A DNA stretch of 41,442 nucleotides from a bacterium (GTDB lineage: Bacteria; Cyanobacteriota; Vampirovibrionia; Gastranaerophilales; Gastranaerophilaceae). The stretch spans positions 1 through 41,442 of the forward strand of contig JAFXYZ010000004.1 in NCBI GenBank assembly GCA_017541465.1. Reading direction: 5' to 3'. A program made the translations under genes and the position numbers. A model generated the notes under the pieces. That model made no database searches and had not been told where the DNA came from. It saw nothing but the letters and a program-made list of their open reading frames with translations. Within the stretch, counting starts at the first letter, position 1. Every line of letters starts with the position of its first letter. Below are positions 1-41,442 of the stretch, one piece after another.

Positions 1-723
1 CCTACCCCCCCCTACAAAAATAATGCTTTCACATTGGCAGAAGTTTTGATAACACTCGTTATCATAGGCGTAATTGCTGCTATAACTGTTCCTACTTTGA
101 TTGTTAAATATCAGAAAGAACAAACTGTTACGAGGTTAAAGAAGACGTATTCCTCTATTGCACAATCTATACCCAAAGCTATTATTGATTATGGTGCGGT
201 ACAAAATTGGGATTTCCCGGCTGCTGCAGATGGTGGTTCTGTTATTTTTACTGACAAATTTCTTATTCCGTATTTAAGTGTAATGAACAATTGCAAAGAT
301 GAAACAACGGGAAAGTGTGAATACAAATATAAATTAATGAATGATGATACTGAAAATACTCTTGATTCCGATTGGGCTAGATTTTATTTAAGCGATGGTA
401 CATTAATTGCAATAAGAACTTTTAATTATATGGAAGGTACTCGTAATTTTAAAGGTGCTTATGTCTATGTTGATATAAATGGGTTAAAGAAACCCAATGT
501 AATGGGAAAAGACTTATTTAATTTTAAATACTATGTTACCGAAGAATATGCAACTATAAAATTTATGGGACAATTTAAACCTCAATGCTATGGTACAAAC
601 AGAGAAAATTTAAAAACACAAGCAGGACGAGGCTGCTCTAAACCTGGAACTGGTAATGGTGAATGTTGTGCTGCATTAATTATGTTTGATTCTTGGCAGA
701 TAAAAGATGATTATCCGTGGTAA
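1..723 (+). CDS. Type IV prepilin-like exported protein, 5' end outside window
   Basis: The reading frame is open from base 1, so the true start lies upstream of the window. The TTG at 34 falls inside the prepilin signal and is not a credible start. Visible residues are PTPPYKNNA followed by FTLAEVLITLVIIGVIAA, which is a class III prepilin signal: a short basic/polar leader, the cleavage-site F with E at +5, and a hydrophobic helix. Position -1 is Ala rather than the usual Gly. The remainder (about 200 residues) has six cysteines and ends in an aromatic DDYPW tail, much like the second prepilin at 12.6-13.3 kb. Known family role: processing by a prepilin peptidase and assembly into, or secretion by, a type IV pilus/type II-like system. 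The specific role here is unknown. A C8 run lies in the leader just before the signal. Confidence 0.85.
   Translation, partial: PTPPYKNNAFTLAEVLITLVIIGVIAAITVPTLIVKYQKEQTVTRLKKTYSSIAQSIPKAIIDYGAVQNWDFPAAADGGSVIFTDKFLIPYLSVMNNCKDETTGKCEYKYKLMNDDTENTLDSDWARFYLSDGTLIAIRTFNYMEGTRNFKGAYVYVDINGLKKPNVMGKDLFNFKYYVTEEYATIKFMGQFKPQCYGTNRENLKTQAGRGCSKPGTGNGECCAALIMFDSWQIKDDYPW
5..12 (+). repeat. C8 homopolymer in prepilin leader
   Basis: Eight consecutive C residues follow TA and are read ACC CCC CCC in frame with the downstream prepilin signal. The same tract, in the same codon phase, occurs in the second prepilin leader at 12461-12468. Homopolymers of this length are classical slippage sites. Confidence 0.8.
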
Positions 724-766
724 TTTGTTTTGCTTTAAAGCACAATTTACAATTTAAAAATGACGG

Positions 767-1216
767 TTATTTCTCTGATTTTTTCATATATTCGAGAGCA
801 TCAAAATTATCGGGATTTTCCTCTTTCAGCGGGGTAAATATAAGAAGTTTACCGTCATCAAAAGCACCTTTAATAACCTCGTTTTGAGCGGATTCTATTT
901 TTAAAGTTTCCTCAGGTTCTTCACTTCCTCCAAACCTGAATTTTACGGCATTTTCTTCCTGGATACAAGAAAAAGGCAGACCAATTCCCATTTCGCTGTC
1001 CTCTGTATGTCCCGTATTTCCGTCATTGAAGATATAAAAATCGTATTTGTTTTGAGTCTCTTCAGAAGAATAACTTTTATACACTCCTCTGTTAAAATAG
1101 ACATTTACTGAAGATTTTTGAGAACTGTTATTTTTAATATCCGAGCATCCTGCACTTAAACCTGCTATTAACAAAATCGGCATAATAAGTACAAATAATT
1201 TTTTTATTTTTTTCAT
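767..1216 (-). CDS. Small lipoprotein of unknown function
   Basis: A 149-residue protein. Residues 1-23 are a typical signal: lysine-rich start (MKKIKKLF), a hydrophobic core, and the lipobox LSAGC with the acceptor Cys at 24, so it should be lipidated and anchored on the outer face of a membrane. The mature part is polar and acidic with no recognised domain. The start is ATG, with AGGGAG a few bases upstream on the minus strand. It lies downstream of uvrC in the same direction, separated by a GTAG-headed hairpin, and converges on the prepilin gene at 1-723. No function can be given. Confidence 0.75.
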   Translation of the reverse strand: MKKIKKLFVLIMPILLIAGLSAGCSDIKNNSSQKSSVNVYFNRGVYKSYSSEETQNKYDFYIFNDGNTGHTEDSEMGIGLPFSCIQEENAVKFRFGGSEEPEETLKIESAQNEVIKGAFDDGKLLIFTPLKEENPDNFDALEYMKKSEK

Positions 1217-1261
1217 AAAATCTCCCTGTGTTATTATACATTAAAAATGTAAGCATTAGAA

Positions 1262-1283
1262 GTAGGGTAGACTTTAGTCTACC
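1262..1283 (+). repeat. REP-like element, GTAG head plus hairpin (copy 1)
   Basis: GTAG (1262-1265) is followed directly by a perfect 8-bp stem, GGTAGACT-TT-AGTCTACC (1266-1283). It sits between the uvrC stop and the lipoprotein gene and may also act as a terminator for uvrC. It is nearly identical to the copy at 23511-23532 and shares its architecture with elements at 13404 and 29421. Confidence 0.7.
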
Positions 1284-1289
1284 GAATAA

Positions 1290-3101
1290 TTATTTATTAA
1301 AATAATCAAACACTTTTTGTGCCTGTGATTTTGTCATCAGGGGCATGAGTTCTTCTGTTGTGAGTTTTGATATTTTTTTAATGTCTTTATATTTCTGAAG
1401 TAAAAGCTGTTTGTTTTTAGTGAAAAGTCCTTTTATATTATCGAGTTCAGAGGTCAGCGCGCCTTTTTCTCTCAGTTTTCTGTGGTAAGTTATAGCAAAC
1501 CTGTGTGCCTCATCTCTTATTTTCTGAAAGAAAAACAGGGCATTTGATGATGAAGGGAAAATTACAGAGGTCTTTTTCCAGGTCACAAAAACCTCTTCAA
1601 TTCTTTTTGCGAGTGAAATTATATCAGGTTCTTCTGTTTCAAGCTCTTTTAAAATTGAAACGGCACTTGATAACTGCCCTTTTCCGCCATCAATAATAAT
1701 CAAATCAGGAAGAGGTTTATTTTCCCTTATCAGCCTTGAGTATCTTCTTCTGACAACCTCCTCCATAGACTTAAAATCATCGGGCTTTGATTCTGTTGAC
1801 CTTATTTTAAACCGTTTATACTCGCTCTTTTTCGGCATACCGTTTTCAAAAACCACCATAGAAGCAACGGTATTCGTTCCCTGAATATGTGAAATATCAA
1901 AGCATTCGGCTCTGTGAGGGAAGTTTTTGAGTTTCAGTTTCTCTTTTATATACGCCCCAATCTCATTAAAATCGTTCTGAAGTTCCATTTGATATTTTAT
2001 TTTTAATTCCTCAAAATAAAACTCGCAATTTTTCTTTCCTATTTCAAGTATTTCTTTATTTTTTGTGTTTTGTGTGGCGTTAATCAGTACTTTAGAGCCT
2101 TTTAAAGAGGTGAGCCATTGTTCGATTAAATGTTTATCCTCGGTTTCTAAGTCAAAATCAAAGATAATTTCCTTCGGAATTTCCGTTGTCATTTGGTAGT
2201 ATTCTTTGATGAAGGTCGAAACGACATCTTCCTTTGAGTCTAATTCTGTTGAGCGGAGTTCAAAGTTCTTTTTGTCGGTTAGCCTTCCGTCTCTTATTTG
2301 GAGCAGGGTGAGAGCAGAGAATATTTTGCTTTGGATAATGGTAATAACGTCCTGATTAATTTTTGTGTTTTCAAAAATAACCTTTTGTCTTTCCATTGTC
2401 TTTAAAACATCAAAATAACTGTCTCTGTATCTCAGAGCCTTGTCGTATTCCTCTTTTTTTGAATATTCCTCCATTCGTTTTTTTAATTCTTCAACGAGCT
2501 CCTCCTGTTTGCCCGAGATAAACATTTCAACATTTTTGATTGTTTTTTTGTATTCTTCGCTCGTTACTTTGTGCTGGCATGGTGCCTGGCATCTTCCTAT
2601 GTCGTAATAAAGACAGGGCCTGTCCTTAAACTTCGGGGTTTTGCATTGTTTCAGAGGAAAAATTTTCTTTAAAAGTTCAAGGGTGGAATACATTGCTTTT
2701 CCGTTTGTATAAGGCCCGAAGTATTTGCCCTCAAGCGGGTTTTTGTTTCGTTTTCTGACAACTAAAATTCTCGGGTATTCTTCTTTTGTGATAAGAAAAT
2801 AGGGAAATTTTTTGTCATCTTTTAATAAAATATTATATTTGGGTTTATATTTTTTTATGAGGTGAGATTCTAAAATGAGGGCTTCAACCTCAGTGTTTGT
2901 GATGATATATCTGATTTTTTTTATCTGAGGCACCATGACACGGACCTTGACATTCGGATGGTTTTTAATAAAATAACTTGAAACCCTTTTTTTGAGGTTC
3001 TTCGCTTTTCCGACATAAATAATCTCGTCATTTTTGTCGTAAAACTGATAAGAACCGCTGTTTTCGGGGATTAATTTAACTTGTTCAGATATACTTTCCA
3101 T
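1290..3101 (-). CDS. uvrC: UvrABC excinuclease subunit C
   Basis: A 603-residue protein of normal UvrC length, which makes both incisions in nucleotide excision repair with UvrAB. Domains in order: GIY-YIG nuclease (about 14-92, with GSYQFYD and IIYVGKAKNL); a Cys cluster at about 153-175 (C153, C163, C171, C175); a UvrB-interacting UVR coiled coil (about 205-240); the RNase H-like endonuclease (about 395-545, with FDISHIQG giving D402, LIIIDGGKGQL giving D471, and RDEAHRFA giving H533); and C-terminal helix-hairpin-helix DNA binding (about 552-600). The usual GIGPKR of the first hairpin is replaced by GLFTKN. The ATG start opens on AT-rich DNA with no strong SD. Assignment is firm. Confidence 0.97.
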   Translation of the reverse strand: MESISEQVKLIPENSGSYQFYDKNDEIIYVGKAKNLKKRVSSYFIKNHPNVKVRVMVPQIKKIRYIITNTEVEALILESHLIKKYKPKYNILLKDDKKFPYFLITKEEYPRILVVRKRNKNPLEGKYFGPYTNGKAMYSTLELLKKIFPLKQCKTPKFKDRPCLYYDIGRCQAPCQHKVTSEEYKKTIKNVEMFISGKQEELVEELKKRMEEYSKKEEYDKALRYRDSYFDVLKTMERQKVIFENTKINQDVITIIQSKIFSALTLLQIRDGRLTDKKNFELRSTELDSKEDVVSTFIKEYYQMTTEIPKEIIFDFDLETEDKHLIEQWLTSLKGSKVLINATQNTKNKEILEIGKKNCEFYFEELKIKYQMELQNDFNEIGAYIKEKLKLKNFPHRAECFDISHIQGTNTVASMVVFENGMPKKSEYKRFKIRSTESKPDDFKSMEEVVRRRYSRLIRENKPLPDLIIIDGGKGQLSSAVSILKELETEEPDIISLAKRIEEVFVTWKKTSVIFPSSSNALFFFQKIRDEAHRFAITYHRKLREKGALTSELDNIKGLFTKNKQLLLQKYKDIKKISKLTTEELMPLMTKSQAQKVFDYFNK

Positions 3102-3197
3102 AAATATATTTATATCACATTTTTTTGTTTATTAACAAATATTAATTCAAAAATTTCTTATGGGAGCAAGAAAAACGGATAAATTAAAATTTCCCTT

Positions 3198-3228
3198 TGC
3201 CCATGCCCGGTAATATTTTGTTATAATC
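3198..3228 (+). promoter_or_regulatory. Putative promoter for the 3300-4903 gene pair
   Basis: TATAAT at 3223-3228, with a weak TTGCCC at 3198-3203 (19-bp spacer). It would give a 5' untranslated region of about 65-70 nt. The -10 is convincing; the -35 is not. Confidence 0.45.
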
Positions 3229-3299
3229 ATCACATAAACTAGCAAATTAATTTTTCACAAGAATTAATATAAACGTACTACAAGAAAAAAGAAAGAATT

Positions 3300-4271
3300 A
3301 TGGGTATTAAAATTTCAAAAATCGATAATTCGATGACCAAGCCCCGACTTATTACGGGGTCAGGTTACAAGAGCGGTGTAACAACCGGTAGTGTGTACAA
3401 GAGCAGAGTAAATTATAATAATAATGCAGTCGTTGGTAGAGAGAATACTAACGACTGTATCAGTTTTAAGGGGAATATAGTTGATAAAGTTCTCCAAAGT
3501 GATACTGCTCACAAGATGATTCACAGGGCATACCGAAATCCTCTCTTGTCGGAGGCCATATTTGCACTACTGATTACATGCGGACTAAGACCTGCAACCA
3601 TTATGGCTACGGCAGGCAAGGACGAAGAGAACAGAAAGAAATGTAAAATGCAGGTTGCAAAATCTTTTGCAACAGGTCTGGTCGGACTCGGCACTACATT
3701 TATCGTTTCTAATCCTATCTCTCACGCAATAAACAGATTTGCAGGAAGCGGCGGAAAGAATGTTCAGCTTCCCGAAAATCTCGCTGAGTCGGTCGAGAAA
3801 ATAATTAAACCCGCAAATCAGTTCTTAAAGGATAACGCAGACAAACTCGAAGGCTTTGCCGTTAAAAACCTCAAGGGTGAAACCCTCGAAACCACCATTG
3901 AAAATATAGTAATGACAAAAGGTGCGAAGGAAGGGCTTGAAGAGTTTTCAAAAGAAGTCTTTGATAAGGTCGCAGATGCTATTGCGGCACAAAAGGGTAT
4001 TAATAAATACCGTACAACAATGACCTCGCTATTGAAGAAAGTTATTTGCCCCGTATTTTCTCCTGCAAAAGCAGCGGTAACTATCGCACTTGTTCCGATT
4101 ATGTTAGGGCTTATATTTAAAAATAAAAACAAAGATAAGGCTGATTCAAAAGAACAAAAAACAGCTGATGCTTCAGCTCCGAACCAAAATATAACACAGC
4201 CGATTTCTTCAAAAGGAAGTTTAATAATGCCGTCTGATAAGATTTCTCAGGTGAAAGGAGGGCTAAACTAA
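3300..4271 (+). CDS. Uncharacterised membrane-associated protein, SFKG-motif family
   Basis: A 323-residue protein I do not recognise. The first 50 residues are polar and Ser/Asn-rich, and contain ISFKGN at about 52-57. A short motif of this kind also appears near the N-termini of the next gene (VSFGKG) and of the 20549 gene (TFAG). Hydrophobic stretches lie at about 83-100, 121-138 and 257-274, consistent with membrane insertion. The last 45 residues are lysine/glutamine-rich and polar. The ATG follows GAAAGAATT, a weak ribosome site. The stop overlaps the next start by one base (TAATG), so the two genes are translationally coupled and probably work together. Confidence 0.7.
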   Translation: MGIKISKIDNSMTKPRLITGSGYKSGVTTGSVYKSRVNYNNNAVVGRENTNDCISFKGNIVDKVLQSDTAHKMIHRAYRNPLLSEAIFALLITCGLRPATIMATAGKDEENRKKCKMQVAKSFATGLVGLGTTFIVSNPISHAINRFAGSGGKNVQLPENLAESVEKIIKPANQFLKDNADKLEGFAVKNLKGETLETTIENIVMTKGAKEGLEEFSKEVFDKVADAIAAQKGINKYRTTMTSLLKKVICPVFSPAKAAVTIALVPIMLGLIFKNKNKDKADSKEQKTADASAPNQNITQPISSKGSLIMPSDKISQVKGGLN

Positions 4272-4903
4272 TGATTACTCCCGTCCAATCACCGATAAAT
4301 GTTAATGTAAAAGCAGCACAGCCGATTAAACCGCAGGCAGCAAAAACGGTTTCGTTCGGCAAGGGCTATTCAGAGGTAATTAATGATGCGCTGCACCTCT
4401 CGGGCGGATTTGAAAAACTCAGCAAAGCAAAACCGCTTCAAAAATTTGCACAATTTTTAAGTACCAAAAACGCATTTACTCATCTTTTGGTTATGGATTC
4501 TGCATTGATTTCCAGCACTTATATGCTGAGAACGGCAAAGAATAAAAAGATTCCGAAAGACCAGAAACCCGCTATGTTGATTAATGATGCGCTTGTTTGG
4601 GGCTTTTCAACCACCTGCACTTATCTGCTTGATAACAAACTCAATAACTTAGCAGAAAAGACCATCGACAGATTCGTTAAGGCTAATAAAGGCTCAACAC
4701 ACGTTATGGAACACCTTGACGACTATGTTAAAGGTATCAAAAATATAAAATCACTTGTCGTTGCAGGCTTCATCTATCGTTATGTCGGTCCTGTTATTAT
4801 GACGCCTATTGCAAACAAGATAAGTAAAAAGGTTAAAGAAATGAAACAGGCAAAAGACAATGAACAGGTAAATACACAAAGTACAAATATCAAAAAAGCA
4901 TAA
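4271..4903 (+). CDS. Uncharacterised membrane-associated protein coupled to the 3300 gene
   Basis: A 210-residue protein with no recognised domain. The N-terminal 35 residues are Pro/Ala/Lys-rich and end in TVSFGKGY, echoing the ISFKGN of the upstream gene. Moderately hydrophobic helices lie at about 70-90, 100-120 and 160-180, and the C-terminus is strongly basic and then polar. The ATG start is preceded by AAAGGAGGG, a near-perfect SD inside the upstream gene, and overlaps its stop by one base. A clear hairpin terminator follows. The two proteins look like diverged members of one family. Confidence 0.7.
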   Translation: MITPVQSPINVNVKAAQPIKPQAAKTVSFGKGYSEVINDALHLSGGFEKLSKAKPLQKFAQFLSTKNAFTHLLVMDSALISSTYMLRTAKNKKIPKDQKPAMLINDALVWGFSTTCTYLLDNKLNNLAEKTIDRFVKANKGSTHVMEHLDDYVKGIKNIKSLVVAGFIYRYVGPVIMTPIANKISKKVKEMKQAKDNEQVNTQSTNIKKA

Positions 4904-4931
4904 AATACAGAGATTACAGAGAATAAATATA

Positions 4932-4966
4932 AAAGGATATACCTCAAAAGTATATCCTTTTTATTT
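4932..4966. terminator. Bidirectional intrinsic terminator
   Basis: AAAGGATATAC / GTATATCCTTT forms an 11-bp stem with a 7-nt loop, followed by TTTATTTTTT on the plus strand. The minus strand also has a short T run. It separates the convergent 4271 and 4983 genes. Confidence 0.85.
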
Positions 4967-4982
4967 TTTGAAACAATCTGTT

Positions 4983-6446
4983 TTAAATCGTTGCCATTAT
5001 TTCAAGCGGGTATTCGTAGAGAATTTCTTCTTTTGCAACTACCCTGAGGTTCGGAATTAATTGAGAGAGAACGAGATAGATAAGATGTCTGACTTCGCCT
5101 GAGGTCATAACAACTATTTCGCCGCTCGGAAGCGGGTTTTCTTCAGCTGCGGCTTTAATTCCTTCCGCAATTTCTTCTATTTTTCCGCTCTCAATTTTGA
5201 TGACATTTGAATCTTCGGGTTTGTTCATCAGGTCCTCAAGCGTTGCAGAACCAAGCTCGATAACCTTAATTACACCCTCTTCGTCAGTCAGGGACTGGGA
5301 AATCTGTCTTGAAAGCGCAACCCTGATTTTAGAAAGCAACTCTTCTTTTGAAGTGTCATCAGAAAAATCGTTTATTTTTTCAAAGACGTAATTAATATCC
5401 TTAATCGAAACCTGCTCTTTGATTAAACTTGTGAGCAGATATTTTAGCTCAGCCACCGAAACGAAATCGGGGATAATGTTTTCAATCAGGTATAAATTCT
5501 GTTTTCCGACAACATCAATATATCTGTTGACATCTGAGTAGTCAAAAATTTCGTCTATGTGGTGAATCGCAACAAATTCAAGCATTCTGCCTATGAAGTT
5601 TGTCGGGTTAAGCCCCTTCACCCAGTAGTCTTTTGCTGTTTCTTCTTCTATCCAGATGATGTCTTTTCCGGTTATGTAGTCAAGATCTTTGACGGAATCA
5701 GAAGGTGCTTTGTCGAGGTTTAATTCCTTTTCAAAAAACTGGATAAACCCGGGGTATGCGTAAGATTTAATTACGGGAATACCTCTTATGTTAATTGAAA
5801 ACGCATTACCTTCCATTGTCTCGTCAACGTTGACAATGACTTTCGGGATAATATACCCGAGTTTTTCTGTCAGCTTTTGTCTTATTGCAACCACCTGCGC
5901 AATTAAATTATGAGGGTTATCCGGGCTTAAAATATCTGTTAATTCCTCGGAAAGCGAGATACTGAGCCTTATTTCACCGAGTTTATTCTGCATAATTTCG
6001 GGGGATAAGACCTGAAGAAGTTTTGATTTCAGCTCATCAAGCTCTTTTATGTTCCTTGACATCTCTTCGTTGAGCATATTTCTGCTGTCCTCGGAGGTGG
6101 AATCGAGAAGAAGTTTAACCTGGGCAATTTTGAGTTTTTTGTCCTGTATCTTCTTTTGAATATCGATACACTGGTCATAGGGCTCAAGCTGAGGGTTCAT
6201 AATTCTTTCCATTTTTGATTTAAAGCCTAAAATGTCAAGAGTGTCCTCGGACATTTCCTCTGCCCCGCATTCCTGAACGAAAATACAGTTGTAAACACCC
6301 TCGTCATCTTCTTCTGAGGGAACTTCCTGCATTGTATAGACTTCCCAGCCTTCCTGCGCCATTGAGTTTAGAAGGTTTTCAAGGCTTTCAATATCACCCG
6401 AAGGGCAGGTTTTTATTGCGTATCTGTATTTTGTTTTGTTAAACAT
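4983..6446 (-). CDS. Soluble DUF4177-like / FlhA cytoplasmic-domain fusion protein
   Basis: A 487-residue protein starting at the ATG at 6446, which has GGAG eight bases upstream (the in-frame TTG 12 bases earlier contains this SD and is rejected). Residues 5-60 resemble DUF4177 (YRYAIKTC, LLNSMAQEGWEVYTM). About 85-150 is charged helix, probably coiled coil. About 160-487 resembles the cytoplasmic domain of FlhA (FHIPEP), the flagellar export-gate component: AIRQKLTEKLGYIIPKV, then INIRGIPV, then a stretch near ENIIPDFVSVAELKYLLTSL followed by KEQVSIKDI. The eight transmembrane helices of true FlhA are absent. FlhA-C normally docks FliJ and chaperone-substrate complexes, so a regulator or adaptor of export is plausible but inferred. 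It is two bases downstream of clpP's stop region in the same direction. Confidence 0.7.
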   Translation of the reverse strand: MFNKTKYRYAIKTCPSGDIESLENLLNSMAQEGWEVYTMQEVPSEEDDEGVYNCIFVQECGAEEMSEDTLDILGFKSKMERIMNPQLEPYDQCIDIQKKIQDKKLKIAQVKLLLDSTSEDSRNMLNEEMSRNIKELDELKSKLLQVLSPEIMQNKLGEIRLSISLSEELTDILSPDNPHNLIAQVVAIRQKLTEKLGYIIPKVIVNVDETMEGNAFSINIRGIPVIKSYAYPGFIQFFEKELNLDKAPSDSVKDLDYITGKDIIWIEEETAKDYWVKGLNPTNFIGRMLEFVAIHHIDEIFDYSDVNRYIDVVGKQNLYLIENIIPDFVSVAELKYLLTSLIKEQVSIKDINYVFEKINDFSDDTSKEELLSKIRVALSRQISQSLTDEEGVIKVIELGSATLEDLMNKPEDSNVIKIESGKIEEIAEGIKAAAEENPLPSGEIVVMTSGEVRHLIYLVLSQLIPNLRVVAKEEILYEYPLEIMATI

Positions 6447-6460
6447 AACTTTCTCCAAAT

Positions 6461-7069
6461 TTAGTGTTTGCCTGACGGCATAACGATAGCATCGATTAAC
6501 CCGTAGTCCTTAGCCTGCTGGGCGGACATATAGTTATCTCTTTCAGTGTCTGCGTTGACTTTTTCGATAGGCTGACCTGAATGTTTTGAGATGAGAGTGT
6601 TGAGCTCTTTTCTCATTCTCAAAATCTCTTTTGCTTCGATTTCGATGTCGGTTGCCTGACCTTCAGCACCGCCTAAGGGCTGGTGAATCATAATTCTCGA
6701 GGAGGGCAGGGACATTCTCTTTCCTTTTGCGCCTGCGCACAACAAAAATGCGCCCATTGATGCGGCTTCACCTATACAAATTGTGGAAACATCAGAGCGG
6801 ATATGCTGCATAGTATCATAAATCGCCATTCCTGAAGTGATAACACCACCGGGGGAATTAATATACATCATAATATCCTTTTCGGGGTTCTCACTGTCGA
6901 GAAGTAAAAGCTGAGCGACTATTGAATTAGCCAAATCATCATCAATTTCTTCGCCTAAGATGATTATGCGCTCTCTCAAAAGTCTTGATATGACATCAAA
7001 AGAGTATTCTCCTCTTGATGACGCCTCAATGACAGTCGGTACGTAATATAAAATTTTTGTCCAGTCCAT
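6461..7069 (-). CDS. clpP: ATP-dependent Clp protease proteolytic subunit
   Basis: A 202-residue serine peptidase that forms the tetradecameric chamber for ClpX/ClpA/ClpC. The catalytic triad is visible: S104 ([11 protein letters not shown]), H129 ([10 protein letters not shown]) and D178 (NADTERDNY). YINSPGG and the handle helix are present. The start at 7069 ([11 protein letters not shown]) is chosen because GAGG lies 7 bases upstream; the longer in-frame extension to 7120 (MLSHYIFYI...) runs over the promoter. It has a good own promoter and diverges from proB. Family length and motifs match fully. Confidence 0.96.
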
Positions 7070-7091
7070 TTTAAACCTCATTTCTTTATCT

Positions 7092-7120
7092 ATTATATAA
7101 AATATATAGTGAGATAACAA
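7092..7120 (-). promoter_or_regulatory. clpP promoter
   Basis: On the minus strand, TTGTTA (7120-7115), a 17-bp spacer and TATAAT (7097-7092), ending 22 bases upstream of the clpP ATG. This is a strong vegetative sigma-70 match. Confidence 0.75.
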
Positions 7121-7161
7121 TGTTTTTTTCTTGAATATTATAATAATACAAAAAGTTGTGT

Positions 7162-7167
7162 TATAAT
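7162..7167 (+). promoter_or_regulatory. proB -10 box, predicting a leaderless mRNA
   Basis: TATAAT at 7162-7167 is followed by six bases and then the proB ATG at 7174, so the expected transcription start coincides with the start codon. No SD precedes the ATG. No good -35 is seen at the proper spacing. Confidence 0.55.
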
Positions 7168-7173
7168 CAGCTT

Positions 7174-8310
7174 ATGAAGAATTTGAATGATGCAAAAAGA
7201 ATAGTTTTTAAGATAGGAACGAACGTTCTGAGGAATGATGAGGGCGAAATTTCACTCTCCCGCATTTATTCCTTTATAGAAGACATCGCAAAACTCTATA
7301 AACAGGGAAAAGAAGTCATTATTGTCACCTCGGGTGCCGTAGGGCTCGGAAGCAAAAAGGTTAAAATATCCTCTCCCGACACACTTGCAGTTAAACAGGC
7401 ATGCGCTGCAATCGGGCAGTCTCACCTTATGAGCATTTACGAAGACGGGTTTGAAAAGTACGGTATTGTTACCGCTCAGGTGCTTCTGACAGAAGAAGAT
7501 TTTACCCACAGAGTTAAGTACCTCAATTTAAGCACTGTTTTAAATGAACTTTTGAAACTTAAAACAATTCCGATTATTAACCAAAATGACTGTGTTTCGG
7601 CAACCGAACTTGAAGAAGAGGCTCACGGGGTTTATGAGGTTTCTTTTTCGGATAACGATAAGCTCTCAGCCCTTGTTGCAAGTAAACTTGATGCTGATTT
7701 ATTAGTCATTCTGTCTGATATTGACGGGCTTTATACCGATAATCCAAAAGACAATAAAGACGCAGAGTTCATCTCCGAGGTTAAAGAAGTTACCTCTGAT
7801 ATTGAAAAACTCGGCTCTTCCGCTTCAAAAGGCGGCAGAGGGGGTATGAAAACCAAACTTCAGGCGGCAAAAGTCGTTACCCGTTCGGGCGGCTATGTTT
7901 TAATCGCCAACGGTAAAGCGCCTCAGATAATAAAGAAGCTCTTTAGCGGTGAAGCAAAACACACTCTCTTTCTTCCTACCGAAAAACTCCAGGGTAAAAA
8001 GAGATGGATAGGTTTTGCAACAAATATTTCCGGGCAGATAATCGTTAATGACGGGGCTAAGAAAGCCTTAATCGAGCAGGACAAGAGCCTTCTTCCCGTC
8101 GGTATTGTTGAGGTCAGGGGTAAATTTTCAAAGGGTGATGTCGTTGCCATACTTGATTCAAAAGGCGAAGAGTTCGCAAGAGGTATTGCAAACTATAACC
8201 TCAAAGATACAAAAAACATTATCGGTCAGCCTTCTGACAAAATACTTGAAATACTCGGGCACAAAAACTACGATGCCGTTATAACAAAAGACAACATTGT
8301 TATTCTTTAA
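7174..8310 (+). CDS. proB: Glutamate 5-kinase with C-terminal PUA domain
   Basis: A 378-residue enzyme phosphorylating glutamate to gamma-glutamyl phosphate, the first step of proline synthesis. The amino acid kinase domain occupies about 1-255: IVFKIGTNVL nucleotide/phosphate loop, VTSGAVGLG, PIINQNDC, FSDNDKLSALVA and ILSDIDGLYT. A PUA domain follows at about 275-360. The ATG at 7174 is preferred over the TTG at 7156, which lies in the -10 region. proA begins nine bases after the stop, so the pair forms an operon. The transcript appears leaderless. Proline feedback inhibition is typical of the family; it cannot be read from sequence. Confidence 0.96.
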   Translation: MKNLNDAKRIVFKIGTNVLRNDEGEISLSRIYSFIEDIAKLYKQGKEVIIVTSGAVGLGSKKVKISSPDTLAVKQACAAIGQSHLMSIYEDGFEKYGIVTAQVLLTEEDFTHRVKYLNLSTVLNELLKLKTIPIINQNDCVSATELEEEAHGVYEVSFSDNDKLSALVASKLDADLLVILSDIDGLYTDNPKDNKDAEFISEVKEVTSDIEKLGSSASKGGRGGMKTKLQAAKVVTRSGGYVLIANGKAPQIIKKLFSGEAKHTLFLPTEKLQGKKRWIGFATNISGQIIVNDGAKKALIEQDKSLLPVGIVEVRGKFSKGDVVAILDSKGEEFARGIANYNLKDTKNIIGQPSDKILEILGHKNYDAVITKDNIVIL

Positions 8311-8319
8311 AGGGTTATT

Positions 8320-9621
8320 ATGACAAATTTAGAAGAAATTGCGAAAAAGGGAAAAGAAGCATCAATTAAAGCGATGCTTTTAAACAGTGATTTAAAAAAC
8401 GAGGTGCTTTTTAAAATTGCCCAAAACCTCGAAACTTCAAAAGATTTTATCCTGAGCGCAAACGAAAAAGATTTGGCTGACGCAAAAAAAATGCTCGAAA
8501 ATAATGAAATTTCAAAAAGCGCTTATAACAGGCTCAAACTTGATGAAAATAAATTAAAAGACATGGTTCAGGGTGTTTCGGATATATCAAAACTTGAGGA
8601 TTTGGTCAATAAAACCTTATGGAAAAAAGAGCTCGCGGAAGGTATTGAACTGCATAAGGTTGCCTGCCCGATAGGGTTAATCGGGGTTATCTTTGAAGCG
8701 CGCCCCGATGTTATCTCTCAAATCTCTGCGCTTGCAATAAAATCTTCAAATGCGGTTGTGTTAAAGGGTGGAAGCGAAGCAAAAAACACAAATACAGCTA
8801 TTTTTGAGGTTATCAATAATACTTTAAAATCTTTCCCTGGCTTTCCCGAAGGATTTATTTCTCTTGTCTATACAAGAGAAGATGTTTCAGAGATGCTTAA
8901 ACTAGACAAATATTTTGATTTAATTATTCCGAGAGGTTCAAATTCTCTTGTTAAATTTATAAAAGAAAACACAAAAATACCTGTTTTGGGGCACTCAGAC
9001 GGAATTTGCCATATCTATATCGATGAAACGGCAGATATAAACAAAGTTTTAAAAATATGCACAGACGCAAAATGCCAGTACCCGAGCGCCTGCAACAGTG
9101 TTGAGACTATTTTGATAAATAAAAAGGTTGTTTCGGATATTCTTCCTAAACTCTGTGAAGAGTTAAAAAACAACGGAGTTCTGATTAAGGGGGATAAAAC
9201 CTGTCTTGAAACCGTTTTGGGTATTGAAAGTGCAACCGAAGCCGACTGGAAAACGGAATACGGCGAGAAGGTTGTTTCAATTAAGTGCGTTGAAGGTTTA
9301 GATGAGGCGATAGAACATATAAATTTGTATGGATCACATCATACAGACGCAATAATCACCGAAAATAAAGGAAATGCCGAAAAATTTATGCTTATGGTTG
9401 ACTCGGCAGGGGTTTATCACAATATTTCAACGAGGTTTGCCGATGGCTTCCGCTACGGTTTTGGGGCTGAGGTTGGTATCTCTACCAACAAAACCCACGC
9501 AAGAGGACCTGTCGGGATAGAGGGACTTATGATTTATAAATATAAACTCTACGGTTCAGGTGATATAGTTTCTGATTTTACTACTCACAAAAGAAGTTTC
9601 ACCCATAAAACCATTAACTGA
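8320..9621 (+). CDS. proA: Gamma-glutamyl phosphate reductase
   Basis: A 433-residue NADPH-dependent enzyme of the aldehyde dehydrogenase superfamily, reducing gamma-glutamyl phosphate to glutamate semialdehyde. Family landmarks: GVIFEARPDV, ALAIKSSNAVVLKGGSEA, IPRGSNSLV, PVLGHSDGICHIY, the catalytic cysteine in QYPSACNSVET, and GLMIYKYKLYG at the C-terminus. It directly follows proB, with AGGGTTATT before the ATG as a usable ribosome site. No proC is present in the window. Confidence 0.96.
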   Translation: MTNLEEIAKKGKEASIKAMLLNSDLKNEVLFKIAQNLETSKDFILSANEKDLADAKKMLENNEISKSAYNRLKLDENKLKDMVQGVSDISKLEDLVNKTLWKKELAEGIELHKVACPIGLIGVIFEARPDVISQISALAIKSSNAVVLKGGSEAKNTNTAIFEVINNTLKSFPGFPEGFISLVYTREDVSEMLKLDKYFDLIIPRGSNSLVKFIKENTKIPVLGHSDGICHIYIDETADINKVLKICTDAKCQYPSACNSVETILINKKVVSDILPKLCEELKNNGVLIKGDKTCLETVLGIESATEADWKTEYGEKVVSIKCVEGLDEAIEHINLYGSHHTDAIITENKGNAEKFMLMVDSAGVYHNISTRFADGFRYGFGAEVGISTNKTHARGPVGIEGLMIYKYKLYGSGDIVSDFTTHKRSFTHKTIN

Positions 9622-9731
9622 AAAAATATTTTGTAACATTATTTAATAATTAAAAATGCAAAAGTAAATTTCTTTCCGAAAAATTTCTTTATTAAAGTAT
9701 CAGGTGTAAGAAACAGGAAAGAAATAGTTCT

Positions 9732-10910
9732 ATGGGTAAGATTAATTCAGACAATTTATGGGTAAACGCACAGGCAGGATATGCAGCATATTCAAATGCA
9801 ATGCAGGCCAGAAAAGCAAATCCTCAGCAGGCAGAATCTGTAACAAATCTTGTTAAATATCTCGAAAATAAACCGATTACAGAGCCCGCAGGCGATACCT
9901 TCACCTCTACCGTTTCAGGTGCAATTCCCGGTCTGGCTATCTTTGAAGGCCCAAGAGGACTTTCCTGGTTAAAGAAAGCAAAAGGCGTTAAAGTTGATGA
10001 TGCTTTAAATATTGTTAAAACAGCTGAAGCAGGCAAGGATGCAGTTTCCTGCGCAGCTAAATTAAAAGAATTTGCAACTCCCGTAACCGATTCACTTAAA
10101 AATATTGCAACAGGCTCGGGTAAATTTACTCAGAGAGTAGGCAATTACTTTAAGTCGGTTAATGAATTTCAGGAAAATTCAAGAAAATTATCAGAAGCTA
10201 TGTCCACCTTCCGCAAAGCAGAAAAAGCAGGAAAGACGGTTGAAGAATTTACGGCAGCAGCCAAAGCAGCAGAAGGCGCAGCAAAAACAGGCAAGGTTGC
10301 AGGTGCTCTCTCTAAAGTAAAAGAAGTTGCAGGCAAACCGTTTGCAAAAGTTGCAGCAAAATTCCCCAAAGCAGCTAAATTCTTCAAGGGCTCAGGTGCT
10401 GCAGGCTTCGCAGTAATCGGCGGTGGTATTGAGCTCGCAACTGAAGTTGTACCGACCTTCAAACAACTCGGTGCAAAAGCAGGTATCAAACAAGTCGGTA
10501 AATCAGCAGTTAAAGTTGCGGCTGATGTCGGAGGATGGGCAGTCGGTGCAAAAGCAGGTGCGGCAGCAGGTGCAGCCATCGGTTCTATCTTCCCCGGTAT
10601 CGGTACAGCAATCGGTGCGGCAGTCGGAACATTTATCGGCGGTTTTGTTGGATCCTGGGGCGCAGGTAAAATCGCAAAAGCAGTAACAGGTCCGAGCGAA
10701 AGAGAACTTGCACAGGCTAAACAGGATAAAGAACAAACAGAACAAATCCAGGGCAGCGAACAAGACCTCGAATCTTTAAAACAACTCGCTTTCCAGAAGG
10801 TTCAGGCAACAGTTCAGCAAAATGGTTATATCGATGCCGATTCACAAAAAGCACTTGAAGAAATCGAAAAATTAAATAACCCGTTTGCAAAAGGTGCAAT
10901 CTACGCATAA
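9732..10910 (+). CDS. Ala/Gly-rich protein with glycine-zipper membrane region, unknown function
   Basis: A 392-residue protein. Residues 1-125 are mixed; about 145-215 is very rich in Ala and Lys and predicted helical; about 225-320 is a hydrophobic glycine-zipper region with repeated GxxxG/AxxxG steps (AGAAAGAAIGSIFPGIG, then AIGAAVGTFIGGFVG, then SWGAGKIA); about 325-392 is polar and Gln-rich. Such zippers occur in pore-forming bacteriocins, effectors and small membrane proteins, but no specific family is recognised. The 13-base gap between AGGA and the ATG is long. Codon use favours A/U endings with GCA-Ala throughout, suggesting high expression. It stands alone, ended by a strong terminator. 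Confidence 0.8.
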   Translation: MGKINSDNLWVNAQAGYAAYSNAMQARKANPQQAESVTNLVKYLENKPITEPAGDTFTSTVSGAIPGLAIFEGPRGLSWLKKAKGVKVDDALNIVKTAEAGKDAVSCAAKLKEFATPVTDSLKNIATGSGKFTQRVGNYFKSVNEFQENSRKLSEAMSTFRKAEKAGKTVEEFTAAAKAAEGAAKTGKVAGALSKVKEVAGKPFAKVAAKFPKAAKFFKGSGAAGFAVIGGGIELATEVVPTFKQLGAKAGIKQVGKSAVKVAADVGGWAVGAKAGAAAGAAIGSIFPGIGTAIGAAVGTFIGGFVGSWGAGKIAKAVTGPSERELAQAKQDKEQTEQIQGSEQDLESLKQLAFQKVQATVQQNGYIDADSQKALEEIEKLNNPFAKGAIYA

Positions 10911-10946
10911 TAAGTTTCAACCAACCAAAACATTAATAACAACTCT

Positions 10947-10975
10947 AAGGGGCTTTTTCAAAAGCCCCTTTTTGT
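10947..10975 (+). terminator. Intrinsic terminator of the glycine-zipper gene
   Basis: AAGGGGCTTTT / AAAAGCCCCTT stem with a tight loop and a T5 tail (10969-10973), 37 bases after the stop. Confidence 0.92.
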
Positions 10976-11015
10976 GTATAATAATTTATCTGTAGAGTTT
11001 GAACTTTGAAATATA

Positions 11016-11203
11016 AATAAGGGCAAACCCGAAACCATAACCCCGCTGACACAGACAATTCACGCAACAAGGCAGAAAGGGGGATGAAAAAATGCGAATC
11101 GTGTTAAACGAAAAAGAGCTAATAATTATCATTTTGATAACATTAGCCCTCACGCATTAAGGGTTTCAAAGAGCGGTCTTGCCACCGCTCGCCCTTATTT
11201 TTA
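11016..11203 (+). ncRNA. Structured RNA of about 185 nt with end-to-end closing stem
   Basis: The two ends pair perfectly: AATAAGGGC (11016-11024) with GCCCTTATT (11191-11199), then AAACCC (11025-11030) with GGGTTT (11161-11166). A hairpin, GAGCGGT-CTTGCC-ACCGCTC (11171-11190), is inserted in the 3' strand. Inside are CCCC (11041-11044) with GGGG (11079-11082), AATGCG (11091-11096) with CGCATT (11153-11158), and a long hairpin at 11116-11151. A T-rich tail (TTATTTTTATTA) follows. Together these predict a closed, multibranched fold. It lacks tmRNA, RNase P, SRP and c-di-GMP riboswitch signatures, and it is not the simple rod of 6S RNA. It is flanked by terminators and precedes dut. An internal ORF (11092-11160) means it could instead be a tightly folded small mRNA. 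Confidence 0.55.
11092..11160 (+). CDS. Possible 22-aa hydrophobic peptide inside the structured RNA
   Basis: ATG at 11092, with GGGGG (11079-11083) eight bases upstream, encodes 22 residues: a polar start (MRIVLNEKE), then LIIIILITLAL and TH. One short membrane-spanning helix would fit. In the predicted fold the SD-like GGGGG pairs with CCCC at 11041-11044 and the start codon pairs with its 3' end, so translation would be blocked. Organisation of this kind is known for type I toxin mRNAs, but no antisense partner is seen. The coding sequence also forms a hairpin, so the ORF may be incidental. Confidence 0.3.
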   Translation: MRIVLNEKELIIIILITLALTH

Positions 11204-11263
11204 TTATAACTCATTTATATATTATTTCAAGTGTATGAAATTTTGAAAGAAAGAAAAATTATT

Positions 11264-11698
11264 ATGAAAATGAAAATTAAATGTTTAAAAAATAATAAAT
11301 CGCTTCCTAAATATCAGACAGAGGGTTCGTCGGGCATGGATTTGACAGCGGGAATAGATGAGCCTGTTGAGATTAAACCCCTGGAGCGAAAACTTATTCC
11401 GACAGGGATTAGTATTGAACTTCCCCAGGGCTATGAAGCGCAGGTTCGTGCAAGGTCGGGGTTATCTGTCAAACACGGAATAACTCTCATCAATGCGGTC
11501 GGAACAATTGATTCTGATTACAGAGGCGAGGTTTGTGTCGGTTTGGTTAATTTATCAAATGAAACTTATACGATAAACCCGAATGACAGAATTGCCCAGA
11601 TGGTTATTATGAAAATAGAGCAGGCACAAATTGAGGTTGAAACGGAACTTACAACAACCCAAAGAGGTTCAGGGGGCTTTGGTTCGACAGGGTATTAA
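11264..11698 (+). CDS. dut: dUTP diphosphatase
   Basis: A 144-residue trimeric dUTPase, which hydrolyses dUTP to dUMP and keeps uracil out of DNA. All five family motifs are present: SSGMDLTAG (1), RARSGLSVKHG (2), INAVGTIDSDYRGEV with the catalytic Asp (3), DRIAQMVI (4) and the C-terminal RGSGGFGSTG flap (5). The ATG at 11264 is taken as start; an in-frame GTG at 11231 would add 11 unusual residues. The SD is weak (GAAAGAAAGA). A terminator follows closely. Confidence 0.95.
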   Translation: MKMKIKCLKNNKSLPKYQTEGSSGMDLTAGIDEPVEIKPLERKLIPTGISIELPQGYEAQVRARSGLSVKHGITLINAVGTIDSDYRGEVCVGLVNLSNETYTINPNDRIAQMVIMKIEQAQIEVETELTTTQRGSGGFGSTGY

Positions 11699-11704
11699 TA
11701 TTTT

Positions 11705-11740
11705 AAAGCCGTTTTTGAGTAATCAAAAACGGCTTTTTAA
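11705..11740. terminator. Bidirectional terminator between dut and secG
   Basis: AAAGCCGTTTTTGA / TCAAAAACGGCTTT is a 14-bp perfect stem with a GTAA loop. A T run follows on the plus strand; the stem's own A run and TTTTAAA context serve the minus strand. Confidence 0.88.
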
Positions 11741-11756
11741 AAAAACATTTTTTATT

Positions 11757-11981
11757 TTATCTGAAAAGCTGAAAGCCTGTAATTATTGATGTGATTATAA
11801 AAATGGCTGAGAAGAAATAGGTTACTTTGTTCAGTCCTGCTTCTGCGGTTTTTTGTGAAGAAAAGAGCTGAGCCATTCCGCCGATAGCACCAAGACCATC
11901 GCCTTTTGGCGAGTGAAGAAGTACTAAAATTGTAACTACTATAGCCGATATAATCTGAATTATCCAAATTGTTGTAAGCAT
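11757..11981 (-). CDS. secG: Preprotein translocase subunit SecG
   Basis: A 74-residue protein with the SecG pattern: TM1 (about 4-23, IWIIQIISAIVVTILVLL), the conserved HSPKGDGLGA loop, GGMAQLFSSQ, then TM2 (about 53-71). It assists SecYEG-mediated translocation. The SD AGAGG lies 8 bases before the ATG. It follows the DUF167 gene by 33 bases in the same direction and is probably co-transcribed with it. Confidence 0.92.
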   Translation of the reverse strand: MLTTIWIIQIISAIVVTILVLLHSPKGDGLGAIGGMAQLFSSQKTAEAGLNKVTYFFSAIFIITSIITGFQLFR

Positions 11982-12014
11982 TGTTTTTCCTCTGTTTTTT
12001 GTATTGTCGTGTTT

Positions 12015-12329
12015 TTATTTTAACATAAACAAAATTTTTGAAAGTATTTCCTCTTTATTTGTATCTTTTATTAATATTCTTTTTAGCTTCGATTTATCCC
12101 CTGACATCAGTTCAAGTCTTGTTTTTGGAATATTGAAAGAGTCCGAGAGGAATTTGATTAATTCTTTATTTGCCTTGTTTTCGATGGGCTGGGCGGTAAC
12201 CTTAACTTTTAAAAACTCATCTGTAATTTCGCAAAACTCATTTTTTGATGAGTTTGGTGTCAGCCTGATTAAAAGCACTACATCATTTCCTTTTTGCGAT
12301 ATACAGGTGTATTGCGTCTGATTTCCCAT
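12015..12329 (-). CDS. DUF167 (YggU-like) family protein
   Basis: A 104-residue protein carrying the DUF167 core: VVLLIRLTPNSSKNEF, then LKVKVTAQPIENKANKEL and LMSGDKSKLKRILI. The family is small, cytosolic and widely conserved, with no established function. The start is placed at the ATG at 12329 (MGNQTQY); the upstream in-frame extension to 12374 runs through a TATAAT box and lacks homology. The mRNA appears leaderless. It is first gene of a two-gene unit with secG. Confidence 0.85.
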   Translation of the reverse strand: MGNQTQYTCISQKGNDVVLLIRLTPNSSKNEFCEITDEFLKVKVTAQPIENKANKELIKFLSDSFNIPKTRLELMSGDKSKLKRILIKDTNKEEILSKILFMLK

Positions 12330-12335
12330 ACAGAA

Positions 12336-12365
12336 ATTATATAACAAATTACAAAATAGTGTTAT
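12336..12365 (-). promoter_or_regulatory. Promoter of DUF167-secG, predicting a leaderless mRNA
   Basis: On the minus strand, TATAAT (12341-12336) is followed by exactly six bases and the ATG at 12329, the same geometry as proB. A weak -35 (ATAACA, 18-bp spacer) is present. Confidence 0.55.
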
Positions 12366-12429
12366 TTTTTGCAAAAATCGGGAAATATGATAATATAAAT
12401 ATTAATAAAAAATGAGAGAGGTTTCTATT

Positions 12430-12483
12430 ATGATTAATTTAAAAAATGGTGTAGTTCATACCCCCCCCACAACAATGATTTAG
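12430..12483 (+). CDS. Prepilin leader reading frame, closed by a TAG after the C8 tract
   Basis: ATG at 12430 follows GAGAGG with an 8-base gap, the best ribosome site upstream of the second prepilin. As written it encodes only 17 residues (MINLKNGVVHTPPTTMI) before TAG at 12481. The C8 run lies at codons 11-13. Adding one C would shift reading into the frame that stays open through 12468-13343, joining this start to the prepilin. The first prepilin leader shares the TPP-coding C8 at the same codon phase. It is therefore probably the true 5' end of the downstream gene in an out-of-frame state, or a homopolymer miscall. Confidence 0.55.
   Translation: MINLKNGVVHTPPTTMI
12461..12468 (+). repeat. 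C8 homopolymer, candidate phase-variation tract
   Basis: Eight C residues after CATA. C8 gives a stop at 12481; C9 (or C6) would place the ATG at 12430 in frame with the prepilin. It matches the tract at 5-12. Confidence 0.75.
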
Positions 12484-12488
12484 AGAAT

Positions 12489-12630
12489 ATTCTTTCTCCC
12501 CTCGGGGAGAATAGAATTTCAATGTTTAACTTGTTAAACATTAGAAATTCTAAGAGAGGGTATTCGATTAAAAATATTAGACAAAATGCAATGGCACCCT
12601 ATCCCTTAATCCCTTTCCACAGGAGAGGGA
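12489..12630 (+). repeat. Three consecutive hairpins in the prepilin leader region
   Basis: Hairpin 1 (12489-12517) is centred on TCTCCCC-TC-GGGGAGA with near-complementary ATTCT/AGAAT flanks. Hairpin 2 (12514-12550) pairs GAATTTC+AATGTTTAAC with GTTAAACATT+GAAATTC, a 17-bp stem with one bulged A. Hairpin 3 (12610-12630) pairs TCCCTTTCC with GGAGAGGGA and includes the SD of the TTG start at 12633. The whole stretch is open in the prepilin frame (no stop in 55 codons), so it can be translated as leader. It resembles an inserted small palindromic repeat, but no second copy lies in the window. Confidence 0.6.
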
Positions 12631-12632
12631 AA

Positions 12633-13343
12633 TTGTGCGCTTTTACGCTTGCAGAAGTCTTAATCACACTCGTCATTGTCGGCGTTATTGCAGCGCTGAC
12701 AGTTCCAACCTTGATTGCAAAATACACAGAGCAGCAGACAGTAACGGCAGTAAAGAAATTTTATTCGGAAATTTCTCAGGCCTACAACGCTGCAATAGCC
12801 AAAAACGGCCCGACAGATACGTGGGAACTTGTTTATGGAGGTGAAAGTGCTGAGAAGTTATTGAATATACTTGCTCCTCATCTCAGAATTATGAACAGAT
12901 GCGGAGCCGCAGGTGCTAATGGCAAATGTTTCGGTGATGCTACTTATAAAACTTTAAATCCTAATGTTAATTGGTTTTTAGGTAATCCCGGAACTTATGG
13001 TTCTTATGCTTCAGCAAGACTGGATAATGGATTTGTATTCTGGACTTGGGCTAATAATTGTAATATGAATGTTGGTTCAACAGAAAAACTGCAACATACT
13101 TGTGGGGCAATAGGTGTTGATATTAACGGTTATAAGAAACCTAATGCTTTGGGAAAAGATACATTTTATTTTTGGGTAACAAAAAATGCAATTGTTCCTA
13201 TTGGCTCAAGATTTGATACGGAGCATCCTTTGGATACATATTGTAATCGTTCAGACGCAGGTGGGAATAACGGCTATGCTTGTGCAGCCTGGATAATCGA
13301 AAAAGGAAACATGGACTATCTGCATCAGGATGTTCATTGGTAA
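12633..13343 (+). CDS. Type IV prepilin-like exported protein
   Basis: A 236-residue product from the TTG at 12633 (MLCA-FTLAEVLITLVIVGVIAA). AGGAG lies 7 bases upstream. The same frame is open further upstream, with ATGs at 12591 and 12522, and would join the SD-bearing ATG at 12430 if the C8 tract gained one base. The prepilin signal has Ala at -1 and Glu at +5. The mature part contains eight cysteines, a VDINGYKKPNALGKD segment also seen in the first prepilin (VDINGLKKPNVMGKD), and an aromatic C-terminus (QDVHW). Expected role is a pilin or pseudopilin of a type IV pilus/type II-like system. No assembly genes are nearby. Confidence 0.85.
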   Translation: MCAFTLAEVLITLVIVGVIAALTVPTLIAKYTEQQTVTAVKKFYSEISQAYNAAIAKNGPTDTWELVYGGESAEKLLNILAPHLRIMNRCGAAGANGKCFGDATYKTLNPNVNWFLGNPGTYGSYASARLDNGFVFWTWANNCNMNVGSTEKLQHTCGAIGVDINGYKKPNALGKDTFYFWVTKNAIVPIGSRFDTEHPLDTYCNRSDAGGNNGYACAAWIIEKGNMDYLHQDVHW

Positions 13344-13403
13344 ATATTATCTTTGGGTATAATTTCACAAAATATTGTTTGTGGTAGTATATTCGTAATA
13401 ACA

Positions 13404-13427
13404 GTAGGTCGTGTTGTAAAACACGAC
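13404..13427 (+). repeat. REP-like element, GTAG head plus hairpin (copy 2)
   Basis: GTAG (13404-13407) is followed by GTCGTGTT-GTAA-AACACGAC (13408-13427), an 8-bp perfect stem. It lies between the prepilin stop and the HAD gene, 20 bases before the latter's TTG start. Confidence 0.65.
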
Positions 13428-13447
13428 AAGCAAAAAAAGGACAGAAC

Positions 13448-14074
13448 TTGACCAAAACAATATACTGTGATTTTGACGGAACGGTTACAAAGAAGGATGC
13501 GGTAAACACTTTCTTTGAGCAGTTTGCTCTGCCCTCGTGGGTTGAGTCGGAAAAACTCTGGAGAGAGGGGAAAATAACCTCAAGAGAAAACGCGCTAATC
13601 CAGGTTGGGCTTGTCAGGGAAATAACGGAAAAAGAACTCGGCGATTTTATTAATTCTGTTGAAATTGACGATTATTTCCCCGAATTTTACCGGTATTTAA
13701 AAGAAAACGGGATAAAACTTGTTATTCTGAGTGACGGGTTTGATTTGTTTATTGAAAAGACACTTGAAAGACTAAACATAAAAGATGTTGAGTTTTTTGC
13801 AAACCATGTTTTCTTAGAAAACAACAAACTCAAAATTGAATTTCCCCATTTTAACCCTTCCTGTGATATAGGAGCCGGCATGTGCAAGTGCAGTAAGGTC
13901 AGAGAAAAAGATTTTATCTATATAGGCGATGGTGTAAGTGATTTATGTGCCGCAAAAAAGGCGAAAAAACTCTTTGCCTCAAAATCTCTTCTTAAATATT
14001 GTGAACAAAAAGAAATACCATGTATTCCTTTTGAAAATTTTCGGGATATAATAGAATTTATAAAAGCCGAATAA
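13448..14074 (+). CDS. MtnX-like HAD-family phosphatase
   Basis: A 208-residue haloacid dehalogenase hydrolase of subclass IB. Motif I is YCDFDGTVT (residues 6-14, with nucleophile D8 and acid/base D10), motif II LVILSDG (about 91-97), and motif III/IV IYIGDGVSDLCAA (about 157-169). The sequence most resembles MtnX/phosphoserine-phosphatase-like proteins; MtnX acts in methionine salvage, but no other mtn gene is present, so the substrate is unknown. The start is TTG with AGGA 7 bases upstream. It begins a run of closely spaced genes to 16676, suggesting a shared pathway with the aminotransferase and hydrolase. Confidence 0.8.
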   Translation: MTKTIYCDFDGTVTKKDAVNTFFEQFALPSWVESEKLWREGKITSRENALIQVGLVREITEKELGDFINSVEIDDYFPEFYRYLKENGIKLVILSDGFDLFIEKTLERLNIKDVEFFANHVFLENNKLKIEFPHFNPSCDIGAGMCKCSKVREKDFIYIGDGVSDLCAAKKAKKLFASKSLLKYCEQKEIPCIPFENFRDIIEFIKAE

Positions 14075-14092
14075 TCAGGGATATGATTTAAG

Positions 14093-15499
14093 ATGATACA
14101 AATTTGTAATAATAATAAAACGTATGCTCAGACAGATGATGAGCTGAGAGAAATAGATTCTGAGTGGTGTTCTTACGGTGATACAATTCACTATGATGAG
14201 GTGCCTTTTGTTTACAGAGACTGCGAAGGCAGTTTTATGTATGACGCAAATGATGTCAAATACCTCGATTTACAAATGTGGTTTGCCTCCTGCAATCTCG
14301 GGTACAAAAACAAACGTGTAAGAGATGCCGTTGTTGACCAGCTTGACACACTTCCCCAGATTTCTTCAAGGTTTTTGTATGATTACAAGGCTCTTTTGAG
14401 CGAAAAAATCGGGAAAGCCAATTTAAAAAGATTTAACGAAAAGGGCAGAGTTCAGTTTAATGTGGGCGGTTCTCAGGCAACTGAGGATGCCTTAAAATTA
14501 ATCCGTAATTATACCCACAAAAACAGAATGTTTGCCTTCTTCGGCGCATACCACGGCAGAACGGCAGGGGCTGCTTGTATGACGGCAGGCTACAGATACA
14601 GAGAACCCTTCGGACACTTCTCTGATGAGGCTCATTTTGTTCCCTATCCCTATTGCTTCAGATGTCCCTACGGTCAAAAGTGCGACAGTTGCGATTTCTT
14701 CTGTGTTAAACAGTTAAGACGTGAGTTCGAGGACGGCTGCTCGGGGCTTTATAATCCCAAAACAAAATCAAGCGCCTATGGTGCGTTCTTTGTTGAGCCT
14801 GTTCAGGGTTCGGGCGGATATATCGTTCCTCCGATGGGCTACTTTAAAGAACTCAAAAAAGTTCTTGATGACTTTGGCGTTCTCTTTGTCGCCGATGAAG
14901 TTCAAATGGGCTTTTACAGAACAGGAAAACTCTGGTCAATAGAGCATTTTGGTGTTACACCGGATGTCATAACCTTTGGTAAATCTCTGACAAACGGTCT
15001 GAACCCCTTAGCAGGCATGTGGGCAAAAGAAAAACTTATTAACCCGTCTGTTTGGCCTGCAGGCAGAACCCATTCGACGTACTGCAACAACCCAATCGGT
15101 ATGAGAGCGGGCTATGAGGTTATGTCTATTTTTGAAGAGAATGAAGAAAAATTTGAAAAGGAAATAGCGGAGAAAGGCAAATATTTCCTCAACGGTTTAA
15201 AATATCTTGAAAAGAAGCATAAGACAATAGGTACTGTTGACGGTTTAGGGCTTGCTCTCAGAATAGAGTGCACAAAAGAGGACGGCTACACGCCTGATGC
15301 CGATTTATGCCATAAAATTCAGCAGGAGGGATACAGAGGAACACTGAAATATAAGGGTGAGAGATGCGGTATTATCCTCAATAACGGCAGCCACTATAAA
15401 AACACTCTGACACTCGTTCCGCCCGTTACTATTTCCTATGAAGAAATCGATATGGCAATAGATTTAATCGACCAGCTGTTTACGAGGTTTTCAGCTTGA
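14093..15499 (+). CDS. PLP-dependent class III aminotransferase
   Basis: A 468-residue fold-type I aminotransferase of the GABA/ornithine/diaminobutyrate group. Visible features: VGGSQATEDALKL (cofactor phosphate), FGAYHGRTAGA, FFVEPVQGSGGY, VADEVQMGFYRTG (D268 binds the pyridine nitrogen), and TFGKSLTNG with the Schiff-base K297. A cysteine-rich stretch, CFRCPYGQKCDSCDFFC (C188-C204), has near relatives in some GabT-like enzymes and might bind metal. Substrate cannot be assigned. It starts 18 bases after the HAD gene, and its stop overlaps the hydrolase start. The neighbours suggest metabolism of an amino compound rather than a known named pathway. Confidence 0.9.
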   Translation: MIQICNNNKTYAQTDDELREIDSEWCSYGDTIHYDEVPFVYRDCEGSFMYDANDVKYLDLQMWFASCNLGYKNKRVRDAVVDQLDTLPQISSRFLYDYKALLSEKIGKANLKRFNEKGRVQFNVGGSQATEDALKLIRNYTHKNRMFAFFGAYHGRTAGAACMTAGYRYREPFGHFSDEAHFVPYPYCFRCPYGQKCDSCDFFCVKQLRREFEDGCSGLYNPKTKSSAYGAFFVEPVQGSGGYIVPPMGYFKELKKVLDDFGVLFVADEVQMGFYRTGKLWSIEHFGVTPDVITFGKSLTNGLNPLAGMWAKEKLINPSVWPAGRTHSTYCNNPIGMRAGYEVMSIFEENEEKFEKEIAEKGKYFLNGLKYLEKKHKTIGTVDGLGLALRIECTKEDGYTPDADLCHKIQQEGYRGTLKYKGERCGIILNNGSHYKNTLTLVPPVTISYEEIDMAIDLIDQLFTRFSA

Positions 15500-16326
15500 G
15501 TTCGGGAATAGATTTTGAACTTTTGCACGAAGTGAAAAGCCAAAACGGAATTTTGCTCTTTCATGGGCTTACGGGAAGCCCGTTTGAGATGAAAAAGTAC
15601 GGCAACTTTCTGTTTAAGAGCGGCTATGACGTTTATTGCTATTCACTCCCGGGGCATGGCGAAAGGCTAAACGAAATAGAAACCGTTAAATTTCAGGACT
15701 GGTGTGAGTTTGCTCAAGGTAAATATGAGCTTTTAAGAGGGCGGTACGAAAACTTTTTCGTGTCGGGTTTATGCTTAGGGGCGGTGATTTCACTTTATCT
15801 TGCGGAGCATAATCAGGATTTAAACGGAGTTGCCTGTCTTTCAACAACTCTGTTTCTTGACGGGGCTTCAATGCCCTGGTATAAATTCCTTCTTCCCATC
15901 GGGCTCCATACGATTTTGAGATATTATTATACTTTTCCCGAGGACAATTCTCTTGGTGTGAAAAACGAAGATACAAGAAGAAAACTGGCAAAATTAATGG
16001 CAAAAACGACTGTCGGGCTTGATAATTATCCTCTTTCCTGTGTCTATGAGCTTTTAAAACTCTCAAAAAATGTCAGGGCGAATTTAGATAAAATAAAAGT
16101 ACCGATTTTGCTTGTTCATTCGCTCAATGATAATCTGACAAAGGCAAAGAGCGCGAAGATGGTCTATGAGCGCGTATCTTCAGAGATAAAAAAATATGTT
16201 GAAATAGAGGACAGCTATCATATGGTGCTCTATGACAACGAAAAAGAGAGGGTAATGAGGGAGGTTCTTGATTTCCTGACTGTTCTTTCCCTAAAAACTG
16301 ATGAAATGAGGAGGATAGGAGTGTGA
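15496..16326 (+). CDS. Alpha/beta hydrolase with a cysteine nucleophile
   Basis: A 276-residue cytosolic alpha/beta-hydrolase resembling carboxylesterase/monoacylglycerol-lipase proteins. The oxyanion loop is FHGLTGSPFEM (residues 22-32). The nucleophile elbow reads SGLCLGA, with Cys93 where these esterases carry Ser. The other triad members are likely D212 (HSLNDNLT) and H242 (DSYHMVLYD). Cys nucleophiles are known in dienelactone hydrolases. The start is a TTG whose last bases overlap the upstream TGA (TTGA), with GAGG 9 bases before it. Substrate is unknown; the operon context ties it to the aminotransferase. Confidence 0.85.
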   Translation: MSSGIDFELLHEVKSQNGILLFHGLTGSPFEMKKYGNFLFKSGYDVYCYSLPGHGERLNEIETVKFQDWCEFAQGKYELLRGRYENFFVSGLCLGAVISLYLAEHNQDLNGVACLSTTLFLDGASMPWYKFLLPIGLHTILRYYYTFPEDNSLGVKNEDTRRKLAKLMAKTTVGLDNYPLSCVYELLKLSKNVRANLDKIKVPILLVHSLNDNLTKAKSAKMVYERVSSEIKKYVEIEDSYHMVLYDNEKERVMREVLDFLTVLSLKTDEMRRIGV

Positions 16327-16676
16327 TATATCTTCTTTTATCCTCAATATCTATCAATATAGTAACTGCTTTATTGTTTTTAAGGCTATTTCTTATAAAA
16401 GAAAACTCAGAGCCGAAGCAAAAGGCATTTTGGAGCAGTGCCTCGGGGGCTTTTCTTCTTCTCTATCTTATTTCATCTCTTCTAATCTTCATTTGCGGAA
16501 TAATAAAAAAAGATATTTTAATGTCCTCGTTTGTTGTCTTTCTCTTCCTTCCTTTTATAATCGGGAAAACGGCACAGTTTGAGACACTCAGAAAATATCT
16601 TCTTCTTCAGATAATTTCATTTATAATAAGCCTTATCCTTCTTTTGGTAATCTTTTATTTTAGAATTATTGCATAA
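16323..16676 (+). CDS. Small polytopic membrane protein, unknown function
   Basis: A 117-residue protein, almost entirely hydrophobic. Likely transmembrane segments are at about 2-23, 41-62, 67-85 and 92-115, separated by short basic or polar turns (KENSEPKQK, GIIKKD). GTG start at 16323 overlaps the preceding TGA, with a GAGGA/AGGAG ribosome site. No family is recognised. It ends the operon, just before a terminator. Confidence 0.7.
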   Translation: MIYLLLSSISINIVTALLFLRLFLIKENSEPKQKAFWSSASGAFLLLYLISSLLIFICGIIKKDILMSSFVVFLFLPFIIGKTAQFETLRKYLLLQIISFIISLILLLVIFYFRIIA

Positions 16677-16678
16677 AT

Positions 16679-16706
16679 AAAAGAGGTTCCTTTGAACCTC
16701 TTTTGT
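16679..16706 (+). terminator. Intrinsic terminator of the 13448-16676 operon
   Basis: AAAAGAGGTTC-CTTT-GAACCTCTTTT gives an 11-bp perfect stem ending in T4, five bases after the stop. It may also serve the minus strand. Confidence 0.85.
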
Positions 16707-16750
16707 GAATCCTTTTTCAAAATCTTTCTCGTGGTTTTCTTCCCATTTAT

Positions 16751-16939
16751 CTAGTCAAGCAATGTCTCCAAAATGTTTGCGTTTTTAATTGCAAGTGTAT
16801 TTTCTCTTACTTTTTGTCTGTGGATATAAGTTCTTAGCGCTTCTCTGATTAATTCGCTTCTTGTACGATTTTCAGTACCTGCGACTTCATCAATTTTTGT
16901 CAAAAATTCTTCGGGCATTGAAATCAAAACTCTAGCCAT
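16751..16939 (-). CDS. Ribbon-helix-helix DNA-binding protein
   Basis: A 62-residue protein with the CopG/Arc-type fold: beta strand RVLISMPEEFLTKIDEV, then the turn GTENRTRSELIREALRTYI. It should dimerise and bind DNA through the paired N-terminal strands. AGGAAG lies upstream of the ATG. It could be a solitary regulator or an antitoxin; no toxin-like ORF adjoins it. The paired CGTATATA/TATATACG half-sites upstream would suit autoregulation. Confidence 0.8.
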   Translation of the reverse strand: MARVLISMPEEFLTKIDEVAGTENRTRSELIREALRTYIHRQKVRENTLAIKNANILETLLD

Positions 16940-16973
16940 ATTTTCTCGCTTCCTATTTTTAGTAGTTAACTCT

Positions 16974-17028
16974 CGTATATATAATAAAAAAATACTTTCG
17001 TGAAAATTGCTATATTAAGTATATACGT
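16974..17028. promoter_or_regulatory. Possible operator: spaced inverted half-sites upstream of the RHH gene
   Basis: CGTATATA (from 16974) and TATATACG (ending about 17027) form an inverted pair in an AT-rich gap between the RHH gene and the next minus-strand gene. An AGTTAACT palindrome lies nearby. AT-rich chance pairing is possible. Confidence 0.3.
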
Positions 17029-17049
17029 TTGATATTTTTGTAATATATC

Positions 17050-17271
17050 TTAACAAAAATGCGGCAGAAGTTTTAGTTCTTCGTATGTAAGACCGTTTTC
17101 TGATAATTCTTCTCGTGAAAAACCGAAGATGCCGATTAGATGCTGTGCTTCGGGTGTCAGATTATTTGATTTTACGGCTTTAACAACAGATAAAAGAGCA
17201 TCCTCCCTTTTTAAAAGAGTGCCGTTTTCGTTTTTGTTTCTGTTAAAAATTCTTTTCTTTGACTTTCCCAT
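17050..17271 (-). CDS. Small protein of unknown function
   Basis: A 73-residue protein: a strongly basic, Asn-rich N-terminus (GKSKKRIFNRNKNE), a predicted helix at about 22-45, then IGIFGFSREELSENGLTYEELKLLPHF. No domain is recognised. It is upstream of the ribbon-helix-helix gene in the same direction but separated by 110 bp, so it is not clearly a partner. The SD is weak. Confidence 0.5.
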   Translation of the reverse strand: MGKSKKRIFNRNKNENGTLLKREDALLSVVKAVKSNNLTPEAQHLIGIFGFSREELSENGLTYEELKLLPHFC

Positions 17272-17408
17272 ACAACCAAATTAAATTTCTTTTCAGACCT
17301 TTATTTTACTCTCAAAAGGTTTTTGAAACAATATCATGTAAACTTTTTGAAAGAATTTTTATTTATGAGAGGGGGGATGATATTATATTAATTATTAAAG
17401 GACAATAT

Positions 17409-18968
17409 ATGCGAAGAACGTGCACAAAAAGAGAGATAGGATTTTTTATTGTTTTAATACTTTTTTGCACTGCAAGATGTCTCTTTCGCTGTTTTCCCGA
17501 TTACGATTTATGGAACAGGCTTATAGTCGGAAGTGCTATTCTTGACGGCTTTTTGTTTATGAGAGAGGATATTTTCTCTTATATCCCTGCCGCCCACCCC
17601 TTAATCGACCATGAATGGGGCGCAAGTGTCATTTTCTATTCGGTTTTTAAATTTTTTCACCAGAACGGACTTCTCTTTTTAAAATGTCTCGTTAATATAG
17701 GGACAATGTTTTTAATATATAAAACAATAGCCCTCAGGAAGCCGAAGAGCGCGCCTCCATATAATCTCTTTTTATATGCGCTTGCTTTTATGGCAGCTTC
17801 TTATGTCCTCTGCGCAACCATAAGATGCCAGATTTTTTCGTTCTTCTTCTTTGCCCTGTTTTTGTATCTGCTTGAAAAAACGCGCTCAGGGGAGTTTAAA
17901 CACTGGTGGCTCTTTCCTCTCATTACGGTGTTCTGGATAAATATTCACGCCGGGTGCGTTGCCGGGATAGGAATGATTTTTCTCTATTTAATCGGCGAAA
18001 AGCTGAACGGAAAAAAGGTTGATTTCTATTTAAAAGCCTTTATTTCCTCCTGTCTTGTTACTCTTATAACCCCTCTCGGGCTTGAGTTTGTACTCTTTCT
18101 CTTTAAATCGCTTTCGATGAACAGAGAGATGATTTCAGAATGGCAGAGCACTTTTAACTCTTCTCATTCTTATATCTATTTTAAAATCTATTTCTTTTTG
18201 ATGACTTTTACCGCTTTTTATAAGCTGATAAAAACTTTTATTTTAAAGCAAAATACAGATTGGACAAAATGGATAGTCTTTGCGGTGGTCTTTTACCTCT
18301 CTGTTGCTCACATGAAGCACCAGCCTCTCTTTGTTTTTGCGACAATGATACTTTTCTACGATGATTTCTATGAGGTTTTAAGAGATTATTCGGGGAAAAT
18401 CAGCGATAAAATAACCGAAAAAATGGTCGCCGTTAAAGAGTTTATTGTGTATGGAGCTGTAATTGCCCTTAGCATGGTTATGCTTCTTCCCTATCATCAT
18501 CTGATAAATCTGACCTATTCCGATTATCCTTATCGTGCGATAGAGTTTATCAGAATTAATAATTTAAGGGGAAATTTGTTTACTCCGTTTAAATTCGGCT
18601 CCTATGCCGCCTACAAGCTCTTTCCCTATAACAAAATCGGACTTGACGGGCGGTTTGAAATTCTATTTGAGCCTGATTTATACTATGCTTCAAATAATTT
18701 CTTCCTTAAACAGGGGGAACACTGGGCGGATATAATCGAGGTTTATCCTCCCGACCTTCTTTTAATCGAAAAAAATTACCCCGTTTATGATACAATTTTA
18801 AATATGCCTGAGTGGGCGCTTGCTTTTGAGGATAACTCGGTTGGTGTTTTTGTTTCGGCAAAACTAAAGAAAGACAGTTACCTTCAGCCTTCATCAGACA
18901 GAGAATATTATGAAAAAAATATGTTTGGTAAGAATTTTGAATTTAGCAAAAGGGCGGAGAGAAATTGA
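17409..18968 (+). CDS. Polytopic membrane protein, GT-C-like, paralogue 1
   Basis: About 519 residues, starting at the ATG at 17409 (MRRTCTKREI) with AAAGGAC upstream; an in-frame extension to 17259 overlaps the promoter and a divergent gene. About 10-11 transmembrane helices lie in the first 370 residues. The first extramembrane loop holds DYDLWNRLIVG, then EDIFSY and DHEWGASV, the acidic-rich loop arrangement seen in GT-C type glycosyltransferases and related polytopic proteins. The soluble C-terminus has FGSYAAYKLFP, LDGRFE and YPPDLLLIEKNYPVY. Activity is inferred weakly. It is tandem with a close paralogue, which overlaps it by four bases. Confidence 0.75.
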   Translation: MRRTCTKREIGFFIVLILFCTARCLFRCFPDYDLWNRLIVGSAILDGFLFMREDIFSYIPAAHPLIDHEWGASVIFYSVFKFFHQNGLLFLKCLVNIGTMFLIYKTIALRKPKSAPPYNLFLYALAFMAASYVLCATIRCQIFSFFFFALFLYLLEKTRSGEFKHWWLFPLITVFWINIHAGCVAGIGMIFLYLIGEKLNGKKVDFYLKAFISSCLVTLITPLGLEFVLFLFKSLSMNREMISEWQSTFNSSHSYIYFKIYFFLMTFTAFYKLIKTFILKQNTDWTKWIVFAVVFYLSVAHMKHQPLFVFATMILFYDDFYEVLRDYSGKISDKITEKMVAVKEFIVYGAVIALSMVMLLPYHHLINLTYSDYPYRAIEFIRINNLRGNLFTPFKFGSYAAYKLFPYNKIGLDGRFEILFEPDLYYASNNFFLKQGEHWADIIEVYPPDLLLIEKNYPVYDTILNMPEWALAFEDNSVGVFVSAKLKKDSYLQPSSDREYYEKNMFGKNFEFSKRAERN

Positions 18969-20545
18969 TTAAATCAGTTGATAAGAGAGCGGTTATATTT
19001 TTTGTTGTACTTTTTATCCTGTGTCTTGCAAGATGCACCTTCAGGTGTTTTCCCGATAATGATTTATGGGCAAGACTACTGGTTGGGAGCGGGGTTATTG
19101 ATGGTTTCGGGATAATGAAGCAAGATTTGTTTTCGTATCTTCCCACAAACCCTGTATGGTACGACCACGAATGGGGCGCAAGTGTATTTATTTATGCCTT
19201 CTTTGCGATGTTTCAGAAGTACGGGCTTCTTCTCTTAAAAACTCTTCTGACGTTTGCAATAATGGTTTTATGTTTTAAAACGATAAAACTCAGAGAACCG
19301 AAGTTTACCCATCCGTATAATCTTTTCTTTTATGTTCTTATTTTTCTGGGTTCTTCGTATGTTTTTAACGGAACGGTCAGATGTCATTTGTTCTCGTTCT
19401 TCTTCTTTTCTCTCTTTTTGTATCTGCTTGAGAGGGTGAGGATAAAAGGCTTTCGCCACTGGTGGGTTTTCCCTCTTCTGATGTTTTTCTGGGTAAATAT
19501 CCACGGGGGCTGTGTCTCGGGACTCGGGCTTTTGGGCATGTATCTTGTCGGCGAACTATTAAATAAAAAACCTGTTTCTCTCTATTTAAAAGCCCTTCTT
19601 ACGTCATGCCTTGTACTCTTTATAAACCCCTGGGGCGCAGGGTACGTTGTCTTCCTGTTTAAAGCAACGACAATGGCAAGAGATTTGATTTTGGAGTGGG
19701 GAGGAACTTTCGAGAATAATCAGACTTACTATTATTTTAAAGCATATATGTTCCTGATGTGTTTTGTCGGTTTATTAAAACTCATAAAGACTTTTATTAA
19801 AAAACAGAATTTTGATTGGACAAAGTGGATAGTTTTGGCGGTAACTCTTTATCTTTCAATAGCTCATATCAAACACCAGCCCTTCTTTGTTCTGGCTTCC
19901 GGTGTGTTCCTCTATGATGATTTCTATGAACTCTTCGGCGGCTGCGCAAGAGCGGTTTTAAATAAAATTCCGAATATGTCAGATAAGATTATCGGCAGAC
20001 TTATTTTAATAAAAGATATTTTTATTTATTTTCTTGTAATCTGGTTTTCGCTTATTCTTCTCACCTCGTTTAAAACGGCAATTTCCTTTAAAGATACGGC
20101 ATATCCTTATTATGCTGTTGAGTTTATAAAACAGAATAATCTTCAGGGAAAATTATTTACTAATTTTGACTGGGGTTCTTATGCCTCCTATAAACTTTAT
20201 CCTTACGTGAAAACCGCTATGGACGGGCGTTACGAGGAATGTTTCGATCCCGAATTAATTTTTAAAATGAACAGCTTTCACATGTTGAATAATGACCATT
20301 GGTATGATATAATAGAAATGTATCCACCGGATATAATGGTCATCGAAAAAAAATATCCCGTTTATAAGGAACTTTTGAAGAAAACGGGCTGGTTTCTCGT
20401 CTTTGAAAATAACTTATCGGGTGTGTTTGTTTCGGAAAAGCTGAAGAAGGACAAATACATATATCCGCCGTCGGATATAGATTATTACAATCGGACAATG
20501 TTTGACAAACAATTCAGTTTTGTTAAGAGAATAAAAAAGGAGTAA
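18965..20545 (+). CDS. Polytopic membrane protein, GT-C-like, paralogue 2
   Basis: A 526-residue protein aligning end to end with the preceding gene: LARCTFRCFPDNDLWARLL, QDLFSYLP, YDHEWGASVF, then HQPFFVLASGVFLYDDFYELF, FDWGSYASYKLYP, MDGRYEE and YPPDIMVIEKKYPVYKE. It has the same helix pattern. It starts at a TTG overlapping the upstream TGA, with GGAG five bases before, so translation is coupled. The two may form a heteromer or have diverged in specificity. The lipid- or sugar-linked substrate is unknown. Confidence 0.75.
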   Translation: MIKSVDKRAVIFFVVLFILCLARCTFRCFPDNDLWARLLVGSGVIDGFGIMKQDLFSYLPTNPVWYDHEWGASVFIYAFFAMFQKYGLLLLKTLLTFAIMVLCFKTIKLREPKFTHPYNLFFYVLIFLGSSYVFNGTVRCHLFSFFFFSLFLYLLERVRIKGFRHWWVFPLLMFFWVNIHGGCVSGLGLLGMYLVGELLNKKPVSLYLKALLTSCLVLFINPWGAGYVVFLFKATTMARDLILEWGGTFENNQTYYYFKAYMFLMCFVGLLKLIKTFIKKQNFDWTKWIVLAVTLYLSIAHIKHQPFFVLASGVFLYDDFYELFGGCARAVLNKIPNMSDKIIGRLILIKDIFIYFLVIWFSLILLTSFKTAISFKDTAYPYYAVEFIKQNNLQGKLFTNFDWGSYASYKLYPYVKTAMDGRYEECFDPELIFKMNSFHMLNNDHWYDIIEMYPPDIMVIEKKYPVYKELLKKTGWFLVFENNLSGVFVSEKLKKDKYIYPPSDIDYYNRTMFDKQFSFVKRIKKE

Positions 20546-20548
20546 AGT

Positions 20549-21109
20549 ATGCTAGTTGCACCGCTATCAGTTTCGACACCTTTAAGACCGATTAGGAAAT
20601 GGGGGACGACACCGACGTTTGCGGGGCGATCATCATATCAGACACAAAGGGAGCGGGAATATTTAAACGCAACACTATCCCGAGTGTCCGACCTGACACC
20701 AAAAGGCGGAGTGGGCTTTGGCGATACCCTGGAAAACCTCAGAGCGCGTGATTTTAAGACCTACGAAGCCGTGATTACAACCCTTGGTTCTATGCCTGAT
20801 AACTTTACAATGAAATATTCTGCCCTCGATTGTTGTTACTCCTCCCTAGCCTCATCAAGATGTGTCGGTTTAAAAGTTGATTTTGATATTATTTCTGCCG
20901 ACAAAACAAAGCACTATAATGCGACTGAAGAACAGTACGGAAACAGACTTAATCCAAAATATATCGCATCAAACGTTATTGTCGCAAATACCGTAGAGTA
21001 CCTCAAAAACAGACACACTCTTTCTAATCAGAATATAAATAACCTCCAGACCATGCAGAGGTATTTAGCCAAAAATTGTTCCACCCAAAATTATGTGCCC
21101 GTCTATTAA
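20549..21109 (+). CDS. Uncharacterised protein with N-terminal TFAG motif
   Basis: A 186-residue protein with a strong SD (AAAAAGGAG) before the ATG, four bases after the upstream stop region. Residues 1-30 are Pro/Thr/Arg-rich and contain TPTFAGRS, like the ISFKG/VSFGK motifs of the 3300 and 4271 genes. The rest is soluble and mixed alpha/beta with CCYSSLASSRCVG in the middle; no family is recognised. Its last 45 bases overlap the convergent mnmA gene. Confidence 0.65.
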   Translation: MLVAPLSVSTPLRPIRKWGTTPTFAGRSSYQTQREREYLNATLSRVSDLTPKGGVGFGDTLENLRARDFKTYEAVITTLGSMPDNFTMKYSALDCCYSSLASSRCVGLKVDFDIISADKTKHYNATEEQYGNRLNPKYIASNVIVANTVEYLKNRHTLSNQNINNLQTMQRYLAKNCSTQNYVPVY

Positions 21110-22105
21110 ATCATAGACAACGGCAATCTGCCCTTTTGACTGGATAAGCGCAGGCTCATCAAGAGTTATTTTTGCACTGTCGCCGTTTAAAGTTATGTCC
21201 GCTTCCCTAAGAGGCATGTTGTATCTTATTTTGACCTTCGCTCTGAAGGTGGTTTCTTTCGGGGTTTCAAAGAAATTTATATTTGAAATATTGATTTCGT
21301 TAATCATCGTTTCTGATTTCGGGGCAAGATAAACAGTATTTGTTTCAGTGTCAATTTCTCTTACGTATAAAGGCTCTGTATAAGCGACATTCAGCCCTTT
21401 TCTCTGCCCTAAAGTAAAACGGTAAAACCCTGAATGCTCACCGACTTTTTTATTTGAAGGATAAAGTCTTATATCCCCTTGTTTTTCTTCAAAATGGTCT
21501 GAAATAAATTCCCCCGTTGTCATCGGGCGCTGGATGAAGCAGATATCCTGGCTTTCTTTTGCGCTCTTTGTCGGAAGTTCATTATTTTTAGCTATTTCCT
21601 TAACCTCCTCTTTTGTTAAACCCGAGAGAGGAAAAATCGTTCTTGAAAGCTGCTCCTGAGATAAACCATAGAGGAAATAAAGCTGGTCTTTTTTTATGTC
21701 TTTTGCGGGGTAGAGCTTATATCTTCCCCCTTCTTCTTTTATTGTTGCATAATGCCCTGTTGCGATAAAATCACAATGGAGTTCATTAACCGCATAATCG
21801 AGCAATTTGCCCCACTTTATTTTTCTGTTGCATTTGCAGCAGGGGTTTGGAGTATCGCCTGTTTCATAAGAGTGAAGAAAATATTTGATAACCTCCTCCT
21901 CAAACTCTTTTGTCAGGTCGAGGGTGTAGTGTTCAATATTTAAAAAATCGGCAACGGCTTTTGCATTTATCTGGGGTGTATAGTTATCCTGATTTAACAG
22001 TTTTGCCGTCAGTCCGATGACCTCATAGCCCTCTTTTAAAAGCAAAAAGGCGCTTACCGAACTGTCAACTCCGCCCGAGAGCATAACCGCAACTCTTTTT
22101 TTCAT
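21065..22105 (-). CDS. mnmA: tRNA-specific 2-thiouridylase MnmA
   Basis: A 346-residue enzyme making s2U34 in tRNA-Lys/Glu/Gln. The PP-loop SGGVDSS (10-16) adenylates U34; the catalytic cysteines are C89 (TPNPCCKCN) and C189 (SQDICFI). GHYA and LYFLYGLSQ are also typical, and the C-terminal beta-barrel has FTLGQRKGLNV. The ATG at 22105 has GGAG nine bases upstream; the TTG 15 bases earlier contains that SD. Its 3' end overlaps the convergent 20549 gene. It diverges from ctpA. Confidence 0.96.
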   Translation of the reverse strand: MKKRVAVMLSGGVDSSVSAFLLLKEGYEVIGLTAKLLNQDNYTPQINAKAVADFLNIEHYTLDLTKEFEEEVIKYFLHSYETGDTPNPCCKCNRKIKWGKLLDYAVNELHCDFIATGHYATIKEEGGRYKLYPAKDIKKDQLYFLYGLSQEQLSRTIFPLSGLTKEEVKEIAKNNELPTKSAKESQDICFIQRPMTTGEFISDHFEEKQGDIRLYPSNKKVGEHSGFYRFTLGQRKGLNVAYTEPLYVREIDTETNTVYLAPKSETMINEINISNINFFETPKETTFRAKVKIRYNMPLREADITLNGDSAKITLDEPALIQSKGQIAVVYDLIDGHIILGGTIFG

Positions 22106-22203
22106 ATCTTTTTTCTCCAAACTATTCAGATTTTAACAGATAATACCTCAAAATGAAACATTATTTTTGTTTTTCCGTCATGTTATCTATATTGAAGAAA
22201 TGC

Positions 22204-22232
22204 TTGCTTTTATCTCACAGGACTTTTATAAT
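22204..22232 (+). promoter_or_regulatory. ctpA promoter
   Basis: TTGCTT (22204-22209), a 17-bp spacer and TATAAT (22227-22232). A second TATAAT at 22239-22244 lies just before the SD. Confidence 0.65.
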
Positions 22233-22255
22233 GGAAGTATAATAAGGAGAATATT

Positions 22256-23473
22256 TTGCCGAAATTTCATAAAAGAACATTCATATATTGTTTAGCGGTT
22301 TTGTTTATATGTTTATCGCTCAATCCTCAGGTTTATTCAAAGTCTTTAGAGGATTTGGCGCTTTACCACCAGGCATGGAAGCTGGTTAATACAAAATTTG
22401 TCGATCAGACAAATAATAATCAGGATTGGGCAAAATGGGAAAATAAGTATGATAGCCAGATTCAGTCGCCCGAGGATGCCTATGTTGCCATTGATACTAT
22501 GGTGGCAAGCCTGAATGATCCTTATACAAGATTTTTAAAGCCAAAAGACTTTGAAGAAGAAACAAACTCAATAAGAGGTTCCCTGAAGGGTATCGGTGTT
22601 CAGATTACGGAAAGAGACGGAAAGATTATTGTACTCTCGCCTCTTGAAGATACTCCCGCGGAAAGGGCAGGGCTTCAGCCTGATGATGAAATTCTTTCTA
22701 TTGACGGGGTTTCTACAAAGGGTATGAATATAACAAAAGCCTCTGACAGAATAAGAGGTAAAAAAGGCACGACCGTTAACCTTCTCATTAAACGTGCAAA
22801 TACCCCGAACAGAATTTATACCATCGAACGTGATGAAATAAACCTCAAATCCGTTTCCACAAAACCCCTGTTTGATACAACAAAGGTGGATAATGAAATC
22901 GGATATATAAGACTGTCCTCATTTATCAGCAGAAATGCTGCAACGGAGTTCAGAACAGCGCTTGAAAAGTATTCCGATAAAAAAGGTATTATTATTGATT
23001 TAAGGTCTAATTCAGGCGGTCTTTTAACAAATGCGGTATTAATCGCGGATATGTTTTTAAACGGCGAAATTATCGTTGCAACCGTTGACAGAGACGGATA
23101 TAAAGATACCTGCCGTTCTTCAAAAAAATATGTTTCCGATAAACCCCTTGTAGTTTTAATCAATAAAGGCTCGGCATCCGCGAGCGAAATTTTATCAGGT
23201 GCTCTGAAAGATAACCAGAGAGCTTTGTTGGTCGGTGAAAATACTTTTGGTAAAGGTGTTGTTCAGGAAGTCAACAAAATGAACGGGGGCTCAGGGATGA
23301 ATATAACAATTCAAAAATACCTTACCCCTAACGGAACAGACATAGACAAAAAAGGTATTGCACCTGATGTCGAGGTTAAACTCACTGTTGATGACGTGAA
23401 GAAAAAGAACGATACTCAGTTTAACAAGGCGCAGGAGCTCTTAAAAAGAATGATAACTGCTCAGCAGTCATAA
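22256..23473 (+). CDS. ctpA: C-terminal processing peptidase (S41 family)
   Basis: A 405-residue exported serine protease. Residues 1-28 are a signal peptide (basic start, hydrophobic 9-22). A PDZ domain spans about 108-195 (GIGVQITERDG, ERAGLQPDDEILSIDG). The S41 core follows: IGYIRLSSF, IIIDLRSNSGG, NKGSASASEI with likely nucleophile S308, and GENTFGKGVVQ with K333 as general base. S41 proteases cut exported proteins at their C-termini; in cyanobacteria one form matures the D1 protein, which is not expected here. The start is TTG, with AAGGAG seven bases upstream. It is monocistronic and followed by repeats. Confidence 0.94.
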   Translation: MPKFHKRTFIYCLAVLFICLSLNPQVYSKSLEDLALYHQAWKLVNTKFVDQTNNNQDWAKWENKYDSQIQSPEDAYVAIDTMVASLNDPYTRFLKPKDFEEETNSIRGSLKGIGVQITERDGKIIVLSPLEDTPAERAGLQPDDEILSIDGVSTKGMNITKASDRIRGKKGTTVNLLIKRANTPNRIYTIERDEINLKSVSTKPLFDTTKVDNEIGYIRLSSFISRNAATEFRTALEKYSDKKGIIIDLRSNSGGLLTNAVLIADMFLNGEIIVATVDRDGYKDTCRSSKKYVSDKPLVVLINKGSASASEILSGALKDNQRALLVGENTFGKGVVQEVNKMNGGSGMNITIQKYLTPNGTDIDKKGIAPDVEVKLTVDDVKKKNDTQFNKAQELLKRMITAQQS

Positions 23474-23510
23474 TTTCTGATTATGCCGAGAAATAATGCA
23501 GGGTAGCAAC

Positions 23511-23532
23511 GTAGGGTAGACTTTAGTCTGCC
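23511..23532 (+). repeat. REP-like element, GTAG head plus hairpin (copy 3)
   Basis: GTAG (23511-23514) then GGTAGACT-TT-AGTCTGCC (23515-23532), an 8-bp stem with one G-T wobble. It differs by one base from copy 1 at 1262-1283, which lies more than 22 kb away. Confidence 0.7.
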
Positions 23533-23579
23533 AAAAGATTTATATTCCTGCCTGACAAATTATTTATATTTATTTTATT

Positions 23580-23605
23580 AACTTTCTTGTACCGACAAGA
23601 AAGTT
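23580..23605. repeat. Perfect 11-bp inverted repeat
   Basis: AACTTTCTTGT (23580-23590) and ACAAGAAAGTT (23595-23605) with an ACCG loop. It could be a ctpA terminator-like hairpin, but it has no T run and belongs to a larger repeat-rich gap. Confidence 0.65.
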
Positions 23606-23617
23606 ACAAAGAAACTC

Positions 23618-23744
23618 TCGACCTGAACTCCGTTCGCTAATAATTTGTAATTGTTTTACCCAAGCTCGCAAACTCGCTTCGCTCAAACAGTGCGAGCGCA
23701 TCCCTGTAAAACAAAACAATTATTGCTCACTCCGTTATGGTCGA
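23618..23744. repeat. Nested imperfect inverted repeat of 127 bp
   Basis: The outer arms are TCGACC (23618-23623) and GGTCGA (23739-23744). The middle arms are an AATTGTTTTAC-like block (about 23649-23659) and GTAAAACAAAACAAT (23706-23720). The inner arms are GCTCGCA (23664-23670) and TGCGAGC (23691-23697). ACTCCGTT is directly repeated near both ends (23627, 23729). It is non-coding and more GC-rich at its centre than its surroundings, as a small non-autonomous mobile element might be. The rest of the 23474-23816 gap shows no gene. Confidence 0.5.
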
Positions 23745-23816
23745 TTTTTAATTAATATGAAATTATAAAAAACAAACTGTAAGTTTTGCATTCTTGCCTA
23801 AAGAATACCGGACAAA

Positions 23817-24116
23817 CTAATCGTTCAAATCGTCTTCGAGCTTCATTTGTTTTTCTTTTAATCTCTGAACGGTTCTCTGAACAACGAGTTCAAAAGTGTT
23901 TGAATTTAAAAGCTCCTGCGGAAATTCTTCCATAAGCATTTTTCTGACTTCCATTTCAATGTCAGTGCCTATGGGGAACGGTTTATCCCCGTTTTCAAGA
24001 ATATCCTCGAGTTGTTTTTTTCTGTCAACGTTGGTTGAATAGGATAGCCAACCTGATTTTTTGTCTTTTTTCTCTTTTTTCTCTGTCTTTTTGTTAAACT
24101 TGTTTAAACCGAACAT
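23817..24116 (-). CDS. Small charged protein, unknown, related to upstream gene
   Basis: A 99-residue cytosolic protein. Residues 1-20 are extremely lysine-rich (KFNKKTEKKEKKDKK); about 60-95 contains LMEEFPQELLNSNTFELVV and QRTVQRLKEK. The latter aligns with IADEFPSLKNNSLLCNLVMD of the gene just upstream, so the two share a helical domain. The start overlaps the upstream gene by 13 bases. Function is unknown. Confidence 0.65.
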   Translation of the reverse strand: MFGLNKFNKKTEKKEKKDKKSGWLSYSTNVDRKKQLEDILENGDKPFPIGTDIEMEVRKMLMEEFPQELLNSNTFELVVQRTVQRLKEKQMKLEDDLND

Positions 24117-24478
24117 TTGATATGTACATCTCCATCTTTAAAGAAAACATCGTCGATAGTTTTGATAGAATTCTCCCTCGAATATAATAGTACATTTTTG
24201 ATAGATTGTACAGTACCCATGTTGCTTTTGAGTGAGTCCATTACCAAATTGCACAAAAGAGAATTGTTTTTTAAGGAAGGAAACTCGTCGGCGATAATTC
24301 CTTCGACCATTGTCCTCAGATAATCTTCACTGTTAAAATACTCTTCAAGGTTAATTGTTGAATGAAGCGTCATGCCCTCTTCAATCGGGTTTGTTGCCGT
24401 ATATTCAAGAGTTACGGTATTCTTTTTCTCATCATCATAAATCGTTTCAAGATTGATTTTGCGTTTTGAATTGAGCAT
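24104..24478 (-). CDS. Small protein, unknown, first of a coupled pair
   Basis: A 124-residue protein starting at the ATG at 24478, with AAGGAG nine bases upstream. The N-terminal half looks like beta strands (INLETIYDD, NTVTLEYTAT, TLHSTINLEE), the C-terminal half is helical and carries the EEFPxLxNxxxxxLV-type segment shared with the downstream gene. The overlap and shared segment suggest a duplicated or heterodimeric pair. No family is recognised. Confidence 0.65.
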   Translation of the reverse strand: MLNSKRKINLETIYDDEKKNTVTLEYTATNPIEEGMTLHSTINLEEYFNSEDYLRTMVEGIIADEFPSLKNNSLLCNLVMDSLKSNMGTVQSIKNVLLYSRENSIKTIDDVFFKDGDVHIKCSV

Positions 24479-24582
24479 AATCAACTCCTTTTTTTACTTA
24501 GCTTCTAAACACACATTGCGCAAAATTTAAAGTAATCAAAATTAATATTTTTGTTGTTATTGCTTTGATATTTTACAAAAGT

Positions 24583-25419
24583 TCACAGATTATTTAAAAT
24601 CACCTTCGGCAGATAATCAATTAAATCACCTGCTAGGACTGAATATTCGCTTTTTTCTTTCCCGGCAAGTTCACCTGTGAGTCCGTGGAGGTATGCTCCT
24701 TTTATCCCTGCTTCAAACGGTGTCTGGCCCTGCGCTATGAGACCTGAAATAATACCTGTTAAAACATCTCCGCTTCCTGCTTTAGCTAAAGCTGATGAGC
24801 CTGTTTTATTTATATAGACATCACTTCCGTCTGTTACAACAGTATTTTGCCCCTTTAATAAAACGGCAGATTTAAATTTTTTTGCGCACTTTATTGCGCT
24901 TTCTTCTCTGTTTTCCTGAATTTCATCTATAGAACAATTTAAAAGCCTTGCCATTTCTTTTGGATGCGGGGTTAAAACCGAATTTTCGGGAAGTTCTTTT
25001 ATATTTTCTTTTGAGATAATATTTAAGGCATCCGCGTCAATAACCCATTTTGCGCTTGTTTTTGTTTTCAAAACCTCTTTTATAAATTCTGTTGTTTCTT
25101 CTGATGTTCCGAGACCGCAACCGAGGGAAATTACATCATATTCTTTTATTGCCCTGAAAACCTCTGAGGGCTCATCTAAAGGCAAAAAGGTTGCCTCTGT
25201 TAATTTTGTGGCAACTATCGGAATTAAAACTTTCGGGCATGCCAAGGTGACGAGCCCTGCCCCTGTTTTTAAGGGGGTGACTGAAGATAAAACGGAGGCG
25301 CCTATATTATTTATTGAGCCTGCAATATTCAGCACCCTTCCAAAAGTTCCTTTGTTTGAGTTTTGGGGGCGAGGTGGCATAATATTTTTAAAATCTTCAA
25401 TAGTTATATATTTAGCCAT
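24583..25419 (-). CDS. nnrD: ADP-dependent NAD(P)H-hydrate dehydratase
   Basis: A 278-residue ribokinase-fold enzyme that repairs hydrated NAD(P)H. Landmarks: FGRVLNIAGS, GAGLVTLACP, SLGCGLGTSEET, WVIDADALNI, LTPHPKEMARLL, VLLKGQNTVV and the anion-hole/catalytic ALAKAGSGDVLTG. It corresponds to the C-terminal half of bifunctional YjeF; the epimerase half (NnrE) is missing here. Its start overlaps the end of trmL by eight bases, so it belongs to the minus-strand operon with trmL and pgsA. Confidence 0.93.
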   Translation of the reverse strand: MAKYITIEDFKNIMPPRPQNSNKGTFGRVLNIAGSINNIGASVLSSVTPLKTGAGLVTLACPKVLIPIVATKLTEATFLPLDEPSEVFRAIKEYDVISLGCGLGTSEETTEFIKEVLKTKTSAKWVIDADALNIISKENIKELPENSVLTPHPKEMARLLNCSIDEIQENREESAIKCAKKFKSAVLLKGQNTVVTDGSDVYINKTGSSALAKAGSGDVLTGIISGLIAQGQTPFEAGIKGAYLHGLTGELAGKEKSEYSVLAGDLIDYLPKVILNNL

Positions 25420-25870
25420 TTTGTCTTATAGCCTCATAAAGTACAATTGAGACCGAGTTTGAAAGGTTTAAACTCCGCTCACCCTCTCTCATCGGGATAG
25501 TTATGGCGGTTTTTGAGTTTTCTTTGAGTAAATCTTCCTTTAAACCTCTTGTCTCAGGCCCGAAAACAAAGAAATCACCCTCCTTAAATTCGAAATTAGT
25601 ATAGATTTGCTTTGATTTTGTTGTGAGATAATAAAAGGTTGATGTGGAAAATTCCTTTTTTAAATCATCAAGAGTCAAAACCTGCCTTATATTGACATCC
25701 TTCCAGTAGTCGAGCCCCGCTCTTTTCATATATTTATCGGAAAGAGAAAAACCTAATTTCCCTACTAAATAAAGGTCAGCGCCGGTGCAGGCACAAAGAC
25801 GGGCAATATTCCCCGTGTTTTGCGGAATTTCGGGTTCTACAAGTACAATATTAAACTTCTTTATTTTCAT
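25412..25870 (-). CDS. trmL: tRNA (cytidine/uridine-34 2'-O)-methyltransferase, TrmL-like
   Basis: A 152-residue minimal SPOUT methyltransferase with the trefoil knot: VEPEIPQNTGNIARLCACTG (motif 1), FVFGPETRGLKEDLL (motif 2) and IPMREGERSLNLSNSVSIV (motif 3). TrmL methylates the wobble ribose of some leucine tRNAs using S-adenosylmethionine. The ATG at 25870 is used rather than the TTG six bases upstream. The gene overlaps the pgsA 3' end by 20 bases. Confidence 0.9.
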   Translation of the reverse strand: MKIKKFNIVLVEPEIPQNTGNIARLCACTGADLYLVGKLGFSLSDKYMKRAGLDYWKDVNIRQVLTLDDLKKEFSTSTFYYLTTKSKQIYTNFEFKEGDFFVFGPETRGLKEDLLKENSKTAITIPMREGERSLNLSNSVSIVLYEAIRQNG

Positions 25871-26504
25871 TTTCAAAAAATCTTTTGCTCTCGATTATAA
25901 CCGGAATACCTCTTATTACGCAGAGTGCAACTGCGAAATAAACGAAGATGTCGGTTATAAGCCTGAAGGTCGGCAGAATTTTCACATACTGAACATACTG
26001 GTCAACCGTCATGAGGTTTAACTCCTCAATATTCGGTATATACGCAAGAATAACAAGTACAAACGCAACTGTCTTTGCAAACCCGTAGAGCCCTCTCATA
26101 AATCTTGATGCGGTGAGGAAGGCGAGAAATTTATTCTGCATCATTGTATCTTTGCCAAACGCGGTGTAGCCGTCAGCAAGAGCAATACTCCTCAGTCCGT
26201 CTGTTAAAATTCCTCTTGTCAGAACAACAAACGGAATCCAGGGGGCAACCCAGCCGAGCATAGCAAATGCAACCCAAACGAGATTTTCAACTATTCTGTC
26301 ACCTAAAATGTCAATTACAGAACCGAGTTTTGATGCCTCATTGTATTTCCTTGCAACGTAGCCGTCAAGTCCGTCAAGTATAATTGCGAACAGTATTAAA
26401 AAGGCGGAACTGAGTGCATAAGCAGGGTTTCCCGTGAACATCATAATTATGGCCAAAAATACCATTAATACTCTTAAAATTGTCATTAAATTTGCGCAAG
26501 TCAT
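25851..26504 (-). CDS. pgsA: CDP-alcohol phosphatidyltransferase, probably PgsA
   Basis: A 217-residue integral membrane enzyme, probably making phosphatidylglycerol phosphate from CDP-diacylglycerol and glycerol 3-phosphate. The family signature is intact: D-G-x2-A-R-x8-G-x3-D-x3-D read in DGLDGYVARKY, then GSVIDILGDR. Four to six membrane helices are visible, with the last at about 180-205 before a charged tail. The exact alcohol acceptor is not proven. It overlaps trmL and follows the oxidoreductase by 14 bases. Confidence 0.88.
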   Translation of the reverse strand: MTCANLMTILRVLMVFLAIIMMFTGNPAYALSSAFLILFAIILDGLDGYVARKYNEASKLGSVIDILGDRIVENLVWVAFAMLGWVAPWIPFVVLTRGILTDGLRSIALADGYTAFGKDTMMQNKFLAFLTASRFMRGLYGFAKTVAFVLVILAYIPNIEELNLMTVDQYVQYVKILPTFRLITDIFVYFAVALCVIRGIPVIIESKRFFENENKEV

Positions 26505-26518
26505 TTTATTAATTCCTG

Positions 26519-27511
26519 TTATCTTTTACTTCTTGAAAGTGCGAAGTTTACACTGTCTAAATACTTTCTTCTTTCGCCGAGCATAATCTTTTCGGCATCT
26601 TCGAGCACTTTAACCACTGTATATCCGTTTTCACCGTCACTTCTCGCTTTTTTGCCCGTTTCCATGCAGTGAAGGAAATGCTGGCATTCAAGTTTTAACG
26701 GTTCGATTTCAATGTATTCAAGTGATTCCGTTGTAGAAACTCCCGGCTGAGAGTGTTCAAAAATCTGGAGCTTGTTCTCAGAGAGCGTGTCATCAAAAAT
26801 AGCACTTGCTTTGCTTCCCTGAATGAGAAGATTTACTCTCTTTTGAGGGTGAATCCAGCTGTCTGAGATGTGTCCGATTGTTCCGCCTTCAAATTCAACA
26901 GTTATATGTGTTATATCCATAATATCGTTGCCTTCGGAGGAAGCACCAACGGCACTTATAACTCTCTTTGGTTCTTTTCCCAGAATATAGCTTGTCATTG
27001 AAACATCATGAGGGGCTAAATCCCACATAACACTGCGGTCGTTTTTAAAACGGTTGATGTTTAACCTGTCGCTCTGAACGTATCTTATATCCCCGAAAAA
27101 GCCTTCATTGACGAGCATTTTAAGTCTGTTTACAACTGGGTGATACATCAGTAAGTGACCGACCATAAGCACGAGATTTTTCTCGTTTGCAAGCTCCATT
27201 AAGGTTTTTGCTTCCTCTGAAACCGTTGAAATAGGCTTTTCAACATAGACGTGCTTGTTCATCTCGAGCGCTTTTTTAACTATTTTATAGTGAGTATGGC
27301 TCGGGGTAACAACACATACCGCCTTAATTTCGGGGTTATTCAGAACCTCTGCCGAGTCTTTTGTGTAATTGACATCAGGATAAAGTTCTTTTAATTTTTT
27401 GATATTTTCATCGTCTAAATCGCATACGGTGTGGAGTGCATTGAGGTTATAGAAGTTTCTTACAATATTCTTTCCCCAGATACCGCAGCCGATTACAGCT
27501 ACATTTTTCAT
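26519..27511 (-). CDS. Gfo/Idh/MocA family oxidoreductase
   Basis: A 330-residue NAD(P)-dependent dehydrogenase. The Rossmann fingerprint is VIGCGIWGKN (5-14), followed by VVTPSHTHY and the family lysine in YVEKPIST. The C-terminal domain has MWDLAPHDVSM with the conserved His. The spacing GHLLMYHP, then LNINRFKNDRSVMWDLAPHD, resembles UDP-GlcNAc(A) 3-dehydrogenases of surface-sugar pathways; the substrate remains inferred. It heads the minus-strand operon with pgsA, trmL and nnrD. Confidence 0.9.
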   Translation of the reverse strand: MKNVAVIGCGIWGKNIVRNFYNLNALHTVCDLDDENIKKLKELYPDVNYTKDSAEVLNNPEIKAVCVVTPSHTHYKIVKKALEMNKHVYVEKPISTVSEEAKTLMELANEKNLVLMVGHLLMYHPVVNRLKMLVNEGFFGDIRYVQSDRLNINRFKNDRSVMWDLAPHDVSMTSYILGKEPKRVISAVGASSEGNDIMDITHITVEFEGGTIGHISDSWIHPQKRVNLLIQGSKASAIFDDTLSENKLQIFEHSQPGVSTTESLEYIEIEPLKLECQHFLHCMETGKKARSDGENGYTVVKVLEDAEKIMLGERRKYLDSVNFALSRSKR

Positions 27512-27614
27512 ATTTCATCTCCAGTTTAATTCTATTATACAATGAAATCAGAGCATGACTATATTTGTTGAGATTAAGAATTTATAAAGGAAATGAAAAA
27601 TTAACTATTTTTTA

Positions 27615-29390
27615 TTAAACCAACCCGTCATCTTCCTGTTTAAGTGGCAGAAGGACTGCAAAGGTTGAGCCCTCACCCTCTTTGCTCTGAACATAAATTT
27701 GTCCGTGGTGGTGGGTTTCTATTGTTGTTTTGACAAGATGAAGTCCTATCCCTGTTCCTTTAACGGAATGCACCTTGTTTTCAACCCTGTAAAATCTCTC
27801 AAAAATTTTATCCAAATCCTTTTGCGCAATCCCTATTCCGTGGTCTTTGACGTCAATTTCTACAAAATCGGGGCTTTCGGACATCTTAACCGAAATTTCA
27901 ATGTCCTTTCCTTCGGGGGAATATTTTATAGCATTTGAAATCAAATTCTTAATTGCTCTTTCAATGCTCTCTGCATGAATCGGTATCTGAGGAAGGTTAT
28001 CCGCTGACGTGAAATTGATTTTCATTCCCTTTTCATCTGCAAGCACCTTCATTGAGGAGATAACTCTTTCAATAATAGGAACAATATCGTATAAATCTTT
28101 TTGCAGTTTGATATTCGGTGATTCCAGTCTTGAAAAATCAAGAATATCATTGACCATAGAGTGAAGTCTTTGTACTTCCGTATTGACTGTCTGCAAAAAT
28201 TCTTTCTTGGTTTCCTCATCAAGTGCTTCGCCTTCTGTACAAAGAGTGTCCATATAACTTCTCAAAACGGTAACAGGGGTTCTGAGTTCGTGGGAAACAT
28301 TTGAAATAAACACGTTTTTGAGCTTATTAACCTCGGCTTCTCTTGTTATATCAATAAGAACGATAATATACCCGAGATAATCTCTCGTACTTGAAAACAT
28401 CGGGGAAATCATAGCTTTTACGGTTCTTGAGTTGAGCTCGAGTTCAAATTCCAGCGGTTGAATACGGGAAACATCTATCGGAGTGTCTTTATATTCTTCA
28501 ATTTTTTCCCTGAAGCATTTGAGGTCGTTTGAATCGGTGTATTCCTGAAGTTTAGTGTTTATGAGTTCTTCCCCGTCAACACCCAGAAGTTTTTGCGCGG
28601 CATTGTTGAGAAGCACGACCTTATCATCATTGTCGCAGACTATAACTCCGTTAATAATACTCATCAAAACCGCTTCGAGCTTGTTTCTCTCTAAAGCTAT
28701 TCGCTCAAAATTCTGTTCGTCATACTGGTAGAGAATATTAGACATATCATTAAAGGCGTTTGTGAGCTTTTTTATCTCACTTCCTGAGTCGGGAGTTTCC
28801 AGTTTGAGTCCGAATTGACCTGTTGAAATTCTGTTTACCGCATCGTGAAGGAGTTCGAGTTCCCTTCCGGTTAAAATTGCATTAACGATTAAAACCGCCA
28901 TAAAAGTCAGCCAGGTTAAGAGAAAGACCATAAACAGAGTGTTTTGGGTTGTTTTTGCAACATCTTTAATTCCGAGCCCGTTCATAGCGATTGAAACAGA
29001 GCCGATGATGTCGTTGTCCTTTGAATAAACAGGGGCGCTTACGACTATTTTTGCATCGGTATTTTTAAACTTTTTTTCGCTTTTTGCGGCATAGACAAGT
29101 TCATTATTCTCGTTTCTGTATTCGATATAGAGAATATCCTTTGCAACCTTTAACAGTCCTCCGAGACGCTCTTTTATTATCTCGCTTTTATTCTCTTCAA
29201 ACGCACCGGAGTCGATGGAAAGTGTTTTTGAAATTGTCTGGGCATAGTTTTGATAGAGGGTGTCCATTTTGTTTTGGACTTCTGAAATAGCCCAAATGCC
29301 GCTTCCTATAACAAGAGCGGTCGTTGTAATCAAACCTGCCAAAATAAACTTATTTCGGGTGCTGAGCTTTATTTTCTCTTTTCTTTCCAT
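27615..29390 (-). CDS. Membrane sensor histidine kinase with HAMP and PAS domains
   Basis: A 591-residue kinase. TM1 is at about 14-34, an extracytoplasmic sensor of about 115 residues follows, and TM2 is at about 151-172. Then come HAMP (about 173-225), PAS (about 235-350), HisKA with phospho-acceptor H367 (NVSHELRTPV) and HATPase_c (N box NLISNAIKYS, G1 DHGIGIA, F box FERFYR, G2 GTGIGLHL). The layout is that of VicK/PhoR/ResE kinases. No response regulator adjoins it, so it is an orphan in this window. A REP-like element lies directly upstream of the start. Confidence 0.93.
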   Translation of the reverse strand: MERKEKIKLSTRNKFILAGLITTTALVIGSGIWAISEVQNKMDTLYQNYAQTISKTLSIDSGAFEENKSEIIKERLGGLLKVAKDILYIEYRNENNELVYAAKSEKKFKNTDAKIVVSAPVYSKDNDIIGSVSIAMNGLGIKDVAKTTQNTLFMVFLLTWLTFMAVLIVNAILTGRELELLHDAVNRISTGQFGLKLETPDSGSEIKKLTNAFNDMSNILYQYDEQNFERIALERNKLEAVLMSIINGVIVCDNDDKVVLLNNAAQKLLGVDGEELINTKLQEYTDSNDLKCFREKIEEYKDTPIDVSRIQPLEFELELNSRTVKAMISPMFSSTRDYLGYIIVLIDITREAEVNKLKNVFISNVSHELRTPVTVLRSYMDTLCTEGEALDEETKKEFLQTVNTEVQRLHSMVNDILDFSRLESPNIKLQKDLYDIVPIIERVISSMKVLADEKGMKINFTSADNLPQIPIHAESIERAIKNLISNAIKYSPEGKDIEISVKMSESPDFVEIDVKDHGIGIAQKDLDKIFERFYRVENKVHSVKGTGIGLHLVKTTIETHHHGQIYVQSKEGEGSTFAVLLPLKQEDDGLV

Positions 29391-29420
29391 TAACCCTTGT
29401 GTCTAACCCTTTTTAATGCT

Positions 29421-29444
29421 GTTGGGTTAGAAAACCCAACCTAC
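29421..29444 (-). repeat. REP-like element, GTAG head plus hairpin (copy 4)
   Basis: Read on the minus strand: GTAG (29444-29441), then GTTGGGTT-TTCT-AACCCAAC (29440-29421), an 8-bp perfect stem with a 4-nt loop. It sits in the 5' region of the sensor kinase gene. Confidence 0.7.
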
Positions 29445-29527
29445 TCTGAAGATTTATGATTTTGTAGTTCACGAAAAAATTATACCACCTGAGATAAGCC
29501 GATGTCAAAAAAGAGTGAAAATGCTCT

Positions 29528-30391
29528 TTATTCAAAGAGTTTAGACCAGAAACTTTCTTTAATTTTAATCTCTTTTATTGTCCGAACGGGAACTTTTTCG
29601 GGCTGAGTAGTTCTGGTATAATTGATTTCGGGATACCCAAAGAGCATACAATAGGCTATATCGTGTGTTCTGGGGATATTTAAAATACTCTTTAGCCCGG
29701 GGATATATTTAAAACAGGCATAAGCAAGCCCGCACCAGCAGGTCGCTATCCCTAAAGATTTTGCATACAGTTCAAAGTATGAGAGTGCGATAGTGCCGTC
29801 ATAATCTTTGCAGGGTGCATTTTTTGGAGTTGATGCAACTATAATATGCGGTGCGCCTCTGAAAACGATGTCCTCACCCTTTAAAATTGCATCAGTGTAT
29901 CTTTCAAATGTTTTTGCTATAGGTTTAATCGCTTTATTTGAAACGATTTTTATTATTCTGTCATTGACGGCTTTTCTCAGCTCGTCCATAACTTCTTTAT
30001 TTTCGATAACGGAAAAGAAAAGCCCGTGGTTGTTTACTCCTGTCGGAACATAATCGAGCATGTCCTTTAATTTTTCAAGGGTTTCAGCGGAAACATTCTC
30101 TTTTCTGAAGTGCCTTATGCTTCTTCTCGATTTTATCAGGTTTAAAATCATCTCAGAATTAAATTCTTTTTCTATATTTTGTGAATTTTCACTTCTTTTT
30201 CCGTTTATGGAAAGAGCTCCTGTCGGGCAGACGGCAAGACAGTGCTGGCAGTTTATACAGCTGTTTTCCCTCTCTTTTATCGATACAGGCTCTTTGTTTT
30301 CATTAAAGGTGATGATTTTTGGCATACAGTCTCTGATACAAAGCCCGCACTGAATACATTTTTCCTTATTGATTTCAAGATTAAAATTCAT
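29528..30391 (-). CDS. Ferredoxin-nitroreductase fusion protein
   Basis: A 287-residue protein starting at the ATG at 30391 with GGGGGAAGAG upstream. The N-terminus carries two 4Fe-4S sites: CIQCGLCIRDC and CINCQHCLAVCP (about residues 13-51). A nitroreductase domain follows, beginning SRRSIRHFRKENV, with the FMN-binding region and HIIVASTPKNAP, then GIATCWCGLAYACF. Such fusions are frequent in anaerobes and are thought to pass electrons from ferredoxin-like centres to a flavin. The substrate is unknown. The gene is transcribed alone, upstream of the sensor kinase. Confidence 0.9.
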   Translation of the reverse strand: MNFNLEINKEKCIQCGLCIRDCMPKIITFNENKEPVSIKERENSCINCQHCLAVCPTGALSINGKRSENSQNIEKEFNSEMILNLIKSRRSIRHFRKENVSAETLEKLKDMLDYVPTGVNNHGLFFSVIENKEVMDELRKAVNDRIIKIVSNKAIKPIAKTFERYTDAILKGEDIVFRGAPHIIVASTPKNAPCKDYDGTIALSYFELYAKSLGIATCWCGLAYACFKYIPGLKSILNIPRTHDIAYCMLFGYPEINYTRTTQPEKVPVRTIKEIKIKESFWSKLFE

Positions 30392-30505
30392 GTCTCTTCC
30401 CCCGTTTTTCACTATAATAAAATATTTTTTAAAAATTTTCTATACTTTTAACTTTTTTTGTGTGTTAATTATACAATAAGGAAAAGTTTAAAAAAGGAAG
30501 ATGAA

Positions 30506-31165
30506 ATGCAAGCTCGCCGTGCTGCCAGAGAATTGGCTTTAATATTATTATCACAGTTGGATAAAAACCCAAAACAATACACTGACCCCGATTTTAAAGA
30601 AATAGTCCTTACCTCGGTCAGAACTCTCACAAATAATGCTCAGGAGGAGTTAAAGAGTGCCTGTGCAACTTTGGTGGATTTAAAAAACAGAATTGACGAC
30701 ATTGAAGGTAATGCAGAGATAAATCTTGAAAGACCACTCAATGCTTCAAACCTTCCCGTTCCGCTTCCTTTGACTTCAGATATGACGGGAAAACTCGAAG
30801 AGCTTCTGAATATTTGCGAAAACACTATGCTTGCGCTTGAAATTGCCGAACTGACTACCTTAGAAGAAAATGATGATGTTAAATCATACATTATGAAAAT
30901 AGTTGACAGCTATAAAGATAACAAAGATTTTATCGACAGCCAGATTAAGAAATTTGCCTTCGGCTGGGATTTAAACAGGCTTGTTAAAATTGACAAGGAT
31001 ATTTTAAGAATTGCTATCTGTGAGCTCGTTTTCGTTAAAGATGCACCCTTAAAAGTCATTATCGATGAGGCTCTTGAGCTTGCTAAAAAATATTCGACAG
31101 AAGACAGTGCCTCCTTTATTAACGGGGTTTTAGGCAAAGTCGTTATTGAAAATGCGCTTGTATAG
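30506..31165 (+). CDS. nusB: Transcription antitermination factor NusB, long form
   Basis: A 219-residue protein starting at the ATG at 30506 (QARRAARELALILLSQ), preceded by AAGGAAG. The NusB all-helical core is split: the N-terminal RNA-binding helix is followed by an insertion of about 70-80 residues before the KKFAFGWDLNRLVKIDKDILRIAICEL and SFINGVLGKV halves. NusB of this length is typical of cyanobacteria and relatives. With NusE it acts in rRNA antitermination. The upstream in-frame codons to 30458 are not needed. ftsY begins eight bases downstream. Confidence 0.92.
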   Translation: MQARRAARELALILLSQLDKNPKQYTDPDFKEIVLTSVRTLTNNAQEELKSACATLVDLKNRIDDIEGNAEINLERPLNASNLPVPLPLTSDMTGKLEELLNICENTMLALEIAELTTLEENDDVKSYIMKIVDSYKDNKDFIDSQIKKFAFGWDLNRLVKIDKDILRIAICELVFVKDAPLKVIIDEALELAKKYSTEDSASFINGVLGKVVIENALV

Positions 31166-31173
31166 GGTTTAAA

Positions 31174-32145
31174 ATGTTCGATTTTTTTAAGAAAAAACCT
31201 GAAAATACAGAAACAGAGCAGGAAGAAAAGAAATCTATCTGGGGCTGGTCGTTTGATAACTTAAAACAGGCGGTTTCAAACACCGCTTCAACTCTTGTCG
31301 AATCGGTTGTTTCCTCTGTTTCAAATCAGGAGGAATACGACGAGTTCATCTATGAAGAGATGGAGGAACTCCTCATTAAAGCTGATTTAGGGGTTAATTT
31401 ATCTTCTCAAATAGTTGAAAAATTAAGGAAACAGACAAATGCGAAACCCAGCGAGGTTAAATCGTTTCTGAAGAAGGAATTCAGCGAAATTCTCTCCTCC
31501 TGCAAGGCTGAAGGGCTTGAATATAAAGAAGGGCAGCCGAATATATATTTTATAACAGGTGTAAACGGCAGCGGGAAAACGACTTTAATTGCCAAACTTG
31601 CTTATCAGTTCAAGCAGGAGGGTAAAAAAGTTCTTGTCGCAGCAGGTGATACCTTCAGGGCTGCCGCCGAAGAACAGCTTGATATATGGTCAAAGCGCTC
31701 AGGGGCTGACATCGTCAGAAAAGACGGAATTGATGCCGCTGCGGTTGTTTATGATGCCGTAAATAAAGCAAAACAGGAAAATTATGACGTTCTTCTTATT
31801 GATACGGCAGGGAGATTGCAGAATAAATTTAACTTAATGCAGGAGTTAAGTAAGGTTAAGGCGGTCATAGACAAGCTGGCACCTGAGTGTTTAAGGGAAA
31901 GTATACTTGTTCTTGATGCAAATACGGGGCAAAACGGGCTTTCTCAGGCAAAAGTTTTTTCTGAAGCCGTAAATCTTACTTCCGTTGCACTCACTAAACT
32001 TGACGGCAGTGCGAAGGGCGGAATAATCATCTCTATTGTAAATGAGTTTCATATCCCCGTTAAACTTGTCGGTGTGGGCGAAAAAATAGAGGACCTGAAA
32101 ATCTTCAGCCCCTCTGATTTTATTAATGCTTTGTTTGAGAAATAG
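31174..32145 (+). CDS. ftsY: Signal recognition particle receptor FtsY
   Basis: A 323-residue GTPase receiving SRP-ribosome complexes at the membrane. Short acidic A domain (1-25), N domain (about 30-110), then the G domain: GVNGSGKTT (G1, 129-137), DTFRAAAEEQL (G2), DTAGR (G3, 210-214), TKLDGSAKGG (G4, 274-283). The length and all motifs fit an intact, functional protein. It follows nusB in an apparent operon. Phage-derived debris begins immediately after the stop. Confidence 0.96.
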   Translation: MFDFFKKKPENTETEQEEKKSIWGWSFDNLKQAVSNTASTLVESVVSSVSNQEEYDEFIYEEMEELLIKADLGVNLSSQIVEKLRKQTNAKPSEVKSFLKKEFSEILSSCKAEGLEYKEGQPNIYFITGVNGSGKTTLIAKLAYQFKQEGKKVLVAAGDTFRAAAEEQLDIWSKRSGADIVRKDGIDAAAVVYDAVNKAKQENYDVLLIDTAGRLQNKFNLMQELSKVKAVIDKLAPECLRESILVLDANTGQNGLSQAKVFSEAVNLTSVALTKLDGSAKGGIIISIVNEFHIPVKLVGVGEKIEDLKIFSPSDFINALFEK

Positions 32146-32325
32146 GGCTATACTCTCATCCTGCGCAAATTCCACCTGATAATCAAGCTCTCGGTATATT
32201 CCCGCCAGTTCCTTTTGGCATTCCTCTGTCATTTGCTTAGTGAGTTTTTTTAACTCTTTGACGTACCAGGACATAATACCTGCATTGACGTTCAGGCGGT
32301 TTGATGTTATTTGTCGTTTTTGCAT
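32146..32325 (-). pseudogene. N-terminal remnant of a phage head-morphogenesis-like protein
   Basis: Sixty residues from the ATG at 32325 read out of phage-like sequence until the frame runs antisense into ftsY. The segment RLNVNAGIMSWYVKELKKL, followed by a charged helix (QMTEECQKEL), resembles the N-termini I know from phage head morphogenesis proteins (NAGI-x-x-WY pattern). No C-terminal domain follows. No SD is seen. Assignment rests on pattern memory, so it is moderate to low. Confidence 0.4.
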
Positions 32326-32363
32326 AAACTTAACACTATGGTTTAAATTTTTTGTGAATGTGG

Positions 32364-32440
32364 TATAATATAATTAGCTGTTAGTGAACTCAAGCGTATC
32401 AATCAACTTTGATAAATAGCTGAGGCTAACGGCTTTTCTT
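32364..32440 (+). ncRNA. Candidate small RNA of about 65 nt with own promoter and terminator
   Basis: An extended -10 (TG-G-TATAAT, 32361-32369) lies just upstream. Transcription would begin near 32375. The RNA folds into one long three-stem arm: AGCTGTTAG (32376-32384) with CTAACGGCT (32426-32434), CTC-A-AGC (32389-32395) with GCTGAG (32419-32424), and TATCAA (32397-32402) with TTGATA (32409-32414). TTTTCTT follows. It could instead be an elaborate bidirectional terminator for flanking debris. The nearest genes on this strand are ftsY (upstream). Confidence 0.45.
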
Positions 32441-32545
32441 ATACATTGTTTTTATTGTTAAAGTTTTTCTACCTGTTCTTATTTCTTCTAAATAAAAAAC
32501 TTCACCATCGGGCATTTTCTTTTGATATTTAATAATATCTGTGCC
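32426..32545 (-). pseudogene. C-terminal fragment of a phage barnase/EndoU/RelE-like nuclease domain
   Basis: A 39-codon frame ending in TAG at 32426. The residues GTDIIKYQKKMPDGEVFYLE, then EIRTGRKTLTIKTMYKKSR, match the end of the PBECR-type (phage barnase-EndoU-colicin E5/D-RelE-like) nuclease domain attached to phage head proteins, as I know that pattern: a DG-turn, an EVRTGRK strand and the KTMYK end. It lacks a start and is closed upstream by an in-frame TAA shared with the flagellar gene region. Confidence 0.45.
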
Positions 32546-32552
32546 TTTTTAA

Positions 32553-33389
32553 TTACTGGCTCATTAAGTCTATGGTGTTTTGTAACAGTGTCTTGTGTGT
32601 TTTGATAATCTGGTCAGCCATTGCTTTTTGAGACTGTGCCTGCTGGAAATACGTTGTGTTGTTTCCAAAATCGACATTTGACATCTCGAGCAAGCCCCCT
32701 CTGACTTCACCTCTGCCGATGATTGCCCTTCCCGATTCTGGTGTTTCAATAAATCTGCCCTGCTGAATTTCGTAGAGCTCCTGAGGGTTGTTGAAGTTGA
32801 TAATCGCAACCTTATATAACGGGGTTTTAATCTTACCGCCGTCAGCTTTTCCGTAGATAATACCGTCATCCTTAAACTCAAATTCTTCGTATTTGCCTAA
32901 GTATTTGCCGTTCGCGGGATCTATCCACATTTTTATGTTTGTGGTCGGAATGCTTGCTGCGCCGTTATTGAAGGGTGTATCTATAAAATCTTCTGTGTCT
33001 ATCGGCTTTGTTCCGTTCATAATTTCGCCCTGATCGTTTAAGATGTAGCCCTGAACAGACTGCCCATCCGGTGTTCTGTAAACACCTTCGCCGTCGAATT
33101 TGAAATCGCCGAGTCTTGTATATGAAACCCTGCCGTTTCTGTCACGGATAACAAAGTAGCCTTTTCCTTCAAGGAAGATGTTTTCGTCTGACGTACCCGG
33201 TGTAGATTTTCCCTGCCCGATGTTTTTGAGGTTTGTGTCCGCAATAGTGCCGTCAAGGAAGGTTTTGAAGTTCGTTTTGTTTTCTCTGTAGCCCGGAGTA
33301 TACATATTGATAAGGTTTTCAGAGATACTGTTAATCCATTCCGTTGTCAGTTTACTGGTTGTGCTTGCCGTAATAAACGCGTCACGCAT
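32553..33389 (-). CDS. Flagellar hook/basal-body rod-type protein (FlgE/F/G family)
   Basis: A 278-residue axial protein exported through the flagellar type III apparatus. The N-terminal helix has the family pattern ending NLINMYTPGYRENKTNF (like NLANxxTPGYK). The core includes FLEGKGYFVIRDRNGRVSYTR and GDFKFDGEGVYRTPDGQSVQGY. The C-terminus is GGLLEMSNVDFGNNTTYF, followed by a helix ending KTLLQNTIDLM. Length fits FlgG or a short FlgE; which one cannot be settled. It ends a three-gene unit with the FliK-like gene and fliJ, on the minus strand. Confidence 0.88.
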   Translation of the reverse strand: MRDAFITASTTSKLTTEWINSISENLINMYTPGYRENKTNFKTFLDGTIADTNLKNIGQGKSTPGTSDENIFLEGKGYFVIRDRNGRVSYTRLGDFKFDGEGVYRTPDGQSVQGYILNDQGEIMNGTKPIDTEDFIDTPFNNGAASIPTTNIKMWIDPANGKYLGKYEEFEFKDDGIIYGKADGGKIKTPLYKVAIINFNNPQELYEIQQGRFIETPESGRAIIGRGEVRGGLLEMSNVDFGNNTTYFQQAQSQKAMADQIIKTHKTLLQNTIDLMSQ

Positions 33390-33392
33390 TCT

Positions 33393-34046
33393 TTATTCTC
33401 CTTTGTTGTTTTGTTTATTTTGTTTTGTGTGTCTGTAGGTCAGTTCCTTATATGGAAGGTTCTGTTCTTCAAACCTCTGAACGAGAAGAGGGATATTATT
33501 CCTTAAATATCTTTCCACTTCCTGGTTTGAGGGGATAAAATCGGCGCTTATTTTACCGTCTTTTGTGATTTTCATAATAACTGCGATATTGTTGTCAAAA
33601 TCTATTCTGACAGGCTTTTGGGTTTGCATAGACTTTTCTATCAGGTTTACGAGTGTCTTTGATACTTCAATACTCTTTTGAACTTCTGTTGAGGGCGCAA
33701 TATCGATGTCTGAGATATTGAAATTATTAAAATTTGTTTCGTTCATGGAAAGCGAGAACTGTCCGCCCGAAACCATATTGATGAAGAAATTCGCGTCATC
33801 CTGGTTCATTGACATCATGTCATAAATAAAATCAGGCTTCATTGAGCTTAAAACCGAAGAAGAGAGCCCCAGAGAATTTACCCCGTAGAACATTTTTCCG
33901 TTATTGCCGAGGTTCATGAGCACATCATTAAACTCAACTCCGCCGTTTGCGAGGTATTCCTTCATTTTTTCTTCGTTTATTTTGTCCTGAAGTTTTGTTT
34001 CTTCTGTTTTGTTGGCTTCATTTGTTTTGTCGGTTGAAACTTTCAT
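33393..34046 (-). CDS. FliK-like flagellar hook-length control protein
   Basis: A 217-residue protein, short for FliK (usually 300-450). The N-terminal 120 residues are disordered-looking and Asn/Met-rich (FIYDMMSMNQDDANFFINM). The C-terminal 80 resemble the FliK switch domain: PVRIDFDNNIAVIMKITKDG, then EVERYLRNNIPLLVQRFEEQ and NLPYKELTYR. Its place between fliJ and a hook/rod gene agrees. It overlaps the fliJ stop and precedes the hook gene by three bases. If FliK, it would set hook length and switch export specificity; the brevity is notable. Confidence 0.65.
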   Translation of the reverse strand: MKVSTDKTNEANKTEETKLQDKINEEKMKEYLANGGVEFNDVLMNLGNNGKMFYGVNSLGLSSSVLSSMKPDFIYDMMSMNQDDANFFINMVSGGQFSLSMNETNFNNFNISDIDIAPSTEVQKSIEVSKTLVNLIEKSMQTQKPVRIDFDNNIAVIMKITKDGKISADFIPSNQEVERYLRNNIPLLVQRFEEQNLPYKELTYRHTKQNKQNNKGE

Positions 34047-34531
34047 TATTCTTCCTCATTTAAAAGTTTGAGTTCTTCTTCTTTTAATTGCTGTTCAATT
34101 TTTTCAAGGTTTCTTGCGTAATATTTCTGGACTGCGACCTCTGAGAGAGTTTTGTTTTCGATTTGTCTTTCTTCTTCTAAATAAAGTTCTTTTGCTCTTT
34201 CCTTATGTTTTTCGAGTACCTTAACCTCTTTTTCGCATTCGATTAGTTTTTGTTTTTCGACTTCAAGCGCCTGAAGTGCGTCCTGGTGCATGGCTTCTAA
34301 TTGTTCACCTTTATCGTAGAGTGATTTCAGAAATTTATCATAGCTGTCGAGCATCATCGGATCTGCTTTTCTCATATTTATTCTTGTTGCTGATATATCC
34401 TGATTATTCTGCTCTATTAACCCCTCTATTCTGAGCACTTCATTTTGCGCTCTTATGACGTTTTGGAGTTGTTCATCTTTTTTTCGTATTCTGAAATCAA
34501 GAATTCTTTGTAATCTGTATCGAAAAGGCAT
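34046..34531 (-). CDS. fliJ: Flagellar export protein FliJ
   Basis: A 161-residue, almost wholly helical coiled-coil protein. It starts MPFRYRLQRILDFRIRKKDE, typical FliJ N-terminus (F-x-x-L-x-x-L-x-x), and continues as charged heptad helix to the end. FliJ links the FliI ATPase to FlhA in flagellar protein export. It is first of the three-gene minus-strand unit. The ATG has only a weak upstream SD. Confidence 0.85.
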   Translation of the reverse strand: MPFRYRLQRILDFRIRKKDEQLQNVIRAQNEVLRIEGLIEQNNQDISATRINMRKADPMMLDSYDKFLKSLYDKGEQLEAMHQDALQALEVEKQKLIECEKEVKVLEKHKERAKELYLEEERQIENKTLSEVAVQKYYARNLEKIEQQLKEEELKLLNEEE

Positions 34532-34692
34532 ACCTACAATTTCCTATGTTGATTATGTAATATTCACCTTATTCTTTACACATCCGTTTGTATGAAATTT
34601 CTTTTTCTTACTTACACTCTCTTTTTAATAGTTTTTTTTACAAAGTCAATATTAAGTAGTATGTTTAAACTGGACTAAGTTTTATATTGTAA

Positions 34693-34698
34693 TATAAT
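34693..34698 (+). promoter_or_regulatory. -10 box for the pxpA-like gene
   Basis: TATAAT at 34693-34698, within a TTATATT-GT-AATATAA palindrome (34682-34697). No convincing -35 is present. The rest of the 34532-34749 gap is AT-rich and empty. Confidence 0.4.
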
Positions 34699-34749
34699 AA
34701 AATATAGGAAAGTATGTATTTTTGAAAAAAGGTAGAAGGTTTTATATTT

Positions 34750-35520
34750 ATGGGAAGAACTCATATAGATTTTAATGTAGATTTGGCTCAGGTTTTCGGA
34801 GCTTTTAAGGACGAAAAAGAGTATATGGCGCTTGATTACGTCAGCAGTGCTTATGTTTCCTGCGGGTTTCATGCGGGCGATCCTCTTTCTATCCGTGAAA
34901 TGCTTTTAAGGTGTAAAGAAAAAAATATTTGTATCGGAGCTCATGTCGGATATAACGACCTTCAGGGCTTTGGTTACCGCCCTATCGCTCTGAGCCCGGG
35001 GGAAATTGAGGCTATTGTCATTTATCAGATAGGTGCTCTTACTTCTCTTGCAAAATCCTACAGTTTAACAATAGAAAACGTTAGACCGCATGGGGCACTA
35101 TACAGACTTTGTGCGCTTGATTATGACATCGCTCTCGCTGTTGTCAGCGCAATTAAGAAGTTTGATAAGTGGCTTTCCTTCACCTGTCTTGATAATCCTG
35201 TCCTCGACAGAGTTGCTGCCGAAACGGGAATTGTCGTAAACAGGGAGGTTTTGCTCGATAAACCATATAGAGCCGATGCTTCCGTTGACTGGAATTCAAA
35301 TTCTTTCCTTCCTGACGAGATTTCACTCAACCGTGTCAGAACAATTATGCACTCCTCCCAGATAAAACTTCCCGAGGGTAAATTCCTTCCCGTCAACTGT
35401 GATACACTTCATTTCAGTATCAAAAACCCAACCGGAATTAATCTTCTGAAGAGTGCAAGAGAGCTCGTTGAACCTACACCCGTAGCATATAACAGAGCAG
35501 AGTTGTCAGGGTGGGTATAA
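34750..35520 (+). CDS. PxpA-like (LamB/YcsF family) 5-oxoprolinase subunit A homologue
   Basis: A 256-residue protein of the LamB/YcsF family. Landmarks: HIDFNVDLAQVFGAF, SCGFHAGDPLSIREML, GAHVGYNDLQGFGYRP, VRPHGALYR and NCDTLHFS. PxpA acts with PxpB and PxpC in ATP-dependent opening of 5-oxoproline to glutamate. Several canonical residues differ (HPGYPD is HVGYND; KPHGALYN is RPHGALYR; VHGDTPHA is VNCDTLHF), and pxpBC are not adjacent, so activity is uncertain. It precedes yvcK by 16 bases, suggesting co-transcription with the pantothenate genes. Confidence 0.8.
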   Translation: MGRTHIDFNVDLAQVFGAFKDEKEYMALDYVSSAYVSCGFHAGDPLSIREMLLRCKEKNICIGAHVGYNDLQGFGYRPIALSPGEIEAIVIYQIGALTSLAKSYSLTIENVRPHGALYRLCALDYDIALAVVSAIKKFDKWLSFTCLDNPVLDRVAAETGIVVNREVLLDKPYRADASVDWNSNSFLPDEISLNRVRTIMHSSQIKLPEGKFLPVNCDTLHFSIKNPTGINLLKSARELVEPTPVAYNRAELSGWV

Positions 35521-35536
35521 AGAGGTAAATTAGAAA

Positions 35537-36850
35537 TTGAAAGTTAATCTTAATATATTTAAAATGCCTAAAGGAGCGATATGGCTTCTGCCGGGGCTTG
35601 AAGTAAAACGATGGTTTGTGCTTTTGATTATAGGCACTATCGTTTCCGTCATAGGTTTATGTATTGTTTTAAATCTGAGACCTGTGTATTTTCTGATAAA
35701 AATAATAATGAAGGCAGCCCAAACTCTGCCGTCAGATATAATCGGCTATCTTTTCATTCTTGCAGGCGCAGTTCTGTTCTTTATCGGCTGGCAGAAAACA
35801 AATTATTCAATACTTGATACAAAAGACAACAGAAACAGTAACGAAGTTCTTGAGGACTTATACCGCAGAAGAAAACTCAACAGAGGTCCTAAAATCGTTG
35901 CAATAGGCGGCGGAACAGGGCTTTCTACGATGCTTAAAGGTATAAAACAACTCACAAATAACATAACCGCAGTTGTAACAGTCGGTGATGACGGCGGAAG
36001 TTCGGGAAGATTAAGACACGATTTGGGTGTTCTTCCCCCCGGTGACATCAGAAACTGTATTGCAGCTTTGGCTGATGATGAAGATTTGGTTACCAAACTG
36101 TTTCAGTACAGGTTTAAAACAGGTGAGGGGCTTGAAGGCCACAGTTTTGGAAACTTGTTTCTTAGTGCTCTTTGTGCAATTACCGGTGATATGGTAAGAG
36201 CTGTTAAAGAGTCCTCAAAGGTTTTGTCTATCAGAGGACGTGTTCTTCCCGCAACTCTCGATGATATGAGACTTGTTGCGACAATGGAGGACGGAAGTAT
36301 CGTTGAGGGGGAATCAAATATCCCCGAATCAGGCAAAAAAATAGTTAAAATGGGAACAATTCCTTCGGATTGTAAGGCCTTAGAGGATGTTATAACCGCA
36401 ATACACAACGCTGATTTGATTATTTTAGGGCCGGGGAGTTTGTTTACAAGTGTAATTCCAAATCTGCTTGTTAAAGAAATCGCCGAGGCCGTTATAAACT
36501 CAAATGCAAAGAGAATTTATGTATGCAATATGATGACTCAGCCCGGTGAAACCGACGGCTTTAGTGTTTCAGACCACCTGAGAACAATTATGGAGCACGT
36601 TGGCGGGAAGAAAATAGTTGATGCCGTTCTTGTAAATGACGTTCTTCCTCAGTCGATAATCGAAAAATATAAGTCGGCAGGCTCAACCGAGGTTATTCTT
36701 GACAGAGAAAATGTTGAAAAACTGGGTGTTTCTATCTATCAGAAGCATATAATAAATGACGAAACACAATTAGTCCGCCATGCGCCGAGAAAACTTGCAA
36801 AGGCAATTTACTACTGGTTCAGGCGGCAGGAAAGAGCAGGTAAGAAATAA
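35537..36850 (+). CDS. yvcK: YvcK/CofD-like gluconeogenesis factor with membrane anchor
   Basis: A 437-residue protein. About 1-95 contains two membrane helices (29-50 and 66-84) joined by a short loop, as in cyanobacterial homologues but not the soluble B. subtilis protein. The YvcK domain begins KIVAIGGGTGLSTMLKG (nucleotide-sugar binding), with VTVGDDGGSSGRLR, LPPGDIRNCI, EGHSFGNLFL, LGPGSLFTSVIPNLLV and MTQPGETDGF. YvcK proteins bind UDP-sugars and affect cell-wall precursor flow. TTG start; AGAGG lies 11 bases upstream. The stop overlaps the panB ATG by one base. Confidence 0.9.
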   Translation: MKVNLNIFKMPKGAIWLLPGLEVKRWFVLLIIGTIVSVIGLCIVLNLRPVYFLIKIIMKAAQTLPSDIIGYLFILAGAVLFFIGWQKTNYSILDTKDNRNSNEVLEDLYRRRKLNRGPKIVAIGGGTGLSTMLKGIKQLTNNITAVVTVGDDGGSSGRLRHDLGVLPPGDIRNCIAALADDEDLVTKLFQYRFKTGEGLEGHSFGNLFLSALCAITGDMVRAVKESSKVLSIRGRVLPATLDDMRLVATMEDGSIVEGESNIPESGKKIVKMGTIPSDCKALEDVITAIHNADLIILGPGSLFTSVIPNLLVKEIAEAVINSNAKRIYVCNMMTQPGETDGFSVSDHLRTIMEHVGGKKIVDAVLVNDVLPQSIIEKYKSAGSTEVILDRENVEKLGVSIYQKHIINDETQLVRHAPRKLAKAIYYWFRRQERAGKK

Positions 36851-37728
36851 TGTCTGTTAAAATTGAAACCAAACCTGTTTCTGTCAGGACTTTTTTAAAC
36901 AGAAAGAGCGAAAACAAAAAAATCACAGTGCTCACGGCTTATGACTGTTCGACTGCAAGGTATATCGATGAAGCTGGAGTTGATTGTCTTCTTGTCGGTG
37001 ATTCTGTCGGAATGACAGTGCTCGGCTATGAAAACACTCTTCAGGTAACGGTTGAAGATATGGAAACCTTTACAAGAGCCGTTTCAAGAGGTGCAAAACA
37101 TTCTCTTGTTGTCTCTGATATGCCGTTTTTATCCTATCAGGTTTCAAAAGAGAAGGCGATAGAAAACGCAGGCAGACTTATAAGGGCAGGTGCTCAGGCT
37201 GTAAAACTCGAGGGTGCCGGAGAATTAACACTTGATATTATTAAATCTCTTGTTGAAGCAGGAATTGCGGTTGTCGGACATCTCGGGTTTACTCCTCAGT
37301 CAATAAATTCAATAGGCGGCTATTACGTTCAGGGCAAATCTTATGAACAGGCTGTAAAATTGCTGGAGGACGCAAAGAAGGTTCAGGAGGCGGGTGCATT
37401 TTCGCTCGTACTTGAAATGGTGCCCGAGGAGGTTGCCAAAATTGTAACCGAAAAGCTCTCAATTCCCACAATAGGGATAGGGGCAGGGCGCTATTGTGAC
37501 GGCCAGGTTTTGGTTATAGATGATATAATCGGTAAATACGGCGAATTTACACCTAAATTTGCCAGAAAATATGCCGATGTTAAAGAAATAATATTCAATT
37601 CCGCCAAAAAGTATGATGAAGAGGTTAAATCAGGTGTTTTCCCTTCTGAAGAACATACTTTTAAGATGGAAAAGAGTGAAATTGAAAAATTTGAAAACTA
37701 TTTAAAACAGATTAAAGGAGAAAAATAA
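36850..37728 (+). CDS. panB: 3-methyl-2-oxobutanoate hydroxymethyltransferase
   Basis: A 292-residue enzyme of the TIM-barrel PEP-mutase superfamily, making ketopantoate from 3-methyl-2-oxobutanoate and methylene-tetrahydrofolate. Motifs: VLTAYDCSTARYIDEAGVD, LLVGDSVGMTVLGY with metal ligand D51, DMPFLSYQ, AVKLEGAG, VVGHLGFTPQS and PTIGIGAGRYCDGQVLV. It overlaps yvcK by one base (TAATG) and overlaps the next gene likewise, so the run yvcK-panB-membrane gene-panC is one operon. Confidence 0.96.
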   Translation: MSVKIETKPVSVRTFLNRKSENKKITVLTAYDCSTARYIDEAGVDCLLVGDSVGMTVLGYENTLQVTVEDMETFTRAVSRGAKHSLVVSDMPFLSYQVSKEKAIENAGRLIRAGAQAVKLEGAGELTLDIIKSLVEAGIAVVGHLGFTPQSINSIGGYYVQGKSYEQAVKLLEDAKKVQEAGAFSLVLEMVPEEVAKIVTEKLSIPTIGIGAGRYCDGQVLVIDDIIGKYGEFTPKFARKYADVKEIIFNSAKKYDEEVKSGVFPSEEHTFKMEKSEIEKFENYLKQIKGEK

Positions 37729-38042
37729 TGGCGAAATACGTTAAAACAAATGATTCAAATGCTTATGCGGTAGTTGTAATCTTTGATATAATAAGCAAAA
37801 TTTTGTTTGTATGTGCTTCTGTTGTACTTATATACTGGTTGTTAGCACCATTTTTAAGCACAATGGGAATACCGGTACCCTCTTTTATAAGCTCTGTTTG
37901 TGAAAAACCTTACGGCTTAGCTCATATGGTCGGATATGTTCACAGAAGCGGATTTAATTTTGCGGGCGGAATAGCAGCCGTAATGTTGTTTATACTCGGC
38001 TATATATTTGAAATTATCCGTAACTTTGTTTGCAGACACTAG
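37728..38042 (+). CDS. Two-helix membrane protein in the pan operon
   Basis: A 104-residue protein with helices at about 16-41 and 78-99. The loop and second helix (FISSVCEKPYGLAHMVGY, then FNFAGGIAAVMLFILGY) match the equivalent part of the protein after panC (FIRFFLEVPYIVVRMCGY, then DFTGAIVGSFFLVIGF), so the two are paralogues. The pattern is reminiscent of YGGT-type membrane proteins. It overlaps panB by one base. Function is unknown; transport linked to pantothenate is only a guess from context. Confidence 0.7.
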   Translation: MAKYVKTNDSNAYAVVVIFDIISKILFVCASVVLIYWLLAPFLSTMGIPVPSFISSVCEKPYGLAHMVGYVHRSGFNFAGGIAAVMLFILGYIFEIIRNFVCRH

Positions 38043-38071
38043 AAAATTATTAATTATAGAGAGAATAAAAA

Positions 38072-38938
38072 TTGGAAACTGTTTTATATCATACAATATC
38101 GGAAGTTAAAGAAAAAGTCAGAGAGTGGAAACGCGCAGGGCTCACAATAGGGCTCGTTCCCACTATGGGGGCTCTACATATCGGTCATGCTTCTTTGATG
38201 AAGGCGGCAAGAGAGAAATGCGACAGAGTTGTTGCAAGTGTTTTTGTTAATCCCATACAGTTTGGACCGAACGAGGACTTTGATAAATACCCGAGAACAC
38301 TCGAAGCTGACGTGAAGCTCGCGGGAGAATGCGGTGTTGATGTCGTATTTGCACCTTCCCCAAAAGAAATGTATGGAGAGGGAATAAAACTCTCAAACGA
38401 TTTGCTCACTTATGTTTGTCCTCCGTTTGATTATGTGGATAAACTCTGCGGAAAATCCCGTCCCGGGCACTTTGACGGAGTTTGTACGGTTGTAAATAAA
38501 CTGTTTAATATAGCATCGCCCGACTTTGCGTTTTTCGGGGAAAAAGATGCGCAGCAGCTGATAATAATCAAAAAAATGGTTAAAGATTTAAATATGAATC
38601 TTGAAATTGTTCCCTGCCCGATTGTGAGGGAAGAAGACGGACTTGCCGTAAGTTCAAGGAATACATATCTGAGTGCTGAGGCGAGGAAGAAAGCTCCGAC
38701 AGTTTATAAGGCACTTTGCGAGGTCAGAAATTTAATTTCAAAAGGTGTTGATAACAGAGAAATTCTTCTTGATTCGGCGCTTAATGTTCTTGATAAAGAT
38801 ATAGAGCTTGAATATCTTGAGTTTGTAAATATCTCCGACCTAAGTATTAGCTCAAAAGTAACATTAAAGAATTTAATAGTTATTGCCGTTAAACTGGATG
38901 GAGTAAGGTTAATTGATAACATTTTTCCGAAAGGTTAG
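38072..38938 (+). CDS. panC: Pantothenate synthetase
   Basis: A 288-residue enzyme joining pantoate and beta-alanine with ATP. Signatures: VPTMGALHIGH (29-39, the HIGH nucleotide site), FVNPIQFGPNEDFDKYPR, SRPGHFDGV, FFGEKDAQQL and LAVSSRNTYLS. The start is TTG with a GAGAG site upstream. With panB it makes pantothenate; no panD (beta-alanine) or panE is in the window. Confidence 0.96.
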   Translation: METVLYHTISEVKEKVREWKRAGLTIGLVPTMGALHIGHASLMKAAREKCDRVVASVFVNPIQFGPNEDFDKYPRTLEADVKLAGECGVDVVFAPSPKEMYGEGIKLSNDLLTYVCPPFDYVDKLCGKSRPGHFDGVCTVVNKLFNIASPDFAFFGEKDAQQLIIIKKMVKDLNMNLEIVPCPIVREEDGLAVSSRNTYLSAEARKKAPTVYKALCEVRNLISKGVDNREILLDSALNVLDKDIELEYLEFVNISDLSISSKVTLKNLIVIAVKLDGVRLIDNIFPKG

Positions 38939-39892
38939 TTGTTAAAAATGTCCTATGTTGTGAATGAAAATAAGCGAAATAATTCGGGTTCCGTATTGGC
39001 TTTATACGGAACACTCCGTATTGTTCAGCTATGTTCGTTCATATACTCCTTTGTTTCTTTCTGCTATTGGGCTTTACTTACTCTTGATATTAATATGCCC
39101 GTGTTTATAAGGTTTTTCCTTGAAGTGCCTTATATTGTTGTCAGAATGTGCGGATATATCCCGAGAGGCGCAGGTACTGACTTTACTGGTGCTATTGTAG
39201 GTTCCTTCTTCCTCGTTATTGGATTTTTTGCTAACTACATCGCTGATTCTATGGAGCAGGTGGTTGCTTCCATGCCCCAGACTCAGCCGAGGAGTAATGT
39301 CAGAAACGGTTCTATATCCTCTGTAAATTACAGTTCTCACAGTGATGCAATAGAGACGATAGATATTACGAAAAAGAAATTTGTATTTCTTTTGGAGGTT
39401 AAAATATCCGATGTCCAAATTGCAGTCAGGTCTTCGCACGCAGATTCTGAGAAGCTCAAAAAGAGGATATGTGATGCGATTATCGATAACTTAAATATGA
39501 ATAAATTGGCGCAGTGTGGTTTTTATAAGAAAAACCTCTTTATCGTATATAAGGATTTTGAATACATAGATAATTTTATTTATTATATTAAAGTAACTCT
39601 CGATTCACTTGCAAAAGAGTTTGCAACTCCTCAGGTTATGATAGATTTTAACGTTACCTTCAGTGTTATTTCTAATCTTTCCCAGCTTGAAAACGAGCTC
39701 ACAACAATGGATATGATACTGAATCTTAATCTTCTTAATGAGTTTGTATCCACTTCAAAATTCAAAACCGCTTACGAAAATCAGGATAGAACAAAATACG
39801 TTCTTGTTACGAAAGGAACGTATAATTTGTCGAGGAATTTATCCATAAACAATAACCAGGATTTATTCTCTATAAGGGAAAGAAGGCTATAA
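38939..39892 (+). CDS. Membrane protein with YGGT-like N-terminus and soluble C-terminal domain
   Basis: About 317 residues from the TTG at 38939 (or 314 from the ATG at 38948). Two helices (about 27-50 and 84-104) form the module shared with the 37728 gene. A low-complexity linker (about 112-140) follows, then a soluble alpha/beta domain (about 145-290) starting KKFVFLLEVKISDVQIAVRS and containing DFNVTFSVISNLSQLE. The domain's family is not recognised. It directly follows panC and ends in a terminator, closing the operon. Confidence 0.7.
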   Translation: MLKMSYVVNENKRNNSGSVLALYGTLRIVQLCSFIYSFVSFCYWALLTLDINMPVFIRFFLEVPYIVVRMCGYIPRGAGTDFTGAIVGSFFLVIGFFANYIADSMEQVVASMPQTQPRSNVRNGSISSVNYSSHSDAIETIDITKKKFVFLLEVKISDVQIAVRSSHADSEKLKKRICDAIIDNLNMNKLAQCGFYKKNLFIVYKDFEYIDNFIYYIKVTLDSLAKEFATPQVMIDFNVTFSVISNLSQLENELTTMDMILNLNLLNEFVSTSKFKTAYENQDRTKYVLVTKGTYNLSRNLSINNNQDLFSIRERRL

Positions 39893-39937
39893 AAAATAAC
39901 CGAAAGCGATAGTGCCGTCAGTTATTTTTTATAGCTT
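39886..39937. terminator. Bidirectional terminator, long perfect stem
   Basis: GCTATAAAAAATAAC (39886-39900) and GTTATTTTTTATAGC (39921-39935) form a perfect 15-bp stem with a 20-nt loop, followed by TTTTT. The left arm includes the stop of the upstream gene. It also suits the convergent trxA. Confidence 0.75.
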
Positions 39938-39950
39938 TTTGTCTTTTTTA

Positions 39951-40274
39951 TTACAGATGTTTTGTGATGTTAGTAATCAAAGCCGATTTTGGCATCAGAC
40001 TGACAAGTCTTTCAACGGGTTCGCCGTTTTTGAAGATTAAAATGCTCGGAAGTGCACTGATAGAAAATCTTTGCGCAAGTTTAAGGTTTTCATCCGTGTT
40101 GACTTTAACGAGTTTAATTTTACCTTCAAACTCTCCTGCAATTTCATCGAGAACGGGGGATAATTTTCTGCATGGTCCGCACCAGGGAGCCCAGAAATCT
40201 ACAACCGTTAATTTGTCTGATTTAATGACTTCGTCATCAAAATTATTTTCGTTTAATTCAGTTAAATTGCTCAT
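39951..40274 (-). CDS. trxA: Thioredoxin
   Basis: A 107-residue cytosolic thioredoxin with the classical active site WAPWCGPCRKL (C32, C35), the buried Asp in VVDFWAP and the cis-Pro in ISALPSILIF. It reduces protein disulfides using thioredoxin reductase. Full normal length. The ATG is preceded by GAGG on the minus strand. It is monocistronic, with a perfect palindrome about 30 bases upstream of the start. Confidence 0.96.
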   Translation of the reverse strand: MSNLTELNENNFDDEVIKSDKLTVVDFWAPWCGPCRKLSPVLDEIAGEFEGKIKLVKVNTDENLKLAQRFSISALPSILIFKNGEPVERLVSLMPKSALITNITKHL

Positions 40275-40302
40275 AAAATCCTCTTTTAAATAATCGGAAC
40301 AT

Positions 40303-40314
40303 GTAACATGTTAC
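40303..40314. promoter_or_regulatory. 12-bp perfect palindrome upstream of trxA
   Basis: GTAACATGTTAC at 40303-40314, preceded by GGAACAT so that a second, offset AACATGT-A-ACATGTT symmetry overlaps it. It could be a regulator operator for trxA. Confidence 0.4.
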
Positions 40315-40357
40315 CCAAAGAAAGAATAAAAGTCAAAAGTGCTAATAATATTTTTAC

Positions 40358-40386
40358 TTGACAATAAATCTTGTCCTTTATAATAT
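40358..40386 (+). promoter_or_regulatory. tRNA operon promoter
   Basis: TTGACA (40358-40363), a 17-bp spacer and TAATAT (40381-40386), 18 bases before the first tRNA. The best -35 in the window. Confidence 0.85.
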
Positions 40387-40404
40387 AATTTTATGCAAAA
40401 AAAT

Positions 40405-40476
40405 GCCGGTGTAGCTCAACGGTAGAGCAACGGTTTTGTAAACCGTAGGTTGTAGGTTCGATTCCTATCACCGGCT
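40405..40476 (+). tRNA. tRNA-Thr (anticodon TGT)
   Basis: 72-nt cloverleaf. Acceptor GCCGGTG / CACCGGC, discriminator T. D arm TAGCTCAACGGTAGAGCA; anticodon stem ACGGT / ACCGT with loop TTTGTAA; T arm with GTTCGATTC. CCA is not encoded. Confidence 0.95.
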
Positions 40477-40514
40477 GATTTAGTAAAACTGAACTTTATA
40501 TTAAGAGACAATAA

Positions 40515-40597
40515 GGGTAGGTGGCCGAGTGGCTAAAGGCGGCAGACTGTAAATCTGCTCACGTGAGTGTACGGTGGTTCGAACCCACCCCTGCCCA
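40515..40597 (+). tRNA. tRNA-Tyr (anticodon GTA)
   Basis: 83-nt class II tRNA. Acceptor GGGTAGG / CCTGCCC with one T-G pair; anticodon stem GCAGA / TCTGC with loop CTGTAAA; a long variable arm (CACGTGAGTGT region); T loop GTTCGAACC. Discriminator A; no encoded CCA. Confidence 0.95.
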
Positions 40598-40642
40598 AAT
40601 CTTTTAAAAAAGGAACTTGTGGTTTTAAACCGCAAAAATCAC

Positions 40643-40714
40643 GCCCTTGTGGCGCAGGGGTAGCGCATTCCCTTGGTAAGGGAAAGGCCACGGGTTCAAA
40701 TCCCGTCAAGGGCT
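40643..40714 (+). tRNA. tRNA-Thr (anticodon GGT)
   Basis: 72-nt cloverleaf. Acceptor GCCCTTG / CAAGGGC; anticodon stem TTCCC / GGGAA with loop TTGGTAA; T loop GTTCAAATC. Discriminator T; no encoded CCA. Confidence 0.95.
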
Positions 40715-40755
40715 AATTTAAAAAATAACCTAAGAAAAATAGGATATACAGTTAG

Positions 40756-40761
40756 TATAAT
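40756..40761 (+). promoter_or_regulatory. Possible -10 box for tuf
   Basis: TATAAT at 40756-40761, 21 bases before the tuf ATG and just before its SD. No good -35. The gene may also be read from the tRNA promoter. Confidence 0.4.
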
Positions 40762-40782
40762 TTAGAAAAGGAGTTAAAACTC

Positions 40783-41442
40783 ATGGCACGCGAAAAGTTT
40801 GAAAGAACGAAACCGCACGTTAATATTGGTACCGTTGGACACGTTGACCACGGTAAAACAACATTAACTGCTGCTATTACCGCTTGTATGGCTGCTGTAG
40901 GTCAGGCTCAGGCAAAGAAATTTGATGAAATTGACTCAGCTCCTGAAGAAAAAGCAAGAGGTATTACGATTTCTACAGCACACGTAGAATATGAAACAGA
41001 AAAAAGACACTATGCACACGTTGACTGCCCGGGCCACGCTGACTATGTTAAAAATATGATTACTGGTGCAGCTCAAATGGACGGAGCAATCTTAGTTATT
41101 GCTGCTACAGACGGTGCAATGCCTCAGACAAGAGAACACATCTTGTTAGCAAGACAGGTTGGTGTTCCTAAATTGGTAGTCTTCCTTAACAAATGCGATG
41201 CAGTTGAAGACGAAGAATTGCTTGAACTCGTTGAAATGGAAGTTAGAGAACTTCTTACTTCTTATGAATTTGACGGTGACAACATTCCGTTTATTCACGG
41301 TTCAGCTCTTAAAGCATTGGAAGCTGTTCAAGCTAATCCGAACATCCAAAGAGGTCAAGACAAATGGGTTGACAAGATTTGGGAACTTATGGATGCAGTT
41401 GATACATACTTCCCGACTCCTGAACGTGATTTAGACAAGCCG
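40783..41442 (+). CDS. tuf: Elongation factor Tu, 3' end outside window
   Basis: The first 220 codons of EF-Tu, open to the window end. Residues [16 protein letters not shown], then G1 GHVDHGKT (19-26), switch II DCPGH (81-85) and NKCD (136-139) identify it. EF-Tu carries aminoacyl-tRNA to the ribosome. ATG with AAAAGGAG upstream. It follows tRNA-Thr, tRNA-Tyr and tRNA-Thr, an order also known before tufB in E. coli. Confidence 0.97.

What the first reader, a model, noticed from the sequence alone, without database searches (positions are those of the whole stretch)
11016..11203. Closed multibranched RNA with sequestered SD and a hydrophobic mini-ORF
A 15-bp perfect pairing joins the RNA's two ends, with a hairpin inserted on one side. 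Inside, the SD-like GGGGG pairs with CCCC, and the ATG region pairs with the end of a 22-codon ORF encoding one hydrophobic helix. End-to-end pairing plus a blocked SD is the hallmark of several type I toxin mRNAs (hok, aapA). Otherwise it is a new structured ncRNA.
Basis: partly seen in the sequence, partly recalled or inferred. Interest (0 to 1): 0.65.

Follow-up and report, generated by a model that had tools for sequence, protein, structure and literature searches.

The report
Gut-bacterial type I toxin–antitoxin family
This short stretch most likely encodes a tiny membrane-poisoning peptide together with the antisense RNA that silences it, one of a large, apparently undescribed family spread in many copies through the gut bacteria called Gastranaerophilales.

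Summary
The RNA folds far better than shuffles (z -5.5) and matches no Rfam family. It belongs to a dispersed multicopy family: 125 of 286 genomes sampled in its order, up to 10 copies per genome, some in tandem arrays about 300 bp apart. In the phylum sample no genome outside that order (Gastranaerophilales) matched. Copies encode a 21-24 aa peptide (consensus xFSITEKALxLILLIIIALKxK) behind a strong Shine-Dalgarno. The peptide is under purifying selection (pN/pS 0.31). Six RNA helices have compensatory changes: the end-to-end helix, anti-SD:SD, start codon:ORF end, two hairpins inside the ORF and a 3' hairpin. It would drive an ~87-nt antisense RNA whose terminator is the palindrome inside the peptide gene. 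Armed copies (SD plus ORF) all keep this promoter; the three copies without it have also lost the SD. The best explanation is a new type I toxin-antitoxin family with an aapA/hok-like self-inhibited mRNA and a 3'-overlapping antisense antitoxin.

The parts
11092..11160 (+). 22-codon ORF of the putative toxin, MRIVLNEKELIIIILITLALTH
   Evidence: Family of ~100 homologous ORFs behind an SD; pN/pS 0.31; codon position 2 nearly invariant T in the hydrophobic core while position 3 varies
11079..11083 (+). Shine-Dalgarno GGGGG, paired with the anti-SD
   Evidence: Predicted unpaired probability 0.12-0.22 in every prefix length; anti-SD:SD covaries across copies, z -4.7, 0/2000
11036..11044 (+). anti-SD (CAU + CCCC) pairing with 11079-11086
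   Evidence: MFE; covariation
11016..11030 (+). 5' strand of the end-to-end helix; GGG-CAAA-CCC inside it can instead form a local 5' hairpin in nascent RNA
   Evidence: 5'-to-post-stop pairing covaries, z -8.3, 0/2000
11161..11199 (+). 3' strand of the end-to-end helix (GGGTTT 11161-11166, GCCCTTATT 11191-11199) with inserted hairpin/terminator 11171-11190
11091..11096 (+). start-codon helix strand (AATGCG), pairs with 11153-11158 (CGCATT) at the end of the ORF
   Evidence: Covaries across 66 non-redundant copies, z -9.4, 0/5000 permutations
11099..11111 (+). small hairpin inside the ORF (FxIxE hairpin in relatives)
   Evidence: AG/CT, TG/CA, AC/GT, GC/GC pair variants in relatives
11115..11150 (+). 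palindrome inside the ORF; hairpin on both strands, followed by TTTTTC only on the antisense strand
   Evidence: Compensatory changes; 73 of 79 copies have at least 5 T in the 8 nt after it on the antisense strand
11203..11230 (-). antisense sigma-70-type promoter TTGAAA (11230-11225) - 16 nt - TATAAT (11208-11203)
   Evidence: conserved in the family
11110..11196 (-). predicted antisense RNA (~87 nt), the putative antitoxin: 5' hairpin, then terminator hairpin plus UUUUUC; covers the 3' UTR and ORF codons 7-22
   Evidence: Inferred from promoter and terminator; folds at -32.7 kcal/mol. No transcript data
11005..11020 (+). region of the putative sense promoter / transcription start; class uncertain in this copy
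   Evidence: Many relatives carry TTGAC-17-TATAAT just upstream of the AGGG start; this copy and a few others carry TTGANA..TNAATAAGGG instead

Best explanation
It is a type I toxin-antitoxin locus of a new family. The + strand encodes a 22-aa single-helix membrane peptide (toxin) on a ~180-nt mRNA. That mRNA folds shut: its ends pair, its SD pairs with an upstream anti-SD, and its start codon pairs with the end of the ORF. The SD hairpin can form as soon as it is transcribed; the start-codon and end-to-end helices only after the ORF and 3' end are made. Active mRNA would then need trimming or refolding, as for aapA and hok. A separate strong promoter on the - strand just past the 3' end makes a short antisense RNA. 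It pairs with the 3' UTR and the distal two thirds of the ORF and stops at a terminator formed by the palindrome in the toxin gene. The duplex would lead to RNase III cleavage or block translation. Shown here: the family, ORF selection, covarying helices, promoter and terminator conservation. Inferred: transcription, toxicity, membrane target, processing and antitoxin action.
For: Multicopy homologues with tandem arrays. ORF with SD and start in nearly all copies and pN/pS 0.31, 0.13 in the two unpaired loop codons. Covariation: stored structure 94% paired vs 75% shuffled, 475 double-change cells vs 144; end helix z -8.3, anti-SD:SD z -4.7; start codon:ORF end z -9.4; FxIxE hairpin. Antisense promoter: of 82 copies selected only by an ORF motif, 76 have at least 10/12 promoter matches within 150 nt downstream on the opposite strand, against 62 of 800 random 150-nt windows; the -35, which was not in the model, is TTGAAA in 73 of 105. 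T run after the palindrome only on the antisense strand. The Leu codon in the palindrome is CTA in 72 of 79 copies, although CTA is 3 of 201 Leu codons in window genes. Copies lacking the antisense promoter (L106, L122, L123) also lack an SD, while L015 and L086 keep the promoter without a usable start. The peptide resembles known type I toxins only in kind; IbsC keeps toxicity with 15 aa and 10 hydrophobic residues (PMC8309996).
Against: No RNA-seq, toxicity or antitoxin data. Copies are related, so permutation values overstate independence. The simple terminator scan did not flag the antisense terminator in the window copy, whose stem has a bulge. The sense promoter of this copy is not a clear sigma-70 site. 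Predicted SD accessibility is only modestly below shuffled controls (0.18 vs 0.24, p 0.03). The promoter-less copies also look like truncated fragments, and L122 and L123 may be one event. No sequence relationship to a known type I toxin.
Confidence: 0.85

Rival explanations
1. An antisense-regulated small membrane peptide that is not a toxin, for example a regulator of a membrane protein or a stress peptide, using the same RNA architecture.
For: All tests here are of sequence; none shows toxicity. The peptide is clearly selected as a protein. Housekeeping-type neighbours in several loci.
Against: Patchy presence (81 of 191 genomes in the family), up to 10 copies, tandem arrays and no fixed neighbours fit toxin-antitoxin loci better than a cellular regulator. 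No SD-bearing copy lacks the antisense promoter. Several independent layers block translation.
Confidence: 0.1
2. A non-coding structured or palindromic mobile element (MITE-like), with the ORF incidental.
For: Inverted repeats at the ends (AATAAGGGC...GCCCTTATT), dispersed and tandem copies, strong structure.
Against: pN/pS 0.31, conserved SD and start, codon position 2 conservation. Copies are diverged rather than recent near-identical insertions. The end repeats covary as a helix, which transposon ends need not do.
Confidence: 0.03
3. A structured leader or riboswitch of the downstream gene (dut in this window).
For: Here it lies directly upstream of dut.
Against: Other copies lie beside unrelated genes in either orientation. 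dut is found in 19 of 20 sampled relatives, including genomes with no copy of the element. No Rfam riboswitch match.
Confidence: 0.01
4. A phage or prophage lysis peptide (holin-like).
For: Short hydrophobic peptide.
Against: No match in viral contigs to the ORF motif, no PHROGs hit, chromosomal neighbours.
Confidence: 0.01

Closest known systems
aapA/IsoA (Helicobacter and relatives)
   Same: Multicopy chromosomal type I system; mRNA made inert by a 5'-3' long-distance interaction, with local SD-blocking hairpins that can form during transcription; cis antisense RNA over the toxin gene (PMC6733600).
   Different: No detectable sequence relationship and different lineage. Here the SD is blocked by an upstream anti-SD, the start codon by the ORF end, and the antisense terminator lies inside the toxin ORF.
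hok/Sok
   Same: End-to-end fold-back inhibition and a metastable 5' hairpin (described in PMC6733600).
   Different: No leader ORF was identified here; the antisense RNA starts downstream of the 3' end instead of over the leader (hok anatomy from general knowledge).
txpA/RatA, bsrG/SR4 (Bacillus)
   Same: Antisense RNA transcribed from beyond the 3' end, covering the 3' part of the toxin mRNA (general knowledge); RNase III degradation (RatA) or refolding of the mRNA after 3' UTR binding (SR4) as described in PMC12390103.
   Different: Toxins are longer and unrelated (general knowledge); here the overlap extends through the ORF to codon 7 and ends at a terminator within it.
ibs/Sib and zor/orz (E. 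coli)
   Same: Very short hydrophobic toxins (IbsC 19 aa, ZorO 29 aa), repeated copies (PMC8309996).
   Different: No sequence similarity found; the weak Sib hit on the antisense strand (22.5 bits, cut-off 56) is at chance level.
msoT1/msoA1 (Microcystis)
   Same: Reported in 2025 as the first candidate type I system in Cyanobacteria; cis antisense antitoxin (PMC12390103).
   Different: Toxin with two predicted helices, photosynthetic cyanobacterium, not a related sequence as far as could be judged. The present family is in the non-photosynthetic Gastranaerophilales.

Membership tests
Type I toxin-antitoxin systems (as a kind) | Small hydrophobic peptide encoded by the toxin gene | tested here: met
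   22-aa ORF with homologues, purifying selection
Type I toxin-antitoxin systems (as a kind) | Antisense RNA gene with its own promoter and terminator | tested here: met
   By sequence only: conserved TTGAAA-16/17-TATAAT and terminator hairpin plus T run; transcript not shown
Type I toxin-antitoxin systems (as a kind) | Peptide is toxic when expressed | not testable with these tools
   Needs expression in a laboratory strain
Type I toxin-antitoxin systems (as a kind) | Antisense RNA represses toxin synthesis | not testable with these tools
   Complementarity is inherent (cis overlap of about 87 nt); repression not shown
aapA/IsoA or hok/Sok family | Inert full-length mRNA with 5'-3' pairing and blocked SD | tested here: met
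   Predicted fold and covariation only; inertness itself not tested
aapA/IsoA or hok/Sok family | Sequence homology to the toxin or antitoxin RNA | tested here: not met
   No Pfam, NCBIfam, PHROGs, PADLOC or Rfam match; works like them, not a member
6S RNA or another Rfam family | Match at gathering score | tested here: not met
Riboswitch / leader | Conserved position before a given gene | tested here: not met
   Unrelated neighbours

The most novel reading that the evidence does not exclude
A lineage-specific type I toxin-antitoxin family in non-photosynthetic Cyanobacteriota whose toxin gene is read in three ways: as a peptide, as the strands that lock its own mRNA (start codon to ORF end, and the FxIxE hairpin), and, on the other strand, as the terminator of its antitoxin. 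Compensatory RNA changes thereby force paired amino-acid changes in the toxin (FSxTE, FCxTE, FTxSE, FAxSE; EL..A/V and AL..A/V).
Probability: 0.6. Interest if true: 0.75.

Novelty: new variant of a known kind. Interest (0 to 1): 0.66.

Why it matters
Type I toxin-antitoxin systems were until recently reported only from Proteobacteria, Firmicutes and Tenericutes, with one 2025 candidate in Microcystis (PMC12390103). A family with hundreds of copies in uncultured gut Gastranaerophilales would extend the range of the mechanism and give a large natural data set for how a self-inhibited toxin mRNA evolves. The helices, with dozens of compensatory variants, predict specific pairings that can be tested directly. 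The ORF is an unusually clear case of a peptide whose sequence is constrained by RNA pairing and by a terminator on the opposite strand.

Tried and rejected
Rfam at gathering and permissive thresholds: only chance-level hits. Pfam, NCBIfam, PHROGs and PADLOC with four family peptides: nothing above cut-off. Viral contigs searched with the ORF motif: none. Conservation of the locus next to dut: the window's other neighbours were not found beside dut in the 18 relatives sampled. First covariation table for the ORF palindrome used the wrong register; repeated correctly. The 5' local hairpin (a:b) does not covary beyond chance (z -0.15), so its role as a metastable alternative is only inferred. 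Paper searches found no description of such a family in Gastranaerophilales or Melainabacteria, but most subscription papers are not held.

Full report
OBSERVATION. Window 11010-11210 folds at -57 kcal/mol, z -5.46 against dinucleotide shuffles, with none of 200 as stable. The end-to-end helix (11016-11030 with 11161-11166 and 11191-11199), the SD:anti-SD helix (11041-11044 with 11079-11082) and the start-codon helix (11091-11096 with 11153-11158) are all in the minimum-energy structure. Rfam has no match.

FAMILY. A DNA search of 59 relatives found 16 further places in eight genomes, the window's own included, and the own genome holds a second copy of a different subfamily at G000:C18:55941-56105. 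A covariance model from 15 copies (R1) matched 81 of 191 genomes in the family, up to 10 copies each, with arrays such as G026:C34 at 30001, 30309, 30614 and 30918. It matched 125 of 286 in the order and 66 of 292 in the phylum sample, all of them in the same order. An exact pattern for the ORF palindrome, run on 84,980 species genomes, gave 107 stretches, mostly labelled Gastranaerophilales, Melainabacteria or uncultured. Two loci with other labels (L128 'Fusobacterium', L056 'Heliobacteriaceae') coincide in coordinates and score with places in same-family genomes G143 and G105, so those labels look wrong; L131 ('Brachyspira') was not resolved.

PEPTIDE. 105 oriented copies were examined; nearly all have an SD of the AGGAGGTGAT type and an in-frame ATG, GTG or TTG start followed by xFSITEKALxLILLIIIALKxK or the shorter form seen in this window. 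Across 79 non-redundant copies codon position 2 in the hydrophobic core is almost always T while third positions vary. pN/pS is 0.31 over the ORF and 0.13 in the two codons in the unpaired loop of the palindrome, where RNA pairing cannot explain the constraint. So the peptide is selected as a peptide.

RNA STRUCTURE. Six helices show compensatory change. On A3 (108 distinct sequences) the palindrome in the ORF and the 3' hairpin/terminator stem are 94% paired against 75% in shuffles, with 475 double-change cells against 144. Pairing within copies was compared with pairing between copies: 5' strand with post-stop strand z -8.3, anti-SD with SD z -4.7 (each 0 of 2000 permutations), and start-codon region with ORF end z -9.4 (0 of 5000). 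Examples of the last are ATGATTT/AAATCAT (L011), TGGATTT/AAATCCA (L090) and AATGCG/CGCATT (this window). The small FxIxE hairpin occurs as AG/CT, TG/CA, AC/GT and GC/GC, which changes the peptide as FSxTE, FCxTE, FTxSE, FAxSE. These permutations do not remove relatedness, so they are strong but not formal probabilities; several distinct pair types per helix argue for repeated events.

ANTISENSE GENE. On the opposite strand, just beyond the 3' end, the window has TTGAAA-16-TATAAT, 11 of 12 consensus. In the family the -10 lies at one fixed position in 94 of 105 copies. Because the model included that column, two independent checks were made. The -35, which lies outside the model, is TTGAAA in 73 of 105. 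Among 82 copies chosen by the ORF motif alone, 76 have a promoter of at least 10/12 within 150 nt, against 62 of 800 random windows. The ORF palindrome is followed by a T run on the antisense strand only. The Leu codon in it is CTA in 72 of 79 copies although CTA is 3 of 201 Leu codons in window genes, a sign of constraint beyond coding. The predicted antisense RNA, about 11196 to 11110, folds into a 5' hairpin and a 3' terminator hairpin with UUUUUC. The automatic terminator scan did not flag it, probably because of a bulge in the stem.

ASYMMETRY. Of the 82 motif-selected copies, the three that lack a promoter at the expected place (L106, L122, L123) also lack an SD, while the SD-bearing copies retain a promoter of at least 9/12. 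L015 and L086 keep the promoter but have no usable start. This is what a toxin that cannot be kept without its antitoxin would leave behind. The numbers are small, the promoter-less copies look truncated, and L122/L123 may be one event.

MECHANISM. The SD hairpin can form as soon as it is transcribed: predicted SD accessibility is 0.12-0.22 at every prefix length. The start codon becomes paired once the ORF end is made, and the ends close once the 3' end is made. This is a co- and post-transcriptional lock of the aapA/hok type (PMC6733600). The antisense RNA would bind the distal ORF and 3' UTR. Since that binding should open the start-codon and end helices, repression more plausibly acts by duplex cleavage or by catching trimmed, active mRNA than by keeping the lock closed. 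That step is inference.

COMPARISON. It works like a type I toxin-antitoxin locus and, in mRNA folding, like aapA/IsoA; in antisense position it is closer to txpA/RatA and bsrG/SR4 (PMC12390103, and general knowledge). It is not a member of those sequence families as far as the libraries show. A 2025 paper called msoT1/msoA1 of Microcystis the first candidate type I system in Cyanobacteria and unrelated in sequence to well-studied type I toxins. No paper found describes one in Gastranaerophilales.

VERDICT. Observation confirmed; interpretation supported at sequence level; toxicity, transcripts and antitoxin action remain to be shown.

Noticed in passing
window 11003-11020 and loci L022, L071, L081, L088, L110: A subset of copies, including this one, has a shared box TTGANA-NN(N)-TNAATAA directly before the AGGG start in place of a TTGACA-17-TATAAT promoter; possibly another promoter class or regulated start.
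   Followed up: partly
5' UTR of most copies, e.g. L090 5900-6000: A conserved hairpin with loop ACUNNAAAU between the anti-SD and the SD; function unknown.
   Followed up: no
L008 1409-1533 (minus strand), genome G042: A 41-aa variant in another family of the order seems to carry the hydrophobic motif twice in one ORF.
   Followed up: no
L056 4151-5266: A reverse transcriptase gene (PF00078) lies directly beside an array of three copies.
   Followed up: partly
L099 5019-6565: A tandem pair of copies sits between two small HTH regulator-like genes; Pfam was run on the left one only.
   Followed up: partly
window 11016-11024 and 11191-11199: The two ends are inverted repeats, so the predicted sense and antisense RNAs start with the same sequence AAGGGC.
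   Followed up: partly
window 10947-10970: Strong intrinsic terminator after the upstream Gly-zipper-like protein gene (9732-10910); a TATAAT at 10977-10982 follows it and could be an alternative upstream start for the sense RNA.
   Followed up: no
window 12522-13343 and L011 1663-2316: Both copies in this genome lie near genes for proteins with a pilin-like N-terminus (FTLAEVLITLV); may be coincidence as such genes are common here.
   Followed up: no
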